From Amphibalanus amphitrite (Eukaryota > Arthropoda > Thecostraca > Balanomorpha > Balanidae), in assembly GCF_019059575.1 (NCBI RefSeq), contig NW_024882975.1, forward strand, positions 90,352 through 154,351: a stretch of DNA of 64,000 nt, read 5' to 3'. A model generated the notes under the pieces. It did no database searches. It saw only the letters and a list, made by a program, of their open reading frames with translations, and had not been told where the DNA came from. Positions 1 through 64,000 of the stretch are shown here, piece after piece (the stretch's first letter is position 1; each line of letters starts with the position of its first letter). Made by a program: the position numbers and the translations under genes.

Positions 1-2495
1 CAGTTCACCCCGGACTGTTCTATTTTGGTACGATCCCAGCTGAAATATTCTGGCCACGAATGCAGCATAGCACAGAGCGCAGAGTCCACAGTGAAGCACA
101 AACCATCAATCCGTTGCACCGCAAGTAGGTCTGTTATGCACAATCCCTAACTCTCGTCTCTCAACCAGACACACATTAGTTATCTGTTATATGGTCTCGT
201 TCGGTAGCGGACGCTTCTGGTCAGACAAATCTGCAAATCCGCCCACGGACCACCGGATTATGTAATCGAGGCTCCAGACACAAAACAGATCCCAGGAAGC
301 GACAAGTGGAGAAAGGTCCTTGCCTTGCCATTGATAAACTGGGTGACCACAAAGTCTGGTCAAGCTACTAGCCTCAACCTTCCTCAACATGGTTGAGCCG
401 ATGAATTGTAAAATCTCCAGATCGTACTGCATTTTTCAGCACGGCAAAAGGGTAAAAAAAAAAATATGGCTGGTGCTGGCATTCCTAAACATTGTCGTCC
501 GATGACCAGACCTTGATGTCCTCTAGCGCGACTGATCTCATACATCCTCGACTACATCCTCGAGAAGCGATTCCGGTTTCCGTCTAGCTCGGTGATATCC
601 GGGAAAAGACACGACCGTTTTCTATCAACAGCCGCCGTCATTGATCTGTGACTGGATTAGTGAAACAAGTGGTCGGACATCCCATATGCAGCTGCTCTGT
701 TCACCTGCCGGATGCTCCATATTCGTAAAACACTCGACACTCCTACTACACCTTCCCATACTGTAAACACCTTCCTACATACATGCATCCACAGAATACG
801 TCGCTATCCAGCCCTGACCAACCGCAGCTTCACCTGTTTCCCTTCCCGTCACCAGATAGTGATGTAGCATCCCTCCTCTGCCGGATATTACTGCCCGCCG
901 GTGTTGACACGGTGGCCGTGGAGGGCCGGTCAGTGTTGACCCGGGGGACAGGGAGGGGTCAGGGGGACGAGCAGAGGGATTGGGGAAGTGGTAATGGAAA
1001 TGATGAGAAACATGGGAGGAAGGTAGATCTGTCATCGGAAAAGGGAGGTATCAGGAAAGGTAATTACTACCGGGGAAACAGCTCATTGACCAGCGGCGGT
1101 TTATTTTTACTGGCGTGACTCAATAATGACTCGGTCCCGTCATCGGCATGCTATGTGTCATCGTTAGACCCCAGATATGACCTGTTTGGTCAGTAGCAAT
1201 GCTACCACCCTCTATAGGAGCCCAGTCGTTGCAGAACCAGCGCTGTAAGATGTGAGTCAGACGTCAGACAGATCTGTTCCACTGCACACCGCGATGCATC
1301 ATTCAACGCCATCTGGGACCAAGGAGTCGGGCGCCCCGAGCCCGACCAGGCATCGGGAAGTCGCGAGGGCGGGGGCGGGGGCGGACGGAGCGGGTCGCTT
1401 GGCGGCTGGCGCTCCACGGGTATGTAATGTGTATCGATAAAGGAAGAGGTGGGATGCAGTTAAGTCGAAGAAAGGAGCTCAGGCGTCGACCGAAAGCTTC
1501 GAGACGAGACCCGACGAGAGTAATCTAGAAGTGGAATGCGCATGTTCGAAGGCTGTGCTGTAGCATCATGCATCGGTTGCAGCACAGCGCAGAGGTTCAA
1601 ATCCAGCATGGAGCAGTCTCATGAAATGCAAGGTACAGCTATGACTGTCCAAGCCTATTCAGATGAGACGGGCAACAGACACCTGTAACTGGCATTCCGA
1701 CAGTCTCAGCTATCATCATCTGATTGTAGTTGGTTCAGAATTTGCACATTGACGACTGGAGGAATGCGGGAACTGGTCAATTTGAAATGAATGAATATTA
1801 ACTGTTTTACACGCCCCAAAATCAATGAGGTCACGAAGCACATAACCGCCATCGTTTCCTTCCAGTGTTTATAATCAAACACAAAGACCGTCACAATCAG
1901 AGCACAGCAAACCACTCAACCTTGGGGTTTAGCAGTCCCAGGTGGAACCCAATCATCCATAAACTTTACCACGAATTTTGACGGCGAAACTAAACGGAAA
2001 TTTTGTCACCCACATTTTGATTTAAAATAAGTGCCCTTTATTAGAGGACCATGCTAATTCTAGATAGCTGGATGTCATAAATATGGAATTTATAGATGGT
2101 ACAGTATACGCAGCGCGAAGATAAAGATGAATGTCATGCATACCCATTACCCAGCCACGTACTAAACAGATTCTGTTTAGCATATCAAACAATAGCCATG
2201 CCCTATTGAAGCACCAAAAATAAGCCTGCTTCAGTAAGTTGCAGCGTTAACCATTCAGTTGACGATGGTGCTTAGCCAGACCTTGCCCAACTCTAAAATT
2301 AGATCCTAGCAAGCCGGAGATCATGTGCGTCACAGGCTTATAGATCTGGCATATGTGCTAATAACAAGGCTCAGCGATGCCTGCTAGGTTTTATCATAGA
2401 AGTACATCTATGACAACGGGATCGGTAGCACGTTCGACCTACATCCGAAGTGGCAGGGCGCGTCTTACAGTATTGTAATGCCATTCATGATTTCC
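1..2495. other. Anonymous sequence, no gene recognised
   Basis: I see no coding region, RNA gene or element boundary that I can support. The open frames are short (81 to 111 codons) and have no recognisable motif. A GC-rich patch near 1330-1420 is simple GGGGGC-type sequence. A gene with very short exons could be missed. Confidence 0.5.
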
Positions 2496-2639
2496 ATGTT
2501 GTGACCAAATGTAGCACATGTGGCAGCTGATATGATCGCCAATATGCAAAGAGGGCTGGTCGGCAGCATGTTGTGACCAAATGTAGCACATGTGGCAGCT
2601 GATATGATCGCCAATATGCAAAGAGGGCTGGTCGGCAGC
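2496..2639. repeat. Perfect 72-bp tandem duplication
   Basis: Two head-to-tail copies of a 72-bp unit (2496-2567 and 2568-2639) are identical by eye. Each begins ATGTTGTGACC and ends GGTCGGCAGC. The pair lies 46 bp before the long (TA)n tract. The identity points to a very recent duplication or to an assembly join error beside the microsatellite. Confidence 0.9.
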
Positions 2640-2682
2640 TGATGCCATGTTTGTGAAGTGCTGGCTGTTCGGGAGCAGTTTG

Positions 2683-4710
<2,028 letters not shown>

Positions 4711-6299
4711 TAAAAGTCTTGCGGCACGCCGCCGCCGGCTCCCGCCACAGCCAGCGCAGGGGCGCAGCACACAAAGCGAGGCCACGCTAAAGTCTTGCGG
4801 CACGCCGCCGCCGGCTCCCGCCACAGCCAGCGCAGCGGCGCAGCACACAAAGCGAGGCCACGCTAAAGTCTTGCGGCACGCCACCGCCGGCTCCAACCAC
4901 AGCCAGCACAGCGGCGCAGCACACAAAGCGAGACCACGCTAAAGTCTTGCGGCACGCCACCGCCGGCTCCAACCACAGCCAGCGCAGCGGCGCAGCACAC
5001 AAAGCGAGGCCACGCTAAAGTCTTGCGGCACGCCGCCGCCGGCTCCCGCCACAGTCAGCGCAGCGGCGCAGCACACAAAGCGAGGCCACGCTAAAGTCTT
5101 GCGGCACGCCGCCGCCGGCTCCCGCCACAGCCAGCGCAGCGGCGCAGCACACAAAGCGAGGCCACGCTAAAGTCTTGCGGCACGCCGCCGCCGGCTCCCG
5201 CCACAGCCAGCACAGCGGCGCAGCACACAAAGCGAGACCACGCTAAAGTCTTGCGGCACGCCGCCGCCGGCTCCAACCACAGCCAGCACAGCGGCGCAGC
5301 ACACAAAGCGAGGCCACGCTAAAGTCTTGCGGCACGCCGCCGCCGGCTCCCGCCACAGTCAGCGCAGCGGCGCAGCACACAAAGCGAGGCCACGCTAAAG
5401 TCTTGCGGCACGCCGCCGCCGGCTCCCGCCACAGCCAGCGCAGCGGCGCAGCACACAAAGCGAGGCCACGCTAAAGTCTTGCGGCACGCCGCCGCCGGCT
5501 CCCGCCACAGCCAGCACAGCGGCGCAGCACACAAAGCGAGACCACGCTAAAGTCTTGCGGCACGCCGCCGCCGGCTCCAACCACAGCCAGCACAGCGGCG
5601 CAGCACACAAAGCGAGGCCACGCTAAAGTCTTGCGGCACGCCGCCGCCGGCTCCCGCCACAGCCAGCGCAGCAGCGCAGCACACAAAGCGAGGCCACGCT
5701 AAAGTCTTGCGGCACGCCGCCGCCGGCTCCCGCCACAGCCAGCGCAGCAGCGCAGCACACAAAGCGAGGCCACGCTAAAGTCTTGCGGCACGCCGCCGCC
5801 GGCTCCCGCCACAGCCAGCGCAGCAGCGCAGCACACAAAGCGAGGCCACGCTTAAGTCTTGCGGCACGCCGCCGCCGGCTCCCGCCACAGCCAGCACAGC
5901 GGCGCAGCACACAAAGCGAGGCCACGCTAAAGTCTTGTGGCACGCCGTCGCCGGCTCCCGCCACAGCCAGCGCAGCGGCGCAGCACACAAAGCGAGGCCA
6001 CGCTAAAGTCTTGCGGCACGCCGCCGCCGGCTCCTGCCACAGCCAGCACAGCGGCGCAGCACACAAAGCGAGACCACGCTAAAGTCTTGCGGCACGCCGC
6101 CGCCGGCTCCTGCCACAGTCAGCGCAGCGGCGCAGCACACAAAGCGAGGCCACGCTAAAGTCTTGCGGCACGCCGCCGCCGGCTCCCGCCACAGCCAGCG
6201 CAGCACACAAAGCGAGGCCACGCTGAAGTCTTGTGGCACGCCGCCGCCGGCTTCCGCCACAGCCGGCGCGGCACACAAAGCAGGGCCACGCTGAAGTCT
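4711..6299. repeat. 76-bp GC-rich satellite array, about 21 copies
   Basis: Head-to-tail units of 76 bp run from AAAGTCTTGCGGCACGCC through GCCGCCGGCTCCCGCCACAG to GCGAGGCCACGC. Copies differ by single substitutions, and some of the variants recur (CCAACC for CCGCC, GTCAGC for CCAGC), which suggests larger blocks were copied together. The last copies near 6200-6290 are shortened and more diverged, as at an array edge. The unit is not a multiple of three. There are no unique spacers, so this is not CRISPR. The array edge touches the stop codon of the transposase gene at 6298. Confidence 0.97.
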
Positions 6300-7098
6300 A
6301 ATCACCAGGATGCACGTACAGGCGCGCACGCTTGGCCTCCCGGCTGCAGGTAGGCTGCTCCTTTCGGAGACGTTCTCTGTCGCCGATGAGGCGCCGGATC
6401 TCACGTACCCGCAGCTGCGTCCTAGTCATAGCGTACTTCCTCAGTACGTATGGATGCAGCTGCGGGAACTTCAGCGCAGCAGCCTCGGCAAGTCGCCTAA
6501 CGACGCCGGGGCCGCGGTCGACATCTCCTCCGTGCATCGTGGTGAACAGCACCTCCAGCTGCTCAACCTCATCGAGCCACCGCGCGCTGGGCACCGTGAG
6601 GCCGCCGCGGCTGAGGGTGTCAATCCAGGCGTAGCGCTCGTCACGGGGTACCTCGCTGGCATCGGACGTGATCTTGCCGAGCGTGCTGTCCACTGTGGCG
6701 CACTTAGCGGCCACGTACCCCGCGACGTACGCCAGCGCCTGCCTGGAGAGACTGGCGACACCGGTTGCTCCAGAAGGAAGGCTTGCAGGTGGCGGGGCGG
6801 CGCCGGCGCTGGCTGCGGGTCCCGGACACGGCTGGCGGGCGGTCACCAGGTTCTCCACCGCGGTGACGTCCGCGTCCGGCACCTCTGGCTCCACTGGCGG
6901 CTCGTGGTCCAGGTCCAGCGTCGTGGCGCTCAGGTAAGTCGGCTCCTTCTCCTCCAGCAGTACTGAGGCCCCGGACTCGCGCGGGTCATCGTGGGTTGCG
7001 GCGGCCACTGTCGGCGCAGCTCCTATGAGGAGCAGGCGGAGGCGGTTCTTGGCCTCCACTGCCGTGGGGTTGGTGTTCGCCGCACCCATGCCTCTCAA
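6298..7098 (-). CDS. P-element/THAP9-type transposase, last exon
   Basis: This is the C-terminal 266 codons of a DNA transposase of the P-element family, which also includes animal THAP9 proteins. These nuclear enzymes cut and join transposon ends. The exon starts just after a good acceptor (CTATTTCAG, AG at 7100-7099) with Leu-Arg-Gly-Met-Gly. It continues from the previous exon's FFSQ in phase 0, giving the family's FFSQ-xRGMGxxN signature followed by AxxRLRLLLIG. Further in are a LAYVAGYVAAK segment, then SRGGLTVPS, then a basic C-terminal helix region ending in HPGD. The reading frame is clean to a TAG at 6300-6298. The stop lies on the edge of the 76-bp satellite, so the 3' UTR must be satellite sequence. 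I cannot see the catalytic RNase H-like exons, so the gene may be incomplete, or its 5' part too diverged to recognise. Confidence 0.85.
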   Translation of the reverse strand: MRGMGAANTNPTAVEAKNRLRLLLIGAAPTVAAATHDDPRESGASVLLEEKEPTYLSATTLDLDHEPPVEPEVPDADVTAVENLVTARQPCPGPAASAGAAPPPASLPSGATGVASLSRQALAYVAGYVAAKCATVDSTLGKITSDASEVPRDERYAWIDTLSRGGLTVPSARWLDEVEQLEVLFTTMHGGDVDRGPGVVRRLAEAAALKFPQLHPYVLRKYAMTRTQLRVREIRRLIGDRERLRKEQPTCSREAKRARLYVHPGD

Positions 7099-7658
7099 CT
7101 GAAATAGAAACAGTGGTTGGTAAAATACCTAAAAAAAGACTCGATTAGGTGGGCATTAAAGGTGCGGGGTATAACTTAACCACTGTGACAACAGGTCTAA
7201 TATTTATTGTTTTTTACCATTACCGGGTCACCCAGTGAAATCAAAGAAGTGAAACAAAACATAGTTTATCAGAGTGAGGTAATTAAAGTCTATTATAACA
7301 CAAAAGAGGTGAGTGTGAGTGGGTAACACTTAATATATATAAAAAAGACCAATGTCTTCATTACGAGTAAACCATGAATGTTTATTGTTTAAGGATAGAA
7401 AAAATGCCGTCAAAGTACTTATATACACAACCCAGATATGTAGTAAGCTACACATTCGGGCGAGACGTATTAAAACAATCAAATTAAAATAAATTTCAAG
7501 GCTAGATACAATACCAGGACAAAGGGCTTTGCGTGATAGTCTATGTGCATATTGCTCTTAATGTTTACCTGCATAAAAAAAGAAAGAAAGAAAGAAAAGA
7601 ATCGCCCGTGTTTTATTTGAGTTGCATCAAAATGTGTGACTGATGTTAGAATGCTTAC
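7099..7658 (-). other. Intron of the P-type transposase gene
   Basis: This 560-bp interval runs between a GTAAGC donor (7658) and a TTTCAG acceptor (7099). It is AT-rich compared with both exons and contains a short AAAG microsatellite near 7577-7600. I see nothing else in it. Confidence 0.8.
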
Positions 7659-7808
7659 CTGCGAGAAGAAGTTTTCGACGCAGTCCTGATTGAGCCGGGA
7701 GGTCAGTAGGTAGCTGAGCCCGTGATGCCGCTGCACAGCGCTGTACAGGCCGCGCAGAGCGGTGGAGGACATCACGAAGCCCTTCTGAAAGGTCTTCCAT
7801 GTCTTGTA
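7659..7808 (-). CDS. P-element/THAP9-type transposase, penultimate exon
   Basis: Exactly 50 codons (150 bp) begin Tyr-Lys-Thr-Trp-Lys after a CTCAATTAG acceptor (AG at 7810-7809) and end FFSQ before a GTAAGC donor at 7658. The exon holds one of the most conserved stretches of P-element-family transposases: RHHGLSYLLTSRLNQD, then CVENFFSQ. A CTAAC branch-point-like sequence lies just upstream of the acceptor. Both ends are phase 0, so it joins in frame to the 6298-7098 exon. The domain identification is from family knowledge; the splice sites are read directly. The matching upstream exon is not found: the next plausible exon-like interval at about 8294-8346 has the wrong phase. Confidence 0.85.
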
Positions 7809-7848
7809 CTAATTGAGTTCAGTTAGTTCCAGCTTCCAACAAGGACTC

Positions 7849-8019
7849 TGCAGGGGTCACCCTGTCGCTCGTTTGTTTACAGCCCTATCCTGATTTGCAA
7901 TATTTTTGACCACACTTTCATTAGGGTACTGGGTAGCATAGTATGTCTGAAAGGTGGCCAAAAAGATGGCAAATCAGGATAGGGCTGTAAAACAAGTGAG
8001 CAACAGGGTGACCCCTGCA
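7849..8019. mobile_element. Foldback/MITE element with about 50-bp inverted arms
   Basis: Arms at 7849-7898 and 7969-8019 are inverted copies of each other with a few mismatches. The outer end is TGCAGGGGTCACCCTGT and the inner end is TATCCTGATTTGC. The loop is about 70 bp. No clear target-site duplication is visible. A piece of the loop (about 7927-7967, starting TACTGGGTAGCATAG) is repeated directly at about 8108-8150, perhaps part of a second, deleted copy. It lies just upstream of the transposase exon, probably in an intron. Confidence 0.75.
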
Positions 8020-8483
8020 TGTGCAGAAGTGAAAGGATTTAGATTACTTCCAGATATGTGGAAAGGACCTTACTGACTGGGTAAGATACATAACCACTCC
8101 ATAAGGGTACCTACTGGGTAGCATAGTATGTCTGAAAGGGGGGCCAAAAAGATCAGATGGCAAAGCATAGAAATGTGTCCCAAATAAAGAAATCAACAAT
8201 TGACAGTGAAAGGCAAAGCTCTATGATATAAACACTATCAATGGCAAACATTGGCAGCACTACCAAGTGCTTATCAGTTGCTGGTAATCCTCACCAGACA
8301 ATGCTGACATGCAGAGCATTTTCAGATCCGGAATGGCGCTGGCTCTCCTGGAAGAAAACAAAATAGTCATTAATTGATTTTGAAAGAAAGCAAAGTAATC
8401 ATTAGGTATTAGGTAATTATTAGGTACGTAATAGTTATCATTTGGCCGGACGGCAACCATCATAAGGATTATAAGGAGGCACA

Positions 8484-8830
8484 TTTATTTTTTATAAATT
8501 TAGTCCGAACCTTTTGAATGGAAGGATTCTCAAGGACAGAGCCACCGCTAAGCAGAGCTCGTTGCGATGGCTCTGCCCTCTACCCTCCGATTGTGCAATT
8601 CCTGGTGCATGGCAGAATTTAGAGTCAGAAGTTTAACTACGCACATAGCCGCGCACGGCCGGTCCCCTCACTGACTTCGCCTGGCTACGGCCTGCCACCA
8701 ACCGCAACCATACCCGCCAGGAGGCTCATAAACATCGAGCGCCCGTCGCGCTTCGAACCCGGACCGTCATACCGGGACACGAGCTCTCACCTCGCGGAGT
8801 CCAACGCTCTACCGACTGAGCTACGGGACC
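8484..8830 (-). mobile_element. tRNA-derived SINE, copy 1 (full length)
   Basis: Read on the minus strand, the element opens with a tRNA-like head. The A box is TAGCTCAGTCGG (near 8823-8812) and the B box is GGGTTCGAAGC (near 8761-8751). An unrelated body follows, then a tail near 8500-8485 ending ACTAAATTTATAAAAAA. The body and tail match two other copies in the window (33811-33925 and 35246-35590). The head here resembles an AGCTCAG-type tRNA, unlike copy 3. Being transcribed by Pol III is family knowledge, not shown here. Confidence 0.8.
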
Positions 8831-8848
8831 AGCTTTATTTATGAGTTT

Positions 8849-9170
8849 GATTAGGTCAGGTTTGGTTTGGTTTGGTTTTGTTTGATTTGATTTGGTTTGG
8901 TAACTGGTTAGGCTAGAAAGGACTAAGGAGTATCTCCAAGTAGCGCGGACCCAAAATGCAGAGTGAGATATACCTAGTGGCTACAGTTTTTGCGCACTCT
9001 CCGTAGAAGCCTGCCCAAACGGTCTGAGGAATATTCCCTGGGATTCTCTTAGCAGACATCACCCGAGCTGCCATATCCAGTTAGGTAGGTTGGTAGGTTG
9101 TAGGTTGGTAGGTTAGGTTGTAGGTTGGTAGGTTGTAGGTTGTAGGTAAGGTAAGGTCAGGTTAGATATG
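8849..9170. repeat. Degenerate TTTGG / TTAGG-like GT-rich repeats
   Basis: Two patches are present. About 8849-8915 is rich in GGTTT and GATTT units. About 9078-9170 has GTAGGTTG and TTAGGTTG units. The second looks like decayed (TTAGG)n, the usual arthropod telomere repeat, but no run of perfect units remains. It could equally be a simple GT-rich microsatellite. Confidence 0.6.
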
Positions 9171-9554
9171 TTTTGTTATATATTTAACCATGAAAGGACA
9201 ATTGTTGCGCAAGTGAGACATAGATATGGCAGCTCGGGTGACGTCTGCAAAGAGAGTACCTGATCCCCGATGAAAAAACGAAACCGCCCATCCGAACGCA
9301 GCATGTGTCTGCCCCAACCAGATCTTGTCGAACCCTGCCACGTTTTGCAGACTGGATCGCTCCCAAAAATAGCAGAATCGTTGTCATTTTTAGCACATGT
9401 GACAAAAATAGCATATGATAAAAATGACTGATTGACCAAACCTCCCAGACTGATACAAATTCCTGTGAATCTGCACAGCACAAGAGTAAATTCACACTGC
9501 AAACATCAATGGAGAGCCCAGCTATGAGCCAACACATCAGTCAAGTAATCTCAC

Positions 9555-9770
9555 CTGAACAATTTTCATCTGCGACCTGCCATAGGAAATACACTTATGA
9601 CACAGGTATCGTCCAGCAAGCTTGCCAGGGTCACCCATTCCCAGGGCCTGAATGACGGACTTCGAAACGTACTTGGAACCAATCTTGTTCAATTTTGGCA
9701 CTTCCGACTCACTTGAAATCAGTGAGTGCCCCCCATATGCACAACGCCGTCTTCTTCCTTCAATATTCAT
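9555..9770 (-). CDS. Candidate first coding exon, Cys-containing, unidentified
   Basis: An ATG at 9770-9768 in good context (CAAGATGA) opens 72 codons that end phase 0 at a CAG/GTGAGATT donor (9555/9554). The peptide is basic at its start (GRRRRC). It has a cysteine at residue 10 and a CHKC pair near residues 57-60, spaced like a small zinc-binding domain. I do not recognise the family. It lies upstream of, and on the same strand as, the P-type transposase exons, so it could be the 5' exon of that gene, but no intervening exons connect them. A weaker internal GTGAGT inside the exon is an alternative donor. Confidence 0.35.
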
Positions 9771-9894
9771 CTTGAAATTTAGAAGCCAAGGCGTACAAGC
9801 GCTCAAATCTCGGGCAACATGGCGTCCAAATGGCGTCGGCGACGGAAGTGGCGCACGTCGCCATTTCTAATATACGGTTTATAACAAAAACGAG

Positions 9895-10190
9895 ATAGTT
9901 TTCGACAAATTTAGCCATTTTCCGTAAAACCATATGCTTAATGAGGTATATCAATCGAAAGTCAATACGCTAATCTATCTCAATCAACAACTTGTAGAGG
10001 CCAGCTCCCTCCCATTTTTCAACTACCTCTTTACCATAGTGCCTTTTTTCATTCAGACATTGAAGCCTTTAGGGGCGAATTTCGCCTTTTTCCGTAGAAC
10101 CTTAAGCTTAATGAAAATTAACATCTAACAGACAATTAAATACTGGTGCTAATTTTAATTTTTATAGAGGCCAGCTCACTCTAGATTTTT
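9895..10190. repeat. Diverged tandem duplication, about 170-bp unit
   Basis: Two imperfect direct copies share TTTTCCGTAAAACC / TTTTCCGTAGAACC, then GCTTAATGA, then TAGAGGCCAGCTC near 9998 and 10166. The copies are old. Nothing in them looks coding. Confidence 0.55.
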
Positions 10191-10936
10191 TATAGGAACG
10201 CTCTGTCTAAGGGCCATCACTTCTTATCAAGCACAAAATGGCACTTTGAAAAGCGATAATTTAATGTTTTTCTGTTGTTTTCCAAAAAGTTCATATCAAG
10301 AGAATGCAAAAATCAATTTCATTTCTAAAAACATCAGAATTAAGTAGGTTCACTGCCTAGATACTGAGATATCCGAGGCTTCCTGAAGGCATGATGTCAT
10401 ACCGTGAAATTACAAATTTCTTGGCAAGAACGAATTTTAATGAGGATAACTAAAAATATGTCTTTATTAAATCGCGAAACATAAGTAATAGCAAAGTATT
10501 AGGAAAATCTGTAAAGTAGTCACGTAGCAAGTATCTTGCAAATCATGCTAGCACTAGTTGTCAAGACCTGAACCCGTTGCCTTCATGTTGAAGGAATTTT
10601 TCGGTGTTACCTAGTGTTTTTATATACCTTGATCCTGGACTAGCTGGCCAGGCCAATATGACTTAAATAGGAGTGAAACATCATCCACTCTTCACCATCC
10701 ATCTCCATTCTCCGCCTACCGTCATAACTCTTGAATCCTGAGAAGTCTATCACAAAGTGCCGACGATACTGGTGCGTCACCCGAACACTCCATGCCGGGC
10801 AGATCATGTCTGGCATTTAAATACGTCCGTTCCTAGACAGTGGCCCTTACGAGGCCGCAGCGCAATTGACTGGGGCGTCTGCAGAACTGCGCAGAAAACG
10901 GGTTCGACGGCCACGGCCAGACGCTGCTACGACGAA
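10191..10936. other. Anonymous AT-rich sequence
   Basis: No gene, repeat or element end that I can support. Confidence 0.5.
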
Positions 10937-11044
10937 AGAGGGCGAGAGTACAGCCTCGACGGGAGAGGGCGAGAGTACAGTCTCGACGGGAGAGGGGGCG
11001 AGAGCACAGCCTCGACGGGAGAGGGCGAGAGTACAGCCTAGATG
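10937..11044. repeat. 27-bp minisatellite, four copies
   Basis: Four head-to-tail units of AGAGGGCGAGAGTACAGCC plus TCGACGGG, one with a two-base insertion. A looser GGGAGG-rich tract follows to about 11190. Open frames through it are translations of the repeat. Confidence 0.85.
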
Positions 11045-13826
11045 GGAGGATATGGTGGGGGGCCGTCCCGACAGGGGAGGGCGGGAGCCATCCCGACGGG
11101 AAGGGGGGGGGCGAGGCTCCCCGAAGGAAGAGCAGACCTTCAAAGAGTACCCTGGAAGCGGCGTTGCGCAGCAGGAGGGAGGGGAGGGGTGAGAGATGCA
11201 ACTTTGAGAAAGGGGACCCACGATGAGCGTTGGGAACATGGATTTTTCTCCGCTAGCATCTTTGTGGAACTGGTTATTCTGGTTGAGATGAGGTTCATTC
11301 TAAGTTCAGAGCAATGTCGAGGCAATTCCAGTGTTTGAAGCTTCACCCACTGGCAAAAGACATCTATAAAAAAGTAGAGGCCTATCATAGACTACACCTC
11401 ATTTACAGTAATGACTAATGAGATCGGGATTATCTATTTTAGTGGGTCCTAGACAAGCTTCTCAAACTGCTGGTTCGTTCTACGCGCAACTACCGGTTGC
11501 AGAGCTTCCAAACGCAATGCCAGGCAGAGGTAGCACCTCTTCTCTGAACGGAACTCGAGCACCACCTAGCGCCGCCCGGCTCTGCTGAGCCAGCACGAGC
11601 GTGTGTGCAGCGTTACACGCCTGCTCACTGCTCAGCGCCGGCGGGACCCGAGGAGGGCATGGCGGAGAGACGCAGACACTGGGGTCAAACGGAGGTCACA
11701 GCGGGTTTAGAATATGGCGCGACAGATCAGTGACCAACTCAACATCAAAGGTAGAGAGGAATGAAGGAATCCCTCACCGGCCTTGATTGCTAGCGCGGTT
11801 TAGATGCACACTGCACAATGGAAGGTTTGACCTCTCATCCCACGGAGACCTAATGACCCCCCCCCCCTCACTGCCACCACTATCACCCCCATCCCCCCAT
11901 CTCCTTTCCCCCAACAGACGGAAAACGGTCCGATGAGCAGGGAAAGTGGCGCTCGGCCCCGTGCCGCCCGTCGACCTCGACACGCGGACGGGGGGGGGGG
12001 GGGGGGCGACCACAAACTGGAATAGGGACCAGCGATCGTGGGCAGGGTAACAGTCTGGACACTGTAATACACCTACAGGTCCAGGTTTTGAAAACTCAGT
12101 AACATTTTATTTCTCAGCAAATGAAAAAACCTATTTGAAAACAAAATGAAAAAATGAAAAAACGATCTTTTCGCGTGAAATCTGCAATTTCATCGTGTTT
12201 TATTTGTAGATGATTTATATCGCAATTCATCAAATAATGATAGTCGATATGACCAATTAATACTTTTCAGTGGGACGTGAAAAAGTTCTTCGGTCATTTA
12301 AAAAAAATCAACGCACCAACAATCGGAAACTGTGTGCCGGACTATCCAGTCACTAACACCTGCAGTTAACCCAGTTCGCCAGCATAATGGATGTCTGCTA
12401 CCATATCTGAAGAATTGTTATAATGACACCTTCATTATCGAAAATGTCATCAAAGACAAATACCTACCGGTTTAAAGTGTCACAATTAAGACTAGTTTGG
12501 GGTCCCATTTGTCCAAAAGTTAGCCTTACACGGGTTAACTGTGCATTGCACATTGCACATTGCAAATGCAATGCAATGCACGCGCTCAGCCTGACACCAA
12601 AGGAAAATAATTCACATTCGCCTTCCCCTTTATGCATTTTATTACACGCCTATTTTATAGCAGATGTCTTTCAGCTATTTGGAGGGTTTCACCTCGTGAG
12701 ATGACCAACAGGCCCAGACTCCTTACCCTTGGGTTTCAAGTTTCAACCATCCCTCCTATTCAAATTTTCAGACAGCGACTCACAGACCCGGCGTCCTTGT
12801 CACCATGGCAACCAACAAACATCCCAGGCACGGATCATCAGAGGCCGGGCAGCGGACCAAGGTCGGCCGTTTTTTTTTCGGCAGCTGGCGCCGCCAGACC
12901 GGTTCCAGCGATCTTTCCGGGTGACAGGCGCCTTTCTCCCGTCTGATCATATGCAGGTGCTTACGCTATCAATGGAATGGTATTCAGAGAGCTTCACAAC
13001 GCAGCCGCCTGGCTGGCCCAGATGGGGGAAAGGGGCGAGCTCGCACTCACATTTGAATTTGTGATGTCGCTCACTTGAGTGCCGCCTAAAATCTAGTCAC
13101 TCTACGTCACCGAAACTCGAAGAATATCCTCGAAAGATAGCAGTGTAGGACTGCTCACCCGATAACAGTCCTCTAGCAAGCCTAGCTGTACATTGTGCAA
13201 TGCATATGCACTTGCAGCTTCGCAACATCTTATCATAACATCAAACATAAAACAAGCATACCGCTGTCTATCATGGAGCAACCAACATTAGTTCCGCGTG
13301 GGAAATCAACGCATGGAAATATTCCGCGTAACACAGTCCATTTCAGCACTCCATCCACTCCTTCCATTCGCGGCTATTCTCGATTATTCCAAAAGACAGC
13401 CGTGTGTTTAGTGTTGACCCTAAAGGCCACACACACCAAATAATGCCAACAAAGCCGGCCGCTCATCTGGGCTGCAGTTCCCTCGGATCCTTCCCCCGCA
13501 CAAACAAAGGGCGGGTCCATCGCTCGGCCAGCCGCCCCGCCCTCGGGCGATCGCCCTGACCTTCACCAACGTCCTACCGTGGCCGTCACCGCGGGGTGAC
13601 AGCGCGTTGCGTCATCGTAAGTTGCCAGAGCGCGTCGGCTCGGCCCCAACGTAACGCCTCGACGGGCCCGCTACTGAAGGGGAGACCGGGCCAAACGGCC
13701 GGCTGTGCGTGAGTGGGGAAGCGGTCAGCGAGAGTTGGCTGCTGCTGCTACCTCCGGCTGCTTTGTGAAGAGATCAGGGAAGGGGGTGAGGAGAGTGGGG
13801 AAGATCGATAGAGAAGGAAAGAAGAC

Positions 13827-13828
<2 letters not shown>
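11045..13828. other. Anonymous sequence with G/C homopolymers
   Basis: No gene recognised. It holds a 9-base C run near 11859, a 17-base G run at 11990-12006 and a TGCA-rich palindromic patch at about 12540-12580. A GC-rich block at 13450-13690 could be a promoter region, but I see no exon attached to it. Confidence 0.5.

Positions 13829-13912
<84 letters not shown>
13829..13912. repeat. (GA)n microsatellite, 84 bp
   Basis: Uninterrupted GA dinucleotides. Arg-Glu or Ser-Leu frames across it are artefacts. Confidence 0.97.
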
Positions 13913-13914
<2 letters not shown>

Positions 13915-15062
13915 AGGCCCTGTCCGTCTGTTTTTGCTGACCGAGTCATTTAGCTGGCTGGGTTTGGGGCCCAACAACTGCCGACTCAGGTCTGCTGACT
14001 CAGGTCGGCAGGGAAGTCACGTGGCACGTCAACCATCGAGCCGGTTCGTCGTGGTGTCCGTTCGACGGACAGGCAGCACGCACACGCCGAGTGGACAACG
14101 TCCTGGGGCAGAGAACACCCTCCTGGTGCCACACACCCGGTGACAGACATGTCTCGTAACCCGGACAAACATAAAACAAGCCGACAGAGCGGGGTGTGCC
14201 CTGAAAAAGTACAACTGGGGGCCCGAGTGGCCATCGTTCCAACTAACTGTCGAAGGAGGAAAACTGGGCGACCAGACGGGCCCAGCCGCGCCCAGCGAGC
14301 CTGCCGTTATTAGGGCAGTCACGACAGCAGGACTGACTCAGCAAGGGGCAACAGGACGGGCACAGAAACCAAGAACCACCAACCGGACCACCAAGGTTGG
14401 CCAGATACAAGACGAGTAAACAAGATTATCAGATGTAGCAACTAGCCGGACGAGTAAAGGCGTGGCTAAAAGGACTCAAACAAAGGCAGGGTTAAGTGCA
14501 GACACGGTTTTAGATGTTTTAGGTGACGGATATTTCCTTGTGGGTTCGTTCTAGGACGATGATAAAGTACCAAACTGGCCACAAACCGGCTCATCAGAGC
14601 CTTTCTAAAAGGTGGTTAGCTAACGGTAAGGCATTGTTCAAGCATTGAAAGTAGTTGAGCCCGCTTCGGGTAGACAGTCCAGGGCATTGGAGTTGAAAAG
14701 TCTCTTTCTGACTTTAAAATTCTATCGTCTGCATGCATGAGCTGTAGGAAAATGTAACCGCTGGCGTGCCGGCATGCCCCGCGACGAAACACTGACCCTA
14801 ATGTCAACTGCCAATAGAGAAATTCGGTCACTGAACAGTTCCTACGACATAAAAATTAGAAATCTAGGGCACTTCAAGCACTGCTTACTGATTCAACACA
14901 TCAACTAGTCATGCGAATTCGTCTAACTTCTGACGACGCCAGCCATAGGCTGCATCGCGTGCACGTGACACCCTGACACTAACTGCCTGGGGGGGGGGGG
15001 GGGTAGCTGAGGGGCTGTCACTAACCCGGTCAGTGACCCCAAGGCGGAGTACTTGGTTAGCC
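13913..15062. other. Anonymous sequence with a 15-base G run
   Basis: No gene recognised. A G run lies at 14989-15003, shortly before the TIR element that begins at 15067. Confidence 0.5.
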
Positions 15063-15066
15063 ATTT

Positions 15067-16584
15067 CAGTAGGCGGAACTATGGTCAAGCGTACCCATTT
15101 TCGGGAACGCATTTTCGTTCCCATCTTTGGGAACGATAAACCCAAATATGGGAACGCCATGTAGGCATTATTTAAAACAAGAAAAAGAACCGTTAAATGA
15201 CGTCCAAAAAATATAAAACGATCGTGAACCGCCTGATATTTATCTCAATATTGTTGGGAAAGAGTTTGATATTGTAAGGCCCATCGTAGTTTCAAATCGT
15301 TCCCCTATTTCTAAAGCAGTCCATCAGCCGGGCCGCGAGCCCAAATTTGGGAACGCTCTCGTACACTGGCGCTGCAAGCGTTCCTTATTATGGGAACGGC
15401 GTACCCAAAATTGGGAACGATTTCACCGACGGCCTTCAGGGGCTCTTTTCATTAACAAGCATCACGTCCAACGCCGCAAATTATTGTTAACGCAACAATC
15501 ATCAGATGACCTTTCCGGCAAGACCGTCGCATGTTTCGCCCGGTCTTCTGCGCTTTTATTCCCGTCGATCTCGCAACGGGCACGCCCCCCTCTGCAGGAT
15601 TACGTAATTCACAACGCTCAGCGATGTTCAACAAGGTCTTCCATACCTATATACACCGTCCGCGCCGAGGGTGGAGGCATGTAAAACACCTGTCTGTTTA
15701 ACACTGATAGTTGATGAGCACAAGTAAGTATCCAAAAATGGGAACGCTGAAATGTTTCACTCTCAAAACACCTAGTCCCAATATAAATCTACTTTTTTCC
15801 TTTCTTAATGAGTGTAAGTGGCAAAAAGCCTGGTAGGATGGGCACGAGAAATGATCAAAATCAGCATAAAAATTATAAATAAGCCACACAGGGCGACCTG
15901 CATAAAAGAAATTCCCCCAAAACGATCGTGCTTAAAAATACCGAAGGCAAAAACCACGCTCATGACGCTCCTTAAAAGCAATGCTTAACAGCTAGCATCC
16001 AAATAAAATATGTCTTTCAGGGTTGATAAAATACAGCTGGATAATTTTCAACCGCTTAAACTGAGTTTACAACAGTAGTTCGGTAAATTCACTCCCGTTC
16101 CACGCGGTCGTCCGCCCCGACACCAAAAGTCAACAATATTACCTCGGGACCGTCCGCGTCTTCGCTTGCATTTGTCAGCATCTGGTGTCGATAGTATGAA
16201 AGTTCATAACCAGGCGAAAATTATTATACTTAGCCTCAAACTAAAAAATGCTTCATTTTCCTTAAAATTGCATGTTAAATGTCGTATAACCCATATTTTC
16301 AACATTTTGTCATTTTTAAAAAATCATTAAAAATATCATTCGACGATCAATTTTCTTGTTCCACGGTCAGATTAAAGATAACTTTATGGAGATTTAGTAG
16401 ATACTTCAATCAGCGTGCACTTTTTTGAGACGTGATGCACTTTTGAGTTTTAGTGGGCGAACGGCCGAAAAATTGCCTTCCGTTCTCATAAATGGGAACG
16501 CCCGTTCCCATATTTGGGAACTCCGTTCCCAAAAATGGGAACGTTCCTATATTTGGGTACTCATGACCATAGTTCCGCCTACTG
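15067..16584. mobile_element. Non-autonomous TIR element with GGGAACG palindromes
   Basis: The 1,518-bp element is bounded by inverted repeats whose first 20 bases are identical (CAGTAGGCGGAACTATGGTC), with weaker similarity beyond. A 4-bp direct repeat ATTT flanks it at 15063-15066 and 16585-16588, consistent with a target duplication. Inside both ends and at internal sites lie more than ten copies of a GGGAACG motif, often paired as CGTTCCC...GGGAACG around AT-rich centres (15092-15158, 15347-15420, about 15737, 16484-16545). No transposase frame is visible. A 4-bp duplication rules against hAT (8 bp) and mariner (TA). I cannot name the superfamily. Confidence 0.85.
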
Positions 16585-17290
16585 ATTTACCTTACGGTGA
16601 CCGGTGTCAGACTCAGCCCAGTGGCAGGCGAGGGTCCAATGACGGAAAGCACACTGGACCTGTGCTCTATACTTCCCGAGGAATGTCCTCGCCTCCCTGC
16701 ATAACCTTTTTGTTCGTCCATATCCTTTCCAGTAGGGGAGAGCGGGGTCATTTGGCCGCCCGGGTCACTTTGGCCGCCCCATGCCTACGCGTTTTGACGG
16801 TCCCGAGCGATTATTTTTTAATATGGCATCATCCGCCGTCATAAGAACTACTTTGGAAAGAAACTAAGGAAACTCGGCGACGCCCAGTTTTTTGTAAAGC
16901 CAACGATATTTGAATTTTGGCTAAAAAACGTAACTTTTTCTTCTTTACGAAAAGTTGCATGGTGTCCCTTATTTGGGTGACATCAAAATTTTAACTCTAT
17001 TGGTAGAACAATCTGGTAATTCAGGACGCTGTCTGACCCTTTTGCAAGTTTAAGTAACAATTTTTGCTTGTCTGCGGACCCCTTTTCCTAAAAATGTCAT
17101 ATTGGGGTAAATTGGCCGCCCCATACGGGGCGAATTGGCCGCCCAGCGACTCAGTTGATTTTTTGCCTAGTCTGCGAGCGACGCGCTGCGCTGGCTAAGT
17201 TCTGCCACTGAGGATGGTAATGTGGCGGAGTCTAAATGCAAGGGACGACCTAACCAAGGTGTCCGCTGATTGGCTTTCGGCACCCAGCGG

Positions 17291-17450
17291 CAGATGGTGA
17301 ACCCGGGACGTCACATCGACCTCTACCAGGTGGCGCCGATTTTTCGTCGTGCCTAAGACGCCACCTTCACGCGGAAGAACATCCTTAAGGGATTCGAAGC
17401 AGCCGGGATATCGCCGCTCAACCGGGATATCTCCGACGACGAAGACTGCG
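17291..17450 (+). pseudogene. Pogo/Tigger transposase C-terminal remnant
   Basis: One frame reads NPGRHIDLYQVAPIFRRA, then an in-frame TAA at 17354-17356, then ATFTRKNILKGFEAAG and ISPLNRDISDDEDC. This follows the conserved end of pogo/Tigger/Jerky-type DDE transposases: a PGR-x-I-x-x-Y-x-V segment, then an A-x-T-x-x-N-I-x-x-GF-x-x-x-GI-x-P-x-N block and an acidic DDED end. The stop falls in the linker where the family normally has a short helix. No DDE catalytic residues are visible upstream, so the enzyme is dead. The match to the family pattern is from knowledge, not from a database search. It supports the superfamily assignment made from the ends and the TA flanks. Confidence 0.7.
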
Positions 17451-17513
17451 CCGACGGCGGTCTTCGCACCGGTCGTCGCCCCAGCGACGGCAGATCAGCA
17501 CGCCGCGGCCCCG

Positions 17514-17640
17514 GCCGTGCTCCAGCCGCCAGCCTCGGCCGTGCTCCAGCCGCCAGTCTCGGTTGTGCTCCTGCCGCCAGCCCCGGGGCCGGCCGTGCTC
17601 CAGCTGCCTGCCGCGGCCGTGCTCCAGCCGTCTGCTGTCG
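17514..17640. repeat. 24-bp minisatellite, about five copies
   Basis: Units of GCCGTGCTCCAGCCGCCAG plus CCTCG repeat in tandem just downstream of the transposase remnant and inside the pogo element. They encode Val-Leu-Gln-Pro-Pro or Ala-Pro-Ala-Ala-Ser repeats depending on frame. Confidence 0.85.
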
Positions 17641-18686
17641 CCGTGTCTTAGTTGCTTGTCGGAAGCCCAGAGTCCATCCGACCACTTCCGCAGCTGCGCA
17701 TCAACGTTCAAAAAGCCGGTCGGAGGAAAGGGCGTTCTAAAATCATGACTAACAGCCCGGAGCGGACGACTTTGGAGGGCGAGCAACAGGCACGTATGGC
17801 GAGGAGCAAAAAGCGGGGTCCACAAGCTGGACCGTCGAACCATCGAACTTCGGGAGCTGGACGTCGAACCATCGAACGTCGGGAGCTGGACCGTCGAAGA
17901 AACAGGGGCGCAAAGGTGAAAAACAGTGAAGCGCAGTGATGACTGGACATCCATGCCGTTGGGACCGTATTTTACAGTGGATGTGTTTAAGTGCTGGGTC
18001 GAAGACGGGGCCTGCTGGAATCGTTTTTATTTCATGTTTACGACAGAGTTTGAAATAAACAAACAACTCGTACACAAAGGACTTTTTTGCAGTGTGATTG
18101 TCGTCTAAAGCAATCTACGATTTGGCAGCCATTACAGTTGGCTGTTGTTATCACTGGGCAGTGCTCAACTCATGAGTCGTAAGTTCGTAAATCAAACGTG
18201 GATCCTCACTTGCACTGATTCAAATGAATCGAGTGTAAGCCTAGTCTCTTGAAAAATTTGATTTCAGGTGAATCAAAGATGAGTCACGATGCTCATCATT
18301 TGTGTCAGCATTGGGGCATCTGGATCGTCACATCAGTCATGCGTCGAGTCAATCCAGAATTCATGAGTTAAGCACAATCTTGGGCGTCAATATTTCAGGT
18401 TGTCTCAGCTCTGTAATGGGTATATCTCTGAATCTCATGCCCGGCCAAATGACCCCACTCCCCCGGCCAAATGACCCCGGTACCGGGGTCATTTGGCCGC
18501 CGTGCAGTCTTTGAAAGAACGGTTAATTACTACCGAAACGAGATGTCCCGGCATGATGCAAGTAATATGCCGGAACAACAATTGAACGTCCCACACCCCT
18601 CAATGGAGAAATCGACCAAACGCACACTGGTTTTCTCAAAATATCGTTTTTACAAAAGGGCGGCCAAATCGCCCCGTTCTCCCCTA

Positions 18687-19443
18687 CTTTTGTTTTCACC
18701 TCATGACCATGGCCGGCCCCACCTGTAATCCGAAATCAAATTCGTGCGTTCATTTGTATGTCGCTTTGATTTCAAAACAAGTCGGGAGAGAGACAAAAAA
18801 TGGCGAGCTAATTAGCGAGTGGTACAAGACCACAAATGTTCTGAAGGTACGGTAAAATAGCGACCGCATGTATTATTTACACGACGAAAAACAAAGTCGT
18901 AAGTCCAGCATAACCAAGACATAATTATACACTCCAGCTGAGGTGTTATGCAACCGTCCGTTGTGTCTTACGTCACTTGAGTAATTAGGCACAATTACAA
19001 CAGCTTGGTTGGCATATTGACCATCGTAACAATGCCGGTCCCAGCGCGATACAGACAATTACGCCACTCGCGATGATCATTTGTGGAGTACTTCAAGTAC
19101 CCCACCAAGCCAGTTGACCCACTGTTAAATCCAAGGATAACTGAGCCTAATGAGATGCGCTCCAGCGGGATTGCTGGCAAAAACGTTTGGCGCCTGGCAA
19201 CACAAGCAGTGGTGCTTTCAGTTCAAGCATGATGCTCCTACTCAGGTGTCATCCAGCCATTCCCTCAGAAATGACAGCGACTTTGGCGAGGGGCGACCGC
19301 GAACGTCGCGGGGAGTCCTGTGGTTGATATGAGAGTAACTTAGTTCCAAGTCCTCGTAAGTTTCAGTCCCGGTCTTACAGAGTTAAATCACTCGGGATCT
19401 GTGAGGAGATGTGGGCACACGTGGGAGGGCCAGGCGGCAGCCG
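18687..19443. other. Anonymous sequence between two mobile elements
   Basis: No gene, repeat or boundary recognised. Confidence 0.5.
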
Positions 19444-21294
19444 TCCGTATTGTATTGTATTTGAATGTATTTGAGTATTTGACAATAGCAGACACTCTAC
19501 AGCAACGCGTAGCTTTTACGTGTCCTTAGTCAGAGATGAATAAAAGAGCAAGGCAATGCTGTCGCATAAACACACACACAATGACACACACGCACACACA
19601 GTACACACAGTCACGCATACAAGTCATCGCCGAGTAAAAATACGTTTCACAGCTCGTTTAAATGCCGCGGGGTCTAGATTTCTCGCGTCTCCCGGCATGG
19701 AGTTGAGGAGACTAGCAGCGCGGTACTGAAAACAGCGCTGCCCCGTCGCTGTGCGCACGGCTGAGAGGCGCAAACAGTTGTCCTGTCTAGTCGAACGCTC
19801 ATCATTCCTAGTGTCAGCATGGGTATGTAAAAGCATGGCAAGCTCGGCGGGTTCTTGATATAAAATGGCTTTGTGAGCAGCAATCGCTGTCTGCATATCA
19901 CACATTTGCCGAGGCGTGTGCAGGTGCAGGTCATCCCGCGCGCGAGACACATGGTCGAACTTCTTTAGCCCCGTTACCACTCTCGCGGCAAAATTGACTA
20001 CTTTAAGCAGTCTAGTATCGTTTTTAGACGAGCCGTTGCCATACACCGAGATACAATATCTCACGCGCGAGATGACCAGCCCCTGCACAATGGTTAACAT
20101 CACATGCCGCGGGAGGAAGTGCCTCAGGTGGCGGAGACCTATCAGGAGGCCGACGCACTTTTGAACCACGTCACTGACGTGAACGTCCCAGCTGAGGTGA
20201 CGGTCAAACGTCACACCGAGGTTTTTAACGCTAGGGCTCTCCTGAATGGTCTCGCCACCGACCCGTACGCTGACAGGTGGTAGGTTACGGGTGTTCTGGC
20301 GGGTGCCAAGGAGAAGGATTTCCGTTTTGGATTCGTTGAGCTTAAGGCCGTGGGCATGGAACCACGATGCTAAAGAAGACAGGGTGGACTCCATGCGCAG
20401 GATGAGATCAGGAAGGTTGCGTTTGACATCGGATAGGAGGATTTGGGTGTCGTCAGCGTACTGGGTCACATGAGCGTCCGGCGCGTGCAAGCTGAGATCA
20501 TTGGAGAAGATTGTGAACAACAAAGGACCAAGGGCGGATCCCTGGAAGACTCCCATGGTGTTGGGAAGAGGCTTGGAAACCACTCTGTCACCGGTAGAGG
20601 AAGAGATGCAGACAGACTGAGTATGACCACTGAGATAAGATGAAAACCATGAAGGATCGATACCATAAAGCTGAAGTTTGGTTAGGAGTTGGTCGTGAGG
20701 GATAACATCGAAACATTTACTGAGGTCGAGGAGGCACAACAGTGAGACATGACCGTGGTCCATGTTCGAAAAGATACGGTTCGTGACGGAAAGGAGTGCG
20801 GTTTCAGTGGAATGGTGGCGGCGGAAACCATGCTGGGACGGGGAGAGGAGATGGTTATCGGACATGAAGGCAAACAGCTGCCGCTGTACCAGCCGTTCAA
20901 CTGTTTTTGCCATGATGGGAACAATGGATATAGGACGGTAGTTTGAGACAAGGGTAGGATCACCGGATTTGTAGATAGGATGAACCAGGGAGTGCTTCCA
21001 GGAATCGGGAAAGTCACAGGAGGTAAGGCAGGTATTGACAATATGGAGTAGGATGGGACCTATGGCATCAAAACAAAGGAGAAGGATGCGAATACATATA
21101 CCATCAGGCCCGCACGCACCAGAACGCTTCATGGAGAACACTACCTCCCGCAGCTCGGCCAGCGTGACAGCAGCGACACGAAAGCCGCAGGCACCAACTC
21201 GCGGTAGGCGACAAGGTACATCGGGAGGCACCCCGCGGCTAGAAAGATCGGCAGCAACACGGGGCCCCACATTCACAAAATGCGAGTTCAGTAG
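19444..21294 (-). mobile_element. 5'-truncated CR1/L2-like non-LTR retrotransposon
   Basis: The minus-strand element has an RT coding region (stop at 19624), then a roughly 180-bp 3' UTR with an imperfect CA-rich stretch, then a terminus near 19450 with CAAATACAATACAATAC repeats. Short AT-rich tandem units are the usual 3' end of CR1/L2-group elements. Homology begins abruptly near 21294, inside the linker between endonuclease and RT. ORF1 and the endonuclease are therefore absent, the usual result of incomplete reverse transcription. The 5' junction runs directly into ATAGCACATAGCACATA tandem repeats. Confidence 0.85.
19624..21294 (-). CDS. Reverse transcriptase of a CR1/L2-like element, N-truncated
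   Basis: The frame is open for 781 codons (from 21969), but only the last 556 or so (from about residue 226, NSHFVNVGPRVAADLS) look like a retrotransposon protein. The first 225 residues are translated minisatellite and unrelated flank. The RT core is complete: SNYRPISIVP, GFRRHHSTETALL, motif A LLDLSKCFD, GSALGPLLF, then the catalytic YADD near residues 504-507, followed by GLKLNESKTE and LGVTFD, and a C-terminal region ending RRFTR-like. No in-frame stop or frameshift interrupts it, so the insertion is fairly recent. With no endonuclease domain it should not move on its own. There is no reason to think it is expressed. Confidence 0.88.
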   Translation of the reverse strand, partial: LLNSHFVNVGPRVAADLSSRGVPPDVPCRLPRVGACGFRVAAVTLAELREVVFSMKRSGACGPDGICIRILLLCFDAIGPILLHIVNTCLTSCDFPDSWKHSLVHPIYKSGDPTLVSNYRPISIVPIMAKTVERLVQRQLFAFMSDNHLLSPSQHGFRRHHSTETALLSVTNRIFSNMDHGHVSLLCLLDLSKCFDVIPHDQLLTKLQLYGIDPSWFSSYLSGHTQSVCISSSTGDRVVSKPLPNTMGVFQGSALGPLLFTIFSNDLSLHAPDAHVTQYADDTQILLSDVKRNLPDLILRMESTLSSLASWFHAHGLKLNESKTEILLLGTRQNTRNLPPVSVRVGGETIQESPSVKNLGVTFDRHLSWDVHVSDVVQKCVGLLIGLRHLRHFLPRHVMLTIVQGLVISRVRYCISVYGNGSSKNDTRLLKVVNFAARVVTGLKKFDHVSRARDDLHLHTPRQMCDMQTAIAAHKAILYQEPAELAMLLHTHADTRNDERSTRQDNCLRLSAVRTATGQRCFQYRAASLLNSMPGDARNLDPAAFKRAVKRIFTRR

Positions 21295-21336
21295 CACATA
21301 GCACATAGCACATAAACCGTAGCACATAAACCGACC
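21290..21336. repeat. Short tandem repeat at the retroelement 5' junction
   Basis: Units of GTAGCACATA / ATAGCACATAAACC repeat four or five times exactly where RT homology stops. The repeat may have formed during integration of the truncated element. Confidence 0.7.
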
Positions 21337-21359
21337 CAAACTGGAACAGTGCCGGACAG

Positions 21360-21615
21360 GGACTGTGCGGGAAGGCCGCGCAAGACAGGAGCTGGCAGGG
21401 ACGTGAGGGGCCGACAAGGGTGTGTGGGCCTGACAAGGGTGTAAGGGGCTGGCAGGGACAGAAGGGGCTGGCAGGTGTGTAAGGGTCTGGCAGGGATGTG
21501 GGGAGTTGGCAGGGTGTGAGGGGCTGACAGGGTGGGAGTAGCTAGCAGGGTGTGAGGGATTGGCAGGGGCATGAGTGGGCTGGCAGGAGGATAGAAGAGG
21601 CTGGCAGGGCCGCGG
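21360..21615. repeat. Degenerate minisatellite, GGCTGGCAGGG-type
   Basis: About a dozen imperfect units of GGCTGGCAGGGTGTGAGG, each about 20-22 bp, with variants GGGCTGACAAGG and AGTTGGCAGG. The Pro-Ser-His-rich N-terminal portion of the long RT frame is a translation of this repeat. Confidence 0.85.
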
Positions 21616-24600
21616 GACCTCCTGGCCTGGATAACCTGGATGACAGGAGCACCGATCCCATCTGATAGCTATAACTCGTACCGTCGCCCTCACACACCCA
21701 CCACCCGCATCCCGGCTCCAGCTACCCACTAACCTCGCTCCGAGTGACTGCACAGTGCACTGAGTGCACAGTGACCCACAGCGCGCAGCTTCATTATACG
21801 CGAACCGCTCCACCACTCGTCTGATAGTGCAAGACAAAACATCCACTGTGCGAGGCAGCGCCAGCCACACGCCACTCGAGGCACGCTGGCGTCGGACCAA
21901 GAATCTGAGTGAGATCCGAGGCAGTTTCAGGTGGTCAGGTGAGCAGACCGTGGTCGACACTAGCCGCACACAGGTCTACTGCGAGACATCCTGAAGGACG
22001 AGGACAGGGCAGGCGAGCGAAATGGGTGCTCGGGAATCGGAACACGTGAGAGTGACTGGCGGTTTTACTGCCGACTCCGGAACCGCAGAGCCGCCGGTTT
22101 CCGGCTACGTAAGACTGCGGAAAGCTGCAGAAGTGCAGAAGGCCGCAGAAGTGTACTGGATGGATGCCAGGCTCGGGAAAAGGCATGATTCGAGCCTGTG
22201 TGATGCGACGGTGGCCGTGAAGGCTTCAAGCGTTCATACCAGCTGAACTCGCAAACAAATACAGGAGAGTGCAAAATAATAACTGCACGGATAGAGTTTA
22301 AGCATTAGGTAAGCATTCCAACTTATTGGCAACAGATGTCCAACGTAATATCAATTTGGTGGAATAACGAAACCAGAATGGAACTTTGATATAACCCATT
22401 ATGTCTGACTGCTGCTTCACCATCTCTGTATCGCCCGGAACTTGTACGAGCATTGCGCAATATCCGAAAACTAGTTGTACACGCAACAGGATTAAAGTCC
22501 ACCGCTGCCTATTCTTTTAAATTTTCAGTCTGCGAGCCTCTGGCAGAGTCAACAGACATGTTTCGAACTAAAAATAGGTACACTGAGACTGTTACCACGT
22601 GATCGCTTGTCTAGGTAAAACATTCCAATAGAAGTAATCTTTAAAAAGGGTACAGTAAGCACCTTACCTTTTGGTGCATGATTCAGTCGAAACTGAAGGC
22701 CCATCTGGGACGAGCCCGGAACCTCCTATTGTATCAGCTACACAGTAACCCCGCTCAGGTGAAACGGAACCGGCTGAGACCATCCGAATTCCAACCCCAG
22801 GTGCCCTTCGGTCGGGGCCGGACTCCCAAACACACCAAGCAACAGCCTGCTCCTGGTAACAGCCTCTGTCTCTTGGGACTTCGACAGCACCTTCGAGCCC
22901 AGTCTTCATCAAAGACTAACCTTCACGACACAACCTCTCACCGGCGCCCATGTAACGATCCGGGCGTGACAGCCTGCCACCCATGACCTCCGCTCGGCCC
23001 ATAATGACCCCAGACGTGACAGCGGACTTGGTCAGAGCACCGTGCCGAGAGCCGTGCCGAGTACCCGCGAGCTTCGACAGCTGGGTGGACGGTATTGGAC
23101 GCCGCTCCATCCGCCTGGCTGGCGGAGCCCGGTTTCAGCGCACGAAAGGTTCAGGGTACTGGTGTTAGGCATCGGGCAAGCCGCCAGTGGCACGCGTAAG
23201 TTATGTATCGGAGCTGCCATGAAATGGTAAGTTGCAATGTTACGAGGCACAGCTGATGGTCCACTTCAAAGAACGCCCGCCAGCTACAGCCGATGGCGTT
23301 CTTTAAATCGATCACGCGATCAAAGGCAATATATTCCACGGCATTATTCACTACAAGGCCATTGAAGTAACAGACCCAACGAATCAGTACGACATTGCTT
23401 ACATTCCATGAAAAACGATTATGGTCGTAATCATCGCATCCCAGCATATTCTAACTCAAAGCGGTATACAGAAACCTGGATCAACCCGCCAAAAAAGAAG
23501 CATGAGCACCTTAGTTCGGTTCAGAACCACTGACCTATTATTCCTTACTAATGACCAGCAAGTCTGAACCACATCTCCATCCGCATTCTTCAAGCATCCC
23601 ACTACTCGCACCACGCCCAGATACAGATACAATGGTCGCTGTCCCGCCACAGGGACACACCGCCGCCCCTGTTACCAGGAGGCGCAGACAGGGTCGGTGC
23701 CCGATAACCTCTGTGTGCCCCGGGACCTGCCGCCCCACCTGCCGCTCCCCTGCACGGCGCGGCGCCAGGTTAGTTCAGTGGCCTATCTCGGCCTGAAGAG
23801 CTGGGAGCACTATCACCGTTAAAACATAGCCCGAAAGCAATTAGCTCCGGCAGAGGGTGACCGAAATGCACACGGTTCGGCTGTTACGTCAGAAACGCCA
23901 AATGCGGAGAGTGTGGCACGTGAAAGGCACGTGCCACTTGCGTGACACGTGTGCCACATTAAGTCCCGGCAGGTGGTCAGTTTCCTTCATCGGTCGTAAC
24001 GGTTCACCAGCAGAATTCATAGCCAATGATACTGGAAAATGAGAAGCCTACACAAGCAGCACTGGCGCCATATTGAATGTGTCTTGCTTCCATGGTGAGC
24101 CGAGAAAGCGGCGCCAAACCTCACTACTCAAGGCTGTCGCCTGGAGCCGCCTGAAGCCGTCAGGAATAAGCACTTTTCCAGATGAAAACACAGCTGCCTA
24201 GGTAGTACCTTCAGCATCATCCACTGAACTGCAGCTGCATATTTCACTAATGAGGCAAGTCTCAAGAGTGGCTCGCATGACAACCTGACTCGACAATACA
24301 AGTACAGTGCCGGATCCTGGACAGTCATCGGGTTGCGCGGCATTTCCGCAGAATAATTCTCTAGCTGCGCAGAGCTGCCCAGCTCGCCTGTATCTACTAC
24401 AGCTCAAGCCAACAAGCTGCGACAGCTCTGTAGTGTGCTGTCAGGTCACCAAAGTAACCCAGCCCAGCCGGCCAGAGCCGCTATGTGAGCACTGAGCAGT
24501 CAGCCCGACTTCCTGGGAGAAAATAACGCTTCGGGTACTGTCTTACGTCTTCTCGCAAATGTTCGGTGCAGATGTTTCAAATGTTTGTCGCAAATCGGCA

Positions 24601-26477
24601 ACTTCTTAAAAGCTTTGTGTTTGAAAACAGAGCCGGTTTTCTCCTGGCTATTATCGTCAGCGTGTGTTGTCCTTTGTTTGTGTTGGCTGGCTCCACCCCG
24701 AAACGGGTCCCCAGGCCAGCTGCGACTCGAGAACACGTCTATCTTCTCCAGAGCCTGCACAACACGGCCCTGCTGGAATTTTAACGGCCAGCGCCGGCGA
24801 CTCCGCCACATTCGACAAACACCGGACTCCCAGTGGAGAAAGTCAACGGCGATAGCATGCTCTAGAGACATGCAAACTTTCAGGGTCACTCGGCAGTTTT
24901 AAAGTGGAAAAAAAATAATTCACCCTTCGCATAGCATCAAGGTTGAACGCGACACCAAGATTATGTAGGCCACAGACCATTTCAGCCAATTGCTCGCCCA
25001 ATGCATTTGCATAGCAATTTGCTATCAATCGTCAGTGAATTGAAGTGCGGAAACATTTCCCCTTGACAGGCTAGGTTATGCAACAAGGTTACTTTCACCA
25101 ATCATCTGATGAGACGATTGCTCGCTGGTCAGTTCAGTTAGGTTCCTAAAACAGAGCCATGTGGACTGTACAATTACATAGTTGAGGCATACATAAACCT
25201 ACTTCCGCGAGTGCGAGGTGCCGTTCGTCGTGAAAAAAACTGCTTGTTAAGGTCACTCACTGACCACTTAAGTGACAAATGTCAGCAAATGTTTCGGTCC
25301 ATCCGTGTGTGGCTCCATCTTCCGTCAGTCAGTCAGTCAGTCAGTCTGTCACCTGTATCAGTCTGTCAGTCTGCTCACCTGTCGTTCTGACACTCTACAG
25401 ACCCCGCCCTGCCGCACCCCCGTCGGCCCCGTCGGCCGGTCTGCACTGCGATCAATGTGTTTACACGCCCCGACCCGGGCAAGAACTCCCGTCACTGGGG
25501 GAGGGAACGGGACAGGGGAGCCAGGTGCGCCGCCGTGCGCCCCACACCCGTCGAGGACGCGAGCACCGACGAGGGTTTGGTCCGGTGTGAGTAGCTCCGC
25601 GATATGCAGAACTGAGGTTGCTGGCAGGAGCTGATGGAAACGGCAGGACGTGTGACAGGAGTAGGCACACGAGTGCGATAGGTTTACATTTGATCCATCA
25701 ATGCTTTTAGGCATTTAGGCTTTTAGGCTCGATAATGATGCTGAAATTGCAGTTAATATGTGGCTAGTCTAAAAAATAGCCTGTCTTGCTTGTGAACAAG
25801 ATCAGATTTCACCCAACACCAATTAATGACATCAGTTAACACGGACACTTAAAACTAACCGCATATTAATCATGTCAAACAATTCTATGTACACCCACAG
25901 CCATCAACCATTGTTAAAGCTAACAAACTTTGCAGCTCGGCATACCCGCGGCGAGCATACACTGCTATTACAACTTGCGAACTGCAATGGCAAAACACAT
26001 CAGCGTGTCACTCCCAAACGCCCCGACCCCCCCCCCCCCCTCCCGTTCCCACCGGGGGGGAGGGGGGAGGCATGATGTGGCTAAATCGCCACCAGTTGGT
26101 TCTGGTCTGATGCATCCCGGGAGCCTTCGGGCCACAGCCGTCACACAGCCATAACGCCGTGACGCCGTGACGGTGTGACGCAGTGTTGTGACGGGTGACA
26201 GGTACCAGCACTCACTACAGCGAGAGTTTTGTCCGATGATAAATGTCGGTGCTGAGATAGATATCGTGGATATCAGTGTTGAATAATACAGTAGCGACAT
26301 GACCTGCGTGACAGAGGTTATGTTATTGAAGTAGGTTGACACGGCCCCCGGTCGACAGACATGGTAGCCCAAATCTAGTCGGATATGAAAATTCTTCTAA
26401 ATCCATAGACTTTAATGCTCCTTCCCTTGACTATATTTGAGAGGGTTTTATGAAGATACATGACCAGATACAGAAAA
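21616..26477. other. Anonymous sequence, about 4.9 kb
   Basis: No gene supported. Frames of up to 129 codons (for example 24500-24889 minus, and 24566-24784 plus, which has a hydrophobic stretch) have no recognisable motif. Minor items are (CAGT)n at about 25326-25350, a C run at 26027-26040 and a nearby G run forming a possible hairpin. Confidence 0.5.
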
Positions 26478-26800
26478 AAGCGAGATGCTATCTTGTAGAT
26501 TAAATCGTCTACTATCTGCGACTTTCGAAGTGTTTTTCAATCTGAGGTACGGAAATCGTGTTCCCAAGAGACTGAAAGTAGCCATGCTTGACATTAGACC
26601 CAAAGGCAAAAATTCGGAATCTGACGAAATTGGCCATTTTTACGTCTGATTTATGAAAATTCTAGACAGGATATATAAAAACCCGAGATGCTATCAGGTG
26701 GGAAATTTCATTGTCTATTACCGCTTTTTGAAGTGTTTTTCGATCTGAGACCGGCAAATCGTGTTCCCAAGAGACTGAAAGTAACCCTGCTCTACAGCAA
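26478..26800. repeat. Diverged direct duplication, about 199-bp offset
   Basis: Two copies (about 26478-26602 and 26676-26800) share GCGAGATGCTATC / CCGAGATGCTATC, GAAGTGTTTTTC and the block AAATCGTGTTCCCAAGAGAC, with many differences in between. It looks old and non-coding. Confidence 0.7.
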
Positions 26801-28156
26801 GACAATGACAGAATTCTATTATTTGATGGAAGATATCTTAGGCGATAATAACCTTACTACTAATTGCAATGCTTCATTGGAAAGCTCAACAACGACACTG
26901 TCATCGGTCTTTGCATTGCTATTTCACAGAACAACAAAAAATAACGTTTTGAAGCCTTTGAATATTGACTTACTTTTCATCGACGGGCTCGATCCCCATC
27001 ACCACCAACAATTTTCCGGGAAGTCAGGATTTTAGAGATATTTAGGCAGAATTGCAGAGCTGCGTTAATACTACGGCACTTAAATACACATTTTAAGAAA
27101 ACTGCTTTTTTCTTAGCATGAGCTAGGTCTCAGAAACAGCAACATGTCGATATAATGAGGAAAAATAAGTGCAAATGATCGCGCAAGAGAGTATCCTTAG
27201 CTCCCTAGCAACCACCTAGCAACGTAAGGCAAAATAGTAAACAACTCCTGCTGATATCAAGTACTCAGCCTTGGAAGCACAGTAGACGGTCACCATACTG
27301 GGCTTCATACTGAATTTTGCATACCAGAATGGATGTTTCCAACCAAAATTATTTTTCGCGAAATTTATCTTTGTTGCCCTGCTATTTTTCGTAAAACCGA
27401 GATAGACAAACTTAATTATATATAAAATAATATTGTGATAATGAACTTCGCCATATAAAACAAGATAATTGCTGAGATCATGCCTACTGAACTTGGTCCT
27501 ACCCCCTAATTCAATATACCCTGGGTTGACATGCGTTTTGGGGTTTTAAATATCGAGGAAGGTCTTAGTTAATCTGATAGGATTGCCAGTCAAAGGCCCT
27601 GAGACGGTTCATGGAGTTTCGCACAGATGCCTTCCGTTGTGCTCACAGCCAAATAATAAATGATGTGACCACAATCTGTTCGTACTGACAGACATGTGAC
27701 ACTCGTCAATACAGTACAGTCCAGAGCCAGGGTTCGTGATCCGCTTATCGAGGCGATGCATCGAAAATTGCCCAAAGAATGTAGACTCTTCCGCGACACT
27801 TAGGGGTGCTGACCTTTCCAACAAGTCAGTCCAGTTGGTCCGGATGTTATGTAATATTGTACAGCTGCCTTCTTACAAAACAATCAAGCGCTCGTAACGG
27901 TTAATAGAACCACTGACTGTATTTAGGCTAGACATTTATGCAATTTGCATTGAGCACTTCATCAATGAAAATGAATGTACGCGGTTTGTCTCGTCGAATG
28001 GCGCGGAGCGTGCCGCACATAGCATGAAGCTAAAAATAGCAAGGCACATCCGACAAACCCCAAGGCGTATGTTCAGTTTACTCTTCAGACACTAATGGAT
28101 TCAGCATGAATGAAATCAATCAGGACTTTGTCGGATTAGAGTCTCATCAACATCCG
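26801..28156. other. Anonymous AT-rich sequence
   Basis: No gene or element recognised. The longest frame (115 codons, 26688-27035 plus) has no motif I recognise and overlaps the duplication. Confidence 0.5.
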
Positions 28157-28642
28157 TTAGCGTGTCCTCCGATCAACTCCTCTCCCTGTTTGGCTGTGAA
28201 AGGCCGTCAACACCCGGGTTTATCTTCGCCTCCAGCTCTGTGCGAGCCACCGCTTCGTCAAACCCGGGTGGACGACGAGGGTCGGTTGGGAACAAAGGAC
28301 AGGACGGTGATGATGGGGATGGTGGGTGGGCAAACACTCCGCGCACCCCTCGTGCACCGCGGCTCGGCTCACACTGCGCGTGTTGTCGGCCGACCACGGC
28401 GGGCCGCCGCGGTTCTGTTTGTTCTTCTCCACCCTTCTCGTTATCGCCCCCCTCCCCCTCCCCCTTCCCTGGACCCCACTGGCTCGGTGTCGCGTCGTGT
28501 CACCTCGGCCCGCTAATCACGATTCAACGTCCCGTTAATGCTTGATTAGCGTGTCCTCCGATCAACTCCTCTCCCTGTTTGGCTGTGAAAGGCCGTCAAC
28601 ACCCGGGTTTATCTTCGCCTCCAGCTCTGTGCGAGCCACCGC
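28157..28642. repeat. 389-bp unit, tandem, one and a quarter copies
   Basis: A 97-bp stretch (28157-28253, TTAGCGTGTCCTCCGATCAA onward) is repeated at 28546-28642, so the unit is 389 bp with the second copy cut short. The repeated stretches appear identical. The rest of the unit (28332-28548) reappears 4.3 kb away at 32610-32826. Confidence 0.85.
28332..28548. repeat. 217-bp segment, identical copy A
   Basis: The segment runs from AAACACTCCGCGCACCCC to CGTTAATGCTTGATTA. The copy at 32610-32826 has the same length, and I found no difference by eye. The two copies bracket the hAT fragment, the MITE-like element and the 82-bp satellite. Confidence 0.88.
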
Positions 28643-28807
28643 CAAACACCCCAAAGGGGGGGAGGGGCACCGGTGCACCGTGCCCCCTTTGATTTTGGCA
28701 TTTTAACATTAGCCCTATGTGCGTTGCATGGAAAGAATGGGACAAAGAGTCGGCAGTGCCCCCCCCCCCCCCCCCCCCTCTTTAATTGAAGATGTTCCGC
28801 TGCCACT

Positions 28808-28966
28808 TTCTGAGAGGGTAGCCCTTTTTGCACGTAGCACATCTTTTCCCATTGAGAACCTGCGCTCTACTGAGGCGCTTGAAGGGACGCCCGTGTTGAA
28901 CTTTGCGAACACATACTGCAACGCCGGCTCATTGCGGAAGGCCAGTACACTGTACACTGAGGCCAT
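28808..28966 (-). pseudogene. hAT transposase C-terminal dimerisation fragment
   Basis: A minus-strand frame contains ALQYVFAKFNTGVPSSASVE, followed by RRFSMGKDVLRAKRATLSE. This is the characteristic hAT C-terminal block, in which PSS-A-x-x-ER-x-FS is followed by a basic region and LS. The expected tail after LSE is lost, the frame running into a 20-base C/G run at 28759-28778, probably with a frameshift. Nothing N-terminal to it is recognisable, so this is a fragment. It lies next to a hAT-like terminus at about 29236 on the expected side for a minus-strand gene. Confidence 0.8.
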
Positions 28967-29039
28967 CTTCCGTCTTCAAGTCAGGGCTGCTCAATAATCC
29001 ACTATTCCGCTGCTGCATTAATGTCTGTGGGTTAGCTGA

Positions 29040-29236
29040 AAGATCAACGCTCGAACAACGAAAAGTAACGGAGGAACGAAGGAACGGACTGTAACGGAGG
29101 AACGGACAACCAATGTAACGGAAGTTACTTGGTCCGTTACCCTTTTTAAAATGTAACGAGTCCGTTCCTCCGTTCCTAAAAATTGTAACGGCGTTCCGGA
29201 ACGGAGGAACGGAGGAACGGATCGTGCCCACCTATG
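29040..29236. mobile_element. Probable hAT element end with AACGGAGGAACGG repeats
   Basis: Repeats of GTAACGGAGGAACGGA occur in both orientations (about 29063-29125 direct, 29150-29180 inverted, 29186-29222 direct). Read on the minus strand, the outer edge is CATAGGTGGGCACGATCC, resembling the GGTGGGCA-type termini of many hAT elements. I could not find the opposite end or an 8-bp target duplication. Confidence 0.55.
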
Positions 29237-30133
29237 CGTCCTTGAGGCTCGCTTTGGCGGAGCTTAATGACGTCCCATTGGCGACCGAAACTGGTCTGAT
29301 GACCTGGGCATTCCAGCCCAATCAGGAGCCGGACGGCAGGGGGAGGGGGGGGGTCCAACTGACCCCCTCCCCACACGCTAGACGCAACAGAACGCCGCAC
29401 ACGGGCGAGGGATATGACAGGTGTACGGATCAGGCTCATTCGAAAGCCCGACCCATCAGTATCACAAGCGGCGGCCGCCGCCGCGACGGGACAGTGACGA
29501 CCTGCAGTTGTGCAGTTACATTCCGACTTAGCGTTGGGAACGGTCTAACATGAACCTTCTTGTTGATACGTGCCCTGGGAAAAGACCGCAGTCGACACAG
29601 CCAGCCGGGAACCACCGCGGCACGTCAGCGTGACACTCACCATATCAATCCGCCTAGCGCTCGAAGCCAGCCGAAATCGGGGCGCCCGGGGCACCCGGCT
29701 AGCCGACATACAATGCATCTCTGTACGGCGGCGTGACACTGACTGGGGCGGTCTATTCTGCGCACACACCCAGTCTGGAATCCATCACTGCACCGCAAAG
29801 TGACACTGACTATTTCGACCTACCCGACGCACATGTCCAGCCAAGTGTAGGTATCTCCCTTCCCCCCCCCCACCCCCACCCTCCGTTATGACCAGCCCCT
29901 CCCCAGAACCCAGCCGCCGCTGGAGACCGCTCCCAACGCCCCATCTCCCCTCCCTGGGCCTCGGCAGGGCCGACCTGTTTGTCTTAGCGCGCAGCTGCGT
30001 GCCCTCAAACTCTCCCGCTCTGCTCTCCCACCCTCCGCTATCGTCCCGACCGGTCGTAAGCTCCAATATTTGCTCAGCCGCGACAACACCTCGCTGACGG
30101 CGCCTCGTCTTTATCACCTCGGCGTATGCTGTC

Positions 30134-30507
30134 TAGTGGTGTTAGTTTCAGAAATGTATGTCCAATGTCCGTCCAATTCCAATGCTTACGTCGATTTCCG
30201 TCCAAAATGTTTAAGCCAACCATTTGTCCAAAGATGTCCGAAACCTACGCAATAGTTTACACTTAACACTGTTATCTATTTTTTTTTTTCTTTTGTATTT
30301 TTAGCAGCTTTAATGTGTTAATCATCTCAAAGGCTGAACTTTCTATTCGCCAATCAGTGTTAACCACGATTGCTTTATAAAATGCTGAGGTGTAGCAATG
30401 ATTGTCCAAAGTTGTCCAAAGCCTGCCGTCATTGTCCAACCGAATTCCGAATTGGACATTGGACAAAATCGGAATTCCACAGATTCAAGCTACGATTGAC
30501 ACCACTA
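30134..30507. mobile_element. MITE-like element with TAGTGGTGT ends
   Basis: The left end TAGTGGTGTTA (30134) and the right end TGACACCACTA (to 30507) form an 11-bp inverted repeat with one mismatch. Subterminal TTGGACATTGGAC / GTCCAATGTCC motifs are also inverted. No target duplication is evident. The size is 374 bp and nothing in it codes. Confidence 0.5.
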
Positions 30508-30647
30508 AATTGCCGTCTCTCCCAATGCCGCCGCGCCCCGATGGAGGCCACCAGATGCCCGCCCCTCTCCTACACGTGCCCGCCTGTTCTGGATCAGTTC
30601 GCACCATTACCTGCCGGGTAGAACTCGCGATTTACGTCACGTGTCAG

Positions 30648-32331
30648 GTCACACCCGTCGTCGGGCCAGATATGGCTCGACGGGGACCACAGTTGCCAGG
30701 TCCTCCTGTGCACACGCATGTACGGATCAGGTCTCACCCGTCGGCCGTGGCCATGACACGACGGGGACCACAGTTGCCCGGTCGTCCTGTGCACACGGCA
30801 TGTACGGATCAGGTCACACCCGTCGGCCGTGGCCATGACACGACGGGGACCACAGTTGCCCGGTCATCCTGTTCACACGGCATGTACGGATCAGGTCACA
30901 CCCGTCGGCCGTGGCCATGACACGACGGGGACCACAGTTGCCAGGTCCTCCTGTGCACACGGCATATATGGATCAGGTCACACCCGTCGGCCGTGGCCAT
31001 GGCACGACGGGGACCACAGTTGCCAGGTCATCCTGTTCGCACGGCATGTGCGGATCAGGTCACACCCGTCGGCCGTGGCCATGACACGACGGGGACCACA
31101 GTTGCCAGGTCATCCTGTTCACACGGCATGTACGGATCAGGTCACACCCGCCGGTCGTGGCCATGGCACGACGGGGACCACAGTTGCCAGGTCCCCCTGT
31201 GCACACGGCATATACGGATCAGGTCACACCCGTCGGCCGTGGCCATGACACGACGGGGACCACAGTTGCCAGGTCATCCTGTTCACACGTCATGTACGGA
31301 TCAGGTCACACCCGTCGGCCGTGGCCATGACACGACGGGGACCACAGTTGCCAGGTCATCCTGTTCACACGGCATGTACGGATCAGGTCACACCCGTCGG
31401 CCGTGGCCATGACACGACGGGGACCACAGTTGCCAGGTCATCCTGTTCACACGGCATGTACGGATCAGGTCACACCCGTCGGCCGTGGCCATGGCACGAC
31501 GGGGACCACAGTTGCCAGGTCCTCCTGTGCACACGGCATATACGGATCAGGTCACACCCGTCGGCCGTGGCCATGACACGACGGGGACCACAGTTGCCAG
31601 GTCATCCTGTTCACACGGCATGTACGGATCAGGTCACACCCGTCGGCCGTGGCCATGACACGACGGGGACCACAGTTGCCAGGTCCTCCTGTGCACACGG
31701 AATATACGGATCAGGTCACACCCGTCGGCCGTGGCCATGACACGACGGGGACCACAGTTGCCAGGTCATCCTGTTCACACGTCATGTACGGATCAGGTCA
31801 CACCCGTCGGCCGTGGCCATGACACGACGGGGACCACAGTTGCCCGGTCATCCTGTTCACACGGCATGTACGGATCAGGTCACACCCGTCGGCCGTGGCC
31901 ATGACACGACGGGGACCACAGTTGCCAGGTCATCCTGTTCACACGGCATGTACGGATCAGGTCACACCCGTCGGCCGTGGCCATGGCACGACGGGGACCA
32001 CAGTTGCCAGGTCCTCCTGTTCCCACGGCATGTACGGATCAGGTCACACCCGTCGGCCGTGGCCATGACACGACGGGGACCACAGTTGCCAGGTCCTCCT
32101 GTGCACACGGCATGTACGGATCAGGTCACACCCGTCGGCCGTGGCCATGACACGACGGGGACCACAGTTGCCAGGTCATCCTGTGCACATGGCATGTACG
32201 GATCAGGTCACACCCGTCGGCCGTGGCCATGACACGACGGGGACCACAGTTGCCAGGTCCTCCTGTGCACACGGCATATACGGATCAGGTCACACCCGTC
32301 GGCCGTGGCCATGGCACGACGGGGACCACAG
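30648..32331. repeat. 82-bp satellite array, about 20 copies
   Basis: Head-to-tail 82-bp units run GTCACACCCGTCGGCCGTGG, then CCATGACACGACGGGGACC, then ACAGTTGCCAGGTC, a variable ATCCTGTTC or CTCCTGTGC half, and ACACGGCATGTACGGATCAG. Variants alternate in patterns that recur over several units, so multi-unit blocks have been duplicated. The 139-codon frames across it repeat every three units and are artefacts. It is flanked by anonymous sequence and then by the second 217-bp duplicate. Confidence 0.97.
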
Positions 32332-32609
32332 ATGCTGGCCTCTCTAGGCGCACGGTGTCGTGGTCAACTAGATACCCACCCCTCTCCGTCACGCCCACTT
32401 CTATAGCGCCCGTCGAACGGTCCCACCCCCCCCCCCCCATCCCGTCTCCTCGTGGCCGTTCTACCTAGATTCTTCCCTCCCCCCCGCAGCCTATCGCTGC
32501 GCCCACCTGTCATCCTGCGTCCGTCTCCTGTCGCTCCGTTGATGTTGTCCTGTTATTCCGTACACCAAACCGCGCACTTATATCGCGTTCGTCGCGCGCG
32601 CCGCGCGAG

Positions 32610-32826
32610 AAACACTCCGCGCACCCCTCGTGCACCGCGGCTCGGCTCACACTGCGCGTGTTGTCGGCCGACCACGGCGGGCCGCCGCGGTTCTGTTTGT
32701 TCTTCTCCACCCTTCTCGTTATCGCCCCCCTCCCCCTCCCCCTTCCCTGGACCCCACTGGCTCGGTGTCGCGTCGTGTCACCTCGGCCCGCTAATCACGA
32801 TTCAACGTCCCGTTAATGCTTGATTA
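32610..32826. repeat. 217-bp segment, identical copy B
   Basis: Same orientation, length and apparently same sequence as 28332-28548. The flanks differ on both sides: GCGCGCGAG before and AACCACTGC after. Confidence 0.88.
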
Positions 32827-33810
32827 AACCACTGCTGCAGCTACTGTGCGACCCGGGGCAAGCAGGACCCTCTGCAGTCGGTAATTACTCAGTAGTCGCC
32901 CCACGCCGGCTGTTAACCGAAGTGCAGGCTCGTGCCAAGTCCGTGTCGCAGCCAGGAGCACATGAGCCACTTAGTTGGAGCAGGTTGGTCGGCCCAATCC
33001 CTCGTCTCAACTGACCCATGCAGCCTGTGTCTTCGGGGAGACTCGGCGCCGTGACAGCGTCGTAACGACCGGTCCCCTGGGGTGAGGCGAGGAGCTGCAG
33101 CTACCGTTAATGTAACGGCACGCCATTTCACCCGTCCGACAAACACTCGCCACTCCCGGACATTTCGAGGATGGGGCTCAGTTTGTAGCGCGAGAGGTGA
33201 TATCACAGTCTGAGAGAGTCGTGCAGAGTTGAGCGAAGGTCGCTGAGGTGCAGACTGAGAGCATTCGACGCTAGGGGCGCAGAAAAGTGCCGGGAGACGC
33301 CGAAAAAAGAAGCACACTACGGGATTCATGGAAACTTTCAGAGCTAGTGAGATTTGGAAGCTCCAGGAAAGGCTTCCTTTATCAGAAATGTAGTAAAATA
33401 GCCAGAGGCGTCGACAGCGCTATGAAACATTAATCAACATTCCATTCCGCCCCTCACAGCGCTTAAGGACACCTGGGTCAACCATGGGGCTGCCCAATGT
33501 GCGATCAACTCCCGCAGACCTATCTCAGGCGCCATGACTCGGCCCTGAGCACCTCGGGGCTGATGAAGGCTCGCGAATAGGGCGACCGAAGAGGCCGTTC
33601 GCGGAGAGCGAAGTGCTCTACCGGGGCTGTGGTATGTGCTTTTACAGCACGGCCCTGCGATGGGAGGTCGGCGAAGGCCTGGGACACGGAGATGGAAGCA
33701 CCGTTCTGCGAGCTTTGTTTAGACACGAGAAGAATAACACATGCCACTACTACCCTCTACTAAGTCAACAGCAGAAGCGAGAAACTAACAAAGCAGATCA
33801 CTGCGACAGA
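32827..33810. other. Anonymous sequence
   Basis: No gene or element recognised. Frames of up to 138 codons (32913-33329 minus) have no motif. Confidence 0.5.
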
Positions 33811-33925
33811 TTTTTATTACATTTAGTGCGAGCGTTTTGAATGGAGGAGGTGACAAGGCCAGCGCTCACGGTAGCAGAGCTGGTTGCGCAAGCCTTGACC
33901 CATCCGATTGGTAAAAGTTGCTACC
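33811..33925 (-). mobile_element. SINE copy 2, 3' fragment only
   Basis: The stretch from TTTTTATTACATTTAGTGCG through TTTTGAATGGAGGA to AGCAGAGCTGGTTGCG and CCGATTGG matches the tail and 3' body of the SINE copies at 8484-8830 and 35246-35590, more closely the former. Similarity ends near 33920, so the tRNA head is missing: a 5'-truncated copy. Confidence 0.7.
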
Positions 33926-35245
33926 GTTCGATCCGCTGAAGTAATGCAAATATCGTGATGCATAGGTCATGAACCACAAAACGAGCTTCTGCACAACGTT
34001 AAGCGGGGGAAGAATGAGAATCGTGCGCTGAACGAGCCTCGTTCCCCTGGCCACATGAGCCCGCGCAGCAGAGCCGGGAGCCGGTCTCGTATGGAGCGCG
34101 GCCAAATGGTCGATTTCCATCTCGACTTTGAAGTACGTCTGGCGCTTTCTAGCACGCTCGGCCGGCGCTCGACGGGAGGTTCTGTTCTATTCAATGCTCC
34201 GGCCAACTGCGTGGATATCTTTCGATACATCACATGTAAGGCCGGGATCTGGAATCGACTGACACCATTTCCGGTGAGATCCAGCCGACATTTTGTTCAG
34301 CTTGCTGGCGGAATCGCGATGCTGGTCAAAGCCGGTCTGTCAATGGCTGTGTACGGAAACAATGACATACCATTACAACACAAGGCCGTTGTGCTATAGC
34401 ACGACATCGGAGGACAGTGTGTCTCTGGCAGGAAATCAAACCCACTGCGAAATTAACATCGTACGCTGATTCTAGCCATCGTAATCAGGTTAGGCCACAG
34501 TGGCCAAAACGGGCAACTTTGGCCCAAATTCGTAGGCAAATTGCCTATATAAAAACGAGCTACACCTGACACCTCACAGGTCTCAGCACGATCGTTGGGT
34601 AGCTGCCTCAGCCCCGTACCTCACCATGGCCGTGACAAACGAGGTAACGAGCAGCTACGTAATGTTTTGTTCGGCCCCTGCAGCGGCGTAACGCGCGAGT
34701 CACGTGCCGGTGGCACGGGTGGGAATGAGGCAGGGGACTGAGGCAGGGGACTGAGGCAGGAGGCTGACCTGAGGCAGGGGTCAGTGTTTGAGTGCCACCA
34801 GTCACGGGAACGGGAAGGGTCAGTGAACCCATAATCACCGCACTGACAGGGTTAGAACTCGGCAGGGCGACCCACATATCAGAACGAATACGTTATTTGT
34901 TAACTAGTCACAGGTGACCTATCGATTCGCTGCGTTCACATGTACAAACCACTTAATGTCAGGCATACGCTAGTACTAAATTACACATAAACTGCATATG
35001 CCAAGTCTCGAAACGTGGTCACATGACAGCTTTCACTTGTGAAATATATCCGTGCGATATTGACTGCAGGGCACAGGTACGGTACTGCCGAAAGTGACAT
35101 TTCCGAGCCTGTATTGCTAGACACTAGACAGCTGCGAAGTGATAGAAATGGGCTGCTGCGGTCTGGCGTCTTCGGTAAGTCAAGTCAGGTAAGTCACCCT
35201 CTCCAAGATCTGAGATCTTAGCTTATGGACCTAGTCTCACCAGCA
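33926..35245. other. Anonymous sequence
   Basis: No gene supported. A 114-codon plus-strand frame (34055-34399) is unrecognised. A short GACTGAGGCAGGG tandem repeat lies at about 34726-34790. Confidence 0.5.
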
Positions 35246-35590
35246 TTTTTTTTTTTATAAATTTAGTCCGAATGGCTGAATGGGCGGATTTGAGGAATCA
35301 GAGCCTGCACTAAGCATAGCTTGTTGTGCTGACCCTGACCCCACCACCCGATCGCGCAATTCCAGTTGTATGGCAGAATTTTGTCCGAACGTTTAACGTG
35401 CCCTCACGACTGGACACGGTCCCCTCCGCTTACTCACGTTACCTGGCCTCTGTGCGGCCCCTGCCACAGACACGCACGCCATTACACGTAGGAGCTAAAT
35501 GTGGCCGCCCGCACCGGGGCTTGAACCGGGCTCTCCCTTCCGGCTAAGCGTCGAATTCCGGCGCTTTTATCCACTCGGCCACGGAGAGGA
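35246..35590 (-). mobile_element. tRNA-derived SINE, copy 3, different tRNA head
   Basis: On the minus strand the head has A box TGGCCGAGTGG (near 35582-35572) and B box CCGGTTCAAGCCCCGG (near 35531-35516). This pattern is of the Leu/Ser tRNA kind, unlike the AGCTCAG head of the 8.5-kb copy. Body and tail are shared: GTTAAACGTTCGGAC, GGCAATTGCGCGATCGGG-like sequence, and an end at ACTAAATTTATAAAAAA. So the same body carries two tRNA heads. Confidence 0.8.
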
Positions 35591-38500
35591 CAAAACACAG
35601 CATCAAAACACATACAACACAAAAGGTATTTAGCCATTCATCGTAGGTTGCCCTTGTTGAATGTTGAGTTTTCATCGCGCCATTCTTTCGAGACACCGCC
35701 TGCGCCGTTCTCCTCCATTACCGACAGCCATACAAAGCAGGTTACAGAATACATCCGTCTGTCCCACGCCGTGCAGATGACAGCGATAGTGCCGACAGGT
35801 CGCAGTTACGGGATGGCATACAGTGACCCGACAATCGCCTGCACGAGTCGGGGTAACGGAGCTGATAATGTCGTGAAAACGGTACGCTAACCAAGGGCCG
35901 AGAAGGGCGGACACTTGACACTTATAACCAGAAAGGGAGCAGCAGGATTTACCCGCATCTGCTATTTGTAGTCAGTCGGCAGTCCTCACTTCTCACTCAG
36001 CTCAGTCATCAGCCTCAATCTCAACAGTCTCCGATGCAATCAAGCAGTCAGTCGGCAGGCAAAAGTACGATGCAGCCAACAAGAATGATGATCGAAATTG
36101 GGACACCAATGTGCGTGATAACATGGGGACGATCATATCCTCACTAACCGTAGATATGATAACACGTGTATGACGTATCACGTGTTTGTTCTATCTCGAG
36201 TGGTCTGGGCACGCAACAGAGGGAACATTAAACAGATTTCAATGAATGAGAAGCTTTCAAGTGGGTCAATTTCCCAATCGAAGTCGTCGTCCGATAGCGC
36301 TATCGGTAACCATAAAGTGAGCAAACATTTACTGTGGCTGGTTCACAGCGCCTTTAACGGCCCCACTCGCAAGGATTTGCCAACAATACGCGAATTGGGG
36401 TCCAGTTATTACATTCGACACATATCGGTCAACACCTAAATAGGTCGGCCGGCTACAGGGTGCAGATGTAATCATTTCTAATGACTGCCGCGAGCAAGAC
36501 CATCTCCACTAGCTTTCACAGCCGCACTTTTAAACCTTAGAGCATGCACAACGGGGTCGAATATGATCGCCTGGAGGGACAGCCGGCGAACAGCTAGAAT
36601 CAACGGCCCAAGGGAGACCTACTATCACCTCTGACAGCCTTGACCTAAGAGCTTGGGAAGCATGAAACTTACCGCCTTATCACTGACTAGTACTACATAA
36701 ATACCGAGAGGTGTCTATTAGGGGGCCGTCCGACAAACTTGTCTGAATAATGGTTCAAACTTACGGCAGACTTTCCACACACTATATTCTCATCAGGGAC
36801 CGTGATGCAGGACTCGGTGATAGGATCCTGATAGGATAGGATGATGACTAAATGATAGGACCCTGGCCACTGTTCGATCGCAAGGTGCAGCGCTCTGGCA
36901 CCTGCCCGCTGGCCTGCTGCCAGTATCGAACCCCGATCAGCCGGTTAGATGGACGCCCGCCAGCCGTCGCCCTCAGTTGTTTACCAGCCATTATCTGCGG
37001 GGGACATTCCAAGCACCGTGGGACGCACATTGGCCGGCTGACCGCGGTCACGCAGCCTCGGATGTGACCGGTCACAGACGTCACGCAGTCTGTGACGCAG
37101 TATGTGACGGTCAAATGATCGGTCACCCGGTTTGCGAGGTCTGTAACAGCTCAGCACCCATTCATTTTCTGGCAGTTTCTGCGAGAACCATGCCACATCC
37201 TAGTAACAAACGGCTGTATCTGTCCCAAAAGCTTATCCTCATCGGCCCGTCCTCCAAACGGTAGCCGATATCGCCTGGGTCAATGGGTCCGCCCGCCTGA
37301 CACAATAATCAATATCCACCCACATGTCTCTCCCCTGACCCTACCATCCGTTTACGTACGCACCTGTGGACCCAGAACTAAACGGGGTCAAACGATCGAG
37401 AACCGCGAGGTCATACTGTTCCACACCACAGTGGGGTGATGCTATAGCAGTCGTTAATCGCCATGGCACGAGATGGTGTCCCCACAAACTGTCTCATGCC
37501 TCGATATATTACCGGCCATGATCCGTCCCAGTCTGCAGCAATGCCTTGTCACGGTTCAACGGAACACCTGACTCCTGGCCACATGTATGGCACGTTTTGT
37601 GCAACGACAGAGGCCGTCGCCGGAGGGAGGAAGCTCGGTAGCTCGGCGGTTCAGTAGGACAGTCAGCTCGGCAATCACTCCCTGACAGAGTTAATCCAAT
37701 TCAGAGTTGCAAAAGATACTTCACTTGGCTGACAATGTAGTTAAAGTCTTCCTAGTGATGGTATCTTAACTGTGTCGATACAACAGCAATTCATCTCATG
37801 CATATTGCAAGCGAAGCAGCTTGGGAGTGGACATGGGACAAAGCAAATGTTTGTTTCCGTTTGTGCAGCTACTTTGATAGGTCAATTTATTCGCATTAGA
37901 CTCGAAGACTCTTGCTCTCCCTGGTGGAATCAAGAAGTGACAAATGGATTCGTTGACGCTTCCCGACAGCTAAGCACGTATTGTACTGAAGAACTCACTA
38001 GTCAAAGAAAAATGTACGGAGACTGACGAATCATGCTTGTGCTCAACAGGCATAATTCATCAGTTAAGTCGTCGCTCCTCTACAAGCCCTCCAGCCCGCA
38101 CACAAAAACGACGAGCTAAAAACTTTAAAGCGAAGTGCAGTGGCTCTGCGATAAAAGTGCATCTCATCAACCATATGGCAATGTAAGTAGTGTACTAGCA
38201 CAGCTTCCAAACCGTAAAAATCGTGCCGGTCAGACCGCCGATTGCACGCGCAGGCTACTATAGGTGCTAAGCCCGGCTCATTTACAGACCGCACCCTTAC
38301 TCGAGGTCCGCGGAGCCGGGCCGAGGCCGCGCCGGCTGCGCACCAAACCGGTTCCCAGCCCGGGCGCTCACCCTCCCGCAGAAACGGACAGTCAGCGATC
38401 AGCTGACTACTAGAGGTGCAGAAATGGAGACCAGACGGGACGTATTAGAGACGCGGAAATACAGGCTGATTAGTCGTACAGAAAGCGTGAAACTCGGGAG

Positions 38501-40840
38501 CCGCCCTCAAGCTTAGCATGCGAATGTTTGGCCACAGAGTATCAGAAATTGGCATCGACAGCCGAATGCATGGAAGTCGACTATTCAGTTGACAATGCAA
38601 ACCTGAGGCGCTCACCGTGCAACACAAGAAAAATGAGCGGCTCACTTCATCAGAAATTCAGATTCCGTTGACAAATGACTGAACCCAGGCATGCAAATAT
38701 CGAAATCTGCAACTGGACTATGGTTCGGCAGATCTAAAGCACCAAACCACATTCAAAGGCCATGAGTCGACCATCTGAACGGCATTGATGAATTGCAAAC
38801 AGTATTCCATTCCACTCAGGATACCAGCAGCAGGTTTCAGGATCTAAAAATAGACTATCGCCACTGGATTTCTCCGGATCGGGTTCGAAAAGCAAAGGTC
38901 GCCACTGGATAACGGGTGTTGGGTGCCGCCATACAGGCAGCCTAAACAGAGGGAGCGGTATCTGTTTTACGCCCACCAATTCCGCTAAATTTCCACCATC
39001 AAATCGGGCATTAGCACCGACCTTAATCAGCGGGGTCATTGGTCAACTATCGATAACAGAGCAAACCAACAGTCCGGCTGGTAACGACTCATTGATAAAA
39101 TTAAATAGATTAGGTAATATGCCGTGGCAAGTTCACAGATCAACATATGAAGTAACAGACAGCGAAAACAGACAAATTTATGAGCAGGTTCAATGTTGAG
39201 ATATGCACAACTTAGGTAGGTAGAGTTATAACCGGGGCCGGTGAAGGTTTTAGGATGAATCTCTCCTTTGAAGGACCCAAAGACCTTGACACTGGTAGTT
39301 CTGGCAGTGGCCCGGGCACTTACCTGTCTCACTGGCAGAGGCCGTAGCTTAATCACATCACTGACCCCTACTGTAACGTCACTGACCCCTGTCGTTACGA
39401 GCGCTGGACGACTGCCGACTCTCTTGAGCGCTCAACTGAGCGTTCAGTCGGCCATACCGCTCACCCGGAGCCAAAATCACGAGGACGAGTGCCCACTTTG
39501 CATGGTCACATGACTGGCGCAGACGCGCTTACATTAGGTGAGTGGGTGGCTTGACGAGTTTCAAAAACTCTGACAGAGGCGCTAGTGCAGCGCATGGAGA
39601 GTAGGTATAGGCGTGGCCTGGTACCGGCAGTAACCCCACCAGGTCCCCGTCAACCCGGATTTGGTGGGCATCATGGGATAATCACCTCATGAGCCGACAG
39701 GAAAGCTCATAAATCAGGCTATGGTAGGGAGAAGCAGCTGTCACGGTTCGCAGGCAAATTATAACGAGGGAGTGACATTCTGCTCCCGATCAACCACCAG
39801 TGCAATGGTCGGGTCACGCACGGTAGGTATGTAAAATATTTATAGCCATTTTGGACAAAAAGCCCAAACGAAAAAAAATATCAGGTCCCGGAACAAGCAT
39901 AAGGTAGCCGCATTACTCTGTCTCATCCATCGATGGAGAACACCTGTACTTACAATTCAAAGCATCACTTAACTAGCTTCATGATTATGAACTGCACAAT
40001 GTTTGAAACTCGATCACATCACAAACCCAACTTTAATTTGAATATCACCACCTCGGGTACCAGCGTACCCACCAAGCACAAGCACGTGACAATGCTCGTG
40101 ACATTGTCTTGTCCTCACTCATCGCAAGCGATGCACGGTGTCCACACATGCAAGGGCCATGTAATATTAATGATCCAGTGCGGGCTCCTGTCTGTGCCTC
40201 TCTCGTATCCAGACTGAAATCAAGTTCGGCGGGTCTCGGGGAGGGTCGGTATGGGAGGGCGACTGTGGCAACGGCCCAGCCGCGAGCGGCCGCGGAGCTG
40301 GGGAAAATGGCTGCTGCCGTAATGCATAACCGGGTGCAGCGGTCCAGCAGGCAGCAACCAGCTGTGCTGAACAGCAATGGATCGAACATTGCTTGTTTGT
40401 TTGTTTGGGAAGAGTTTGATGGCTGAAACGGGCCAAACTTTATGGCCGTCGGCCGTCGTTTCATTTCGCAGGAGAAAATAGCGGAATGAATGACGACCCG
40501 TCGATGCCGATGACAAGAACCAAATAATGCTCATTGGAAAAGGCTTATTGGAATAATGTGTGGATGGCTGGGAACCACGTGAATCAACTACAGGCGTACG
40601 ACCGAACCATTATTTGGTGTACCAAGAATAAATTTTCAGCAACAGAAATTCTGCCAAAACCTTCACCGTCTAACCTGTTAGTAAGCGGTTACCAATCTGT
40701 ACAATTCATCGAGCTGTGGAGCACACCACAATTTCTTAATTCACCCACAACTCCACCCCAATCTTCGGTCCCTCCCTCAGCCCACAGCCCGCGTCCAGCC
40801 TCTCCCCTGGCCAGGCCACCGTGCCGGGCCGGTCACCCAC
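35591..40840. other. Anonymous sequence, about 5.2 kb
   Basis: I see no coding region I can defend. If the 40.8-56.5 kb gene continues, its next exon should be on the minus strand here or beyond the window and begin in phase 0. I could not identify it. A patch at 37035-37130 is rich in GTGACG / GTCACGCAG units. Confidence 0.5.
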
Positions 40841-41601
40841 CTCGAATCCGTCATCGGGCGGCAGCCACTCCTGGTCTCCTTCCTCTCCCACATCGTCAGG
40901 GAAGCTGGCCGAGCCGCGCATATGGTGCGCGAACCCAGAGTCGCCGTCATCAATGGAGCGCCGCTGCACGCGCGGCGACACCTGCGGCGACGCGTCCGTC
41001 ACGCAGATACTGGGCACCTCGGGCACCCCGAGCGGCGAGGTGCCCTCCAGCGGCAGCGAGGTGGTGGTGGTGACTCTCAGCCGCGGCGCGTGTGTCGGCT
41101 CCCAGCAGTGGGTGGTGAGCTGCGGCACCACGCGCCCGTTGGAGATCATCTGCGGCGCGCCGTTGGCGTCACCGCAGTCGGCGGCGGCCATGATGTCGGC
41201 GGCGCGGTCCTCCTCGAACATCTCCTGCAGCTGCTCGAGCTCGCGCAGCGGGTCCGGCGACGATCGGCGCCGCTCGCGCCGTCCCGGTAACGCCAGCAGC
41301 GCGGCGTCCGGCGCCGACACGCGTCGGTCGCGGTGGATCGGAGCCGCCGGCGAACTCGCGCGACGCACCGTCGACGGAGACGCGGCGGTGGTGCTGGCGC
41401 GTCGCGTGCCGGCGCCCAGACTCAGCACCGGCGTCTCGGTAGCCTCCACGGCCATCTCCGGCAGCTTCTTGTGGAAGGAGCCGAGCAGGTTATGCAGCAG
41501 GCGGCTCGGAGATTTGGAGCGCCGCCGCTCCTTGGGTCCTCCGGCGTCCAGACTCGCTCGGCGGCCGCGCGCGTCCATCGTGGGAGCAGCTCGGACGATA
41601 C
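40841..41601 (-). CDS. Ser/Arg-rich coding exon, probable alternative N-terminus
   Basis: The exon starts after a good acceptor (CACACCATCCAG, AG at 41603-41602) and ends GATTTCGAG-like at a GAG/GTGGGT donor (40841/40840). An ATG at 41578-41576 gives 246 codons ending exactly in phase 0. The peptide opens MDARGRRASLDAGG and has a basic Ser-rich stretch RRRSKSPSRLLHNLLGSFHK. Further RRxS sites that look like basophilic-kinase targets follow, with a short acidic helix (LRELEQLQEMFEED) and SPRVQRRS then DDGDSGF near the end. I do not recognise the family. The 23 nt before the ATG do not join in frame with the exon at 53617-53812. They would serve as 5' UTR if joined to a non-coding first exon near 48.6 kb. 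Confidence 0.75.
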
Positions 41602-42789
41602 CTGGATGGTGTGGGTGGTGATGAAGACACACCGGTGGCAGGCGCAGGGACGGGGGGCGGTCCCAACAGGGCGGGAGAGGCACAAGGGAACTATGGTGGA
41701 GGAGCAATGAGTTAGTGATAAAGGATACAACTCACTCGCCTCAGAAGTGTGAGGGCCATTGTCTAGTCTTCCCCATAGCACGACAAAAAAAGGAGAAGAA
41801 ACAAACCGTTGTCCGTTTCAAATGGAACACGTCCGATTTGTTAGTTTCTAAAGGCTGCTTATCAAACCGACTGAACATGACTGAAGGAAAAAAAAGACAT
41901 AAATGACTACTATAAATGGCGTGAACAAAGAGACCTGTCGAACAATTTTACGGCAAGGCAAGGGCAAAGAATGAGGAAAACGTGTATCGGTTAGAGTGTA
42001 AATGTTGCCCCCAGATACCGTGACAGATTCTAATCCGACGGCATCCCGCTTTTAGACCGGTCAGCGACGGTTTGTTAGAGGCTTAACGCCAAGAAAAGAT
42101 TTAACAGACGGGGGAATGGCAGAGAAGCCCTCAAAAGTGGCCGGTCACTTTGAAAGACGGTGTTGTCGCGCAATTGAAACTCTGACTTGACTCCCAGCAC
42201 CATACCCCAGGCTATATTTTCTCCCCAAAAAGATATTGATAAACTTTTGATGGTCAATGGCGAGCCAGAGCTGCGATATTCGTAACATAATAACAGCTAG
42301 CAACTGACAAGAAACATCCACATGGGCTATCGCTTTTCCGTTGTAGGCCCATTTGTATTCGGCACCGTCAGCATTCTTGAATTTCCACTGCCGCGTGTCT
42401 GCTTGGCCCATATGAAGTCGCCTCGTTTCAGGCACGAAATATGCTACTATAGCATTCACCCTAAACCCATTTTGTTCCAGAACTGCATTTCGCTTGAAGC
42501 CTTAGGAGGAGCCGGAAGAAAACGCATGAATAAATAACGTGCGGCAAGCCTCCCCCAGGGCAGGCAAATGTCAACATTCGTCAGAGGCAAAAACAAACTC
42601 GGTACTAGGCTACTGTGAATTATTTCAGTGAGCCACCTCAAATTGCTCGCTGCTGGCTTGTTTGTATGTAGCGAACAGGTGGTTGAAAAATAACAAATGA
42701 AATACCCTAAGTCCTAACACTTCTGACGGAACGTCATCGTCCTGCACTAACTGCTGAATCATCTATTCTGAACTTGTCAATAAAGGGGG

Positions 42790-42797
42790 CAATGTCC
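42790..42797. other. 8-bp target-site duplication, left
   Basis: CAATGTCC immediately precedes the left terminus of the hAT element and is repeated exactly after its right terminus. Confidence 0.92.
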
Positions 42798-43111
42798 CAG
42801 GGCCTCCTCTAACATACCCACTGGGTGGGCAAATACCTACCCAGTCACCACAATTGCCCACCCAGTGGCGTCGATTTGCCCACCCAGAAGCAAATGCAAA
42901 AATAAAGGTCCGGCCAGACGTCCGGTAGGAACTACCACTTCGGTTTCCCGGAAAAAAACTTGCTAGCAGCCAGTGCCCCAGCCCCCAATCACTGCAGTGC
43001 AAGTTATTTTTTTAAAATGGATGCATCTGAATGCAGGGGCGGTAGCAGACTTGGCGTTTGGGGGTGGGGGCAACTTGGCAACTTTGCCAACCCTCGGAGG
43101 GGGGGGGGGGC

Positions 43112-43217
43112 GGTGCTAGCTTACAGAGGCCCATGGCCATAGCGGCCTCAAAGGCCCGTATGGAACCCCAGAGGCCGATGTGGGCTCTCAGAGGCCAGTG
43201 CGTGACGCCTAAAGGTG
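43112..43217. repeat. CTCAGAGGCCAGTG minisatellite, first block
   Basis: Imperfect 27-30 bp units centred on CAGAGGCCGATGTGGG / CAGAGGCCAGTGCG. The array resumes at 44457 after the pogo-type insertion, again at 45029 after the MITE and at 47015 after the TTAA-flanked insertion. Confidence 0.8.
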
Positions 43218-43219
43218 TA

Positions 43220-44454
43220 GGGGAGAGTGGGGTAATTTGGCCGGTGGTGTAAATTGGCCGCCCCCACCTGTACGATGTTTAATAAAAGTGAGTGAAATAA
43301 CTCTAGTCTCTATTCATTTGTCATGGGTAGAAATAACTGGAGGACAAATGTCAAAACTTTGCCCCTCGTAGTTTTATTCAAAATTAATAAAACGTTAATT
43401 TCATTAGAAAATGGTAACTTTTACTTCTGTTTACAAAGTTGTATAGCATGTAGTGTTTGGGCTAAAAACGAATTCAGACATTATAGCGCCATTCTTGGGG
43501 GTGTTCAGCGGTTCCAAGAGCAATTTTTTTCTAATTCCGTATAGCCGTGATGACTTTATAGACAAAAATTTTCAGAACGGCAATATGGGGTAATTTGGCC
43601 GGGACTAGCGGGGCAACTTGGCCGGTGCGCTCATGGTCACTATGCTGGGACGGCCGAGTTTTCATGGTCAATTATACCATTAATGACATGATTCATGACC
43701 AACTTTGACTTCTTCGATGCCTTACTTTCGATTGGTCAACTGTAAGAGCATGTGACGTCATCAAAGGTTACCAAACGTTTTTTGCTAATAAATCCTTACA
43801 TAAAAAAGGTACAGCCGCACAAATGGTCTCATTCTGTTCAGCTCGCCAAGGCGCATCGAATGATATGCATGATGACCTTGAACTCACGTAACCTTGAGGT
43901 CAAGCGACCTGATGCAACGTGACCTGAGGTCAACCTTTGACCTTGACTTCTCAAGGTCAACACATATATCTTTCGATGCGGACTGACGAGAGAATTACGA
44001 TGGTACTCTAAGTTTTGGCCTAGCTTGATTACTTCAAAAGTTATTCGTAAAAAACTGTGATCGCATCTAGAGCCGCTAATTTGGCTATTTTGACCCCTGT
44101 GACCCCTCAGTCAACCTCCAAAATGCGGCAAATGCGTCATAGGACACACGTCATTGCTGAATCTGAAGCTGACTCGCAATATAACAGAAAATCCCGACCG
44201 CAAACTAGCACCGGCCAAATTGCCCCACACCCCCGGCCAAATAACCCTGCTAGTGGGGCAATTTGGCCGCCTTCCAGCCTTTGTAATACGTCACAATTTC
44301 AATATAAGTAATTACTCTATCATTTCAAGTTCACTGTCCAGTAAAGTAAAATGAATGCGACACCTGCCAGCGTTGAGAAAATGCAGAAATGTGTCGTCAA
44401 TTTTAAGTTATATCGTTTTCTAAAAAAAAGCGGCCAAATTACCCCACTCTCCCC
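43220..44454. mobile_element. Pogo-family non-autonomous element, copy B
   Basis: The 1,235-bp element has ends GGGGAGAGTGGGGTAATTTG and its inverse, flanked by TA (43218-43219 and 44455-44456). The ends and the internal GGGGCAATTTGGCCG pairs (about 43587-43625 and 44212-44277) match copy A at 16735-18684. No transposase remnant is visible, so this is an internally deleted relative. Its interior has TGACCTTGAGGTCA-like repeats at about 43870-43960. It interrupts the minisatellite inside the hAT element. Confidence 0.88.
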
Positions 44455-44456
44455 TA

Positions 44457-44894
44457 AGCCATGGGTCCCCAGCCAGACCACAAAATAGGGCCATCAGAGA
44501 CCTTATAGGCTGATTGGGGACTAAATAGGGCCTCAATTTGGAGCCATCAGAGGCAAATGTGGGCCTCAGATATCAGTGTGAGGCCCTTATAAGACTGACA
44601 TTGGTCCTCAGAGACCGGCATCGATCCTTCAGAAGCCAGTACGGGGCCCTCAGAGGCACAAAAGGGTCAGTCTTGGATCTCAGAGGCAAAAAATGGGCCA
44701 TCAGCAACCGGTGTGGGACCTTTAGAGGTCGGTTTGTGCCCTCAGAGGCCAGTTTAAGGCCCTCAGAGACCAGTACAGGGCCTGAAAATGGCAGTTTGAG
44801 GCCATCAGAGGCCGACTTAGGCTCTCAAAGGCTAATGCGGGTCCTTGAGGCAAGGATGGGACCCTCAGGGGTCAGTGTGGCACCCACTCCGCGT
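44457..44894. repeat. CTCAGAGGCCAGTG minisatellite, second block
   Basis: About 15 imperfect units of roughly 28 bp (for example CCCTCAGAGGCCAGTTTAAGG). The 154-codon frame across it (44538-45002) is a translation of the repeat. Confidence 0.85.
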
Positions 44895-45028
44895 TCAGGA
44901 AATCGCATGCGAGAACCTATTCAAATACATTGTAATTCTTCCCGCATCAATCGCATCCGGGAGGTGCGTGCGATTGATGCGAGCGTGCTTCCATGTATTT
45001 GAATAGGCTCTCGCATGCGATTTCCTGA
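44895..45028. mobile_element. 134-bp hairpin MITE
   Basis: Arms of 36 bp (outer end TCAGGAAATCGCATGCGAGA) are inverted copies with one mismatch. The centre holds a second palindrome, CGCATCAATCGCA / TGCGATTGATGCG, so almost the whole element can fold into one hairpin. No convincing target duplication is seen. It is inserted in the minisatellite. Confidence 0.85.
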
Positions 45029-45123
45029 CTGCGGAAAGAGTCTGTTTCAGACAGGCTTGGGCTGGTATTGGACCCCAGAGTCCAGAAAAGGCCAAGTTGA
45101 GCCCTCAGAGCCGATGCAGGTCC
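45029..45123. repeat. CTCAGAGGCCAGTG minisatellite, third block
   Basis: Two or three degenerate units between the MITE and the TTAA site. Confidence 0.65.
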
Positions 45124-45127
45124 TTAA

Positions 45128-47010
45128 CCCGGCAGTTGCTGGGGTATTTCGCTACCCACCGTTTGCTGGGGGGGGGGGGGCGTTAAACGCCCCCAGCCGA
45201 TAACTCGAGAACCAATAGGCGCAGCGAAACGCACGAGGCGACAAACGAAAGAACGCGACGAGACGCTTCAGATGAGTACTTTTAAGTTGAATTTTGAGGT
45301 CACAGGTCGGGTCAAGGTCAGGTCAAACACCTGAAATCGGACTTTCAGTAGCATGGACTTCAGGACTTCACAATGGGCGCCTCCCGTCATAAACTCTGTC
45401 AAAACGGTGCACAATCCATCATATAAGGCCTACAAAAGTGTCAGCTCCATGTAGGGGTCAGTCAAGCATAGGTCAGGGTCAAGGTCAGGTCAACCGGGTA
45501 GACACATATCCCCGAAAATCAAAACTGATATTCGCAGCCTGTGACACATGTTTTATGGGTAATTTGGGGCGTGGAACACGATGGTGACATTCATTTTATC
45601 ATATGTGTACGTGTTTGGGTCAAAAAGTTCAAATTAAGAAATACATGTATCATGGTCGTGAAGTAGTCATGAGAAATTGCCAAGATTCAGTTCAAGACTT
45701 TGGAAAATGCGGAACGATAATCAATAATCGAAGATAGCCATTTGATTGTTCATGGTATTGGCAGTCTAATGGCGTTTACGGCATGTCTGTATGTCTATTC
45801 TGTGATTTTATATGATTTTTTGAACATATAACGTTTTTGGTCGAAAACCAAGAAATCATGACGTCACTGAAACCTCGATATCTCAAAAAATTTCCGACCG
45901 ATTTTTTTGAAATTTTGTCACAATAAACGTCAAACAATTCCCTAGAGGCACCCAAAATTTGGCGTGCCTGCGGCGCACCGTTTTTTTTTTTTTTTTTTGC
46001 TATGGCCCAGCGAAAAAAGTGGGGGCGTTTAACGCCCCCCCCCCCCCAGCAACTCGGGGGGAAACCCTCGCCCGTATAGGGGGGGAGTCGAACGGACCCC
46101 CCTCGATTTTTTGCGAATAACTCGCGACCTGTGACCCCTTTTCCGTGACCATGTTTGGCCGAAATCGCGATTCGGCGTATGTCGGCTCGCATTAGCCGCG
46201 CGTTTGCAAGCTTGTCGTGATTTCAAACGTTCAAACATGTGATTTGATGTTGCTCCCATACATAAGGGTGGGTGTCAAGGTCACCTGAAGGTCAGGTCAC
46301 GTCATTGACCTTTGGTGACCTCGGGTGACCTCGGTTCACTTTTTCGAGTTTTTTCATGTTCTAGGCTAGTTTTTTATCTGAATTCGAATTTAGCAACCAT
46401 TTGAACATTTACGAAGTAGTTTTGGTGCCTTCGTAACATGTTACGAAGCTGTCAGAGGCGGTTGACACGTAATACGAATACCAGTCACAACCCCTACCGG
46501 TTGACCTGACCTGACCTGACCCGACCTGGTCTAAATGGCATGCTTAAAACATCATCTCTGATCAAAACTAACACGATATTCGTGATCAGCACCCCGGAAA
46601 ACCACATAGCAGCCACACTTTACGACTTTCTAACAGGTCCCGATTTTCCCGGTTTTCGGGTCATTGACCTGACCTGGAAGGTCACTCGATGACCTAGGAC
46701 CTTAAAATCGGGTATCATCGGCTTCCTCTGGTAACGGGCAACACGCTCGTTTTTTCCGTGAAGCTCTAGCTTGATCAGGGGCCAAACGCGAGGGGGTCGG
46801 GTCGTGCCGCCGAAGGACGCAATGGCCTGTGCCGGCGAGGGTTAAAATTGGGTATCATCGGCTTCCTCTCGTCACGGGCAACACGCTTGTTTTTTTCCGC
46901 GAAGCTCTAGCTCGATCAGGGGCGAAACGGCAAGGGAGGTCCAACGCCCCCCCCCCCCCCTATACGAGTACCTACGTTCGCGGCTGGAAAAACACCAATA
47001 CAGGGGATGG
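45128..47010. mobile_element. TTAA-flanked insertion (piggyBac/Kolobok-like target)
   Basis: TTAA lies at both edges (45124-45127 and 47011-47014). Deleting the segment rejoins the minisatellite as GCAGGTCC-TTAA-AGGCCGG, which matches neighbouring units. The left edge starts CCCGGCAGTTGCTGGGG and the right edge ends AATACAGGGGATGG; the two are only weakly inverted. Each edge is followed about 45-50 bp inward by a G/C run and a CGTT. No transposase is visible. The interior is rich in AAGGTCAGGTCA-type motifs. The TTAA target is typical of piggyBac and Kolobok elements, but the ends are too weak to choose. Confidence 0.6.
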
Positions 47011-47014
47011 TTAA
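46703..47014. repeat. Tandem duplication of the right end of the TTAA element
   Basis: Two copies begin TTAAAATYGGGTATCATCGG (46703 and 46842) and share TTCCTCTSGTMACGGGCAAC and GAAGCTCTAGCT. Each ends at a GGTTAA (46840-46845 and 47009-47014). A duplicated terminus ending at the same sequence supports GGTTAA as the real element edge. Confidence 0.75.
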
Positions 47015-47140
47015 AGGCCGGCATCGGGTCTTCAGAATCCAGTGCGGGGCCCTCAGAGGCTAATATGGGCCTTTACAGGCCAGCATGGGGCCTCAGAGGT
47101 CAGTGTGGGACCCTCAAAGACCGGCATGGGCCAGCAGGGT
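47015..47140. repeat. CTCAGAGGCCAGTG minisatellite, fourth block
   Basis: Four or five units such as GCCCTCAGAGGCTAATATGG, continuing the array after the TTAA insertion. Confidence 0.75.
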
Positions 47141-47233
47141 AGCGCGCTACAAGGCCAAGGATGTATTACAAGTAGATTAAGGTCAATAAAAGCCGTATTT
47201 AGATCAAGAGGACGCGCTTAGAGTAAGCTGACC

Positions 47234-47300
47234 ATGCCTCCTAAAAAGAGGCAGCGAGCATCACCTACCTATTCGATTTCTGGTTCAAGGAGCAATCATA
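47234..47300 (+). CDS. Candidate short first exon with nuclear-import-like start
   Basis: An ATG in good context (GACCATGCC) opens 22 codons, MPPKKRQRASPTYSISGS and four more residues, then a GTAAGT donor at 47301. PKKRQR resembles a nuclear localisation signal, which would fit a hAT transposase leader whose remaining exons have been deleted. The plus-strand direction leaves only about 550 bp to the element end, so the rest of the gene is missing if this is real. It could also be chance. Confidence 0.3.
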
Positions 47301-47359
47301 GTAAGTTTAACTCTGCACTTTTGCAGTCTTCTTAAAATTTTAAATGTATGTAGACTAGA

Positions 47360-47600
47360 GATGTCAATCGGATACCAACTTTTTGGTATACCGATACCAA
47401 ACTGATACCAACTTGGTATTTGGTATTTTGATCCTAATGTTGTTGGTATTTTGTTGGTATTACGAATCCGGCTAATGTATAAGAGGATACGAATTCGGTA
47501 AAAAGTTGGTATTTCCCTCATGTTCCCAAGTTGGTTTGGTTTCGGTATTTTTCATGGTTTTGGTTGGCATTTGGTTTGGTATCGGTATCCTGATTTTCCG
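47360..47600. repeat. TTGGTAT-rich degenerate repeat
   Basis: Many short units of TTGGTATT, GGTATACC and GATACCAAA in both orientations lie near the right end of the hAT element. They may be subterminal transposase-binding repeats or simple sequence. Confidence 0.6.
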
Positions 47601-47850
47601 TTATTGATATCACTAATGTAAACAATTGACATACCTATAAGGTGAAATACACACGAAATACCATATCACACACGACAAACGTTAAACTATAAATGGCACA
47701 GTTGGTTGACTGTGAAAGTGACATAGGCCTTAACCCCCCCCCCCCCCAGTCGCAACCATCACCCCAAAACAAGTGACTGGATCTGCCCTTGGGCAGGGGA
47801 GCGGCGAACAATTTTGCCCACCCAGTGAAAAATCCTTAGAGGAGGCCCTG

Positions 47851-47858
47851 CAATGTCC
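47851..47858. other. 8-bp target-site duplication, right
   Basis: Exact copy of CAATGTCC at 42790-42797. Confidence 0.92.
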
Positions 47859-48570
47859 CCGACTCCCCACACCTGAACCCCTCCCCTCCCCCTTCCAGGC
47901 AAATCAATGCAATGTTTCAGCAGTGACAGCCTTTCCCTTTCCCCTCCCCCAGTATCGACCATTTTCGGGGCAAGGGGAGCTAATGACTGTGGAACAATTG
48001 ACATTTGTAGGTGCTAGCAAGTACTCTATACACCTTTACAGAGCATGTGACCCCCTTCCCCTCGTGCAAACACGCCATTTATCCATCACCCCTCCCCGCC
48101 CCCTCCTCGTCGGATGTGTGTGACTGGTGAGTGGGGACGGGAGGGCAGTTAAGTTTGGCAGGTCAGATCAAAACAGGTCAAGGCACTGCCGACAAAATCG
48201 GAAGAAAAAAATAAGGGATATTCACAGCTTTCAATGACAAAAATATCAAACACAAATGTCCCTAGACCTACATTCATTCTCCTTCAATTTTCGTGGCCAA
48301 CTTTAACAGCAACCTGCAACAATCAACTTTGGCTAAAGGAATGAAAATAAAGGAAGGTACGTACCCAACTCAAACTGCAATAAAATCTAAAAAAGATCAG
48401 AATAAGACACACTAGGAGACTGAGACCACTGACTCCCTCCACTGACTTCAGAGTGACATGGGATAGAGGCTGCTGATCAAAGACCAATATAGGGTCTTGG
48501 AACATAGGCAGGTGCCAGGTATCAGAATCAAAGTTGGCCCGCCCCTGCGCCTGATTGATCCGGTTCTTAC

Positions 48571-49220
48571 CGGAACAAGAGCACCGCACCAACGCACAAC
48601 ACTGACACTCAGTCAGATGACAGTTCCGTGTTCAGTCACTCCACTCCACTCCACTCCACTCAGCCGCAAACTCCGCCGGTTTATCAGCAATCAGCACAAG
48701 TATCTCAGCGCCCTCAGATCAATCCCGCGCGTAACGCAGTCGCGTCTGCGTTTTCTGCTTCGCTCGCCGCAGCGGCGCGCCAGCTGGGTCCACAAAAACA
48801 CCACACGCAACTGCCGTCCTGGCAACGAACAGACCAGACACCAGCCAGCTTCCTTTGGCACGTGCTTCGACAGTTTCACCAGATTCACTCGCAACACACG
48901 ACCGCACCCCTCCACGACGCGCACGAGTCGGACCGCGCGGCGCCACTGAGTCCGCCGGCAGCGTGCCGCGTGGCGCGGCGGCCGGCCTTGGCTGGTGCGC
49001 CACACTCGCCGCCGACCGCGCGGCGAGGCGCTCCCGACCGGTGCAGCGAGCGCTCTGCCGCCACCGCTCTCCTTTCCGCGGCGAATCAGCCCGCAGATTA
49101 ACCACCGAAAGTAGCGCGAGCTTCACATTCCTGCACAACCGGGAGGGGAGAGGTTTCCGGACTCATCCCGATCACTGCCGCCGGCGGACCGCCCACCGCC
49201 GCCGGCGCCGGCCACGATAA
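48571..49220 (-). promoter_or_regulatory. Candidate alternative promoter and non-coding first exon
   Basis: The block is GC- and CpG-rich compared with its neighbours. Downstream on the minus strand is a strong donor (TTGTTCCG/GTAAGAAC; last exon base 48571). A (GGAGT)n-like stretch lies at 48637-48660. The only long minus-strand frames are Arg/Ala-rich and unrecognised, so I read it as 5' UTR. Splicing to the acceptor at 41602 would put the ATG at 41578 23 nt into the next exon. The transcription start and exon 5' end are not determined. This is inference from splice-site sequence and base composition. Confidence 0.35.
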
Positions 49221-49819
49221 TACGGTGACGTCACGTGACGTAACAGCTGGACACCGTGCGCCGTACCGGCCGGGTTGAGGGGCCCCATTTTGACCCTTAT
49301 TGCAATTGTTGTGGAGGTCGGAAGAAAATCGGGTGGCCATCGACCCTCAAACGACCTTGAACGCCACGCCGGTGAGAAGATGAGGGCAAGATGGGGGGGG
49401 GGGGGGGTAAAGCGTGGATGCCGGTGGCTGTTTTCTTCCGGAATTTTCTACTTAGAGCTTCCGCGCTGCCTTCGAGCAGAGCTGTGCTTGAGGACCGCAA
49501 GTTTTTCAAATATGTGATGGCTGTCGGCTGAGGTGTCAGCGTGCCGGGTCATCAAATTTAAACGTCCCAGCACCTCGAGCAGGAAGCCCAAGACTTCGAG
49601 TAGAGGAAAGCCCGAGACCGAGAGGAAAAGCAGACTGCGAAAACAAAAACTGGGTGCGTCGAAAACTAGAAAACACCTAATACCTGCACCTGCTCTTTCA
49701 TCAAAATCAAGGGAGCGTATAAGCTTTCCTGGGCAACGCCAACAAGCCAAGCTAGCGATTTGAATGTCCCGCTGCCGCTGCATCATACGTGATAAGCGCC
49801 ACTACTTACCCTGCGTAGT

Positions 49820-49959
49820 GCGTTCGATGTCTCTCGGACGACGAAGATTCTACGCCGTCGGGCCAATCCCGTTCAAGGTCAGCGGGGGCTCGGCTGCGGT
49901 TATGGAACGCGATTGGCTGGACGACGTAGAATCTTCGTCGTCCGAGAGACATCGAACGC
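49820..49959. mobile_element. 140-bp hairpin MITE
   Basis: Arms of about 38 bp (outer end GCGTTCGATGTCTCTCGGAC) are nearly perfect inverted copies. The inner flanks GGGCCAATCCCGTTC and GAACGCGATTGGCT also pair, leaving a loop of about 30 bp. No target duplication is obvious. Confidence 0.8.
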
Positions 49960-50184
49960 GGGGTTAGTTAAACTTGATTGGATTAATTGTTCGCCTGTAA
50001 CGTTCAACCAATATGACTAAGGTTTCAGGTCAGCCAGTGACCCAAACTGACCTCAGACCTGACCTTTGACTCGTTGAGTCCAAGGTCAAAGCAGTAGCTC
50101 CCAAATCGGTGTGTGTAAGCTACCCCGGTTGCATAATCGCATAGTTGAATATTGACAATTGACATCCACCAGCTTGTGAATGTA

Positions 50185-50407
50185 CAGGTCTCGCGGGTTT
50201 TAGCGGTAGGTTTTGCACCTAGAAAATTTAGTGTACTTCAGGCTATATCTTCGTCGTCTTAAGCTTTTAAGTGTTGAAGATGCGATCGACTTGTTGGGTA
50301 ACAAGCCGGCCATGATCGTGTAAAATGGCTTCATCGTAGATCGATTAGTTTCTGAGATATAACCGGAAATGAAGTGCAAAACCTACCGCTTAATCTCGCG
50401 AGACCTG
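50185..50407. mobile_element. 223-bp MITE with TA target site
   Basis: Inverted ends CAGGTCTCGCGGG / CTCGCGAGACCTG extend through GCGGTAGGTTTTGCAC on the left and its complement on the right. TA flanks both ends (50183-50184 and 50408-50409), as for Tc1/mariner-related MITEs. No coding sequence. Confidence 0.8.
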
Positions 50408-50409
50408 TA

Positions 50410-53400
50410 CTTCAGCAGAGCATTATGAAAATTGAAATAGAAATCGATCCGATAACAATGGAAAAGACCAAAACAAATCAATTTATGTGGGATTGAGAAA
50501 AAGGAGCTGAAGCATATCTAAGGAAAAAAAAATAAGCCCGTTGAAGGACACGGATCCTCTTGACTCTTGTATGAAAAAAAAAAACATTTCGAATGGTGAC
50601 TCAAATGAGCTCAGATGGTTTTGGACACCTTGAAACAAGACTGGACGGTCCCTAAATATCATTCAATGAAATTTGAATTTCTACAATAAAGTCGTCACTG
50701 TCATCGTCGTGTTTTGAACGTGCGCATTAAAACTCGCAGCATTCAGTGAAGCATCGTCTGCCACACCCCTATCTCGGTCCTGCATGTTTCAGTATTTTGC
50801 AAGGCACATTAGGTTTGCATTTTCTATCACGAGTGAGCTGCAGTCCGAGACTGCAGACTGTCTGATGTCGGTGCAGATCTCCAGTCTGGTTGCAGTCTGA
50901 CCTGAGACGAATACCGTCGAGAGAGGCAGGCGGCTCGCCCCGCGTAATTTGCGTATGCATACCAGGAGATAGCGTCGCCAGACGGTCACTGAATAGACAA
51001 CGAGGTCAGGTCCTTCGCGACGGCGGGTATTTTTAGTCACCTATAGAGAGTGGCTAAAAATACAACCCGGCTGCAGCTGTTACTTTATTCGTATAACCGT
51101 GATGTAAAGTCATGAGGAGAGCTGGGACCGGTATCGGATGAGCCATCGGACAATACGTTCTGGCCTAATGACAGCGATGTCGTTAGGTATATGTAAGTGC
51201 ACACAGACTGCATTCATGTATGTGAAGAGATTGAAAGCATTATAGTGCAGACGAGTGCGCCACACAGCCCTTGCAGCATGTTGGACACTATCACATTCCG
51301 ATCCTAGCGTTCTAAGGACTCGGGTTATTTGGTTGGAGGAGTTTGCTTTTTTGCTGATGCCGTGGCAATCCGATCAGTATTATTTATAGACCTTTGGGGA
51401 TTCGAGAAAACGTTCTGACCGTTGCTCGTTCAATGTTCAGTGCTCTGATCCTGGCCAAAGGTTAAGGTCTCGTGCCATATGTGAGTCGGTCAGAAAGGTC
51501 TCGTGCCGTATGTGAGTCGGGCAGAGCAGAACATGTACCCCGATCAGGCTTATAAGTTGGTCCGTGGTGGAGCCGTGTTACGTCACAAACAAGAGGACAG
51601 AAGCCTCAGACAGGTCCTGAGGGACTCGAGCGGTGGGTCTGTTCTGTTTCAAAGTCCCGGGACTCCGAGATGTGCTTCCTCAGATAGTCTGTCAAACCTA
51701 TACATATACAACTGGTAGAACAGGAAACGGGGTTGGCCTTACATAATAACTGATGCCTTGCACAACAGTATGGGTTGACCATATGCGGTAGACCATCGTG
51801 TAGGCAATCTTCATGTTAAGAGAGGTCTACGCATTAATAAGTGACCTGGTTTCATTCATTGACTTGGCCTTGGATGCATCTTGGGGCCGTTTGGCATTCA
51901 ATAATCTATTTATTTTGTATGAAAAAAAAAACACAAAATGCCGCTTACCTAGATGAACGCGAATGGCAACAAACTTTTCAAATAAATAGCCATTAGCCAT
52001 AACATAACATTTTGAACATCACACCACTCCTAAATACATGCCTACATACTATCCCTACTGATTATGTTATGTAACACTTACACAAACGTGATCATTGTAC
52101 CTAAATGTAGAGCCTGTGCTTAGATATAACGGTACCTATCGATTCTTGTTGTCAGTTGCCTGCATCTTGCAGAGATTAAGCTATGGAGACCATAAGACAT
52201 CACTCATGACTCATTGCAATAAATTTTTAATGTACGCATATGGAGAAAACCCAACGTCCTCCATACTTCTAACGTATAACTAAATTATGCAAATATATAA
52301 CTGCCGATATAATTTGCCGTATTGCGTATCCTTTTTATAAACAGTGCAATACCTACAGCCCGTTTGCTGTCCCTCGTCAGTTGAGCCTGGCATCCTGCAG
52401 CAATGTACGTCATTTGAGCTGGCGTTTGACTCTAGTGACGCACGTCTTTCAAATATCATAAACATATCAGTCATGTCATGGACCGAGCACGTGTCTAGAG
52501 TTGCGTCACATTCTGACGACCGCGACGGAACGCCAACACGAAAACAAACACATCGTACTCACCATGTGCAGCCAGGGTGGAAAGTCGGCCATGTTATGAT
52601 CTATTGGTGTGGAGGGAGCCTCAGAATTCACTGACAGAAAGCGATCGCTGCTTAGAGAGCACCATGCACGTGGGTAGAACAGCGACACTGCAGAACAATG
52701 CTGGCGCACAGCCACTGCTGCTATCGGCCCCAGGAATGGAAGATAAGAACAGCCGATTAGCTCCAAAGGTGGTTGGTATAACGCTCTACAGAGTCTTTCT
52801 TTGCGTTTGATAAGTGGGAAATATCGAACATGGCGCTGATAGAAATACGCTGGCGCAACGTCTGCATATGCAATGATCCAATGACGCAATCAGCTCGTAG
52901 CAAAAGGATACCAATGCAGACATTAGCGGCTGAGTCTTCCTGCTCCTAATTTAGATCACAAAAGACAGCATGCTAAGTGTGATCATAGTTCCATTTGCCT
53001 TCCCTTTGTTGCCCACGTTTACAAGCCAGATCAGAACAGACCAGAGAACGTCGGCTCCATACAAACCCACACCCAGCACGATATCCCGCGGGCTCTAACG
53101 CCTCGGCGACCTCTAAATGGCCCCTGACGTGTCACCGTGTCAGCACGGACCGCGGGCCAGCTCAGCACGTCTGAGCTCATCTCGGCCGACCTGTGACCGG
53201 CGAAATCGGCGACCTGATAGAGGCGAGGCAGCACTTTTTGCTCCGTGCTGAGACTAGATCGATCCGATGAATATAATTCAGAACCACAATCATTGACCAC
53301 AAAAGTACCCCCAATATTCGTTGCCACAACAGCAGGCGAGAGCCCGCGAGCTCCTCCTGGGTTACTCCCGTCTTTCGAGATGTAAACCCGTGGAAATGAC

Positions 53401-53616
53401 TTCAAACGGCCACCACAGAAGGAATGTGCTGCCTGTAGAACTGTCATCCCCATGCTCACAGACTCACCATGCCACGCACGCCATTCACCGGTTCTGAGAA
53501 CACGCTGCACCCCAGCGCCAGCTGGCGGCCACCAGATGGCGCCCCCGGTCTTCAGGCTCCTCTTCCTCCCCTCCCTCCCCACTCCCCACCGGCAACACGG
53601 AGTCGGCCGGACCCAC
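50410..53616 (-). other. Intronic or intergenic sequence, nothing recognised
   Basis: No exon or element supported. A 32-bp direct duplication (AAGGTCTCGTGCCATATGTG) lies at about 51463-51526. Confidence 0.5.
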
Positions 53617-53812
53617 CTTCGGCTCCTGATCGGGCTCGTGTTCTCCACTCTCGGGGATCGGCGTGTACTCGATCATCATCTGTATACGCCAGCGTTTGTC
53701 GTCGCTGAGGCGTTCCGCGCGCTCGCCGGTGCTGCCACCTTTCGGCGAGAGCAGCTCGTGCACCGGCGAGCGACTACGGAAGTACTTGTTGCGCCGCGGA
53801 GGGTCCTTCATC
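53617..53812 (-). CDS. Internal coding exon of the unidentified minus-strand gene
   Basis: The acceptor is CCCTCCTCCAG (AG at 53814-53813) and the donor is CCGAAG/GTGGGT (53617/53616). The first base completes a codon begun in the 56.4-kb exon (AG + G = Arg). Sixty-five codons follow, from MKDPPRRNKYFRSRSPVHEL through KRWRIQMMIEYTPIP to EHEPDQEPK, ending phase 0. The peptide is basic with SP sites at first, then acidic. I do not recognise the domain. The frame and both splice sites agree with exon 1, so the pair is well supported as a real gene. Its 3' end is phase 0, as is that of the 40841-41601 exon, so both could join the same downstream exon. Confidence 0.72.
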
Positions 53813-53814
53813 CT

Positions 53815-56356
53815 GGAGGAGGGGAGGGGGCGGTTAGTTACAAACCAGGTGGTAGAGATAGAGGTTTGAGAAAGACGAAGGGTATGAGAGTCGAAAGTTA
53901 AAAGCAGAGTTGAGGTACATCGGTACCTATATATCCCCGTAGCCACGCGTTATAGGACCTCGCCTCTCAGCAGCTTAGCTCAGATGGTTCCCCAGTAGCT
54001 CAAGGGTCATTCAGCAGTTCAGAGGACCATTTAATTACGGCATGGGATTGGGTCATCCACTGTGGGATTGGGGCTAAAATTCGATACGTAAAGTACCTTG
54101 TTCTATTGTCCAATCACCAATGATCGGTAACTGATTCATCCACCGCTTTACGTGGGTCTGTTTTCGCTTAAAAAAGAAATATCAGAAGTTTTGATTCAGC
54201 CACGGGGAAATATTTTCTCATCAATATTTACCTATCGACTGAACTTTAGATTCCCTATTGTATACTTTTCAGTCATTAAGTTCTTTACCTACTGGTTTCG
54301 TTTGGTGACGAGACCATTTAGCGTAATATCTCTTTGTAAATATGTATGTATTGTAAATGGCATCACAGCTTGAGGAATTTTCTATTCTGATTATTTATTT
54401 TCCTGAATCGAATGGTCACACATCGAAGTACGATAGCTCCTGTCCTGCTGCCCCCTCTAAAAAGCTACTGCTGACATTCAGAGAGGAGCGAACTATTTTG
54501 CGAATGAAGAGTCAATTATAAAAAATGCGGCACTTTAGAACGATATGACTCTCGTCATACATCTTCCTATAGGTAGTTTATATTACAGAAAGATGCGAGT
54601 GATACTGGAACTACATGGTAGGTACTTTTTGGATAAACGTACCTCATGCTGAAATAACCTTGCAGGGACGTGGAACTGTGTACTGTATATACCTATATAC
54701 TAAGTTATGCATATACAATACATCGCTCAGGCTGGAGTGAATAAGGAAATTGTGAGGCTTTGCGGATATGATTGACCAGCTCTGGTGGCTCAGCCCGCAG
54801 ACGTGTCCATGCTCTTTTGTAAGGCTTTTGCTTCGGTTTCGGAACACTTATAGGGATGCAATATGCTTTATGCACTTAGTACACTTGACGGAGCGTGAAG
54901 CATGCCGGCAGCCAGCAGTTTTTAGTCATTCACCGAAGTTTTTCATACAATACCGCTCTGATTCACAAAGCTCACTTGCATATTTTTGCGCCCCTTTTTC
55001 CATTCAGATGTTCATTGATCGACCAATAAGTCTGTCATGCGCATCAGCTGAGAATAGCGAACATCGAAATTTATTTTCCATCTCTTCTGATCGTATGCCT
55101 CTGTTGGCCCACAAGTTTTAATCGAATGACATTAACGGGGTTTATTGCACCAGCTAATTATCTTTAGTAAAGAGCACATCAGCTTCCGCCTGTCTTCGTT
55201 CAGACACCTACAGCCCAGTGAAAGGTCAGGAAAGGTTAATGGAATACCACTCGAATCATTAGCTTGCACCATTCGGCGAATGCATCGAGGGCCCGTCCAC
55301 TAATTATTTATGTTAATGTAGTGATGTGATCTACGCTTCGAATTGAAGTTTCTAAGCAAAATTAAGCCAACCAAAGCAAGAACAGATATACCTACCTATT
55401 GTTAACACTGAACAACAGAGTTCTTTGAACTTCGCTTCCGTCCTGCCCCAGATGGATAAAGTTTCCTCTCTCCACCACAAAGCTCGTCTGTTTTCTAGAT
55501 GGCTTTTAGTAATCCATCTTTCAGAAAAGCAGCTGAATGCCGCGTGTGCCACGTCTCCCCCGGCTCTCTGGCCGTCAGTGGCCGTTACAGTCTGCTCGCT
55601 GTGACGCATCACGTCGAAGACAAGCGTCACGCCGAGCCCGAGCCCTCAGATGACGCAATGACGTCCTCCCATAGAGCGACGTCACAGGTCACGTGACACA
55701 CGACGCATCGGACACGCTGTGTTCAGCCCCCGATCAGCTGGTGAGCGGATGATCACTGAGCGACCTTACGGGGATCAGTTCCGATAAATATACGCAGACA
55801 AAATGCCAAGGGTGTGTGCATGTTTAAACAAAAACACATTTTGCCTCGATATTTCACATGGCCTGGCGGAACTATGCAATGCATGAGTGGTTACGCAATC
55901 CCTGATAAATTGATAAAACGTTGCTCCGGAGAGCCACTTATATTTAAGCTCGAAGATGTCACTTGACTCAGCTCAACGCTTTTTTACTCGGTTAACAAAG
56001 AAAACTTCAAGAGCGAAATGTTAAAGGCGCTGATGCGCAAAACCATGACGCGTAGAATCCAATCTAATGTTGTATGATGCAGACATAGGTATGTACCTAC
56101 CATCTGATTTCAGGCAGCGGTGAACTTCAATCAGTTCCAGCATCGCTCTCATCCCGACCGAAGAGTCCCTCAGGGTAAACGGCCGGGTCACACTGAAGGT
56201 CAGGACAGCTGTCCTCGCGGCACAACATCGCACGATCGATTCCGACCTCTGGCCCGGGGTCACCTCTCGGCCCGGCCCCGGGGCACAAAGGAACCCGCCG
56301 CACGCGCACGCCATTGGAGGGGGGGGGGGGCAAACGGGCCCCAACTGTCCGCTTAC
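53815..56356 (-). other. Intron between the two upstream exons
   Basis: The 2.5-kb interval runs from the GTAAGC donor at 56356 to the CCAG acceptor at 53813. No nested element or repeat recognised. Confidence 0.6.
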
Positions 56357-56490
56357 CTGGCGGTTCCGGCGGCGGCGGCGCTGGCGACGGCGGCCACAGC
56401 TGCCGGCACGGGCAGCGTGGCTGTGGCGGCGCCGCCGGCCGAGACGCGCACCTGGCCACGGCGGCCCCAGCGCGGCGACGTAGAGGACAT
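56357..56490 (-). CDS. First coding exon of the unidentified minus-strand gene
   Basis: An ATG at 56490-56488 opens MSSTSPRWGRRGQVRVSAGG, followed by an Ala/Val-rich stretch (AAVAAVASAAAAGTA). The exon ends two bases into a codon at a strong donor (GCCAG/GTAAGC, 56357/56356). It splices in frame to the exon at 53812. The frame stays open upstream to 56757, so a longer start within a Pro/Gly-rich segment is possible. I prefer the shorter one because the upstream part is low-complexity and promoter-like. The Ala-rich run could be a spacer or a weak hydrophobic segment; it does not look like a clean signal peptide. Confidence 0.6.
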
Positions 56491-56760
56491 AGCGCACCGC
56501 ACTGGTCCACCCAATCGATGGCTCCACTGCCGGCCGCGGCCGCACGCGCAATCTGCCCCGCCGCCGCCGCCGCCGCCGCGGGCACCGACGACGGCGGCCG
56601 TCGGTTCCGACGACGGCGCTGTCGGTTCCGACGCGGCTGGCAACAGCGGCCGGCGCGCGCCCGCCGCCGGGAGCCAGCGGAGGGCGGGGAGGGGTGGCGG
56701 TCCGACGGAGGGTGGTGGTGCAGGAGGGTGATGGATGGGGAGGATCGGACTAGGCACTTT
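56491..56760 (-). promoter_or_regulatory. GC-rich promoter/5' UTR region
   Basis: A dense run of CpG and CCG/CGG repeats (for example GCCGCCGCCGCCGCCGCC near 56560) lies immediately upstream of the first coding exon. No TATA box is apparent. Inferred only from position and composition. Confidence 0.4.
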
Positions 56761-57027
56761 GAGGGGAGTCGAGTGCCGTCCTTACTAATCAGAGCGCGGA
56801 ATAAAGGCTCATCAACAGGGGCGCGTGAACTACTTTCAGACTGGGGGGCACACCATAATAGAGATCAACCTAGGGTACCCCTAAATCTGGTTTTCTCACC
56901 GGTTTGTTTCAGGCCACTCATATCTAGTCCCTTGGCTTTTTCAACAACAAAGAGATCATTTGCAAAAAAGTGCGGTATTCCGTTTCGAAGTTGTGGGGGC
57001 ACCGCCCCCACGACCCCAGAGTTGAGG

Positions 57028-57064
57028 GGGGGGGGGGGGGGGGCAAGCTGCCCCCCCCCCCCAC
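57028..57064. repeat. Adjacent G run and C run forming a hairpin
   Basis: A run of more than 15 G is followed by GCAAGCTG-type sequence and a run of 14 C (57049-57062). A shorter inverted pair GTGGGGGCACCGCCCCCAC sits just before at about 56994-57011. Such DNA can form a stable hairpin or G-quadruplex. Confidence 0.85.
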
Positions 57065-60866
<3,802 letters not shown>

Positions 60867-60867
60867 C

Positions 60868-60940
60868 GTCTCGTCAGCTAAGTGGCCCACGACACGCAAT
60901 GCAGTGTGGTTGACATGGTCGTGTGTTCGAACGGATAGGA
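60868..60940 (+). other. tRNA-like sequence, possible SINE head
   Basis: TCAGCTAAGTGGCC (A-box-like) is followed about 45 bp later by TGTGTTCGAACGG (B-box-like), the spacing of a tRNA promoter. I could not fold a clean cloverleaf and no 3' tail matches the SINE family elsewhere, so this may be an old tRNA-derived fragment. Confidence 0.3.
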
Positions 60941-63900
60941 CCGAGTGAACTCCGTCCTCGGTACATCAGCGGTCTGCCAGGATGGGACCCCGGGTGCAGA
61001 TATAATGTTTCAATAGACTGGAAAACATGATGCTGAGAAGACGGCGGTTCATCTTGTTGCGGGGCAGGGCAACGGTCTGATCTGACCACAGCCAAGCGGT
61101 TGCATTTCGATCACACGATATTACGTCCGCTGTTGCATCTTTGTTTCACCCACATATTCCTCCAAGTGCCTGAATACAGCTCTCCTAATTCTAGAGACTT
61201 ATAAAAAAAAAAAAATAACTGAAAGAAGCGCCAAAAGTAGCCTTCATTTTTATGATGCCAGTTGAAATTGCACCCTAGCCATGGTGACTAGTTAATCAGT
61301 TCCGTGAGATGTAGCTATTGCTTCCTAAAAAACGTAAAAAAAAACAGCATAATGGAATGAAACGAAACACAAACAATTCATGTTATGGATTTATTGAAGC
61401 TCCTGGACCGATGCACAATTTTATGTCGCATTGGTAGACGGACGTTTTTACGTTTCTCGCAACGCTTTTACGTTTTAACAAGGAATGAGGACAATAAGCA
61501 ACATAAAATCTAATGAAATCGAATTATCCGGGACACACACCATACTCCTCTTTATGCACAGAAAATACACAAACTGCTTACACTACATATGCGGGTGTTC
61601 ACAAAGCTCATGACTTAATACACAAATGGATGGATGGATGGATGCGTTCAACGAATACTGTTGGCGTCAAGCCCCGTCAGATGTTGGCTTTGCTAACCCG
61701 CTTGAGAGCAGGACTAAGCGTAAAGAAGTGTCTTTACTATAAACACAGTCTTTCAAAAGCCACAGCCCATTTCCCGCCAACAGTAGTCGCTACAATGACA
61801 ATCACTGGGAGTTGATTATCACGTACTATACTATACACCAAGCATCCATCCAGAACCTAGACTAGACAAGCCATGTGTGACACATTGACAAATACCCGGA
61901 GTTGACCGCAGTTGAGCCGTGCAAGGACAGGGCACACACCGATCACAAATATAGGTACATCTCAACCCGATTTTTCCTTATCAATCTTCAAACCACCCGC
62001 GCTCGAAGGGGAGCCGTCTACTCAGATAAAGCCCGATATGTTTGTGTCGCGCGGAGCGATCGGCTGTATTTTACAGAGGTCACGGGGCGGGGTCAGGTCA
62101 CCGCGCACATACTCGTACATGGTGGGAACACACGGAGCGACTCGACTACGGGCCCGGGCACGGTGAGCACGACAGATGTGAGCACGAGTGAGTGGTGAGC
62201 AGGGCACGGCGCGCGACTGAGATGTGAGCTGGCAGGCACACCGACAACCTTCGATGTCGGCCTCGCGGCTCTAGGTAGCTTGGCTCAGGCAGGGTCGCAG
62301 GTACACATTTCCAGTGGAATTCTGAGCAACTAGAAAACACCACCATATTCAGACAATTGTGCGAGCCTTATGAAAACATTTACAATGACACATCGAACAT
62401 TACTTGACAGTTTAATTTAGGACATAAGTTATCTACACATGCTTTAACATGAAGCACAATTGAAATAGCGCTAACAAAGAACTACATTACACTAACACTT
62501 ATGTTCATATTACGAACCATCTCAGTCGCAAGAGCCGCGCCCAGCAACTGACTGCCCCACATCGCACATATGTTATAATACAGCTTGTGCAGAGATCCGC
62601 CGTAGGTCGCTCGACCACCAGTGCCTAAAGCTCCGTGAAAAATACATCAGTTATGACAAACACACATTCTCACCAAGTCCGCGAGTTAGGCAAGTCCGAG
62701 TCTATGTACACAGGGGGAAGACAGGAAAGAAGACAAATCGCACGCACATCCGATATGCCGGCCAAAGAGCGAGGCCGCCTATACGCCACACCCGAACAAT
62801 AAATACAAACACGCTCCTTTTTACATCGGCGGCTTTCCACAGACAGCCGCCTCTCCCTACACAGCCGCGCCCTCCCGAGTCGCCAGCCTGCTCCTTCAGT
62901 GGGCGCTCGGTATCACAGACACCCACAGGGGGACGCGCTCCCATCTCGTCCCTCCACACGCCGGGGACGGGCGGCCTCTGACGACCGGTACATAGCCTAC
63001 TTCGAAACAGACAGGTGCCGCCGGTCAACAAAGGCGAGAACATAATAATAACCTCTGCTGAGTCTCCTACGGTTACAGTTCATAAAATGTAGTAGTTTGA
63101 TAGGGGGTCAAATGCTTTGAAGGAAGCTCACAATGCTGAATCGAACCATCAGCTTTCAGTAAACAAAATCAGTTTGACAAAAATATCATGCGAAGAGCTG
63201 ACCTCCCGAGGACACAAGCCTATACTATACAAATAAGCGTCGAGACGTAGGCACCAAAACAAACCTTTTAGCTCTGCACAAGCTCTATCAGGGATGGGTC
63301 GTCGTGGAAACCATCATCCTTCAGCGATATAGCTGACTCATCCACCATACCTACCTTTAACACCTGGCGAAGGGCTGTTAAAAACAGCTTAAAAATGATT
63401 GAAACAAGAGGAATGACTAAAAAATGCGCCAGTCTAACTGAACGACACGTATACCCATCTCATCCACTTCTTTCTCTGTCTTCCTCCAGCCGATCACTCA
63501 GACCACGTGTGAAAGATTCACGGAATCATACCATCTGACCCCAAGGATCGACTCACGGAGCACTCGACGGTGGAGTCACACTCAGAAGGAACACCGAACA
63601 CCGCGAGACGCCAGCGCCTCTAGCGGCAGCGCCGGCAAACTCGACCGGCGAGCTGGGCTGTCGTCTGGCGGCGGCGCCGGCAAACTCAGCCGGCCGCCTG
63701 CAGAGGAGCGAGCCGAGCTGGCTCGACAGTGGCGCCCTAGCGGGAGCTAGCGCAGACACCCTTCTTAGGAGGATGACGTGACAGGCCCATACGGGTCTCT
63801 GTCCATGCTGACATCGCCGCCTCCCGAGTCGGGAGGGGTCAGCTGGCCGCCGCTGGAGGCAGATGCAGGTCACAGTCAGGTCAGGTCAGAGTACAGTGAG

Positions 63901-64000
63901 TCCAGGGGTCCTATATTCGAGCATCAATGGGTGGACATGCGCCGCTCGGGGCAGGGGAAGTCAGGTCAGGTCATTGGAGTCTGTAGATAGCTCAATATCG
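60941..64000. other. Anonymous sequence to the window end
   Basis: No gene supported. Minor items are GGAT repeats at about 61626-61643, two copies of GCGCCGGCAAACTC near 63630 and 63675 in a GC-rich block (63590-63760), and AGGTCAGGTCAG runs at 63866-63890 and 63960-63980. Confidence 0.5.

Follow-up and report, generated by a model that had tools for sequence, protein, structure and literature searches.

A 5,053-bp transposon at 42798-47850 of the window, which is a 64,000-nucleotide stretch of Amphibalanus amphitrite DNA on contig C1478, most probably represents one copy of a non-autonomous hAT-type family into which other transposons were inserted at different times. We put the probability of this reading, together with the order of insertions proposed below, at roughly 0.87. 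A preliminary description of the locus had counted three insertions as later than the landing of the hAT element; two of the three most likely happened in its ancestors and were carried along.

A hAT-type element with perfect target-site duplications

The element is flanked by two copies of CAATGTCC that match perfectly over 8 bp, and its terminal inverted repeats pair at 15 of 15 bp. Three copies of the motif TTGCCCACCCAGTG lie close to the left end, one of them with two mismatches, and a single copy lies close to the right end. The following features define the element and its ends:

42790-42797, left target-site duplication, 8 bp, CAATGTCC; identical flank in the C46 copy
42798-47850, non-autonomous hAT-type element, 5,053 bp; from ends, duplication and siblings
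42798-42812, plus strand, left terminal inverted repeat CAGGGCCTCCTCTAA, 15 bp
42819-42832, minus strand, subterminal motif TTGCCCACCCAGTG
42854-42867, plus strand, subterminal motif TTGCCCACCCAGTG
42876-42889, plus strand, subterminal motif, two mismatches to TTGCCCACCCAGTG
47234-47335, plus strand, short open frame beginning MPPKKRQRASPTYSISGSRSNH, containing a donor-like GTAAG; its first 22 residues gave no Pfam match
47814-47827, plus strand, subterminal motif TTGCCCACCCAGTG
47836-47850, minus strand, right terminal inverted repeat, 15 bp
47851-47858, right target-site duplication, 8 bp, CAATGTCC

We estimate that 23 bases would coincide by chance in this way, at sites up to 10 kb apart anywhere in the 64 kb, with a probability of roughly 1e-5. 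The 5.05-kb hAT-type element that had first been described from its perfect 8-bp duplications and inverted ends is real, and siblings with duplications of their own agree with it. Its nested insertions are likewise backed by siblings and by empty sites.

No long frame of the hAT transposase type was found inside the element (42798-47850), and the genome search yielded no autonomous parent. A search of the genome with the hATC profile gave at least 149 matches (150 of 554 candidates scored). By eye, none of these lies within 20 kb of the exact ends listed on C1-C47; family left ends on C130 and C88 have a match at a distance of 3.5 kb and 8.7 kb, respectively. The match on C130 is in an open frame of 834 aa on the minus strand (region C130:957,900-966,000). 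About 0.2 such pairs would be expected by chance among the 100 ends listed, by our estimate, and it is therefore no more than a lead to an autonomous parent. Rfam, searched at its gathering cut-offs, returned no match.

The short frame at 47234 was considered as a transposase exon and rejected, with no domain match and only about 0.6 kb left to the right end. It is present in all eight aligned copies that cover it, those of the window and of seven siblings, and three of the siblings (L012, L018, L021) differ from the others in some codons.

Sibling copies in the genome

The whole assembly (807.6 Mb, 2,644 contigs) was searched with 321 bases starting at 42780, and the best 40 of 492 first-look candidates were scored. 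These 40 matches were 97-100% identical to the left end; 27 start exactly at 42798 and 11 sit 1-4 bases earlier, while two include the flank, these being the window itself and its duplicate on C46. The genome matches keep the boundary first drawn for the element, against which siblings with other boundaries would have counted. The exact 15-mer of the end has 470 + 440 matches in the genome (control 0), and the family-specific 30-base left end, allowing at most two mismatches, has 142 + 142 = 284 in 808 Mb (control 0). Since the 15-mer is more numerous than the family left ends, it also belongs to other elements. An element of 1,220 bp on C13, with its own perfect 8-bp duplication TCGTAAAT, has the same termini and has little in common with the window element beyond these and short homopolymer-rich pieces.

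We read 19 siblings over 9.9 kb and 19 over 1.6 kb, one of the latter again over 5.7 kb; they were taken as the closest matches to the left end of the window element and do not form a random sample. The resulting 38 rows (L010-L047) represent 34 distinct flanks, with one flank common to L010, L013, L014 and L015 and another to L039 and L046. A search for full-length siblings had been proposed in the preliminary description, and it succeeded: 14 of the 19 long siblings have both ends. Twelve of these carry their own perfect 8-bp duplication, while L020 and L021 have both ends yet no duplication. In L010, L013, L014, L015 and L028, the right end was absent within the stretch read. Without their private insertions, siblings are 3,659-3,668 bp long. 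The family is non-autonomous and of the hAT type, and it is young: the median pairwise divergence of the hAT-own sequence was 1.4% (205 pairs, some of them involving the C46 copy or the copies with a common flank).

Contig C46 carries a near-identical version of the whole locus (99.90% over 7,316 bp), which could represent either an allele or a duplicate produced in assembly. No empty genomic site was found in the assembly; both flanks occur only on C1478 and C46, and both of these are filled.

Nesting is frequent among the siblings read, and further nested insertions comprise an 8-bp hAT-type insertion in L016 and TTAA types in L024 and L028. The 60-bp left flanks of L010, L013, L014 and L015, located on four contigs, are identical; to judge from these flanks, the insertion was probably made within a larger repeat or a duplicated segment. 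L010 also has an aspartyl-protease-like frame at 6542-7012. In L027 (360-9299), a second, incomplete element comes after the first and ends in an identical 8-bp GTTGATTG; part of the element and its flank seem to have been duplicated locally in tandem. Copies of 3.03-3.05 kb with the family left end are recurrent (C1:2662959, C2:2191679, C14:1900920, C25:697137). Reverse transcriptase frames (RVT_1) beside siblings, at 3744-7022 in L012 and 8629-9699 in L024, are pieces of retroelements. Elsewhere in the window, at 19624-21969, a 781-aa open frame with an RVT_1 match (E 2.6e-33) marks a LINE-like element.

An old minisatellite array

Inside the element, a tandem repeat is distributed over four segments:

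43149-43217, array segment 1, degenerate 20-21-bp tandem repeat, approximate limits
44457-44885, array segment 2
45049-45123, array segment 3
47015-47131, array segment 4

When joined, the segments display periods of 20 and 21, with z of 7.1 and 7.6 relative to shuffles (about 15 bases of a neighbouring insert were included), and the 20-21-bp array is collinear in most siblings read. Could this be a chance G+C-rich stretch of low complexity, with no tandem repeat? TRF detects just a single short piece of it, with 3.6 copies at 61% matches, which speaks against a tandem array; however, the autocorrelation at 20, 21, 40-42 and 62-63 (z 3.7-7.6) includes harmonics that a chance stretch would hardly give, and we regard that explanation as extremely improbable. 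The array itself is real but old. It had been described as one array split by TA-flanked, hairpin and TTAA-flanked pieces, and this description stands, with all the pieces present and the periodicity detected in the joined segments. A copy with an uninterrupted array was not found, none of the 40 scored matches (best 40 of 1,829 candidates) spanning the joined site.

The pogo-like insertion

The first interruption of the array is the following:

43218-44456, TA-flanked Tc1/mariner-type (pogo-like) insertion; single-TA empty sites in siblings

The dinucleotide TA is present at 43218-43219 and at 44455-44456, with 1,235 bp between the two copies and perfect inverted ends of 24 bp. Among the 38 sibling rows, 36 have an empty site with one TA, and none has the element. 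Of the other two rows, L028 was judged to be without the element by inspection (5 bases between the flanking matches), and L043 is uninformative. In the copies compared, the insertion is seen only here, which suggests that it is private to the window copy and its C46 duplicate. Near-full-length relatives, 97-98% identical, occupy 38 places besides C1478 and C46, in addition to a second match of 90%; they start and stop at TA..TA or within a few bases of it. The earlier assignment as pogo-type agrees with the TA flanks and the inverted ends, and is not proved by them; no transposase domain was detected.

Two further observations concern relatives of this element. At C602:269564-272036, two pogo-like elements abut in the same orientation, being 97% and 90% identical to that of the window. 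A diverged relative, also between TAs, is present in the window at 16733-18686 and includes a 25-aa frame, DATFTRKNILKGFEAAGISPLNRDI (17357-17431), which we take to resemble the tail of a pogo transposase. This remnant had no Pfam or PDB match, and phage records, compared with 30 aa of the relative, gave none either, as expected.

The hairpin MITE is common to an independently inserted sibling

The second interruption is a hairpin:

44886-45048, Harbinger-like hairpin MITE, TWA target, both tips trimmed; from siblings and full-length relatives

Where most siblings read CACCCTAAAAGAC, the window has 163 bases that replace TAAA, with no duplication. Full-length relatives of the hairpin elsewhere have longer tips, and seven of nine have a TWA duplication (by eye). 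Because of these longer tips and TWA duplications, we infer that the MITE was inserted at TAA and that both of its tips were trimmed later. A simple insertion of an intact MITE was rejected, as both tips are lost.

The hairpin site is empty in 30 of 38 rows by script and in L028 and L047 by inspection; L035 carries the MITE, and L012, L032, L040, L043 and L044 are uninformative. The carrier is a sibling on C115 (L035/L048), which has the identical trimmed junction, its own perfect 8-bp duplication CAAAACAC and no pogo-like insertion. Since this sibling was inserted independently, the hairpin MITE was probably aboard before either the window copy or the C115 copy landed.

Gene conversion or recombination, instead of descent, might also have given the two copies a MITE in common, and we consider this unlikely. 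Although the copies differ by 1.68% (57 of 3,400 sites), they agree at every base of the 171-bp MITE query. In a FastTree tree calculated without L010, L013, L014 and L015, the window copy, C115, L011, L020 and L026 fall in one clade (support 0.96), and within it the window copy and C115 are left unpaired, the branch that splits them having a support of 0.41. However, only about three differences would be expected in 171 bp, so that identity is weak evidence for an exchange, and one site pattern supports the pairing of the two copies (2027) while one opposes it (2536). Descent from an ancestor that already carried the trimmed MITE is the reading we prefer.

The TTAA block probably comprises two elements

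The third interruption is longer, and we divide it as follows:

45124-46064, TTAA element A; TTAA at 45124-45127, body at 45128-46060, right TTAA degraded
46061-47014, TTAA element B, probably a second insertion; degraded TTAA in common with A, right TTAA at 47011-47014

The TTAA-flanked insertion previously noted is present, and is best read as two elements, not one. One single TTAA insertion was rejected, as A jumps on its own: L019 has an additional A at TTAA 44754, with TTAA on both sides, where the site is uninterrupted in the window, and the same junction occurs in L044. Allowing at most one mismatch, the left end of A is found 1697 + 1607 = 3,304 times in the genome (control 0). Element A is separately mobile, and the block is probably composed of A and B. 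To the right of A, seven aligned siblings have GTAACCC and the window has GAAACCC; we read GTAA/GAAA as what is presumably a decayed TTAA common to A and B. The inverted ends of B are imperfect, and B contains an internal near-duplicate (46702-46795 and 46842-46936).

Of the 38 sibling rows, 31 retain the left junction of A intact, and A is therefore older than the window copy. It may not be family-wide: on C1-C13, seven family copies carry both exact ends, and for five of these no left end of A is among the exact matches listed. The copy at C5:277315-280034 has no A left end among the exact matches listed and measures 2,720 bp, about the 2,722 bp expected without A; that it lacks A is an argument from length.

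A fourth nested element

One nested element was overlooked in the preliminary description:

47356-47615 (47348-47623 with duplications), hAT-like MITE, 260 bp; from siblings and a C70 relative

The ends of this MITE are TAGAGATGTCAAT and ATTGATATCACTA, and its 8-bp duplication, ATGTAGAC/ATGTAAAC, has one mismatch in the window; in siblings L012 and L021, a perfect ATGTAGAC flanks it on both sides. It is complete in 12 of 19 long siblings, interrupted in L027 and deprived of its left part in L023. L028 gave a weak partial match, and no match was found in the stretch read of L010, L013, L014 and L015. A diverged relative on C70 (88%) spans the site without the MITE, and the 85 bases there show one (A/T)TGTAGAC.

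Proposed order of events

Herein, we propose how the locus was most likely assembled. A hAT transposase supplied in trans would recognise the subterminal TTGCCCACCCAGTG motifs together with the 15-bp ends, and the element would be cut out and reinserted with an 8-bp duplication; the ends and duplications are observed, and the mechanism is assumed from the superfamily. The starting point would be an element carrying its array. TTAA elements (A and probably B) and the small hAT-like MITE would then have entered an ancestor, and the resulting subfamily would have spread. Next, the Harbinger-like hairpin MITE would have entered a TAA, with its tips trimmed, in an ancestor of the window and C115 copies. 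The window copy would then have landed at CAATGTCC, and the pogo-like element would have entered a TA in the window copy only. The order of these last two steps is not strictly fixed, because no sibling read carries the pogo-like element.

In the preliminary description, the hAT element with its array landed first and the window copy then received three independent hits. The private pogo-like element fits this scheme, and the array is interrupted by all three inserts. However, the independently inserted C115 copy also has the hairpin MITE, and the scheme is contradicted for the TTAA block by the junction present in 31 of 38 rows. On these grounds three private insertions were rejected, and we attach very little credence to the scheme as a whole.

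The locus is an ordinary nested transposon whose relative chronology has been corrected here, and it adds no new mechanism. For the stratigraphy of nested transposons, it illustrates that order is decided by sibling copies and not by a single locus; the single-locus reading most likely mistimed two of the three inserts. Common descent of the hairpin MITE would mean that a hAT lineage took another transposon along to a second site. A bolder idea, that the array is a working part (in transposase binding or expression) and that the hAT element accommodates several kilobases of foreign transposons and is thereby a carrier spreading Harbinger-, TTAA- and hAT-type elements together, strikes us as quite improbable.

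Comparison with known systems

Each component resembles a known type of transposon. Element A, and probably B, resembles piggyBac-type TTAA elements in having ends that start with CCC and, for the independent insertion of A, a TTAA duplication; this likeness is drawn from ends and TTAA, and other TTAA-using superfamilies are also possible. Similar to PIF/Harbinger MITEs, the nested MITE forms a hairpin over nearly its full length, and its relatives have TWA duplications in seven of the nine read; unlike these relatives, the window copy is without both tips. The insertion at 43218-44456 shares with the pogo branch of Tc1/mariner a TA duplication with empty sites, perfect inverted ends of 24 bp and many near-identical copies, and differs from it in that no transposase domain was detected. 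The element as a whole matches non-autonomous members of the hAT superfamily in its 8-bp duplications, its short inverted ends starting with CAGGG, its repeated subterminal motifs and its sibling copies with identical boundaries. Unlike members of this superfamily, it has no transposase found in it or linked to it, and its cargo consists of a degenerate 20-21-bp array and other transposons.
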